From a virus, in the IMG/VR virus record IMGVR_UViG_3300020152_000052, positions 1-29,130 of that record: a DNA stretch of 29,130 nt. One strand, written 5' to 3'. The notes under the pieces were generated by a model that saw nothing but the letters and a program-made list of their open reading frames with translations, had not been told where the DNA came from and did not search any database. Position numbers and translations under genes: made by a program. Shown here piece after piece: positions 1 to 29,130 of this stretch (its first letter is position 1; every line of letters starts with the position of its first letter).

Positions 1-1285
1 TTGTGTTGGCTTGCCAAACGGAACCAAGATAACCACTAGACTCGAGACCGCCAGCATCCCCTAACAGTATTCGCAATACAGAGGTTCCGTTAGAACTAAC
101 CCCAATAAGCGAAACCGTGATTCTCTTTACCCATGAAGGAATGCTGGTAAAGTCAACAGCCGTGCCAGATGTAGATGCTTGGGCGGTGGAGCTAACTATG
201 ACAGACCTGTTTGGGGTAAAGCTTGTAAGCTGAATTTGCGTCGGAGATGAAGCCCACGTACCAGCAGTGGCTTGCGTGGAAACTATGTAACCAACGTTGC
301 GATATGGGACGTTGCTTCTTGCTGTGGTTGAGTAAATGGCGCTGATCGAATCTGCCCCGCCTGCTCCGCCTTCTGCGGTAGTGGAAATCAGGTCATTCTC
401 TGGCAAATTCAGATACCCAGCGTTATTCACGACTCCAAGTTCTACAGTTCCAGCATTGTCTATGGCGAGAACATTAATCTGGGATTGAACGCCGGAAGTA
501 GTGCCGAGCGTGGAACCGGAGGAAACAACAATTGATGTTGCAGCGGTGATGGAACGAACTACGTAATCACCAGTCGCCAAAGTGGCATTGCGGAAAACAG
601 CAAGAACCGGGGAAGAGGCGGAAGGGTCTGCACCAGCTTTCGTCTTAATGGCGATGGTGAGTGCGTTACCTGCTACGGATGCAGTCAGGGTGCCATTGAT
701 GAGGGCGAAGCCTAGTGCGGAGTCGGCCAGCGCTGCTGCTGTAACGCTATCGTCTCCAATCGTTACTTTGGATACATTCCTAATCTGAAACCTAGTGCCA
801 TCATAGGTGACTTCATACAGCCCACCAGAAACAATATCTCCGGCTACCAGTGCTAAGGAACCGTCCTTGGTTATATCCTTTGCGCCAAGGGAGTTAAGGT
901 TGATGGTTACCGCGCCTGTGTTCGTATTGGCTGCAACAAAGCGGAAAGTCTGTCCAGATGCATAAGCATCAATTACAGGGTTGGAGGTGGCTGTGATCGT
1001 GTCTGTGCCGGATACCGAACCGAGCAATAGATAAGCTTGTGCTTGAATTTGCCCTAGGTTGGCGGAATCGGTAGCGGCAGAGCCTGCCCCTAGCCCGGTT
1101 AGCTTAAATCCGCCCATGGGAAGATTAGCCGTTGGCGTGGTCTGCCCGTCTTTGGCGAGAGAGTTGGTGATTGCAGTAGCCACATCGGACATGGTGTTGT
1201 TCTGCACGGTGGAGCTAATGGTGGTTCCTGTAACAACAGGATTCCCCGCAGGCAGCGTATAGGTGCCGCTTCCGTTTCTAGGCAT
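1..1285 (-). CDS. Tail fibre / tail spike protein, N-terminal part (runs off window)
   Basis: Receptor-binding tail appendage of the virion. About 428 codons are present and the reading frame stays open to the left edge, so the C-terminus is missing. The N-terminus (MPRNGSGTYTLPAGNPVVTG) and a following segment with TANLPMGGFKLTGLG are typical of phage tail-fibre head-binding regions. The next part is rich in Thr, Ser, Gly and Val and low in charge, as expected of a beta-structured trimeric shaft. The ATG at 1285 is preceded by AAGGAAAAGACG, a good ribosome site. A GNRA-capped hairpin (1302-1317) and a strong terminator lie just upstream, so expression probably depends on antiterminated late transcription. 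No reverse transcriptase or template repeat of a diversity-generating system is visible here, but the region further left is not in the window. Confidence 0.8.
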   Translation of the reverse strand, partial: MPRNGSGTYTLPAGNPVVTGTTISSTVQNNTMSDVATAITNSLAKDGQTTPTANLPMGGFKLTGLGAGSAATDSANLGQIQAQAYLLLGSVSGTDTITATSNPVIDAYASGQTFRFVAANTNTGAVTINLNSLGAKDITKDGSLALVAGDIVSGGLYEVTYDGTRFQIRNVSKVTIGDDSVTAAALADSALGFALINGTLTASVAGNALTIAIKTKAGADPSASSPVLAVFRNATLATGDYVVRSITAATSIVVSSGSTLGTTSGVQSQINVLAIDNAGTVELGVVNNAGYLNLPENDLISTTAEGGAGGADSISAIYSTTARSNVPYRNVGYIVSTQATAGTWASSPTQIQLTSFTPNRSVIVSSTAQASTSGTAVDFTSIPSWVKRITVSLIGVSSNGTSVLRILLGDAGGLESSGYLGSVWQANT

Positions 1286-1301
1286 CGTCTTTTCCTTCTA
1301 T

Positions 1302-1317
1302 GGCGCTTCGCAGCGTT
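1302..1317 (-). promoter_or_regulatory. GNRA-tetraloop hairpin before tail fibre gene (copy 1)
   Basis: On the minus strand the sequence AACGCTGCGAAGCGCC folds as CGCT / AGCG closed by the tetraloop GCGA. It ends exactly 16 nt before the start codon. Two relatives at 5726-5741 and 11618-11633 have CGCC / GGCG with loop GTGA, a compensated pair change that keeps the GNRA loop class. The function is unknown: it could tune translation, protect an RNA end or mark a recombination boundary. Confidence 0.6.
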
Positions 1318-1349
1318 GAAAAACAAAAAACCCGCCTAAACAGCGGGTT
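1318..1349 (-). terminator. Intrinsic terminator upstream of tail fibre gene
   Basis: Minus-strand stem AACCCGC / GCGGGTT (7 bp, perfect) with a 7-nt loop, followed by TTTTTTGTTTTT. It sits between the last ejection-type gene and the tail fibre gene, so the late transcript must read through it to express the fibre. Confidence 0.85.
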
Positions 1350-1366
1350 ATGGGTTAAACTAAGCT

Positions 1367-1597
1367 ATGGAATTTACTGACTTCCAAATCTACAAAGCGT
1401 TGGCATTGATTGCCTTGGCATTTGTCATTGGGTGTATTCACGGTTGGAAAGGGGTGCCGCAGCTCGACCAGCACCAACCTGTAAAGCCTCAATCAGTCTG
1501 GGGTTCACGCCTGAACTCTTGGCTCGTGACATCACTTCAGCTGCTTTTAGTGGGTCTAATAGTGCTTCTGCTAATTCTGCTGCTAGACGCTCATTAG
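1367..1597 (+). CDS. Possible small membrane protein, convergent with ejection gene
   Basis: Opposite-strand reading frame of 76 codons. The first 57 bases lie outside any other gene, and the rest is antisense to the C-terminus of the 622-aa protein. Residues 10-26 (ALALIALAFVIGC) and about 52-73 are strongly hydrophobic, so two membrane helices are possible. The second hydrophobic stretch may be only a by-product of an alanine-rich antisense frame. No clear ribosome site precedes the ATG and no convincing plus-strand promoter was seen. The N-terminus looks more protein-like than the remainder. This is a doubtful gene. Confidence 0.25.
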   Translation: MEFTDFQIYKALALIALAFVIGCIHGWKGVPQLDQHQPVKPQSVWGSRLNSWLVTSLQLLLVGLIVLLLILLLDAH

Positions 1598-3293
1598 CCC
1601 GTTTGTAAGCAACATCCCCCGCTCTTCCAACAAGATTCCCAACGGTTCCTACAGGAGCCATGCCGCGCAAACCCGTAGGAACTCCGAACTGGTCAAGCAT
1701 GTTCGTGTAGGCAAGGTTTTGGACTGTGTTTGAGCCAACACCACGCCCAGCGGTTTGTGCGAAATCCTGATTCAACAAGTCTTGGCGCACATTATCTAAT
1801 GTGTCCAGTTGTTCAGGCTTCAGCGCTTTGGCAAGAGAAGCATTGGCGTTTTCAGTAACACGTTGAGCTGTCTTGTCAGACAAGTTTCTCGAAAGCGCAG
1901 CAGGCGTTAAGTCTCCACGGAAATTGCGAGACTTGCTCATCACTTCCTCGATAATATCGGCTTGGTTCAGTGGTTGAGAAAGCTCTGCATAAGCCTTGTT
2001 GGCTTGCAGGTATTCAGGGATTTGTTTACCAAGCTCATCAATGAACTGTGAGCGCGTAGCCTGAATGGATCTAAGCTCATTCCCACCGATACCTGTCATG
2101 GGGCCGGAGTTGGCCATGTCATCGAGCGACATCTTGAGATACTGCGCCGTTCTGCCGTTAAGGTTATTGAGGTCGAATACTTCCCCTGCTTCTCCGGCTA
2201 GTTTCTCAGCCCTGCTGATAGCGGCTTGCATAGATGGACGCGAGAGCAGCTTATACAGCTCTGGCGTCATCTGTACAGGCGCTTGTGACGACTGGTTATA
2301 CAGACCTTGCGTAGCAGATTCCCTGGCAGACAAAGCAGCTTGGCGGTCAGGAATTACCCCTTCGATTGCCGCAATGCGCGCATCATTATTAGCGGCCTGC
2401 CGGATAGCTAGTTCGTTCGTTGCAACGGGATTATTGGCTACAGAAGCACGCTCCAAAGCTGCAATGCCTGGATTCTGCGCGACCATACCCGCCGTTGGCT
2501 GTGAGCCAGGGACAAGCGGTTGAGCATTCTGCAGGTTAATCAATGCGTCATCAGCTTGATTGCCTGCGGCATTACGAAGAGCGCGGCCTAGGATTTGTTC
2601 GCGTCCACCTTGATAGAAAGGTTCTGCCAGTGACTTAACGCCGCTTGTAGCGCTCTTGCCAACTGCATACGCCCCCTTTACAGCAGGTGGCAACACAGCA
2701 CCAACCGCAGCACCAGTATTTGCGCTCTCAGGGTCTACAAGTCCGGCAGATGCGCCACCAGTGACAGCTCCCGCAGCCATACGCGTTCCCATACCAGCAC
2801 CATTTGCACCCATACCACCGGTGCGCAAGGCTTCTGCAAATTGCAATGCTCGGGGAGATTGGGAGGCCGCTTGGACACCAGCACCAAGCGCGCTACCTAC
2901 GCCAGCAGTGCCAGCAATGTTTGCACCTATCCTGCCAGTGGTGAATCCCGGCCTTTCCTCATTCGCCTTTGTCCAATCTTCCAGCGATTCTTCGCGCTCA
3001 GTGTTCCATTGGTCAAGCTCTGGGACGAGTTTCCGAGGAATGAAGGTTGCAGCGTTGACAAGCGTATTGCCAATGTCCGCAGCGCCACGAACAGCACCAA
3101 TGGTTGTACCTATGCCACGCTCTCCTACACTTTCAAGGAGTCCTTTTTCAGGAGCTTGAGTCGCGGCGGAGAGCGGGGTTTGACCTCCACGAACTTTGGC
3201 TACTCTATCCTTTAGCTCGGCAGAATCAGGCGCAACATCATCAGGGATGTTGTTAATCGTAATACCGTCTTTTGTGGTGATGGAGTAAGGCAT
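1425..3293 (-). CDS. Ejection-type internal virion protein (large, 622 aa)
   Basis: Predicted to be packed in the virion and released with the DNA, as the late-encoded ejection proteins of short-tailed phages are. The N-terminus (MPYSITTKDGITINNIPDD) is a form common in large phage virion proteins of this genome position. Residues about 50-90 and 120-210 contain long Gly/Ala-rich, weakly hydrophobic stretches of the kind that insert in membranes. The C-terminal half is Ala/Gln/Asn-rich and helical. No transglycosylase or protease motif was recognised. Its start overlaps the stop of the preceding gene by one base (TGATG), so the two are translationally coupled. It is the last of three ejection-type genes before the tail fibre. 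The assignment is by position and composition, not by a catalytic motif. Confidence 0.6.
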   Translation of the reverse strand: MPYSITTKDGITINNIPDDVAPDSAELKDRVAKVRGGQTPLSAATQAPEKGLLESVGERGIGTTIGAVRGAADIGNTLVNAATFIPRKLVPELDQWNTEREESLEDWTKANEERPGFTTGRIGANIAGTAGVGSALGAGVQAASQSPRALQFAEALRTGGMGANGAGMGTRMAAGAVTGGASAGLVDPESANTGAAVGAVLPPAVKGAYAVGKSATSGVKSLAEPFYQGGREQILGRALRNAAGNQADDALINLQNAQPLVPGSQPTAGMVAQNPGIAALERASVANNPVATNELAIRQAANNDARIAAIEGVIPDRQAALSARESATQGLYNQSSQAPVQMTPELYKLLSRPSMQAAISRAEKLAGEAGEVFDLNNLNGRTAQYLKMSLDDMANSGPMTGIGGNELRSIQATRSQFIDELGKQIPEYLQANKAYAELSQPLNQADIIEEVMSKSRNFRGDLTPAALSRNLSDKTAQRVTENANASLAKALKPEQLDTLDNVRQDLLNQDFAQTAGRGVGSNTVQNLAYTNMLDQFGVPTGLRGMAPVGTVGNLVGRAGDVAYKRANERLAAELAEALLDPLKAAEVMSRAKSSGVNPRLIEALQVGAGRAAAPLSNREYTQ

Positions 3294-4597
3294 CAGTAGT
3301 CAACCTCGATAGTCTTCACCTTTGGAGTAAGAGGATTAGCGCTTGTGTCGTTACGCAGGCGAATGCGTGTTTCAATATCCTTCAGGATGGCTTCGTTGGT
3401 TGTCTTGTCGTTGGTCACGTCTGGCAGTTGGATACCATATTGCGCCTGTTCGCGGTCGGACAAAGTCCCCTCACCAGGGATGCGGAATAGTGTTCTGAGT
3501 TCGGTAGACATCTGCTCACGAAGGTTATTGAAGCGCTTACGGTCTTGGCTATCAAACACAGCGCCAGCAGCCCCCGCCGCACCCATCCATCCACCCTGCA
3601 TAGTTTTATCCAGGATGCCTGTTTTGCCTGCTTCCGGATTGCCACGGAACTCGTCGATAACGTACTGCATGGACTTGCCTGCATTCTGCTTTGCGATGTT
3701 TCCAGAACGCCTGCCCATAGGAAATTCAGGTGTAGGCGAAGCAACGAATTCATCAGATTGCGAGTCGTACTTCCAGTCGATGCCTTCAGGCTTCTTGGAT
3801 GATGCGATATCTAAAGCATTCTGACGGCTAAGGTCATTCTGACCAGCCTGGAACGATTGATTGCTCTTGTTGAGAGACCATTGCTGGGCAAAATTCCGTT
3901 CCTGCATTGTGAGCTGATGGCCTTGCTGTTCCTTCATAACAATGCGCTGGAATTCCCTATTGGCCTCGACATCGGACAACTTGTCAGAGCGGTCACGCTG
4001 ATAAATCTTGTCTTCGCGCTTTTCGCCATAAGCCCTGTCCTCCAGCTTTTCCTCACGATTGAAGCCACGGTCAATGCTGCTAGAAACCATTCCAGCCATT
4101 CCGCGTGGGTCGCCAATAGCCGTGTAATACTGAAGCAGTGCAGCTTCGCGGTCTTGCGCTGTTGGAGTGACATTGCGGTATGCCGGCGTAACAGTTTGCT
4201 CACGTTGGACATTAGGTAGAGGACTGCCGAATTGGTCCATTTGCTCGGGGTTGTATGGAGTAGTCGTTACGTTCTCGCCATCCTGCACTTGTTTCGTCTT
4301 TAACGCATCAGCAAGCCGCTTTCCTGCCTCTGTAATCGTGTTTTGGCGGTTGGTGTATATCTCACGCTCTTTCTGGTCTGCTGCGCGTTCCTGCCGACCT
4401 CCTTGCCAGTTATTCAGGAGGGTCGCCAGACGTTGAGTAACCGATGGGGCGACAAACACATTGCCAACCATTTGCCCGTTAGGTTGCTGTTGCTGACGGA
4501 GAGCCTCGGCAAATTTCCGCTTGCGTCTTGCGTTTTCTATTTCGAACACATCGTTTTGAGGCATGCCGCCCCATTCACCTTGTACGAGATTAGCCAT
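3293..4597 (-). CDS. Ejection-type / internal virion protein (434 aa, helical)
   Basis: Virion protein of unknown detail, probably delivered with DNA. The first 45 residues mix Arg/Lys and Gln runs (NARRKRKFAEALRQQQQ). Residues about 175-265 are very rich in Glu, Lys, Arg, Asp and Gln, consistent with a long coiled coil. A short Gly/Ala segment (GGWMGAAGAAGAVFDS) lies at about residue 330. It has no signal peptide or recognisable enzyme motif. It starts two bases after the TAA of the upstream 369-aa gene and ends in TGATG with the 622-aa gene, so all three are one translational block. In P22-like phages three adjacent genes in this place encode the ejection proteins gp7, gp20 and gp16. This match is positional only. 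Confidence 0.5.
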   Translation of the reverse strand: MANLVQGEWGGMPQNDVFEIENARRKRKFAEALRQQQQPNGQMVGNVFVAPSVTQRLATLLNNWQGGRQERAADQKEREIYTNRQNTITEAGKRLADALKTKQVQDGENVTTTPYNPEQMDQFGSPLPNVQREQTVTPAYRNVTPTAQDREAALLQYYTAIGDPRGMAGMVSSSIDRGFNREEKLEDRAYGEKREDKIYQRDRSDKLSDVEANREFQRIVMKEQQGHQLTMQERNFAQQWSLNKSNQSFQAGQNDLSRQNALDIASSKKPEGIDWKYDSQSDEFVASPTPEFPMGRRSGNIAKQNAGKSMQYVIDEFRGNPEAGKTGILDKTMQGGWMGAAGAAGAVFDSQDRKRFNNLREQMSTELRTLFRIPGEGTLSDREQAQYGIQLPDVTNDKTTNEAILKDIETRIRLRNDTSANPLTPKVKTIEVDY

Positions 4598-4599
4598 AA

Positions 4600-5709
4600 T
4601 TAGAATCCGAATGATTTGCCGAGAGCGCCACCAAGGGCGCCGCCCATTGGCCCACCGATCAACGAGCCGCCAAGCCCGAATAACCCGCTCATAAAATTAC
4701 TCCCTTGCGCCTGTTGGGCGTTATAAGCATTCATGTTTGCACCGTAGCCAGCTTGTGCAGCACCCATCAAATCTGGAGCGGCTGTCTGCCCTTGTTGACC
4801 CGGGCCGGTGAAATTCGGGGACTGGACTTGACCGCCAGAGAGGAAGGATTGAATCGCATTTAGCGGCATGCCCTGCTCTGCCAAGGCTCTTGCGCGGGCT
4901 TCGTTATCAAGACCGATGCCTTGCAATGCGGCTTGGGAGAATGCGTCGTTCTTGCGGCGCTCGAAGTTCCTGAATTCGTTATCCCATGCTTCCGAACCAG
5001 CACGCACACCTTGATTCATTAGGCGGGTGCGTAGCGATTCTTCGTCAGTGTTGAATGTTGGATTGAGGCGCGCCATGATGGCCTCTTGTGCGGTCTGCCC
5101 TGCGTTGATTGGTGCTCTAGGTATCAGGGAGTCATCCTTGATATTTGATAGGTAGCTTTGCAGTTCGTTGTAACCTTGCTGCTTTGTAGAAAACTCGTTA
5201 TCCAGAATCTTTTGCAGCTCTGGATTCAGGGTGACAGTGGATGACCATTGGTCAGGATTCCCGCCCCCACCCGCACTTGCGCGATAGAAGTCCTCTCGAT
5301 TGGGGGCGCTAGTAGCAGATGCCCCTCCAGTGACTCTGCTGTCCTTGTTTGGGTTATATCCGGAAGCGAATACATTACCAGGCGCGCCGTGCCAATATAA
5401 TGAACTCTTTGCTTGGCTGGCGTTGTAATCCGCCATTGCCTTGTCATACCCGGCTTGGTCAAACGTACGTCCAGCTCCAGATGATCCACCGCCGCCATTG
5501 AAATATTCGATAGAACCCCATGGCGTGTATTGATTGATACGGTTGGCCTGTGTCTGCGAACGCGACAGGGCTAATTGATCTGCTGCCTGTTGCTTTGCAA
5601 GCTTTGCATAATCAGGCGTGTCGGGCATGTCGCCGCCCTTGCCCTTGTTGAAATAAGGCTTGTCGGTGCCGCCGGTCAGTTGCATCAGAGGGTGAAATTT
5701 AATATTCAT
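4600..5709 (-). CDS. Virion protein with C-terminal glycine zipper (369 aa), ejection/tail associated
   Basis: First of the three ejection-type genes. Residues 28-70 (MPDTPDYAKLAKQQ onward, then TPWGSIEY) are a form seen in many phage tail-region proteins. The middle is Gly/Ser/Asn-rich. The C-terminus (LFGLGGSLIGGPMGGALGG) is a glycine-zipper membrane-active segment. The start at 5709 is preceded by TAGGAAGAGCAGACC, a good ribosome site. An internal ATG at 5628 with a weaker site would give the shorter N-terminus common in relatives. A GNRA hairpin ends exactly 16 nt before this ATG, as before the tail fibre gene. The Gly-rich tail suits a protein that helps DNA cross the cell envelope. Confidence 0.55.
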   Translation of the reverse strand: MNIKFHPLMQLTGGTDKPYFNKGKGGDMPDTPDYAKLAKQQAADQLALSRSQTQANRINQYTPWGSIEYFNGGGGSSGAGRTFDQAGYDKAMADYNASQAKSSLYWHGAPGNVFASGYNPNKDSRVTGGASATSAPNREDFYRASAGGGGNPDQWSSTVTLNPELQKILDNEFSTKQQGYNELQSYLSNIKDDSLIPRAPINAGQTAQEAIMARLNPTFNTDEESLRTRLMNQGVRAGSEAWDNEFRNFERRKNDAFSQAALQGIGLDNEARARALAEQGMPLNAIQSFLSGGQVQSPNFTGPGQQGQTAAPDLMGAAQAGYGANMNAYNAQQAQGSNFMSGLFGLGGSLIGGPMGGALGGALGKSFGF

Positions 5710-5725
5710 GGTCTGCTCTTCCTAA

Positions 5726-5741
5726 AGCGCCTCACGGCGTT
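5726..5741 (-). promoter_or_regulatory. GNRA-tetraloop hairpin (copy 2)
   Basis: Minus-strand AACGCCGTGAGGCGCT folds as CGCC / GGCG with loop GTGA, 16 nt before the ATG of the 369-aa virion gene. It is identical to copy 3 (11618-11633) and a covarying version of copy 1 (1302-1317). Confidence 0.6.
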
Positions 5742-6139
5742 ATCCAGCGACATTCGTGCCGCCACATTCTGTATACGATTGCATCCCCGTCAGGGAAATA
5801 TCCTTCTATTTCGGTTTCTTTGGTGAATCCGATTCGCTCTGTAATGTCTCGTGAGTGCGTGTTTACAGAATTCACAATGTTTGTGAGCCGGTTTACCTTC
5901 GCAACATTGAAAGGGTAATCAAACGCGATTCTGTAGAAGTACCGCGTAATGACTTTGGGGTCATCACAGCGGAAATAGGTGGATATGGAACCTCCAGCAC
6001 CTGTATAGGCGTCGTACATAATCCCAGCCTTGATAATGCCGTCTTTCTCTATCCCTATCGCTTTATTGCTGTCGCACCAGACCCCGCCAGCTCTCTCAAT
6101 TACCCAGCGGCCAACGCGTTCGTGGTCAGTAACAATCAC
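5732..6139 (-). CDS. GNAT-family acetyltransferase-like protein
   Basis: 135-aa protein with the GNAT layout: a central segment of beta strands (AIGIEKDGIIKAGIMYDAYTG, residues about 27-47) followed by an Asn-containing helix and the late motif THSRDITERIGFTKE (residues about 93-107), which matches the end of the acetyl-CoA fold. Such genes are frequent between adaptor and ejection genes of podovirus-like prophages. The substrate is unknown. The start is GTG, overlapping the stop of the preceding gene as GTGA. Its C-terminal frame runs into the hairpin at 5726-5741. Confidence 0.65.
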   Translation of the reverse strand: MIVTDHERVGRWVIERAGGVWCDSNKAIGIEKDGIIKAGIMYDAYTGAGGSISTYFRCDDPKVITRYFYRIAFDYPFNVAKVNRLTNIVNSVNTHSRDITERIGFTKETEIEGYFPDGDAIVYRMWRHECRWITP

Positions 6140-7677
6140 AGTACGCCGCCCCGCTCCATTACGAAGTCAGTGGAGACCCAGGAGACTTCGATTCCGGAAG
6201 AGGCCACAATAAGACGGGGGGAGCCGCAGTAACCAAGCCCATTCACGCCTTGCCAGTTCTTGAGGATGTTCAACCCGCCGCCCCATGAAGCTTCGTCCCA
6301 CTCGGCGTTGTCCCATGTTGCGTAATTTGTTGGCGAGAAGTTGAGCGGCGATGTGGTATCAGACGTATCGAAATCAACGTTCATGTTGATTTGCAGAGCC
6401 GGAGAGCCGTTCGTCCTGAAGATGGGCCGTGCCATCGTCCATCGCTTCAGTTTGCCGCGTGTGCCGAAGTAATTGAATGCAGGCAAAGCGTCTGCATTGA
6501 TGTTCGCGCCGTTATCGGAAAACGTATCCCACGCCTTGCCGATGAAGGTGTTTCCGCCAAAGTAAGGATCATCGTTGTAGATGGCCCAACAATTGGCATC
6601 CCATCCTGTGTAGTTGCACCATGCTTTGCTTGTAGTGTTCATCACGTACTGCTGCTGTGCGGAACCTTCCGAGGTTGGCACGTTGAGCCACAACTGCTCC
6701 CCTTTGGGGAAATGTAGGAGCTGCCAGCCGAAGTTGGCTCCATAAGCGGTAGTGGCATCGCCAACGGCTGTTTGTATCTTGTCCGTTACGGCAACCTTTG
6801 GATTGGTGCGGGAGGACTGCAATGCACCGGACAACGGGTATACCCCGTCATTCGTGATAATCAGCAAGTCGCCTGCATACTTGAGCCAGCATCTTTTGCC
6901 GACTGGAGCGCCTATGCGGAAAATACCCACCAATAGCCAGTCATTGGCACTTGCGGGGTCAGCTCCTCGATATACAATCACTTCGCCTTCAGTGGTGATG
7001 AAAACGGCTAGATCATCCACCCCGTAGCCTGCGTCAATCGTCCATGTCGCCATCGCAACCAGATAGCCGCCGAGTTGCGCCACAGAGGACATATCAAGGT
7101 CATTCGCCGCGCCTGCAATAGCGCCAGCAGGTAGATACCATGCTTTCAGCGTATTTTCCTCGATGAACCACACACGGTTCTTGTGCAGGTTGATGTTGCT
7201 GAGGTTCTCCGGTGTAACGCCTGTGATAGAGGGGTTTGTCCAGCTTGAACCGTCATACAAGGTAGGGTCGTCAACACCGTTCACCATGTAGAGGAAATTG
7301 CCACCCGTAGTAGCTACGTTGAGCCACTCCCATCGGGAATTCGTGAGTCCCGTAAGCACAGCAGCGCCAACCGCTCCGCCATTAGTTGCGTCGTATACTT
7401 CCCCGCCACTAATACCGAACAGCTCACCGGCAATCGTGCCGTTGTAGGACATGACGGTTTCAACCTGCGTTGGAAAGCCGGTTGCATATTGGCGATACCC
7501 CCGCCTAAGCACCAGTTCAGAGGTTGAAGGGAACCAGTTCTCCAGCAACACAGCATCAGCAGGAGCCATGTCAGCCAGCGAGTCACGGGCGTTCCACCCA
7601 CCTGCAGGCGAAGGTAAAGAGGCTGTTATTGCGACAGGGCCACGTCCAGGCACCTTGTCCCTGAGTGCGCGTCTCAC
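6136..7677 (-). CDS. P22 gp10-like tail hub / DNA-stabilisation protein (beta-propeller)
   Basis: 513-aa head-completion or tail-hub protein that closes the portal after packaging. It has an Ala/Pro-rich N-terminus and then repeated Gly- and Trp-rich beta motifs (FISGGEVYDAT, NFLYMVNGVDDPTLYDG, RVWFIEENTLKAWYLPAG, GDLLIITNDGVYPLSG) consistent with propeller blades. The length is near P22 gp10 (about 470 aa). It starts with GTG overlapping the stop of the adaptor gene (GTGA) and ends in GTGA with the GNAT gene, so it belongs to a tight late operon. The fold assignment is from repeat character and position; no search was possible. Confidence 0.65.
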   Translation of the reverse strand: MRRALRDKVPGRGPVAITASLPSPAGGWNARDSLADMAPADAVLLENWFPSTSELVLRRGYRQYATGFPTQVETVMSYNGTIAGELFGISGGEVYDATNGGAVGAAVLTGLTNSRWEWLNVATTGGNFLYMVNGVDDPTLYDGSSWTNPSITGVTPENLSNINLHKNRVWFIEENTLKAWYLPAGAIAGAANDLDMSSVAQLGGYLVAMATWTIDAGYGVDDLAVFITTEGEVIVYRGADPASANDWLLVGIFRIGAPVGKRCWLKYAGDLLIITNDGVYPLSGALQSSRTNPKVAVTDKIQTAVGDATTAYGANFGWQLLHFPKGEQLWLNVPTSEGSAQQQYVMNTTSKAWCNYTGWDANCWAIYNDDPYFGGNTFIGKAWDTFSDNGANINADALPAFNYFGTRGKLKRWTMARPIFRTNGSPALQINMNVDFDTSDTTSPLNFSPTNYATWDNAEWDEASWGGGLNILKNWQGVNGLGYCGSPRLIVASSGIEVSWVSTDFVMERGGVL

Positions 7678-8384
7678 AGATTCCAGCTTCCTGCTGGCAC
7701 CACAACACCTGGGAATATGTCGTACTTGGTATTGGTCAGGCTTAACCAGTCCTTGCCGCCGTCCCTAGCAGACATATCAGCCAAGCGTCTTTCGTACTTG
7801 GCAAAATCCTCGGCGTAGTCGAGACCCTTGATGTTCTTCCAGCGCCATATCGCGCCCAGCGTAATCAGCTCATCACTGAGCACGGGAAGGTCGGTGTCTT
7901 GCGTGAATTCTGATTTACCAGTAACGCCTGTATCGTCAGTGGCCCAATAGGTCGTGATGTATTCGAAATAACACTCTTCCCCCGCGGTCGGCACGGGGTA
8001 CATGCTCAGATTGCCGTTCTGGATGCGATAGTTTGACCATGGGCCGTTGATCGCAAATGCCTTCTGCTGCTCCCATGTCTGCGGAGTCTTGGGGCCAAAT
8101 ACAGGCCGTCTGAGGCTTCTGTTCCAGATTGTGTCGTTGATGATGTAGTCGAGACCGGGGGCGATTGTTTCCACTTCCCCCTGAATCTCGGTCGCAACAG
8201 TGGTGTAATTGCCTACGCGGAGAAGAGCCTGCCATGGGTAGCGAGAGGCAAGCTCTATCCCCTCTTCGTTCAGAATGGCTACGATTTGCAGGATTTGCAG
8301 GTCAGTCGTACCAACTGCGGAGTTGGGAACTGCGATTCCGACCCGGTTGCAGATGGTCTGAACGATTTGTAGACAATTCTTCAT
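7674..8384 (-). CDS. Head-tail adaptor protein (gp4/tail tubular A-like)
   Basis: 236-aa protein expected to bind the portal ring and prepare it for the tail hub. The N-terminal helix pair, with an Ile/Leu-rich segment followed by NEEGIELASRYPWQAL (residues about 38-53), and a later WNRSLRRPVFGP segment are typical of podoviral adaptors. The C-terminal part has a helical ELITLGAIWRWK stretch. The ATG follows AAAGGAATAGTAA, a good ribosome site, and the gene ends in GTGA with the gp10-like gene. It has the usual place between coat and tail-hub genes. Confidence 0.65.
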   Translation of the reverse strand: MKNCLQIVQTICNRVGIAVPNSAVGTTDLQILQIVAILNEEGIELASRYPWQALLRVGNYTTVATEIQGEVETIAPGLDYIINDTIWNRSLRRPVFGPKTPQTWEQQKAFAINGPWSNYRIQNGNLSMYPVPTAGEECYFEYITTYWATDDTGVTGKSEFTQDTDLPVLSDELITLGAIWRWKNIKGLDYAEDFAKYERRLADMSARDGGKDWLSLTNTKYDIFPGVVVPAGSWNL

Positions 8385-8387
8385 TTA

Positions 8388-8969
8388 CTATTCCTTTGGT
8401 TTCCCCTTTCGCGGCTTGTCGCCTTCAAGGGATTCGAGCCTGGATTTGAGTTCTGCCACCAGGCCTTTGAGCTCTTCGTTTTCCTTCAGGGCGTTTGCGG
8501 TCAGCTCCTTGCGGCTTATCCACTCACGCGCCTTCTCTCTGAGTTCGCGTCCACCCATGCCAAACCGTCCCATGGCTTCTTCAGTCATGGCGGCAACGTC
8601 CTCGATGGTCAAAAGACCCAGGGCGATGAAGTTCTGCACCTGCGCGGGGGAAAGTACGGGCCATTCCTTGACGGATGTACCGTTGAGCGGGGCTTCGTTG
8701 CCCTCTTTCCACATTTCGTATTTCTTGCGGAAGCCATCTACCCATTCCTGCGGGTAGGCATCCGGTGTTGCATCCAGCATCTTTCGCTTGATGCTGTTGA
8801 GCCATGCTTCAGCTTCTATCTCTACCTGGTCACGGGAACCGGGCTGCATGATGAAAGCCATGTCAACATTCTTGGTTACGCGATAACCAAGCTCTTCACT
8901 GCGTTTGGGGTCGTGCTTTGCTATTTGCTTAAACTCCACGAATGGAGGGCGTGCTTGCGCGATTTGCAC
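8388..8969 (-). CDS. Conserved phage head-region protein of unknown function (193 aa)
   Basis: I do not recognise a named family. The N-terminus is FVEFKQIAKHDPKRSEELGY (residues 10-29). A mid region reads VLSPAQVQNFIALGLLTIEDVAAMTEE (a helix-hairpin-like segment, residues about 105-131). The C-terminal 40 residues form a Leu/Glu heptad coiled coil and end in a Lys-rich tail. It starts with GTG after AGGAGATACAAG. It lies between the decoration-like protein and the adaptor, where short-tailed phages often keep a head-completion or assembly factor. It is separated from the decoration gene by an unusual paired hairpin region (8995-9053). Confidence 0.5.
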   Translation of the reverse strand: MQIAQARPPFVEFKQIAKHDPKRSEELGYRVTKNVDMAFIMQPGSRDQVEIEAEAWLNSIKRKMLDATPDAYPQEWVDGFRKKYEMWKEGNEAPLNGTSVKEWPVLSPAQVQNFIALGLLTIEDVAAMTEEAMGRFGMGGRELREKAREWISRKELTANALKENEELKGLVAELKSRLESLEGDKPRKGKPKE

Positions 8970-8994
8970 CTTGTATCTCCTGTTAAGGTATGAA

Positions 8995-9053
8995 GGTCAT
9001 GTATCTGCACTCTCGGAATGAAAGCGCATACACATGACCCCCGAAGGGGCCAT
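8995..9053 (-). promoter_or_regulatory. Double hairpin after capsid genes (attenuator or processing site)
   Basis: On the minus strand a hairpin of GGCCCC / GGGG type closed by a TTCG loop (9038-9051) is followed by a second stem GGTCATGT / ACATGACC (8 bp, perfect; 9032-9039 with 8995-9002). There is no T-tract, so it is not a classical terminator. It separates the abundant capsid and decoration mRNA from lower-dose genes, so partial termination or RNase processing is a reasonable guess. Confidence 0.45.
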
Positions 9054-9057
9054 GGTC

Positions 9058-9531
9058 TTACTCAGGGAACAGGCATTTGACGATCTTTGCGGATGCGTCG
9101 ATTGCTACTGCGCAGACGTGATCGGTCACGAGGGCCGATACATCCAGAGTCCCGTCAGTTGCACCAACAGGGGTGAGGGCGTTGCCATCAGCGCCAGCGG
9201 TGAGAGCTGTGGTCAGGGTGGCGGTGCCGCCAATCTGAACCCAGCCATAACCACCATTGGGGATGACTGCTTGAAGTACGCCAGCACCTACGTTTGCCGA
9301 GTCGGACAGGTCGCTTGTGACTTCCGTATCCGCGCCAGCAGAAGTGCCGCTAGGTGCGTAGTAATACGCAACGTTGCCAGCCACGGCTGCAACTGCACCC
9401 GCGCCTTGGTTGTACTTGACGTATTTGTACTTCTTGCCGCCTGCCTGCATACCGACAGCGCCAAGCGTGAACGCTGGGCCTTCGCCGGAGGTGCGGGTGT
9501 CAGTAAGATTCATTCCGATGATGTAGCTCAT
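9058..9531 (-). CDS. Capsid decoration / head-stabilising-like protein
   Basis: 157-aa, Ala/Gly/Thr/Val-rich protein directly downstream of the major capsid gene. The composition and alternating hydrophobic pattern (YKYVKYNQGAGAVAAVAGNVA, TATLTTALTAGADG) suggest a beta-rich surface protein. The start has a strong ribosome site, AAGGAGAAAACC before ATG, which fits a product needed in near-stoichiometric amounts with the coat. The role as decoration or head-fibre protein is inferred from position and composition. Confidence 0.55.
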   Translation of the reverse strand: MSYIIGMNLTDTRTSGEGPAFTLGAVGMQAGGKKYKYVKYNQGAGAVAAVAGNVAYYYAPSGTSAGADTEVTSDLSDSANVGAGVLQAVIPNGGYGWVQIGGTATLTTALTAGADGNALTPVGATDGTLDVSALVTDHVCAVAIDASAKIVKCLFPE

Positions 9532-9541
9532 GGTTTTCTCC

Positions 9542-10519
9542 TTAAGCCTTACCTACGCCTTGGCGGGCGCGGTTGGAGGTGACCAAGTTGCCTTGGAACA
9601 GAATCGGGATCACGATTGCATCCTGATTCACGGAACGCAGTTCAGGCATGATTTCCATGTTCGCGTCCTGATGGGCAACCAACTCAATGAAGTCGGTATT
9701 CAGGAAGTACATGTGCGAAGCAGGGATGCCGGATGCGGTGGAGTCGAAGAACACGTCAGCGGTCTTGTACTTCATGGAGACCATACCGCCCTTGCCTTCG
9801 TCGGATGGTGCATAACGCTTCAGGCTGGATTGGGAGGCTTCGTAGAACGAGAAGTACACAGAATCCATCACAATCAGGTCTGGCGTGTCATTGCCACGGG
9901 TTGTAGCAAGCCACAGCGGCAGCATCATGCCTGCTTCAATAGTCGAAGCGGACACCGTTACCGAAGCGTCGGAAGCATCACGCACCTGGTTTTGCCAGAA
10001 GGTGAAGGTGCTGGAATTGATGCCGCCAACCGTACCAGTGCCAGCATCAGCCACAAGTGCCTGGATGCCGTTGATCTGGTTGGATGCAGTGCCGTCCGAG
10101 TACAGGTCTTGCGAAAGGCCGTTAGCCATGGAACGCTGTGCGTTCTTGATCTTGGCTTTCACAAAATTGATGATGCGATTGGAGCCGGAGTTGGTACGAA
10201 TCTCCAGACCGGATGCAGCGACATTCACTGCAACCTGACGCCATGGGAATTCAGCGGCAGAAATCACATCAGAGGCAGCGACGTTCAGAACGTCAAAGCC
10301 GGAGTAGCGTTGATAGGTGCTGTTTGCTGCGTAATCCAGAGGTTGGACAATGGACAGGCCACCATCTTCGATACGGATACGGCCCTTTTCGGTCAGGCGA
10401 CGGAACAGCGCGTTGTGGTTGCTGACGTTATCAGCGATTTCTTTACTATGATTGCGATAGGTTGTGGAAACCAGTTCGGTAAACGTAGTAAAGAGGGAGC
10501 TTTGGCCTGGTGAAGCCAT
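9542..10519 (-). CDS. Major capsid protein
   Basis: 325-aa coat protein, HK97-fold type expected. Recognisable segments are an N-terminal helical arm (SSLFTTFTELVSTTYRNHSK), STYQRYSGFDVLNVAASDVI at about residues 67-86, then AAEFPWRQVAVNV, a SQDLYSDGTASNQINGIQALV loop at about 135-155, and a C-terminal NMEIMPELRSVNQDAIVIPI. These are characteristic of a common phage coat family. The ATG is preceded by AAAGAAAGGAATACATT, a strong ribosome site. The gene follows the scaffold gene by 15 bases and precedes the decoration-like gene. Confidence 0.88.
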   Translation of the reverse strand: MASPGQSSLFTTFTELVSTTYRNHSKEIADNVSNHNALFRRLTEKGRIRIEDGGLSIVQPLDYAANSTYQRYSGFDVLNVAASDVISAAEFPWRQVAVNVAASGLEIRTNSGSNRIINFVKAKIKNAQRSMANGLSQDLYSDGTASNQINGIQALVADAGTGTVGGINSSTFTFWQNQVRDASDASVTVSASTIEAGMMLPLWLATTRGNDTPDLIVMDSVYFSFYEASQSSLKRYAPSDEGKGGMVSMKYKTADVFFDSTASGIPASHMYFLNTDFIELVAHQDANMEIMPELRSVNQDAIVIPILFQGNLVTSNRARQGVGKA

Positions 10520-10534
10520 AATGTATTCCTTTCT

Positions 10535-11578
10535 TTACATGATCCCGAGCCGCTCGGCGGTCTCGCGGATCGTATCTTCCATTGAGCCAACGGGCTTGGC
10601 TGGCGGAACGATGCCCCTGCGGGATACGTTCACTGCTGCGGCCTGCTTGGCGGCTTGTGCTTTACTGTTGGCCTCCTGCCTTGCCTTCTCGTCACGCTCG
10701 GCTTGCTGTTTAGCTAGCACCTGTTGGCGTACGGTGGGATTTGCGTAGATGGCTTTTTCGTAAGCATCTTTGAGGTCGCTAGCAAGCCCGGCCTGTAAAA
10801 GCCCTGACATGTCGCTGCGTACTTGCTCAAAGTAGATATGTGAAGGATCGGATTTGAACTGCTCAATCTGGCTGTCTAGCGCTTGGCGTTCCTGCCATTC
10901 CCTCGATTGGTTTTGCTGCTGAATCCACCCTTCCAGTTGCTGTAGGCGACTGGTGAGAGTGGCAACTTGCGGATCAACCTGCGGCTGACTCGCGGAGTAT
11001 TCCTGTGCTTGCCCCATGTCAATGCCGTAGTCACGGGCAATGGTGTGGAGCATCTGTATTTTCTGTTGCTGGTTGCCATAGCGCAGGGCATGGTCGGCAG
11101 CGAACAGGTGTTGGGCTGCGGTTGCAGGGTCTACGCCTGCGGCCTGGATGGTGTGCATGTAGGGCTGGAGGGCGCGTTCGAATGATTCCGCTATCTGCGC
11201 CTTGCCGCGATACTGCTCAATCCCCCTGTGCATCTCTTCCGAACGGCGGATGAATGCCGCCATGACTGCGGGATCTTTGGCGATAACTTCAGCCTCTTCC
11301 TTGCGCAGTCCGAGCTTTTGCAGTTCTGGGGGTACGGTGAATTCTTGCGGTTGCGGTATTGGCTCGGCTGGGGCTTGAGTTTCTACCTGGGGCTGCTCTG
11401 TGAGCTGCTCCGCTTCCTGCTTGGCGAATCGCCCCTTCTCGTCACGGGCGCGGCCTTCTATCTTTTCCAAGGTCTCGCGGATGGTGTCATCCATGGACTT
11501 TGGTTCTTGCGGTTCAACTACTTCTTGCGGCTGCTCGATTACTTCTTCCTCTGTCAAGAGGATTTCTTCGTCAGACAT
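10535..11578 (-). CDS. Capsid scaffolding protein
   Basis: 347-aa assembly scaffold that directs procapsid formation and then leaves. The N-terminus is very acidic and Gln/Glu/Pro-rich (SDEEILLTEEEVIEQPQEV), followed by the motif ARDEKGRFAKQ (about residue 46), common in phage scaffolds. The middle and C-terminal parts are helical and Gln/Ala/Lys-rich, ending in a basic segment and MEDTIRETAERLGIM. I chose the ATG at 11578 because GGAG lies 7-10 bases upstream. An in-frame TTG six codons earlier has no ribosome site and covers it. It has the expected place between portal and major capsid. Confidence 0.82.
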   Translation of the reverse strand: MSDEEILLTEEEVIEQPQEVVEPQEPKSMDDTIRETLEKIEGRARDEKGRFAKQEAEQLTEQPQVETQAPAEPIPQPQEFTVPPELQKLGLRKEEAEVIAKDPAVMAAFIRRSEEMHRGIEQYRGKAQIAESFERALQPYMHTIQAAGVDPATAAQHLFAADHALRYGNQQQKIQMLHTIARDYGIDMGQAQEYSASQPQVDPQVATLTSRLQQLEGWIQQQNQSREWQERQALDSQIEQFKSDPSHIYFEQVRSDMSGLLQAGLASDLKDAYEKAIYANPTVRQQVLAKQQAERDEKARQEANSKAQAAKQAAAVNVSRRGIVPPAKPVGSMEDTIRETAERLGIM

Positions 11579-11617
11579 GATTGCTCCAAGGGTCAATGCG
11601 GGAGTCCATCCCCGCCC

Positions 11618-11633
11618 AGCGCCTCACGGCGTT
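11618..11633 (-). promoter_or_regulatory. GNRA-tetraloop hairpin (copy 3)
   Basis: Minus-strand AACGCCGTGAGGCGCT, identical to copy 2, located 39 nt before the scaffold ATG in the gap after the zinc-ribbon gene. Confidence 0.55.
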
Positions 11634-11648
11634 CAGGTATTTACTGGA

Positions 11649-12029
11649 CTAGGTAACTGCTAAAGCTGCTTTCTTCTCGTCCGGCAACTGTTTAATTGCC
11701 TGTTCGATGGTCTTTTCCAGCGCCTTGTCCTGTTTCTGTTCTTCATACATGGCGCGGCGTGCAGCTTCTTTCTTTTCCTGCTCCATCCCTTCCCATGGTC
11801 GGCAGTTGTTGCGTGCCATATCCTCTTTACGGGCCTTGGTGGTGGTGATGGGTCGCCCGTCTATGGGCGAGGTGTATGCGATGTTGTGTACGTAACCCAT
11901 TGGGGACGAGAGAATGACCTTCTCTGTCTTGATGCCACAGCAAACGGGGGTATCTTGGCAATTGACGACGGTCTGGTAATACTCCTGCTGCTTGCTGCAT
12001 ACAGGGCAACGCGCTTCGTAAATGGGCAT
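11649..12029 (-). CDS. Zinc-ribbon protein between portal and scaffold
   Basis: 126-aa protein. The N-terminus (MPIYEARCPVCSKQQEYYQT) carries a first CxxC at residues 8-11 and a Cys pair at about 31-32 followed by Gly, resembling FmdB-type zinc ribbons. The C-terminal half is a Lys/Glu-rich helix. Its ATG overlaps the portal stop (TGATG). Phages often place such small metal-binding proteins beside the portal gene; the role is unknown and could be assembly or regulation. Confidence 0.6.
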   Translation of the reverse strand: MPIYEARCPVCSKQQEYYQTVVNCQDTPVCCGIKTEKVILSSPMGYVHNIAYTSPIDGRPITTTKARKEDMARNNCRPWEGMEQEKKEAARRAMYEEQKQDKALEKTIEQAIKQLPDEKKAALAVT

Positions 12030-14062
12030 CAGGTGATGTCCTCGTTCGCCTCGCGGTTCGCGTTGGCTAATGTAGCCTGGTCAACGCCTGCCTTTGCCGA
12101 AATATTGGCAACGATGATCTTGATAGCGGCCTCAAGTTGCATCTTCATGTCCTCGCGCTCAAGCCTGCGCTCTTCACGCATGTTTTCCATCTGCTGCTTC
12201 ATGAATTCGCGCTGGTTGGCAGAGTCTTCCTTAATCTGCGCTATCTGCGTCTTGGTCTCTTCCTGCATCTGCGTGACTTGCAGGGAGTTGTCCTGTTCCT
12301 GCTCTTGTGGGGCCTGTTGTGGCTGCTGAATCTTGTCCAGCGCATCCTCCACTGCATTGCCGAGCTTGGCGCGGCGGCAGACGGTCATGATGAGTTCCTT
12401 GACCACTTCCACGGGGACAGCGCCAGACTGCACGGCAGGGCCGAACCCGTTGATGACTTCAACAACCCCTTGCAGCACTTCTCGCAAGCCAGCCATGTCC
12501 TCGCCAACGGAAGCGGCAATGGTGGAGTCTGTTTCAATATCCACCTTGAACGTGCGCTGCTTGTCATCTCGCAATAATTGAATGACTTCTTCCCATGTAG
12601 GCGTTTTCAGCACTTCAGGCGGTACTTCCTGCCCCTGCTGCTGCGCCATGAGAGCCTGTTGCTTCTCTTCCATGGAGGGAAACTTGAGGCCAGTCATGGT
12701 GGACAGGGTTTCGGGCTGGAACTTCTCAGCGATTATTTCGCCCTGGATGCGAATCAGGTCACGAATGAAGCGTGAAACTTCTGATGCCATCTTGGAGATA
12801 CGGGAGCCGCCCCACTTGTCCTTGATTTCCTGCGCCCGTGCCGTCTCGTTGGGGTCAGATACCCCACGGAGAATATCCCCGAGGCCAATGATTTCGTAGA
12901 TGACGCCTTTGCACTGCTCACGCTGGATATACAGCTCTTTCAGCACCTTCGCAGCCTGCTCAATAGGCATGAACCAGATGGCTTTTTCCAGTCCGCCACG
13001 TTCAAGCAATGCGGTGACGTTCTGTGCAGGGATGAGGTCGTTATCCTCACCTCGCATGAGTTCGGAGAGTTCGACCAGGGTGGCGTCGTATATGCCGCGC
13101 ATCTTCAAACCCTTTATCAGGGTATTGATGCGCTTGCTTACGGCATCCAGCTCGTCGGCCTGCTCCTTGTACAGCTCGAACAAGGCCAATGGCACGAGGC
13201 TGGCACTATCTTCAATGGAATACAAGGGGCGTGGGATTGGGTAGAACTCAACTAAATTCAGCGGGTCGGCAACAACCTTCAGTGGTGAGTTTTTGTAGCC
13301 ATTGGAGATAAAGATGACTTCCTTCTTATCCTTGTCCCATATCTCCCACACTTCAGCGGTCTTGAAGCTATCCTTGATAACTTCGTCACGCTCGGACTTG
13401 AGCACATCATCCTCGGTTGAATCGAGGTTGATCGCTCTGCCAATCTCTTCGCCAAACTGCTCTATGAGTTCATCACGCGTCAGGCGATGACGGAATGCTA
13501 TCCAGCAGACTTCACACCATTCCTTGCCGGATGAGATGCGGAAGTCATCCCACTGCACATGCTCGATGGGGGATTGCTCCCAATCCAGCCGCTCGTCATA
13601 GCCTTCGTCCGATTCTTCGTTGGAGACCTGGCTGATTGAGGGGACATACTTGACACGACATACACCGCGCCCTGGCAACAGCATGTCCAGCACCGCGGCC
13701 TTGATGTTGTGGTCAAAGTCCGTTGTATCCAGCCCATATTCCAGCGCACGCGACAATACTTCTGATGCTGCTTTTCCTAATGGATCGGCGTCCTTGAACC
13801 TGCGTCTTACGTCAGGGGATGGCAATGAGTTGTATACAGCAGGGCGCAATGTCTCGGTGTTGGCCCACAGAATATTGAAGCTGTGGCGCTTGGCTTCGTG
13901 TTGCCTGTAGCGTTTCCAGACACGTTCGCCCTTCTTGCGCCAATCAGACTCGCGCTTGTCAGCCAGCTTGAGTTCCAGCAGCCAGCGCTTGACTACGCCA
14001 GCCGGGTTCTTCTCAAGATCGCCAGCCTGCTCCAGCGTTGCGGTGCTGCCTTCGATTTCCAT
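12029..14062 (-). CDS. Portal protein
   Basis: 677-aa portal, forming the dodecameric DNA channel at one capsid vertex. The length is in the range of P22-type portals. Recognisable portions are the N-terminal helical region with WRKKGERVWKRYRQHEAKRH (residues about 41-60), FNILWANTETLRPAVYNSLPSP (62-83), the middle WDKDKKEVIFISNGY segment, and a NETARAQEIKDKWGGSRI stretch of the stem/crown. The last approximately 100 residues are a Gln/Glu-rich coiled coil (QMQEETKTQIAQIKEDSANQ). It starts directly after the TAA of the 75-aa gene (TAAATG) and overlaps the zinc-ribbon start. Confidence 0.85.
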   Translation of the reverse strand: MEIEGSTATLEQAGDLEKNPAGVVKRWLLELKLADKRESDWRKKGERVWKRYRQHEAKRHSFNILWANTETLRPAVYNSLPSPDVRRRFKDADPLGKAASEVLSRALEYGLDTTDFDHNIKAAVLDMLLPGRGVCRVKYVPSISQVSNEESDEGYDERLDWEQSPIEHVQWDDFRISSGKEWCEVCWIAFRHRLTRDELIEQFGEEIGRAINLDSTEDDVLKSERDEVIKDSFKTAEVWEIWDKDKKEVIFISNGYKNSPLKVVADPLNLVEFYPIPRPLYSIEDSASLVPLALFELYKEQADELDAVSKRINTLIKGLKMRGIYDATLVELSELMRGEDNDLIPAQNVTALLERGGLEKAIWFMPIEQAAKVLKELYIQREQCKGVIYEIIGLGDILRGVSDPNETARAQEIKDKWGGSRISKMASEVSRFIRDLIRIQGEIIAEKFQPETLSTMTGLKFPSMEEKQQALMAQQQGQEVPPEVLKTPTWEEVIQLLRDDKQRTFKVDIETDSTIAASVGEDMAGLREVLQGVVEVINGFGPAVQSGAVPVEVVKELIMTVCRRAKLGNAVEDALDKIQQPQQAPQEQEQDNSLQVTQMQEETKTQIAQIKEDSANQREFMKQQMENMREERRLEREDMKMQLEAAIKIIVANISAKAGVDQATLANANREANEDIT

Positions 14063-14290
14063 TTAGACGATTGCCGTAGGGTTAAGCAGCGCATAGTTGT
14101 GTGCCGCTGCCGAGGTTGTGATAGTTGGTTCAACGGACTGCGCCCATGCAAGCACACGCCCGCTCCATGATTGGTCTTCTGCGATGCCTCTCAGGTCACA
14201 ATAGGCGTGCCAATCCCCTTCATAGGTCTCTGCCGTGCTTGTGATAGCGCGTAGGGTGTCTTGCACTACACCCATGAGGGAGTTAGCCAT
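14063..14290 (-). CDS. Small conserved-type protein between terminase and portal (75 aa)
   Basis: Function not recognised. It is a short soluble protein with an N-terminal helix (MGVVQDTLRAITSTAET), a central DWHAYCDLRGIAED segment and a Thr/Ala-rich end. The ribosome site AAGGAAGAATAA precedes ATG and the gene is directly coupled to the terminase stop (TAAATG). The position suggests a packaging or head-completion accessory, but nothing in the sequence proves it. Confidence 0.6.
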   Translation of the reverse strand: MANSLMGVVQDTLRAITSTAETYEGDWHAYCDLRGIAEDQSWSGRVLAWAQSVEPTITTSAAAHNYALLNPTAIV

Positions 14291-15760
14291 TTATTCTTCC
14301 TTTGCCCGTCTATGGGCTTTGATTAGTTCGTTCACGGTTTGCTGTTGGGGCCACCTTGGAGCAGGTGAGCTAGGGCCTGGCTTGATCCACGGGCGGGACA
14401 TGCAGGCATAACGCCAATCGTCCGCTGCGTGGTCTTCAGCTTCGGTATCTAAATCTTCTAACCTGTCCTTGTCGTGTTGTAGAACAGGGATGGTTCGTAT
14501 TGAATCTTCACAGGTAGAGAAGCAGACCATCATGGGCCTATCTTCGGCCTCTCCCTCCAGGCGGTTGCGCATCTGATCCCATCCGCCCATCGCGCCGTTT
14601 TGTCTTACGCGTGCGTTATCAGCTCTGCGCCAGTAGATTTTCTTGCCACTGCCGTCTGTGATTCTTTCCTGAATGGATGGGCCGCCGTCCTGCGTGAAAG
14701 CTGCCGGGTCTATTACCCCGTATTCGATCTTCGAGTCATTCTTTTCGCGTTCCGCTAGTCCAGCGCCTACAGCCTCGGCTGTCATCTTCAGTCCCACGTT
14801 GTATAGCTTCTGTCCGTAGGAGTCTTTCTTGATGCCGTACCACTCGCGGTAGCGGACCAAACATCCACGCGGGAGAATCAATCCTGCCTCGGTCTTGTAG
14901 TCGTCAGAGACAACTGCCCACCATCCGAAAGAGAATGGCTTTGCACTGCCCCAATCCCCAGACCTGAAGCGCATCCAGTGAGGAGGAATTTCGAATGGCC
15001 TTACAACGTGTCGTGACTTGCTCCAGCAGTCAAAGAATGCACCTGCAACAATGTCCCAATCACCTTCCAGCCATGCCTTACGCAATGCCTCATTGCCGCC
15101 AGTAGCAGCCTTGATGCGGTTTCTGTAGTTGGGGTCATTCAGCAGCAGGATTGCGTTGTCTTGCGTCCGCGATGGGACGTACATTCGCGTGAAGCCAGTG
15201 TCAGGATCTCTGAATGGCCGGTAAGGTCCGTTAGCTACATATCTTTCCTTGACCCAGCCATGTCCAACGCCGCCAGGGTTGCCTGTCAGCCTGACGGTAC
15301 ATGGCACCCCATACGGACTACGCAATGTGGATAGCATCTTGAGTAAGCCACCAGGCGTTGCGTATTCGGTTACTTCGTCAAAGCTGATGCCTGTGTATTG
15401 GTGCCCGTGGTATCTGCCGTAATCGCGCTCATGTTCGATATAGCGCATTTTCACGGTTGCGCCATTGGGCCAGTACCAGCAGTTGCTGAACGGGTGGTCT
15501 GCGCTCGTCTGCGTCTTGTATACAGCCCCGGTATGCGGGAATACCTCGGAAGCTCTTGCCTGCAACTCTTCAAGTTCGGGATAGGTTTTGCGGAACATGA
15601 TGCCGCGCCACTTATCCGAGTATCTTAGTGCGCCATCTTCCTGATAGCCGATCTGAAAGTCTGACTTGCCGCCGCCCCGTTCTCCGCCGTAGAAAACTTC
15701 ATCGCACCAGTCAGCAGAAAGAGCGCTACTCTGCGGACCCGGCTGCGGTTCCCAGGCCAT
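14291..15760 (-). CDS. terL: Terminase large subunit
   Basis: 489-aa packaging motor and headful/cos nuclease. Walker A is GGERGGGKS at residues 25-33. Walker B is GISFDEVT at 124-131 with Asp128-Glu129. Motif III (coupling) is LTGNP at 158-162. The nuclease domain follows, with candidate metal ligands Asp269 (SGDWG), Asp351 (VIDPAAF) and Asp447/448 (HAADDWRYA). The full length is as expected. Its start overlaps the preceding small-subunit-like frame by 35 bases and has no strong ribosome site, so translational coupling is likely. Confidence 0.92.
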   Translation of the reverse strand: MAWEPQPGPQSSALSADWCDEVFYGGERGGGKSDFQIGYQEDGALRYSDKWRGIMFRKTYPELEELQARASEVFPHTGAVYKTQTSADHPFSNCWYWPNGATVKMRYIEHERDYGRYHGHQYTGISFDEVTEYATPGGLLKMLSTLRSPYGVPCTVRLTGNPGGVGHGWVKERYVANGPYRPFRDPDTGFTRMYVPSRTQDNAILLLNDPNYRNRIKAATGGNEALRKAWLEGDWDIVAGAFFDCWSKSRHVVRPFEIPPHWMRFRSGDWGSAKPFSFGWWAVVSDDYKTEAGLILPRGCLVRYREWYGIKKDSYGQKLYNVGLKMTAEAVGAGLAEREKNDSKIEYGVIDPAAFTQDGGPSIQERITDGSGKKIYWRRADNARVRQNGAMGGWDQMRNRLEGEAEDRPMMVCFSTCEDSIRTIPVLQHDKDRLEDLDTEAEDHAADDWRYACMSRPWIKPGPSSPAPRWPQQQTVNELIKAHRRAKEE

Positions 15761-16043
15761 GAGCGGCTAACCATTCCTCTTTAGTCAATTGTGGGCGGTT
15801 GGAGATGTTCATATCTCCCTTGAGTTCTGTTTTCTGCTCCACAAACTGAGGGGCCTTACCGTCCAAACGGTCACCTAATTCCTTGATTGCCTGTATGTCG
15901 CCTTCTGCTGCCTTGTCTAGCAAGGCCTCGGCAATGCGCCTTAATCTTTCACCGTCAGACTGTGTTACAGCACGGCGAATTGTATTGGCCCATAACCTAT
16001 TGTCAGCATTGGAATTGGTATTACCTTTTGGTGCTCCAGCCAT
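15726..16043 (-). CDS. Terminase small subunit-like protein
   Basis: 105-aa protein immediately before TerL. The start MAGAPKGNTNS and the central helical RRIAEALLDKAAEGDIQAIK (residues about 35-54) followed by ELGDRLDGKAPQ are a form often found directly upstream of large terminases and annotated as small subunit or hypothetical. It presumably recognises the packaging site. The stop lies 35 bases inside TerL. A small hairpin (CGCTA / TAGCG) precedes its ATG. Confidence 0.65.
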   Translation of the reverse strand: MAGAPKGNTNSNADNRLWANTIRRAVTQSDGERLRRIAEALLDKAAEGDIQAIKELGDRLDGKAPQFVEQKTELKGDMNISNRPQLTKEEWLAAHGLGTAAGSAE

Positions 16044-16079
16044 CTCATATCGCTAACTGTTGAGCTAGCGCCTCTTGAG

Positions 16080-16292
16080 TTAAGCCGACAGAGCTGCTTT
16101 TAGTAACGTGGCAGCTTGTGCGGCGGTGTTTGATTGTGCGATTTGTGCCCAGCCAGATTTGCGGCTGGTACTGTTTACGTTCTCGGCGTATACATCAGTT
16201 GCCGATGCGCCTGCTGCGCTGAAGCGAGTGATTCTGCAATTCAATCCTTCAGCGGCTATCTGGGTCTGTAGTTCGGCTTCGGTGAATGCCAT
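16080..16292 (-). CDS. First late gene: small protein of unknown function (70 aa)
   Basis: First coding region after the long late leader. It has an N-terminal helix (FTEAELQTQIAAEGL), a Ser/Ala-rich middle and a C-terminal Ala-rich helix. It has no recognised domain. The ribosome site AAGGA lies 7-8 bases before ATG. The U-tract of the leader terminator ends only 15 bases before the ATG, so expression of this and all later genes must depend on read-through. Confidence 0.55.
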   Translation of the reverse strand: MAFTEAELQTQIAAEGLNCRITRFSAAGASATDVYAENVNSTSRKSGWAQIAQSNTAAQAATLLKAALSA

Positions 16293-16307
16293 GATTTGTC
16301 CTTACAT

Positions 16308-16335
16308 AAAAAAGCCCCGCTGTTATAGCGAGGCT
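16308..16335 (-). terminator. Intrinsic terminator at the end of the late leader
   Basis: Minus-strand stem AGCCTCGCT / AGCGGGGCT (9 bp with one G-T pair), loop ATAAC, followed by TTTTTT. It stands directly before the first late gene and is oriented to stop the late transcript unless it is antiterminated. Confidence 0.85.
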
Positions 16336-16559
16336 GGGGGTGATTGGTTGGCTACTCGCTGCATCTAGTGGGCCTGTTCTAAGAATCAGGGGTTATCTTT
16401 CCACTAGCATCCGCTTTTGCCGAGAGCTTGATGCTTTCGCAGAGCAAGAGTAATTAAACGGGATAGCTTGCCTAACCCTCCCGTGGGGTCATCCGTCATA
16501 GATTGATCGGGTCTATGTGGGACTGTCTAGAACAGGGCTACGCGCTCATTTGCAAGCGC

Positions 16560-16642
16560 ATACGGCTGATGACTGACGAGCTGTTCTAGCTTTCATCGAA
16601 GCGGCTATGGGGTGCTATCCCTGAGCCAATCATCATGCGTAT
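16560..16642 (-). repeat. Leader module A: duplicated long-helix unit
   Basis: Minus strand: ATACG, internal loop, TGATGATTG pairs with CAGTCATCA, internal loop, CGTAT. It encloses three small hairpins (GGCT / AGCC, GCTT / AAGC and AGCT / AGCT). It shares the internal-loop bases, the inner helix and a following GCTCAG with module B at 16946-17048, while the outer helix differs by a compensated pair, so the two are duplicated structured units. Confidence 0.55.
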
Positions 16643-16888
16643 AGCAAAGCTCTCTAATCCGTAAGCACCAGGGAGATAGGGTCTCTAGTGAGTAGAGGTG
16701 TATTGGGTTAGAGGGCTTTGCTTTAGGCAATAAATGCACGGCGGTATTGTTCAGCGCCGCCGAGGATGCCTTACCTATCCCGCGATGTTCTGCCAGGCCA
16801 ACTTTCGGATTGCGCATCGTTTACGCCGGGATGGTTATCGCTTACCACCCAATCGGCTTACCCCTTGTGCACAGAGATAAGCGGAAAT

Positions 16889-16923
16889 AAAAAAGGCCCC
16901 GACCATTTCTGGAAGGAGCCTTT
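16889..16923 (-). terminator. Intrinsic terminator inside late leader (tR'-like)
   Basis: Minus-strand stem AAAGGCTCC / GGGGCCTTT (9 bp with one G-T pair) followed by TTTTTT. It lies about 210-240 nt downstream of the predicted late start site, close to the distance of lambda tR' from PR' (which yields 6S RNA). Confidence 0.85.
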
Positions 16924-16945
16924 GCTTGTTACACGTTGGCAGACG

Positions 16946-17048
16946 GTAATACTGCTGATGACTGAATGGCTAGATTTGAACTAGCGGCCTTTGGCTTTCA
17001 CCAACTCTCTGTCCGGACTGAGCTACATTCAATCATCATGAGTATTAC
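16946..17048 (-). repeat. Leader module B: long helix capped by the tRNA-like fold
   Basis: Minus strand GTAATACT pairs perfectly with AGTATTAC (17041-17048 with 16946-16953). After a 2x2 internal loop, TGATGATTGAATG pairs with CATTCAGTCATCA (one T-G pair). The helix is therefore about 21 bp long and ends in the tRNA-like cloverleaf. See module A for the duplicated sibling. Confidence 0.6.
16961..17032 (-). tRNA. tRNA-like element (Phe GAA-like, anticodon loop defective); possibly pseudo-tRNA
   Basis: Minus strand. The acceptor stem is TTGAATG / CATTCAG (7 bp, one wobble). TA and a D-arm starting GCTCAG follow, with GG in the loop. The T-arm is perfect: GCTAG / CTAGC around TTCAAAT. The anticodon arm is abnormal: only TTGG / CCAA pairs and the loop TGAAAG has six bases, one short of a normal tRNA-Phe loop. 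No CCA is encoded. The acceptor stem continues without break into a 12-13-bp helix and then another 8 bp, so this may be a tRNA-like domain of the leader RNA rather than a tRNA. A degenerate phage tRNA is the alternative. Confidence 0.45.
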
Positions 17049-17136
17049 GTTTTTACAGTGCGAGCTATCCCTATGAATGGGAAGTCGCCTTGTAGTTATT
17101 TGCCATCCCATCGGGATAGCTATTTGAGCTAAGTGC

Positions 17137-17165
17137 ATTATATACGCTATTGTACGTTCGTACAA
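17137..17165 (-). promoter_or_regulatory. Late promoter (PR'-like) with overlapping palindromic site
   Basis: Minus strand TTGTAC (17160-17165), exactly 17 bp, TATAAT (17137-17142). The -35 box is half of a perfect inverted repeat TTGTACG, two bases, CGTACAA (17150-17165), a likely protein-binding site. It lies 10 bp beyond the stop of the Q-like gene, matching the lambda Q-PR' order. Transcription should start near 17130. Confidence 0.8.
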
Positions 17166-17174
17166 CAACTATTT

Positions 17175-17651
17175 TTACTTTTCTAACCGTAGACGTGTCT
17201 TTACCGCAACACTAATGTCTATCCCTCCAATGACGTTCAGCAGATAGTCAACGTTCTTACTCATGTTTGCGCCGATGAATGCAGCACGCTCGCTGTCCGT
17301 ATATCGCCTTGTGCCGACTCCATGGCATACAGGGCAGTCAATTACTTTGTCACCATCCCTTGCTACTTTAGAGCCACTGCAGGATGTGCAGAATTCAGCC
17401 AGCCATTCCCTTAATGCCTGTTCGGATGTCTTGATAGCAATGCTTCTATTCAAGCGAGGGAGGCTCTTGGCAAGCAGATATACAACCGGCTTATAGGCTG
17501 ATGCGTCATTGGAGTATTTAACGCGCCATAGCAGCGTTCCCATCCTGTCTGAGTAGCTGAATGCCGTGAGCTTATCCACGGCCCCTTCGTGTTCTGAATC
17601 GTCCCATTCCAGACTACTTGATGTGAGTGTCTTGCTTATGGCTTCTCGCAT
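17175..17651 (-). CDS. Q-like late antiterminator with zinc-finger motif
   Basis: 158-aa protein predicted to load on RNA polymerase at the adjacent late promoter and allow passage of the leader terminators. The key evidence is a pair of Cys motifs, CTSCSGSK at residues 88-95 and CPVCHGVG at 106-113, followed by TRRYTDSERAAFIGANM. Lambda Q has the same arrangement (CxxCxG, then CxxCxGxG followed by Ala-Arg-rich helix). It is somewhat shorter than lambda Q (207 aa). It is the last gene of the early operon and ends 10 bp before the late promoter. Its ATG carries the repeated leader element (17652-17687). Family membership is inferred from motifs and context. Confidence 0.7.
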   Translation of the reverse strand: MREAISKTLTSSSLEWDDSEHEGAVDKLTAFSYSDRMGTLLWRVKYSNDASAYKPVVYLLAKSLPRLNRSIAIKTSEQALREWLAEFCTSCSGSKVARDGDKVIDCPVCHGVGTRRYTDSERAAFIGANMSKNVDYLLNVIGGIDISVAVKTRLRLEK

Positions 17652-17687
17652 AGTGCGTCCTTTCTAGGAATTGCTTATCAACCGAGT
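17652..17687 (-). promoter_or_regulatory. Repeated gene-leader element, copy a (Q gene)
   Basis: Minus strand ACTCGG, 16 nt, AGAAAGGA, 6 nt, ATG. The AGAAAGGA part is the ribosome site. The ACTCGG box and the exact spacings recur before four other genes (20363, 20726, 25177, 26266). Confidence 0.7.
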
Positions 17688-17754
17688 CCAACAAATGAAC
17701 ATGAGGATTTGTTGTGTGTCTGGTATTTGGGATGGGAGCATGGGGGACCTTTGC

Positions 17755-17892
17755 TTATTCGTCTTGGGTTAACTTCAGCAGTTCTTTTTCGAGATGCCGA
17801 ATGTAGGTTCTGAGACAGCTATTGATAGCTGACAGCCCTATACAAACGACCAGCAACCATGTGAACCATTCTGGGAAAGTTATCGTTATCAT
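17755..17892 (-). CDS. Small single-span membrane protein (45 aa)
   Basis: Short gene in the gap between the nuclease and Q. The product begins MITITFPEWFTWLLVVCIGL, with one hydrophobic span at about residues 10-25 and a charged C-terminal tail (RHLEKELLKLTQDE). The ribosome site AGAAAGGA lies 7 bases before ATG. The 30 bases upstream (CCTCAA, 16 nt, AGAAAGGA) are a degraded form of the repeated leader element. The function is unknown; small membrane proteins are common in the nin region. Confidence 0.55.
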   Translation of the reverse strand: MITITFPEWFTWLLVVCIGLSAINSCLRTYIRHLEKELLKLTQDE

Positions 17893-17956
17893 CCATGCAT
17901 CCTTTCTGAACCATGTTTGTTTATTGAGGGATAAAATCTACCCAAAGGGTTTTTGT

Positions 17957-18343
17957 TCATTCGGTTACGGCTTCGGGATGCTGGGTTGCAGAACATCCAA
18001 CGTGACAGGAAAACGCATCACTTTTCCCATCAACTGCTTTCATGTAACGCTCAAGCGTTTGCAATGCCTCTCCGCTCTTAACCATGCCGCCTGAGAAGCA
18101 CAACACATCCCATCCGAGCAACTGCGCCTCGTTTATCTTTTCCATGTCACCCTCAATCCCTGCGCCCCTGCTGTGACGCCCTTGGGTGAAGATTGCGCCA
18201 TGAAGTTCTATAGCTATTTTCTTGGTGGGATTGGCAAAATCGAAGCGCCAGCGTCTGGTTGGGTGGAACCGATATTCCCTCTCGAAGCCTGGAATCTTTA
18301 CGGCCTTTAGCTGCATCTCGAATTGGTCTTCCAGTGCGCTCAT
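17957..18343 (-). CDS. PD-(D/E)XK-type endonuclease (DUF559/Vsr-like), resolvase candidate
   Basis: 128-aa nuclease. The core RWRFDFANPTKKIAIELHG (about residues 49-67) has the Asp and Glu expected of the metal site. It is followed by GRHSRGAGIEGDMEKINEAQ and LLGWDVLCFSGG, a signature shared by small phage PD-(D/E)XK enzymes. In nin-type regions such enzymes often replace Holliday-junction resolvases, which is the suggested role. I chose ATG 18343 because it overlaps the upstream stop as ATGA and follows GAAAGG. The longer frame from 18460 lies inside the preceding gene. The C-terminal tail has two Cys and a His of unclear meaning. Confidence 0.65.
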   Translation of the reverse strand: MSALEDQFEMQLKAVKIPGFEREYRFHPTRRWRFDFANPTKKIAIELHGAIFTQGRHSRGAGIEGDMEKINEAQLLGWDVLCFSGGMVKSGEALQTLERYMKAVDGKSDAFSCHVGCSATQHPEAVTE

Positions 18344-18618
18344 AGATAGCCTTTCGTGCAGGCGCGGATCATTGATTTTTCCCACTGGTGAATAAACCAC
18401 TCGTTTCTGTCCACGTTCGGCCACATACCGTTGTCGTAGTAGTGATGACATCCGTGGCAAAGATATGCGCCGAACAGGTCATGAGCCTTTATGCCCATTC
18501 CCTTTCCGTGCTTCTGGTGATTGCTGTGCGCCCAGACCACAGTTCCGTCATCAGCGCCACAAGAAACACAGCTTTCATGCTTGGCGGATTGCGTGAGTTT
18601 TTTGCTTCTCCAGTTCAT
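18340..18618 (-). CDS. DUF1364 (YbcO-like) putative nuclease
   Basis: 92-aa protein. It starts MNWRSKKLTQSAKHESCVSC, typical of DUF1364, then WAHSNHQKHGKGMGIKAHD and GAYLCHGCHHYYDNG, giving a Cys/His treble-clef of HNH style (Cys pairs at about 17-20 and 54-57). E. coli prophage YbcO is the known structural model. ATG 18618 overlaps the methyltransferase stop (ATGA) and follows GGAGATAGCAGC, so I prefer it to the in-frame start ten codons earlier. It probably acts in recombination or DNA processing within the nin block. Confidence 0.7.
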   Translation of the reverse strand: MNWRSKKLTQSAKHESCVSCGADDGTVVWAHSNHQKHGKGMGIKAHDLFGAYLCHGCHHYYDNGMWPNVDRNEWFIHQWEKSMIRACTKGYL

Positions 18619-19190
18619 GCTGCTATCTCCATTTGCCTGATTCCCCATTGGGTAGCCATAGCGTCTGCAATCCCCTGATAGGTGCGGCTGCGTTCCTTCC
18701 AGCGGTCAGGGCCTGGTGGCATCTTGTGGATACGGTCCTCGCGGCCTTCAACGATGTTTGTGTGTGCGAGTGGCGGCAAGCCCTTCAGCCAGAGGCATGT
18801 TGCTTTTGTTTCACCATGGCCGAATTGCCAGGGCTGAATAATCTGGTCAGGCTTTCTCCAGAGGCGCGACATGATGCACACAGGGTTTTCAATGGCTATC
18901 AGGGGGATGTCTGCTTTCGCCAGCATCATGAAAAAGCTCACTGCGGCTTGTTGCCTGCCGTCTAGTTTCTTCTCTGCGAAATGCCTTGCGCCGGAAACGC
19001 TCAGATGAGTGCAAGGTGGGTGGGCAATCATCATGTCCCACGGATAATCCAGAACATCCCGGACATCGCCTTGATAGTGAGGCCCTGGCGCTTCCGCTGG
19101 CAGCAGGTCGCAGCTCATGGCTTCGTGGCCATTCTTGATAAAGGCATCACGGACAGCGCCGGAGTATTCGCAGGCAACGAGAACCCTCAA
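18615..19190 (-). CDS. Phage cytosine-C5 methyltransferase-like protein
   Basis: 191-aa enzyme with an SAM-binding start (RVLVACEYSGAVRDAFIKNG, motif I), the catalytic PPC at residues 58-60 (IAHPPCTHLSVSG), and an ENP motif at 101-103 in place of the usual ENV. It is compact, lacking most of the target-recognition region of full C5 methyltransferases, like many small phage versions. The likely role is modification of phage DNA against host restriction. It starts with TTG, overlapping the NinB stop as TTGA, with a very good site GGAGGG five bases upstream, so the rare start codon is convincing. No partner restriction enzyme is seen. Confidence 0.7.
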   Translation of the reverse strand: MRVLVACEYSGAVRDAFIKNGHEAMSCDLLPAEAPGPHYQGDVRDVLDYPWDMMIAHPPCTHLSVSGARHFAEKKLDGRQQAAVSFFMMLAKADIPLIAIENPVCIMSRLWRKPDQIIQPWQFGHGETKATCLWLKGLPPLAHTNIVEGREDRIHKMPPGPDRWKERSRTYQGIADAMATQWGIRQMEIAA

Positions 19191-19642
19191 GCCGCCCTCC
19201 TCTCATGAAACTGAACGCCCATGCTTGCTCCGTCTGCGTATATGGCCTCTAGGTACTCCGCAAAACCTTTAACCGTTAGCTGTGTAGTGGAGCCGATAAG
19301 CACTTTCCCGCCGTTAGGCTTGTAGTCCCACTTCTTGTAGCCTTCCTTGCATAGTTCAGCGTCAAACTCTTCAGGCAGGTAGAGTTCCTTGAAATGTTCG
19401 TGCCAGATGGTGGGGCTGTAGGTTCTGCCGTTGATGTAGGCTTGTTCTGATATGTCAGCTAATGGGCCACTCCACATCAGGCTGTTCTGGTCAGGCTTAC
19501 GTACCTTCTGCTTCTCACGAATGACGACCTCGATAGGCTGCATAGGGTCTACAGGGGATTGGTCAATAAGTAGCCGTGCTGTGGCTTTCTGCATATCGCC
19601 TACTAGGTGAATAGTCTTGGTGGGGTATTTGTCGCGGGTCAC
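19187..19642 (-). CDS. ninB: NinB (Orf) recombination mediator
   Basis: 151-aa member of the lambda Orf/NinB family (lambda Orf is 146 aa), a single-strand DNA-binding protein that aids loading of recombinase on SSB-coated DNA. Visible family features are the central RKPDQNSLMWSGPLADISEQ (residues about 48-67), then YSPTIWHEHFKELYLP, and the C-terminal STTQLTVKGFAEYLEAIYA. The start is GTG, overlapping the preceding stop (GTGA), with GAGGGG upstream. An SSB partner is encoded on the plus strand of this phage (28451-28900). Confidence 0.88.
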   Translation of the reverse strand: MTRDKYPTKTIHLVGDMQKATARLLIDQSPVDPMQPIEVVIREKQKVRKPDQNSLMWSGPLADISEQAYINGRTYSPTIWHEHFKELYLPEEFDAELCKEGYKKWDYKPNGGKVLIGSTTQLTVKGFAEYLEAIYADGASMGVQFHERRAA

Positions 19643-19896
19643 TTATCGCCCCTCATGGCCGCATCCACTTGAGCTTCCAGATGGCCTGGACCATGCATTT
19701 CGCCTTCAATGAATATCTCCACTTCGAATCTGTTCTGTTGCCCGCTGTTATCTCTGAGCCAACGATAACGAGCTGCGTCATCTCTTAATGCTCGGTACTC
19801 ACTTCGTGATATCTCTACAATTCCGCCGCAATCGCAAGCTGATGGGGTTGGGTCATAAACTGCACAAATTGGCTTATGTTGGAATCTCATAGTCAT
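19639..19896 (-). CDS. Small phage protein with REYxxLRxDAxRYRWLRD motif (85 aa)
   Basis: Unknown function. The segment SRSEYRALRDDAARYRWLRD (residues about 31-50) followed by a C-terminal AQVDAAMRGDK is a pattern seen in many short phage proteins. The N-terminus has three Cys (residues about 11-23) in a small beta region that could bind metal. It is coupled to both neighbours by 4-base overlaps (ATGA at the start, GTGA at the end). Confidence 0.65.
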   Translation of the reverse strand: MTMRFQHKPICAVYDPTPSACDCGGIVEISRSEYRALRDDAARYRWLRDNSGQQNRFEVEIFIEGEMHGPGHLEAQVDAAMRGDK

Positions 19897-20363
19897 GCGT
19901 CATCCCTGCTTGCGTATTCGGAGCGCTCTACTGATTCATAGGCAGAGGCGATGCTTTGTTCATTAGGCTTCTGTGCTAATGGGCTGGGTTGCGGACGGGA
20001 GACTTTCTCAAAATAGAATGTGACGGGTATTCCTGTTTCTCGAACCAACCCGTACGCTTTAGCCAACCTGTAAATGGGGTGATAGTTGTTCAAGCTATTC
20101 AGGTGCCCGGCTATCCATTGCCGCCATCCCTCAAGGCTCATGCTGTGCTTGCTGATGTTGCAAGGTGGGCAAGCTGGCATCATGTTTTCTATCTTGTGCC
20201 GCTCTGGATATTGCATCCGCCCTTTATTTGCCCCCCATGGGTCGCGCACAACCGCCTCAAGATGGTCGGCATGCCAGCGCTCGGGCAAATCACAACCACA
20301 GTAAGCGCACTTACCGTCATACTTTTGCTTGAGTAATTCGCGCTGTTTTTTGGTGAGTGCCAC
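19893..20363 (-). CDS. HNH endonuclease
   Basis: 156-aa nuclease. A zinc Cys pair, CAYC at 19-22, is followed by HADH at 31-34 (catalytic His), Asn60, a second Cys pair CPPC at 65-68 and His73: a complete HNH treble clef. The C-terminal approximately 70 residues are an extra domain without recognised motif. The start is GTG, placed by the repeated leader element (AGAAAGGA six bases before it). It could be a free-standing mobile nuclease or a DNA-processing enzyme. It sits at the head of the nin-type block and overlaps the 85-aa gene by ATGA. Confidence 0.8.
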   Translation of the reverse strand: MALTKKQRELLKQKYDGKCAYCGCDLPERWHADHLEAVVRDPWGANKGRMQYPERHKIENMMPACPPCNISKHSMSLEGWRQWIAGHLNSLNNYHPIYRLAKAYGLVRETGIPVTFYFEKVSRPQPSPLAQKPNEQSIASAYESVERSEYASRDDA

Positions 20364-20399
20364 TTAGCTTCCTTTCTGATCCATGCCTATTTACCGAGT
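20364..20399 (-). promoter_or_regulatory. Repeated gene-leader element, copy b (HNH gene)
   Basis: Minus strand ACTCGG, 16 nt, AGAAAGGA, 6 nt, GTG. The ACTCGG box also encodes the last two codons (Thr-Arg) of the preceding ASCH gene and the next three bases are its TAA stop. Confidence 0.75.
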
Positions 20400-20726
20400 A
20401 ACCGACAAAACCTGATTTGGGGAAATTTGGTTACGCTCCGTGGATGCAGGTTGCGGACTGGAAACGTCTATGGCGAATACCTTCTCCGGCTTGTTGCCAA
20501 AGAACTCATGCGTGATTGTCTCTACCGTGTAGCCATTCCACTTGCGGACTAGGCGGCGCTCCGTGTCATCCCGTTTTGGGTAGCCGCGAGTAAGAATCAC
20601 ATTGCGGTAAGTGCGGCCCTCTAAGCGCTTCTTCCAATAGTCATTGAACAGGCGGAACTCTTTATTCTTGGTGCCAGCCTTGATCTGGTCAAAATAGATG
20701 CCTTTAACTGGTATCACTAAATCCAC
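20391..20726 (-). CDS. ASCH/PUA-like domain protein
   Basis: 111-aa protein. IPVKGIYFDQIKAGTKNKEF (residues 5-24) followed by RLFNDYWKKRL, then VILTRGYPKRDD, is the pattern of ASCH domains, with the Gly-Thr-Lys-x-Lys-E segment at the ligand groove. ASCH proteins are RNA- or modified-base-binding; the role in phage is not known. The GTG at 20726 is chosen because AGAAAGGA lies six bases upstream, as in the other copies of the leader element. A longer frame from 20777 would read through that element. The gene is bracketed by two copies of the element, like a cassette. Confidence 0.65.
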   Translation of the reverse strand: MDLVIPVKGIYFDQIKAGTKNKEFRLFNDYWKKRLEGRTYRNVILTRGYPKRDDTERRLVRKWNGYTVETITHEFFGNKPEKVFAIDVSSPQPASTERNQISPNQVLSVTR

Positions 20727-20762
20727 GATGCGTCCTTTCTGCAATGAATCAATTAACCGAGT
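20727..20762 (-). promoter_or_regulatory. Repeated gene-leader element, copy c (ASCH gene)
   Basis: Minus strand ACTCGG, 16 nt, AGAAAGGA, 6 nt, GTG. Upstream bases GGTT are shared with copy b. Confidence 0.75.
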
Positions 20763-20778
20763 AACCGTATGTCCCAAA

Positions 20779-21216
20779 TCAACCCGCCATCTCCATCAGC
20801 GCACATGAACCATTACCTATATGCGCCCCATCACTTCTTCCTATCCATGTGGCGTGTCTTTCCTCTACATGCCTTCCAACAGGGGGTGTATAGCGTTGGT
20901 ACTCACTGAGGAATGAGAGTGGGCCTTGTGGAAGAATGGGCAACGATTCATCTAAAGCGGCCTCAGCTTTCAGCTTCCTTAGCTCTTCGGCAGTAGGTGC
21001 CACTTTCGGGGTGAATGTCAGTTTTGGATTGGCCTTGTATCTCCACGGCGAAACGCTCGTGTCTATCAAGATATGGTTTCCAAGCTCACGCATGTGCTGG
21101 CTGATGGATGCCCTGCTAAGGCCTATGCGCTCTGATATCTCATGGGCGTTCAGGGGCGTCTTGCACAGTTCCAGAATGGCTAGCTTTGTTAAATCGGACT
21201 GAACGTATCTCTTCAT
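20779..21216 (-). CDS. Winged-helix (MarR/ArsR-style) DNA-binding protein
   Basis: 145-aa protein. Residues about 8-55 contain LTKLAILELCKTPLNAHEIS then RIGLSRASISQHMRELG, a clear helix-turn-helix with a following wing (IDTSVSPWRYKANP). The C-terminal half has a Lys/Glu helix and a His/Gly-rich tail without known motif. I take ATG 21216, which overlaps the stop of the 53-aa gene (ATGA). The frame upstream of it is a shadow of that gene. It lies between the P-like gene and the ASCH gene and is probably a regulator or replication accessory. Confidence 0.65.
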   Translation of the reverse strand: MKRYVQSDLTKLAILELCKTPLNAHEISERIGLSRASISQHMRELGNHILIDTSVSPWRYKANPKLTFTPKVAPTAEELRKLKAEAALDESLPILPQGPLSFLSEYQRYTPPVGRHVEERHATWIGRSDGAHIGNGSCALMEMAG

Positions 21217-21374
21217 TTTTCCGCTATCGCCTCTTCGAAACTGGCATGCCTGCTGATGAACTGTTGTGGGCTGATCTGCCATTTCTCGTAGATCCATTTT
21301 CCGTTCACCATGACTTTGCAAATTGAGTAATTCCCGCTCTTCCTTGCGTACTGTCCGTTGGGTTCCCATTTCAC
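21213..21374 (-). CDS. Small phage protein (53 aa), unknown function
   Basis: Short gene between the P-like and winged-helix genes. It starts VKWEPNGQYARKSGNYSICK and continues VMVNGKWIYEKWQISPQQF; the last 14 residues form a helix (ASFEEAIAEK). It starts with GTG overlapping the P-like stop (GTGA), with AGAGG about nine bases upstream, and ends overlapping the next ATG (ATGA). Both 4-base couplings and the Trp/Tyr-rich beta pattern argue that it is real. Confidence 0.6.
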   Translation of the reverse strand: MKWEPNGQYARKSGNYSICKVMVNGKWIYEKWQISPQQFISRHASFEEAIAEK

Positions 21375-21874
21375 GCAGCCGCCTCTTGTGAGCCAACAGC
21401 CTCATGCGCGAATCGCAAAGCAATGTCTTGTACGCTTCGTGGGTCGGCCTGATGCTGCTCGATGATCTTCTGCGCCCAATCCTTGTAAGCGTTGGTGGAT
21501 TTGAACGAGCGGAACGCCTGCTTGAGCTTCTGCTGATTAGCTTCCATTTCTTCCGGCGTGAACTTGCGCGGCAATGCCTGATGTGCTGGCTGATGCTTGC
21601 GCTTCATGTCGCGGCACAGGTCGCGGAACTCGGGAAGGGTTGGAGGAAATTTGTTGTGTTCAGCGCAGTAGGTGATAGCGTCGCCAATGTCCTTCAGCGA
21701 GAAGCCGTACAAACCGCCCTGCCACTCTTCCTTCACGGCATCCATGGGAATGTCTGCCCACATGTCAATCCAGTGTTTCCCGTACAGGCTCGCCATTCTC
21801 AAGAAGAGCCGGTCTATGGCTTGCGGGATAATGTTCTGGCGATACATCAATGATTGTTCTTCGTTCATTTCCAT
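21371..21874 (-). CDS. P-like replication protein (helicase loader candidate)
   Basis: 167-aa protein in the lambda P position. The N-terminal part has QAIDRLFLRMASLYGKHWID, then a MWADIPMDAVKEEW segment and LYGFSLKDIGDAITYCAEHN, FPPTLPEFRDLCRDM. The Phe-Pro-Pro-Thr-Leu-Pro-Glu-Phe motif at about residues 76-83 is common to phage P-type loaders, which bring host DnaB to the origin. It is shorter than lambda P (233 aa), lacking part of the C-terminus. It overlaps the O-like gene by 110 bases, so the start could be later (Met3, or Met27 at 21796). Confidence 0.65.
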   Translation of the reverse strand: MEMNEEQSLMYRQNIIPQAIDRLFLRMASLYGKHWIDMWADIPMDAVKEEWQGGLYGFSLKDIGDAITYCAEHNKFPPTLPEFRDLCRDMKRKHQPAHQALPRKFTPEEMEANQQKLKQAFRSFKSTNAYKDWAQKIIEQHQADPRSVQDIALRFAHEAVGSQEAAA

Positions 21875-22613
21875 TTGCTAGGTCTCCAAACATGGCTTTA
21901 GCGGTTGCGGTGCGTTTGTCGTGGATGGTTTGTTTCTGAGGACTGGCCCGGGCTGCTGGCCTAGGCTCGTGCAATCCCTGCCAACCACCCTCTGCCGCAT
22001 CCTCCAGAGCCTTTGCATAGTCCAGGCCCTGCTCTCTCCAGCGGGTCAGCTTTTCAATGGCTAACTGCTTTTGTTCTGCAGAAGCAGATTTACGCTTCCC
22101 CTTGGAATGCCATATGTCCCAATGCTGCTTGTTGATCCATTCAGGAAGCGCGAACGTTTTTTTCGCGCTCATGGGTTTTTCTTCTTCAATGCTTAAATGC
22201 TTTAATTCTTGTTTAGTGGTTATCTGCTGGTTATCTGCTGGTTGCTTGTTGGTTGTCTGCTGGCTGTTCTGCTGGTTATCCTGCTCAACCTCATCCTGAT
22301 ATTTGCTATAGTTTTCAATGGTATAAACGCTGAATCTGTTGGTTGATTCGATGGTTAAAATTTCCAGTTCTACGAGCCTGTTGAGCGATGTGCGTATCTG
22401 CTGCTCCGTTTGCTTGAGCCTTGCGGCTAGCTCAATGCGGCCACTAATGAACTGCCCTCTCTTCAACTCAATAACGCCTGTTGGGGTGCCTACTTTTCTG
22501 TTCTTATGGGTAGCGTTCAAAAGGATGTACATGAATAGAGCGAGCGTGTTTGGAAGCTGAATGAGGCCGCTGTCCTCAATCTTTCTCCAAACCTTCACAT
22601 ACCCTCTATTCAT
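21765..22613 (-). CDS. O-like replication initiator (winged-helix)
   Basis: 282-aa protein. Residues 1-105 (MNRGYVKVWRKIEDSGLIQL, then GVIELKRGQFISGRIELAAR, TEQQIRTSLNRLVELEIL) are a phage replisome-organiser winged helix. A Gln/Asn/Thr linker (DNQQNSQQTTNKQPADNQQ, residues about 115-133) follows and is encoded by tandem iterons. The C-terminal part contains EWINKQHWDIWHSKGKRKSA and WQGLHEPR, typical of O/DnaT-like proteins. It would bind the iterons in its own gene and recruit the P-like loader. AAAGG lies seven bases before the ATG. Confidence 0.75.
   Translation of the reverse strand: MNRGYVKVWRKIEDSGLIQLPNTLALFMYILLNATHKNRKVGTPTGVIELKRGQFISGRIELAARLKQTEQQIRTSLNRLVELEILTIESTNRFSVYTIENYSKYQDEVEQDNQQNSQQTTNKQPADNQQITTKQELKHLSIEEEKPMSAKKTFALPEWINKQHWDIWHSKGKRKSASAEQKQLAIEKLTRWREQGLDYAKALEDAAEGGWQGLHEPRPAARASPQKQTIHDKRTATAKAMFGDLANGNERRTIIDVSPEHYPASHRPALLENGEPVRETLD
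22218..22285. repeat. Iterons: six tandem 11-12 bp repeats, probable replication origin
   Basis: Plus-strand consensus GGTTATCTGCT. Copies begin at 22218, 22229 (both perfect), 22240, 22251, 22262 (12 bp) and 22274 (12 bp). They lie inside the O-like gene and are bordered on both sides by A/T-rich stretches, the arrangement of lambda ori. Confidence 0.7.
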
Positions 22614-22696
22614 GAATTAGCCTTTGTTATGAAACGCACCGAAACGAACTGAATACTTCTGCTTTAATCCCGCTTAATGGGCTTCTTGTAACCTGC

Positions 22697-22864
22697 CTAG
22701 ATGCCCCAAAAAGAGTCATCCTTGTATTCGGGTGCGGCATTGATCCTCCAGGCGTTGAAGCGCTCCCAAAGCATCAGCCCTCCCCAGATAACTACTACCC
22801 AGAGAGTGCCGAACCCAATACAGGCCAGCACTGACATTGCGAATAATCCGTAGCTGTAATCCAT
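22697..22864 (-). CDS. Small membrane protein (55 aa)
   Basis: The product starts MDYSYGLFAMSVLACIGFGT and continues LWVVVIWGGLMLWERF, so one or two membrane spans cover residues about 6-32. The C-terminal tail is RINAAPEYKDDSFWGI. The ribosome site AAGGAG lies six bases before ATG. It sits between a small DNA-binding-type gene and the O-like gene. Function unknown; a frame in another register over the same bases (22716-22973) has no ribosome site and I take it as a shadow. Confidence 0.6.
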   Translation of the reverse strand: MDYSYGLFAMSVLACIGFGTLWVVVIWGGLMLWERFNAWRINAAPEYKDDSFWGI

Positions 22865-22874
22865 CACCGTCTCC

Positions 22875-22892
22875 TTTTGAGGGCCCTCTAAA
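22875..22892. repeat. GAGGGCCCTC palindrome, copy 1
   Basis: 18-bp near-palindrome with core GAGGGCCCTC (22879-22888), after the stop of the 67-aa gene. A second copy at 23101-23118 lies before the same gene. Confidence 0.6.
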
Positions 22893-22896
22893 TTTC

Positions 22897-23100
22897 CTAC
22901 TTACGGCTTCTGATGCCGTAGACCTTTGCAGGCGTCTTGCCTGTGTTCCTTCGTATTCGACTTGCCACACCATCCTTGACCAACCGAGCCGCTGCCTCTT
23001 CTTCCGTTAGCCCGTGCATCGCCGCATAGGCTTTCAGGACGCCAAGCTCCTTATCCGAAAGAAGGATTGGAACGTCCTCGTTCGGGCCCTTGTTGGTCAC
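22897..23100 (-). CDS. Small helical regulator-like protein (67 aa)
   Basis: The segment PILLSDKELGVLKAYAAMHG with LTEEEAAARLVKDGVASRI is a strand followed by two helices, as in ribbon-helix-helix proteins, and ends in a basic tail (RRNTGKTPAKVYGIRSRK). It may bind DNA; the family is not certain. The start is GTG, nine to ten bases after AGAGG within the palindrome at 23101-23118. It is bracketed by two copies of that palindrome. It occupies the place of lambda cII. Confidence 0.55.
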   Translation of the reverse strand: MTNKGPNEDVPILLSDKELGVLKAYAAMHGLTEEEAAARLVKDGVASRIRRNTGKTPAKVYGIRSRK

Positions 23101-23118
23101 TTTAGAGGGCCCTCTTAG
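23101..23118. repeat. GAGGGCCCTC palindrome, copy 2 (overlaps ribosome site)
   Basis: Core AGAGGGCCCTCT (23104-23115) is a perfect 12-bp palindrome between the stop of the 75-aa gene and the GTG of the 67-aa gene. As RNA hairpin it would hide the only candidate ribosome site of the latter. Confidence 0.6.
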
Positions 23119-23342
23119 GCTGCAAGACGGGCCATTTGTGGGGCTTCGTTTTCGATCATGTTTCCTACAGAATTCATGTCACCAAAGAGAACACGGGCGG
23201 CTTGCTCAAGTAACAGCTCACGAATAAGCGCGGCCTTCTGTTCTCCTGTGTAGGCAACCAGAGCGTCGAGCAACTGTGCCTCGGCGTCGTTGAGACGAAC
23301 CTTGACAACGTTGTCTCGAATCTTGCTGGGGTCTGCGTACAT
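23115..23342 (-). CDS. Ribbon-helix-helix protein (Arc/CopG-like)
   Basis: 75-aa protein. DNVVKVRLNDAEAQLLDALV followed by AYTGEQKAALIRELLLEQA (residues 10-48) is a clear ribbon-helix-helix: one basic strand and two helices. The tail contains FGDMNSVGNMIENEAPQMARL. Such proteins dimerise and bind DNA through the strand. It is first after the tandem terminators downstream of cro, the cII position, and so is a candidate early regulator. Confidence 0.7.
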   Translation of the reverse strand: MYADPSKIRDNVVKVRLNDAEAQLLDALVAYTGEQKAALIRELLLEQAARVLFGDMNSVGNMIENEAPQMARLAA

Positions 23343-23391
23343 GGTTTTTCCTGTTTCCTAGGGTTGAGTTAAATGAAAAGTGCTACGTATA

Positions 23392-23413
23392 AAAAAGCCC
23401 CGAAGGGCAATCT
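23392..23413 (-). terminator. Intrinsic terminator 2 after cro-like gene
   Basis: Minus-strand GCCC / GGGC with a TTCG loop followed by TTTTTT. It is the second of a tandem pair between the Cro-like gene and the next early gene, comparable to tR1 of lambda. Confidence 0.75.
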
Positions 23414-23423
23414 CACGGAAATC

Positions 23424-23442
23424 CGAGTCTTGATGAACTCGG
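23424..23442. repeat. CCGAGT / ACTCGG inverted repeat between the terminators
   Basis: CCGAGT, eight bases, ACTCGG on the plus strand: two ACTCGG boxes facing each other, located between the tandem terminators. The same box is in the repeated gene-leader elements, but here it lacks the AGAAAGGA partner and a start codon. Confidence 0.4.
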
Positions 23443-23449
23443 TTGAGAA

Positions 23450-23473
23450 TAAAAAGGCAGGCCGGAGCCTGCG
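23450..23473 (-). terminator. Intrinsic terminator 1 after cro-like gene
   Basis: Minus-strand GCAGGC / GCCTGC stem with TCCG loop, followed by CTTTTTATT. It would end the short cro transcript unless early antitermination occurs. Confidence 0.8.
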
Positions 23474-23539
23474 TAAGCAGCTTGACTCGACCGTTCAGGG
23501 GAAAACGGTGGGAGGAGATGAGCAAGCTGAGGTGGTTGT

Positions 23540-23860
23540 TCATTCAGGTTTCCTGCGTCCAGCATCAGAGGCGCGGCGACCATATTTGGATCTACGCTTA
23601 TCACCATCTACAACAGGAGGCCAGATGTCAGGTCTAAGAGATTCGCGCGGAACAGCGCCTTTGGAGTTCTCGTCCAACAGTCGGCATAAAGCGCCGTCTA
23701 TCAGCGTTATCTTTTGGTCTTTCTTCCACTTGTATAGGATTTTCCGCAGGTATCCTGGAGAGGTCTTGCATGCATACGCGTATAGCGTACGGTCATGAAC
23801 CGGCAGACTGTGGTAGTAATTCCAGAGCAGTTCGAATGTGGGGTAATTTTGATTTTCCAT
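23540..23860 (-). CDS. Cro-like repressor (YdaS/Cro-type HTH)
   Basis: 106-aa protein. LYAYACKTSPGYLRKILYKW (residues 26-45) is the helix-turn-helix. It is followed by ITLIDGALCRLLDENSKGAV and PRESLRPDIWPPV, a C-terminal signature of Cro/YdaS-type phage regulators. The tail is Arg/Lys-rich. It is divergent from the repressor gene with only 17 bases between start codons. A promoter with TTGACA, 17 bp, TAAACT places the start of RNA at or next to the ATG, and no ribosome site is visible, so the mRNA is probably leaderless. Confidence 0.72.
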   Translation of the reverse strand: MENQNYPTFELLWNYYHSLPVHDRTLYAYACKTSPGYLRKILYKWKKDQKITLIDGALCRLLDENSKGAVPRESLRPDIWPPVVDGDKRRSKYGRRASDAGRRKPE

Positions 23861-23868
23861 GAGAGAGG

Positions 23869-23897
23869 AGTTTACCTATGGGTAAAGTCGATGTCAA
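23869..23897 (-). promoter_or_regulatory. Early leftward promoter (PR-equivalent)
   Basis: Minus strand TTGACA (23892-23897), 17 bp, TAAACT (23869-23874). One operator lies in the spacer and another just upstream of the -35 box. The first transcribed base should be within one or two bases of the Cro-like ATG at 23860. Confidence 0.75.
23871..23886. promoter_or_regulatory. Repressor operator O3
   Basis: TTTACCTATGGGTAAA, a perfect 6+6 inverted repeat around TATG. It overlaps the repressor start codon (23878) and lies in the spacer of the leftward early promoter. Confidence 0.75.
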
Positions 23898-24372
23898 TAC
23901 CTCTGGGTCAATTACTTTCAGGTACAACTTGGGGCACTATCACGGCATGGTAAATAGCAGCCCAGAGAACAAGTTCGAGTACCGCCGCAAGAAGCTCAGG
24001 GAATTAATCTCCACGCACTATGGTGGAGTGGATGCAAAGCTGGCGGAACGGATCGGAGCAGATCCTTCGTATATATCCCGTTGCCTATACCCAGAAGGTA
24101 AAGCTGGTAAAAAGAACATCGGTGAAGGGATGGTCGAGAAAATAGAGGCGGTACATCCTGGCTGGTTCCAGAATGTTTACCTGCGCCAGCTATCCCACTT
24201 CTTTATGGGTATGAGCCAGGAGCATCAAGACGACCTGCTCAAGCTAGCCAACCAGCTCTACTCGATAGACAACCCTGATGATCGGATTGCCAATCCATTT
24301 CCTCGCAAGGAGCCATGGGTAGATACAGAGAAAGAATCGAAGAAGGATACCCAAGAGGTATCAGAGAAATAG
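23878..24372 (+). CDS. CI-like prophage repressor, short form without peptidase domain
   Basis: 164-aa DNA-binding protein. Residues 36-97 (YRRKKLRELISTHYGGVDAK, LAERIGADPSYISRCL, GEGMVEKIEAVHPGWF) form a lambda-type HTH domain of the kind that ends with a conserved HPGWF-like segment. The C-terminal 65 residues are Asp/Glu/Lys-rich and contain no S24 (Ser-Lys) peptidase motif, so RecA-stimulated self-cleavage is not expected. The start at 23878 has a strong site, AGAGGAG, seven bases upstream; Met24 (23947) is an alternative. An operator overlaps the start codon, suggesting autoregulation. Both flanking promoters carry operator pairs. It is followed by a strong terminator. Confidence 0.75.
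   Translation: MGKVDVNTSGSITFRYNLGHYHGMVNSSPENKFEYRRKKLRELISTHYGGVDAKLAERIGADPSYISRCLYPEGKAGKKNIGEGMVEKIEAVHPGWFQNVYLRQLSHFFMGMSQEHQDDLLKLANQLYSIDNPDDRIANPFPRKEPWVDTEKESKKDTQEVSEK
23896..23911. promoter_or_regulatory. Repressor operator O4
   Basis: AATACCTCTGGGTCAA, an imperfect copy of the operator, 25 bp from O3 and overlapping the -35 region of the leftward promoter, inside the start of the repressor coding frame. Confidence 0.6.
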
Positions 24373-24404
24373 CAGCAGCTTAACCAGCCAAATTCCAGAC
24401 TCCA

Positions 24405-24432
24405 CTCATGGGCCATCGTGCCCATTTTTTTC
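24405..24432 (+). terminator. Intrinsic terminator after repressor gene
   Basis: Plus-strand ATGGGC / GCCCAT (perfect) with a six-base loop, followed by TTTTTTT. It separates the repressor transcript from the rightward early promoter. The remaining gap to 24526 holds no gene; it is U/A-rich. Confidence 0.9.
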
Positions 24433-24526
24433 GTCTGCACTTCCTTGCCGCCATTACCCACAAGTAGTTCATGTCCAGCCGTAGATCTTTCGGCCTAGCA
24501 ATCTTTTTTCTATCTTTTATGAATTA

Positions 24527-24542
24527 TTTACCTATGGGTATT
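24527..24542. promoter_or_regulatory. Repressor operator O1
   Basis: TTTACCTATGGGTATT: same 12-bp core (TACCTATGGGTA) as O3, ending in the -35 box of the rightward promoter. Confidence 0.75.
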
Positions 24543-24569
24543 GACATAGCATTTACCTGTGGGTATAGT
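24541..24569 (+). promoter_or_regulatory. Early rightward promoter (PL-equivalent)
   Basis: TTGACA (24541-24546), 17 bp, TATAGT (24564-24569), close to sigma70 consensus. Operators O1 and O2 sit exactly as in the leftward promoter. RNA should begin near 24576. Confidence 0.85.
24552..24567. promoter_or_regulatory. Repressor operator O2
   Basis: TTTACCTGTGGGTATA in the spacer of the rightward promoter, 25 bp from O1. Confidence 0.75.
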
Positions 24570-24575
24570 TGCACC

Positions 24576-25104
24576 ATCAACTAAGCAATCAGTTGACTAG
24601 CAACAAGTGACCCACCGACGAGAGATGAGCCGTAGCGAAGGGTCAGCAACAGGGAGACTCACCTGACTTGTACTGAAAAGCCGAAGCCTTATTGGATAAG
24701 CGAAGTAGGTGGCTAGAAATGGTAAGCAGTAGAGGCAAGCAACAAGCCAAAGTGAGCGCGAAGCTCCTGACGGGTTGGCACCTATCGGGAGTAATTCACA
24801 GCAGCGTAGACAGACCTAAGCGAGGGTGCTGCGGGAGGGAACAAGCGGGGCTGGCAGATCGGCTGGCAAGCGCAATCCTGAAGATGTTTAGCGAAATTGC
24901 CAAGTTTCGCGGGGGCTTGCCCCTACTGCTTATCAGGTAGCAGTCAGTAGTGGAGTAGGAGCGGCCTAGCGAATGGATCTAGGAGCAAGGGCGTGCGAGG
25001 TGCAGCCCAACTTCTCGGAAACGAGAACGGGCGTGGGCGAATAGGCGACGAAAGAAGCCCCGCTGAACTAAAGCCAGCAATTCCGACTGGCCTCCTACTC
25101 CAGT
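24576..25104 (+). ncRNA. Large structured early leader RNA (about 530 nt), unassigned class
   Basis: Gene-free stretch beginning at the rightward promoter. Successive helices are seen: TCAACT / AGTTGA (24577-24596); ACAAGT / ACTTGT (24603 with 24671) enclosing GACCC / GGGTC and CAGG / CCTG as a junction; AGCC / GGCT (24679 with 24714) enclosing CTTAT / ATAAG; GAGC / GCTC with a GCGAA loop (24754-24766); GCAGC / GCTGC (24801-24832); GCGAAA / TTTCGC (24891-24910); ACTGCT / AGCAGT (24925-24944); TTCTCG / CGAGAA with a GAAA tetraloop (25012-25027) extended by GCCC / GGGC; and a long closing helix GGAGTAGGAG / CTCCTACTCC plus GCC / GGC (24952-24966 with 25089-25101). Joining segments are purine-rich. 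The one frame inside (24692-24940) has no ribosome site. No terminator follows, so it may be a leader of the operon or be processed. Confidence 0.65.
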
Positions 25105-25140
25105 ATTGATTGAGAAACGCGGGATTTTGTTTATTAGGTC

Positions 25141-25176
25141 ACTCGGTTGATTGGCTGAGTGCAGAAAGGAAGCAAC
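25141..25176 (+). promoter_or_regulatory. Repeated gene-leader element, copy d
   Basis: ACTCGG, 16 nt, AGAAAGGA, 6 nt, GTG (25177). It also can pair ACTCGG with CTGAGT within the 16-nt spacer. Confidence 0.75.
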
Positions 25177-25422
25177 GTGGAATGGATTAGCGTAAACGAA
25201 CGACTGCCGGACGAGTTCGAGTCTGTGCTTGCCTGCGCTCGGCTTGATGGCGACACCAAGTACAGCGTGGGAGAGGCGTTTTGGTCTCGCGGCTGGAGTT
25301 CGGTCAGAACCTACGACGCGCTAGATGATGTGACCCATTGGATGCCGTTGCCACCATTGCCTGATGTTCTGCAACCCAACCAGTTTACCGAGCAACAAAA
25401 TGTACAAAAGGAGCAGTTATGA
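25177..25422 (+). CDS. DUF551 family protein (first copy)
   Basis: 81-aa protein. MEWISVNERLPDEFESVLAC at the start and DDVTHWMPLPPLPD near residues 52-65 are the two hallmark segments of DUF551, frequent in phages and of unknown function. The GTG start is fixed by the leader element and by the identical MEWISVN start of the second copy (26923); a longer frame from 25159 would add residues translated from the ribosome site. The C-terminal tail is Gln/Asn-rich. The stop overlaps the next ATG (ATGA). Confidence 0.78.
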   Translation: MEWISVNERLPDEFESVLACARLDGDTKYSVGEAFWSRGWSSVRTYDALDDVTHWMPLPPLPDVLQPNQFTEQQNVQKEQL

Positions 25423-25751
25423 ACTCCCCTCTCACTACTACAGAACACGAACAGATGAATGAGCGGTATGCCGAAGTGATTCCGCTAGAGCGTCACATTG
25501 AGCAAAAGCGCAACCTGTTCATAGGCGAAATCATGGATGCCATGCGTGAACATCGCTTATCCGAGTTCCATGACGAGTCCTGGGAATTTGCTGATGAGGC
25601 CGCTGCGATTCTCTGTGATGACGAGGACGATAAAGAAGGCAGATTGAACGACTTGCATTTCAGAACATGCATGAAGGTAGCTGAGTGGATAGCAGATAAC
25701 CCAAAGGGCATGTACGAGCGTATGGCTCTGAAGAAATTGGGAATGGCTTAA
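25419..25751 (+). CDS. Hypothetical acidic phage protein (110 aa)
   Basis: Not recognised. It is a mostly helical, charged protein with IEQKRNLFIGEIMDAMREHR (residues about 27-46), an acidic CDDEDDKEGRLND stretch and a C-terminal helix (CMKVAEWIADNPKGMYERMA). AAAGGAG lies five bases before ATG; the gene is coupled to the DUF551 gene by ATGA and followed closely by the next gene. Confidence 0.65.
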   Translation: MNSPLTTTEHEQMNERYAEVIPLERHIEQKRNLFIGEIMDAMREHRLSEFHDESWEFADEAAAILCDDEDDKEGRLNDLHFRTCMKVAEWIADNPKGMYERMALKKLGMA

Positions 25752-25761
25752 GGAGGGAATG

Positions 25762-26019
25762 ATGAGCGAGAAGAGCAAATACGCAGAAACTCTGAATGCC
25801 TTAGTTGATATGCAAAGTTCTGTTGCCTACGCCGTAAGAAGGCAAACTTTGATCAATGCAGAGCAAGCGATTGTTGAATTAGAGCAACAGCGGGACGAAC
25901 TTCTAGCAGCAGCTAGAGCGGTAGTTGGATTAGCAACTGTGCATTTCCCTGGCTATCACCTTCCGTCTATTGCCATCAAGCAATGTGAAGAAGCCATCGC
26001 CAAGGTTGAATCCAAATGA
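25762..26019 (+). CDS. Small coiled-coil phage protein (85 aa)
   Basis: Helical protein with AEQAIVELEQQRDELLAAAR (residues about 35-54), a pattern common in short phage proteins of unknown role, then a HFPGYHLPSIAIKQCEEAI end. Two ATGs are adjacent (25759 and 25762); the second has the better distance (five bases) from AGGAGG. The stop overlaps the next start (ATGA). Confidence 0.6.
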   Translation: MSEKSKYAETLNALVDMQSSVAYAVRRQTLINAEQAIVELEQQRDELLAAARAVVGLATVHFPGYHLPSIAIKQCEEAIAKVESK

Positions 26020-26216
26020 TCTTCCAACCTAGACACAAGCCCTGCCCTTCCTGTCAACAACTCTGTGAGCCTAGAACTGTTAGGTGCAAGTGGTGTGGAG
26101 ATTGGTTCATAGCTGATTGGAACAAGGGAGATAAGAAGATAAGCCCTATTCCTACAGGGTTAATGATTGGTTATTTGGGTGATAGAGCGCTAAGCCAACC
26201 AAAAGAAGCTGCTTAG
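26016..26216 (+). CDS. Small zinc-ribbon protein (66 aa)
   Basis: Two Cys pairs, CPSC at residues 10-13 and CKWC at about 24-27, with CE between them, form a compact zinc ribbon. They are followed by GDWFIADWNKGDKK. It probably binds nucleic acid or a protein partner; the function is unknown. It is coupled to the preceding gene by ATGA and ends 13 bases before the next leader element. Confidence 0.55.
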   Translation: MIFQPRHKPCPSCQQLCEPRTVRCKWCGDWFIADWNKGDKKISPIPTGLMIGYLGDRALSQPKEAA

Positions 26217-26229
26217 GGAAGATTTTGTT

Positions 26230-26265
26230 ACTCGGTAAACGAGCTAATTGCAGAAAGGAAACATC
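26230..26265 (+). promoter_or_regulatory. Repeated gene-leader element, copy e
   Basis: ACTCGG, 16 nt, AGAAAGGA, 6 nt, ATG (26266). Around the box, TTAC TCG GTAA is a short perfect inverted repeat, and CTCG / CGAG can form a hairpin. Confidence 0.75.
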
Positions 26266-26490
26266 ATGAAATTTGAGAATCACGAAGCATTTTTTGAGAG
26301 CTGTGGAGCTTACAGCGTAAGAGCCGAACTGCCAGAGGCGGGTATTCAAGTGAGCATCGAGGAAATGTACAGCCACTTCAAAGAAAGGCTGCTCGATGAA
26401 CTAGCCGCCGAGCACTACATGAAGAAAGAGAAATACGGTCGCCGCAGGGCAGACACTTCCATGAGGAAACAAAATGAACAATCAGCCTAG
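26266..26490 (+). CDS. Hypothetical phage protein (74 aa)
   Basis: Not recognised. MKFENHEAFFESCGAYSVRA opens the protein, and a helical EEMYSHFKERLLDELAAEHY and a basic tail (KKEKYGRRRADTSMRKQ) follow. The ATG at 26266 is set by the leader element; an earlier in-frame start (26248) lies inside that element. It overlaps the next gene by 17 bases. Confidence 0.6.
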   Translation: MKFENHEAFFESCGAYSVRAELPEAGIQVSIEEMYSHFKERLLDELAAEHYMKKEKYGRRRADTSMRKQNEQSA

Positions 26491-26686
26491 AAAAACTGAG
26501 TTCGTGGATTGGCTGATTTTCATCTCCATGGTGATTGTTGGGCTGTTAGAGATATTCGTGAAAGGTTCAGTGCTTTCAGGCTCCCTTGTTCTGCTACTTG
26601 GATGTCTTGGTCTGTCTCTGCTGATTGGCAAGGTTTGGATGGGGCGAAGGATCGACCAGCTTTCAAACCGAACCCAAGTTGATTAG
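26474..26686 (+). CDS. Small two-span membrane protein (70 aa)
   Basis: Two hydrophobic helices are seen at residues about 12-29 (WLIFISMVIVGLLEIFV) and 32-52 (VLSGSLVLLLGCLGLSLLIG), followed by a basic cytoplasmic tail. GAGGAAAC precedes ATG. It is translated from within the end of the previous gene. The role is unknown; candidates are superinfection exclusion or another lysogeny-associated membrane function. Confidence 0.6.
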   Translation: MNNQPRKTEFVDWLIFISMVIVGLLEIFVKGSVLSGSLVLLLGCLGLSLLIGKVWMGRRIDQLSNRTQVD

Positions 26687-26729
26687 CACAGTAGCCAAAT
26701 AAACAAACTCAAGCTCTATGGAGGTACAC

Positions 26730-26900
26730 ATGAAAAGAAAACTACTAAAGCTCTATGTGAATAACTTTCCAAGTGGATTCTTGATACGCGTTAAGGCAAG
26801 AAACTCTATCAGACGAGATAGCAGGGGTGAGATTAAGCGTAACTGGATGTTTGAAGGAAACCGGACGGATTTTGTACATCAGTTCGGGCTTCGTGGATAA
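26730..26900 (+). CDS. Small basic protein (56 aa)
   Basis: MKRKLLKLYVNNFPSGFLIR begins a very basic protein with many Arg/Lys/Asn and an ending WMFEGNRTDFVHQFGLRG. GGAGG lies five bases before the ATG at 26730, so the in-frame ATG four codons earlier is less likely. It may bind nucleic acid, but no motif is recognised. Confidence 0.5.
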   Translation: MKRKLLKLYVNNFPSGFLIRVKARNSIRRDSRGEIKRNWMFEGNRTDFVHQFGLRG

Positions 26901-26922
26901 CGGATTGCAGAAAGGATAAATC

Positions 26923-27297
26923 GTGGAATGGATCAGCGTAAATGACCGCCTACCAATCACGGAAGAAATGATGGGTAGTGATTGTTTCAAGACTGTAGAT
27001 GTAATCGCCTATGACGGTGAGCGGGTCATGCCTGCCACGTTCGAAGCTGGCAACACCCTGAAATTCTGGTGCAGGTTTTCCAATACAGGATATGACTTCA
27101 CTCATTGGATGCCATTACCACTTGGGCCTAATGAGCAACTACCTGATGGAAGAGATTTTCACAAGATTATCCAACTGCTGCGCTCTGATAAAAACGTGAC
27201 TCGCGGTACTGCGGAAAGAGCTGCTGAGGCTATTGAGTTTTTGTTAGCACCACGCAGCAGGAAACTGACGAAATCGACCCATGAGCGCATGTTATAG
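26923..27297 (+). CDS. DUF551 family protein (second copy)
   Basis: 124-aa paralogue of the gene at 25177. It begins MEWISVNDRLPITEE and has YDFTHWMPLPLGP at about residues 58-70, the same two hallmark segments. It carries an extra C-terminal approximately 50 residues (DFHKIIQLLRSDKNVTRGTA), a helical extension absent from the first copy. The GTG start follows AGAAAGGA by six bases as in the leader elements, but the ACTCGG box is missing because that place is occupied by the end of the previous gene. Confidence 0.78.
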   Translation: MEWISVNDRLPITEEMMGSDCFKTVDVIAYDGERVMPATFEAGNTLKFWCRFSNTGYDFTHWMPLPLGPNEQLPDGRDFHKIIQLLRSDKNVTRGTAERAAEAIEFLLAPRSRKLTKSTHERML

Positions 27298-27314
27298 ACA
27301 GCAACGGAGAAATC

Positions 27315-27833
27315 ATGACTGACAAAACACATTACAGAAAAGCGTTTGACTCTCCCTACTTGAGCAGCGCAGACATTGTTGAGCCAACCGTATTCACCAT
27401 CCGCGAGGTTCGGCTTGAGCCAGACCAGACCAAGAAAACAAAGGATCTGTTTAACACAGCCTACTTTCAGGAAAAAGAGATTCGCCCTGGTGAAAAGCTG
27501 AAGCCAATGATTCTCAACGCCACGAACAGCAAGACGATGAAGGCGCTGACCAATTCCCCATTTATTGATGATTGGCGAGGCGTAAGAGTCACGATCTATG
27601 TTGACCATAACGTGAGGTTCGGCAAAGAGACTTTGGAAGGCTTACGCATCAGCCCACACGTTCCGGAGCGCAAGCAACTCACGCCCAAGAACGAGAAGCA
27701 ATGGAATCTGGCTAAGGCCGCATACAAGCGCGATGGGAACTTAGTTTCAGTGCTGGCGCGGGTTGATATGTCGCCAGAACATCAGAAACAGCTTATTGCT
27801 GAATGCGAAGCGAAAGAGGAAGTCACTGAATGA
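27315..27833 (+). CDS. Conserved phage protein next to exonuclease (172 aa)
   Basis: HYRKAFDSPYLSSADIVEPT at the start and MILNATNSKTMKALTNSPF, then DDWRGVRVTIYVDHNVRFGK (residues about 74-115) are a pattern found in proteins encoded directly before YqaJ-type exonucleases. The beta-rich core and partnership suggest a role in the recombination module, possibly single-strand binding or annealing, but no motif proves it. CGGAG lies five bases before ATG; the stop overlaps the exonuclease start (ATGA). Confidence 0.6.
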   Translation: MTDKTHYRKAFDSPYLSSADIVEPTVFTIREVRLEPDQTKKTKDLFNTAYFQEKEIRPGEKLKPMILNATNSKTMKALTNSPFIDDWRGVRVTIYVDHNVRFGKETLEGLRISPHVPERKQLTPKNEKQWNLAKAAYKRDGNLVSVLARVDMSPEHQKQLIAECEAKEEVTE

Positions 27834-28447
27834 TTTTCCATGACGTAGAGCAGAACACCGAAGAATGGAACAGGCTGCGAATCGGCAAAGCCACAGCATC
27901 CAACTTCGCCTGCTTTATGGCTAACGATGGCAAGGCATTCGGTGATCCGGCTAAGAAATATGCGCTACAAATTGCGCTAGAGAGGATTACTGGCAAGAAG
28001 GCGGAGTATAGCTTCTCCAATGAACACATGGAGCGAGGCCACGAACAGGAGCCTATAGCTCGGATGCTGTACGAAGAGGAAAGATATTGCGACGTTGCAA
28101 ATGGCGGTTTCTTCTGCTGCGGTGAATATGGAGATTCACCAGATGGAAGGGTGGGCAGTGATGGCCTAGTAGAGATTAAGTCGGTCATTGCTCCCACCCA
28201 CTACGCCACCATGCAGAGAAAGAACTACGACCCATCCTACAAGTGGCAGCTTGTAGGCCACCTGGATTGCACCGGGCGCGATTGGGTGGACTTTATTAGT
28301 TACTGCTCAGACTTCCCTTTCGAGAATCAGTTGCTCGTTTACAGGGTGGACAGAGATGGCGTCAAGGAAGAATTGAAGCGGCTACAAGAGCGCCGAGAGC
28401 AGTTTCTTGAATTAGTAGAACAAACATTCAACAACCTTAAAGGATAG
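27830..28447 (+). CDS. YqaJ-type (lambda Exo-like) recombination exonuclease
   Basis: 205-aa PD-(D/E)XK exonuclease that resects double-strand ends during phage recombination. Motifs: RIGKATASNF at residues 17-26, MERGHEQEP at 67-75, the metal site SPDGR (Asp105) and VEIKS (Glu115, Lys117), and YKWQLVGHLDCTG at 137-149 with Gln140. The length is close to lambda Exo (226 aa). It lies in the PL-type operon between its putative partner and SSB, as in many temperate phages. Confidence 0.88.
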   Translation: MIFHDVEQNTEEWNRLRIGKATASNFACFMANDGKAFGDPAKKYALQIALERITGKKAEYSFSNEHMERGHEQEPIARMLYEEERYCDVANGGFFCCGEYGDSPDGRVGSDGLVEIKSVIAPTHYATMQRKNYDPSYKWQLVGHLDCTGRDWVDFISYCSDFPFENQLLVYRVDRDGVKEELKRLQERREQFLELVEQTFNNLKG

Positions 28448-28450
28448 AAC

Positions 28451-28900
28451 ATGGCTTCAGTAAATCGAGTGATTCTAGTTGGCAACTTGGGGCGTGACCC
28501 TGAAATGCGTTACATGCCATCTGGCGACCCTATTGCAAACTTCAGCATTGCAACTACAGACTCTTGGAAAGACAAGTCCGGCCAGAAGCAGGAGCGCACA
28601 GAATGGCACCGTATCAGCATGTTCGGGAAACTGGCTGAAATCGCCGGCGAGTATCTCCACAAGGGTTCGCAAGTCTACATTGAAGGACGCTTGCAAACGC
28701 AGAAGTGGGTGGATAAGGACAGCCAAGAGGAGAGGCAGCGCACTGAGATTATCGCTGATCGTATGCAAATGCTCGGGGGCAAATCTTCGAATGATGGTTC
28801 CACCCAATCTTCCAGTCCGCAACCCAGCGTCAACGAAGCGAAACCAAATGAACAAAAAGCAGGCGCCTTTGATGATTTTGAGAGCGATATTCCCTTCTGA
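28451..28900 (+). CDS. ssb: Single-stranded DNA-binding protein
   Basis: 149-aa SSB. The OB fold covers residues 1-107: [20 protein letters not shown], then [37 protein letters not shown] and [15 protein letters not shown] Ser/Gln/Asn/Pro linker follows and the acidic tip DFESDIPF (142-149) is the protein-interaction tail, which would contact the exonuclease partner, NinB and host factors. AAAGGA lies six bases before ATG. Confidence 0.95.
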
Positions 28901-28912
28901 TCGGGACTTACC

Positions 28913-29130
28913 ATGACCCCACATACTAATCAGGTAGTGCCAGTAGAGCGTGATCAGTTTGAGGCTTGGTATCTCAAGCATCTTATGGAGTCGAGCGACT
29001 TATCGGAGGATGAAGCGAGAATTTACCTCAAGTACGGGCATTTCTCATACAGGCATACCCACACACAGACTAGCTTTGTTGCTTGGCAAGCCGCAATAGC
29101 AGCCACCCCACAGCAGCAGGGTGAGCCGGT
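28913..29130 (+). CDS. Hypothetical phage protein, partial (runs off window)
   Basis: At least 72 codons. It begins MTPHTNQVVPVERDQFEAWY and continues with KYGHFSYRHTHTQTSFVAWQ and an Ala-rich helix. The FEAWY plus VAWQAA pattern is frequent in short early phage proteins of unknown function. Only a weak site (GGGA) precedes the ATG. The stop is not in the window. Confidence 0.5.
   Translation, partial: MTPHTNQVVPVERDQFEAWYLKHLMESSDLSEDEARIYLKYGHFSYRHTHTQTSFVAWQAAIAATPQQQGEP

Follow-up and report, generated by a model that had tools for sequence, protein, structure and literature searches.

GOLLD and ROOL RNAs adopt conserved, densely packed folds that assemble into RNA cages, and they often lie near tRNA islands (PMC12286853). 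Like the RNA analyzed here, they are large noncoding RNAs of phages or prophages. The putL element of phage HK022 is located directly downstream of PL, begins only a few bases from the RNA's 5' end, and needs no phage protein. The put RNA is approximately 70 nt long with two stem-loops, and a second copy, putR, is present in the right operon (PMC9378689). Phage tRNAs are known to counter defences that target tRNAs (PMC11555353). We compared these systems with an early RNA encoded in a virus DNA of 29,130 nucleotides (IMG/VR record IMGVR_UViG_3300020152_000052, positions 1-29,130), which we refer to as the window. This RNA is of a known kind, the large phage noncoding RNAs, and its architecture was not found described: literature searches, mostly outside subscription papers, returned no description of this RNA or of the helix-framed RNAs of Pseudomonas phages discussed below.

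The locus is organised like the pL-type operon of lambdoid phages. A gene for a CI-like repressor (23878-24372, + strand) is followed by an intrinsic terminator at 24408. Its HTH region resembles that of phage CI proteins, with a PHROG match to a transcriptional regulator (E = 3e-10) and tblastn matches to annotated CI repressors. A Cro/repressor-like gene is read leftward (23540-23860, - strand; PHROG transcriptional repressor, E = 6e-7). The first-pass annotation proposed a near-consensus, repressor-controlled promoter ahead of the RNA, and this assignment is borne out by a sigma-70 promoter, TTGACA-17-TATAGT (24541-24569, + strand), that matches the consensus at 11 of 12 positions and is accompanied by operator-like repeats (TTTACCTRTGGGTA). 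One exact copy of the repeat, TTTACCTATGGGTA, is located 5' of the -35 element (24527-24540, + strand), and another, TTTACCTGTGGGTA, covers the spacer and the -10 element (24552-24565, + strand). A third (23871-23884) overlaps the repressor start and the leftward, divergent promoter. In all, nine matches with three or fewer mismatches occur where 2.5 are expected. Given the position of the promoter, the transcript is predicted to start at about A24576, and a noncoding RNA of approximately 540 bases would then be the first transcript of the phage upon release of the repressor. No intrinsic terminator was found on the + strand between this RNA and the early genes, and the early operon (25180-28900, + strand) is consequently predicted to be read through from it. 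The operon encodes a DUF551 protein, a conserved 110-aa protein, a recombination-associated 172-aa protein, a YqaJ exonuclease, and an SSB-like protein.

Other repeats are present in this part of the genome. An element of the form ATTAGGT..CTCGGT..TGCAGAAAGGA occupies 25123-25170 (+ strand), 5' of the first early gene, with a second window copy at 26231 and four copies in a homologous phage (G048, below). As an intergenic repeat (ATTAGGT..CTCGGTAAATAGG..TGCAGAAAGGA) it is found directly 5' of several early genes, where it is partly a hairpin ending in the ribosome-binding site. Its copies lie at 25123-25170 and 26217-26265 of the window, L203:19150-19190, and L204:545-590, 1005-1040 and 3875-3925. 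Separately, a perfect 14-bp inverted repeat (GAGGGCCCTCTAAA..TTTAGAGGGCCCTC; 22879-23114) surrounds a small gene (22897-23100, - strand).

The noncoding leader RNA extends from about 24576 to 25112 on the + strand (537 nt). All three of its frames hold stops, and the longest open stretch is 87 codons. An 82-aa ORF with a TTG start (24692-24940) was rejected as a gene, as it matches no Pfam or PHROG family and is absent from G048. The homologous RNA of G048 has no forward ORF of 40 aa, and no frame is kept between the two RNAs, in agreement with the first-pass view that the region holds no credible gene. Purines make up 60% of the RNA, about the highest content among 537-nt stretches of the + strand of the contig. 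The pentamer GCGAA occurs six times where 1.1 are expected, an excess that is not significant in a family-wise test (0.19), and enrichment of GNRA is weak. A role as a sponge for a CsrA-type protein was rejected, since GGA is not enriched. The reverse strand of the region folds about equally well and strand asymmetry is weak. Folding energy therefore cannot tell the strand, and the assignment to the + strand rests on the promoter, the high purine content, and the homologue G048.

The RNA begins with a short hairpin, UCAACUAA-GCAA-UCAGUUGA (24577-24596, + strand), that starts at position +2 of the predicted transcript and is kept in G048, where it has 8 bp and a GCAA tetraloop. Behind it lie domains of 120, 216 and 172 nt. 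The 5' domain (24597-24716, + strand) folds weakly (z = -1.2). Sequence comparison and the G048 fold suggest a candidate closing helix between CUAGC (24597-24601) and GCUAG (24712-24716), equivalent to CUAGCAA/UUGCUAG in G048. This helix is tentative because it is not part of the minimum-energy fold in the window. The second domain, module D2 (24720-24935, + strand), consists of a 174-nt interior between 21-nt arms (24720-24740/24915-24935) that pair with a single A.C mismatch. Module D3 (24941-25112, + strand) starts 5 nt past the D2 helix and has a 130-nt interior between 21-nt arms (24941-24961/25092-25112) with one G.G mismatch; its helix is kept in G048 with compensatory changes. Elsewhere in the contig, a single helix of this quality is found in 7% of 605-nt stretches, and two are found in none. 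The 5-mer AGAAA flanks the D2 and D3 pair on both sides (24715-24719 and 25113-25117), which could be due to chance or be the trace of an insertion.

The folding energy of the RNA stems from the closing helices. The folding z-score is -3.6 for 24560-25135 and -5.95 for D3 (24941-25112), and the interiors alone, with the closing helices removed, score +0.2 (D2) and -0.6 (D3) against dinucleotide shuffles and are thus shuffle-like. These values bear on the first-pass description of a structured noncoding early RNA, which is upheld in its promoter, its lack of a gene, its long helices, and its GAAA hairpin. The reported 13-bp long-range helix is the outer part of the 21-nt-armed helix of D2. The tetraloop hairpin is present within D3 at approximately 25006-25027 (+ strand) as UUCUCG-GAAA-CGAGAA. 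The 'dense run' of structure is the part that does not hold, given the scores of the two interiors and the 5' domain and the similar folding of the reverse strand.

One clear homologue of the RNA is present in G048 (IMG/VR record IMGVR_UViG_3300020147_000018), a phage reached through the 172-aa protein, which is 94% identical. The gene order of G048 matches that of the window, with a leftward Cro-like gene, a rightward repressor, operators, a promoter, the noncoding RNA, and the early genes. Its operator-like repeats differ in sequence from those of the window, and its promoter, at the equivalent position, is TTGCAA-16-TATAAT. A homologue of the 110-aa protein (39% identity) follows the noncoding stretch. 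At the 5' end of the transcript (24576-24603), 26 of 28 nucleotides are identical in G048, including the terminal hairpin with its GCAA loop. Past these 28 nt the only alignable stretch of the two RNAs is AGTCAGTAGT, where the last helix begins. The G048 RNA is the shorter of the two because it contains a single module, compared with two in the window.

The first-pass annotation had named covarying pairs in homologues as a check of its assignment, and the last helix provides them. Its arms are CAGUCAGUAGUGGAGUAGGAG/CUCCUACUCCAGUAUUGAUUG in the window and UAGUCAGUAGUAAGGAGAGG/CCUCUCCUUACUGCUGACUA in G048, and it was detected independently in each sequence. Between the two phages 8 of its 20 pairs are changed on both sides, a further three show a wobble change, and 97.5% of cells are paired. 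Sliding the helix by one to three columns reduces pairing to 25-65%. The arms thus remain paired despite their altered sequence, and the helix is accordingly selected as a helix. Comparison of the two sequences suggests that selection keeps the 5' end and the closing helix, and that the interiors are free to differ between phages.

Further members of this family were sought by several routes. Patterns made from the 5' end recovered only G048 from IMG/VR and GTDB genomes; the other matches were chance hits in coding sequence. The closest relatives were found in Burkholderiales, Pseudomonas, Dyella and Stenotrophomonas. Blastn searches with the window RNA (phages and plasmids) and with the G048 RNA (phages) returned no match, and no relatives were found through the repressor or through the 110-aa protein alone. 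A search through the portal protein found no homologue of the early region. One record found with a two-protein profile (L222) has the homologous gene and no such RNA. A sliding fold-energy scan of 50 relatives was not discriminating.

As the first-pass annotation stated, the RNA is not a recognised one: a cmscan search with the Rfam 15 covariance models gave no match at the gathering score or at E values up to 10. Group I and group II introns, HEARO, riboswitches and other Rfam classes were rejected for lack of a covariance-model match, and a retron was rejected because no reverse transcriptase is found among the annotated proteins. Mimicry of tRNA by this RNA itself was likewise rejected, as it contains no strict T-arm and has no Rfam tRNA match. 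In this respect it is unlike phage-encoded tRNAs. The proposal of a large noncoding early RNA stands in that the RNA is promoter-proximal, with long-range helices and covariation. The likeness to GOLLD and ROOL drawn along with it fails in detail. Unlike those RNAs, this one has no Rfam match, its interiors are variable and weakly structured, and it sits at an early promoter; constant ends and a constant helix around an unrelated interior are not what a fixed ornate fold would show. The term framed early leader RNA suits it better.

RNAs with a comparable architecture surfaced in a long-helix scan near the same 172-aa gene in other phages. Their frame in Pseudomonas phages consists of AACTGCCCGATCC, a short hairpin, GCATCGG..., and then ...CCGATGC. 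It is located in early operons downstream of cI in Medea1, MD8, phiPSA1 and PseuP_224, has an equivalent place in Orimi01, and is found in at least 120 stretches in IMG/VR and in 23 phage records. Instances include L182:860-1180, L223:4985-5175, L224-L227 and L228-L347. The closing helices are 17-29 bp long. In a set of 15 distinct helices hand-picked for the common frame, pairing holds in 98.9% of cells, and double changes number 77, compared with 24 in shuffles. The interiors, of about 30-160 nt, are unrelated in sequence between types. Across 71 helices, departures to G.U and to A.C are equally common (41 and 42), and these helices alone consequently do not prove an RNA. Two other recurring helix frames, ACAAGGAAGCTG../..CAGCTTCCTTGT and GGTTTTTGYGTC../..GAYGCAAGAA, occur near the same recombination genes (L138:7739-7828, L143:1688-1770, L350:5739-5828; L147:6693-6796, L170:6244-6333).

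The framed RNAs of the Pseudomonas phages resemble the window RNA in their position in the early operon beside cI, in a covarying closing helix of about 20 bp with a variable interior, and in sometimes occurring in tandem. They differ in that they usually lie behind the first small gene rather than starting at +1. Nucleotide searches and inspection found no similarity to their frame (AACTGCCCGATCC..GCATCGG/CCGATGC) in the window RNA.

Some of these Pseudomonas frames enclose interiors with features of tRNA. Of 54 interior clusters, 3 have a strict T-arm on the sense strand, against an expectation of 0.03, and none has one on the other strand. Interiors that resemble tRNAs or only parts of them (T-arms, D-arms) were found in L250, L291, L270/L342, L256/L289, L255 and L228. 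No tRNA was called in the Pseudomonas interiors by ARAGORN, or by Rfam where scanned. The L256/L289 interiors also carry a tmRNA-like GGTTCGACGG start.

Related shapes occur in phages closer to this one and in the window itself. The early operon of G033, which shares its portal protein with the window phage, includes a tRNA-like RNA whose extended acceptor stem is a perfect 16-bp helix (z = -5.05; L108:11294-11418, equivalent to G033:31294-31418). A promoter (TTGACT..TAATAT) lies 600 nt upstream of it in G033, followed by about 220 nt with no obvious gene. Within the window, a second structured noncoding locus is located between structural-module genes on the minus strand (17180-16300) and contains the helix AGCTATCCC../..GGGATAGCT. 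Its tRNA-shaped module (17048-16946, - strand; z = -6.4) has a GAAA tetraloop in place of the anticodon loop and an acceptor stem extended to 23-nt arms; it scores 41.2 bits with the Rfam tRNA model and is not called by ARAGORN. The same locus has a further module, whose arms are 25 nt long (16729-16636), and hairpins that resemble terminators near 16900 and 16310. Two loci were noted in other relatives. The early operon of one includes a noncoding stretch in which a strong hairpin accompanies the T-arm-like GGGTTCGAATCCC (L149:2300-2540), and another, which has the portal protein in common with the window phage, carries a group I intron (RF00028, 63.7 bits; L043:12201-12888). No sequence ties the window RNA to the Pseudomonas frames or to the tRNA-like modules, so any kinship lies in shared architecture and location only.

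What is established for the window RNA is the promoter, the lack of coding, the helices, the covariation of one of them in one homologue, and the conserved locus. On our best reading it is a promoter-proximal noncoding leader of a repressor-controlled, pL-type early operon. It starts with the conserved 5' hairpin and a short 5' domain, which are followed by a tandem pair of modules, each with a closing helix of about 21 bp. We tentatively favour a model, to which we give somewhat less than an even chance, in which the long helices are a frame that would fold the module during transcription of the operon. RNase III would probably cut the framed module out of the early mRNA. At an early stage of infection or induction, the interior could then act in trans, serving as a decoy or mimic and occupying an RNA-binding factor of the host, plausibly a component of a defence system. 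This trans-acting role is suggested by analogy to the similarly placed helix-framed RNAs with tRNA-shaped interiors in other phages. It has in common with the defence-evading phage tRNAs (PMC11555353) the idea of a phage RNA that bears on tRNA-directed defences. Some framed modules also share the tRNA-like shape, although they differ from phage tRNAs in their abnormal anticodon arms, their extended stems, and their not being called by ARAGORN. Our confidence in this model is restrained because the interiors of the window RNA are not tRNA-like and are unstructured by themselves, and because what connects it to the tRNA-like modules is shared architecture and location rather than descent.

The main rival, which we consider somewhat unlikely, is antitermination in cis by a put-like mechanism, in which the nascent leader binds the transcribing polymerase and causes it to read through terminators and pauses of the early operon. 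The operon type is the same as for HK022 putL, and the part of the RNA that is kept in sequence is only the first 28 nt of the transcript. Like putL, it would be the first RNA from a lambdoid left early promoter, with a conserved hairpin a few bases from its 5' end, just downstream of that promoter. No N-like gene was recognised, in a test of low sensitivity. However, put is an RNA of about 70 nt with two stem-loops, whereas this one has 537 nt, in which one short hairpin precedes the three larger domains and two 21-bp helices. HK022 also has putR, and a search of the window and G048 for another occurrence of the conserved 5' end, allowing 8 mismatches in 26, found none, although a diverged copy could escape it. 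The lack of a + strand intrinsic terminator before the early genes also speaks against this mechanism, and unrelated interiors would be unexpected if the partner of the RNA were a conserved polymerase. Alternatively, the RNA could be an ordinary long 5' untranslated leader whose hairpin protects the mRNA, whose helices are RNase III or stability elements that tune the early genes, and whose interiors are functionless. This explanation, which we regard as unlikely, would fit early genes that follow without a terminator, interiors without detectable structure, and the typical preference of RNase III for long helices, but processing need not keep a noncoding interior of 130-174 nt twice in a compact phage genome.

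It is still less probable that the inverted repeats act as DNA, as a cruciform or single-strand hairpin, a replication or recombination site, or the ends of small mobile elements, with transcription being incidental. The reverse strand folds about equally well, the Pseudomonas helices lack an asymmetry between G.U and A.C, and the interiors are swapped like inserts, with AGAAA on both sides of D2 and D3. Against this, the arms covary and therefore do not keep a sequence-specific DNA-binding site or transposase end, the module starts just 3' of a strong promoter in both phages, and the T-arm motifs of the analogous modules are found on the transcribed strand only. Chance structure in functionless spacer DNA would account for the weak folding of the interiors, but it is made very improbable by the compensatory changes in G048 and by how seldom the contig has such helices.

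We raise as a rather doubtful possibility that temperate phages of Pseudomonadota carry a general module in which a covarying helix of about 20 bp presents exchangeable interiors that act early and in trans as mimics. Such modules would be sited in early operons or noncoding cassettes, their interiors would include non-decoding tRNA shapes, and their targets would be host factors or defences. The window RNA would then exemplify a tandem arrangement of two modules. A role is known for few phage noncoding RNAs. A frame that can be recognised by its constant helix, swapped interior and early expression offers a handle for bulk discovery of such RNAs in lambdoid-type phages and for testing trans action on RNA-binding proteins of the host. 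Should the tRNA-shaped interiors be decoys, RNA counter-defence would be far commoner than is now recognised.
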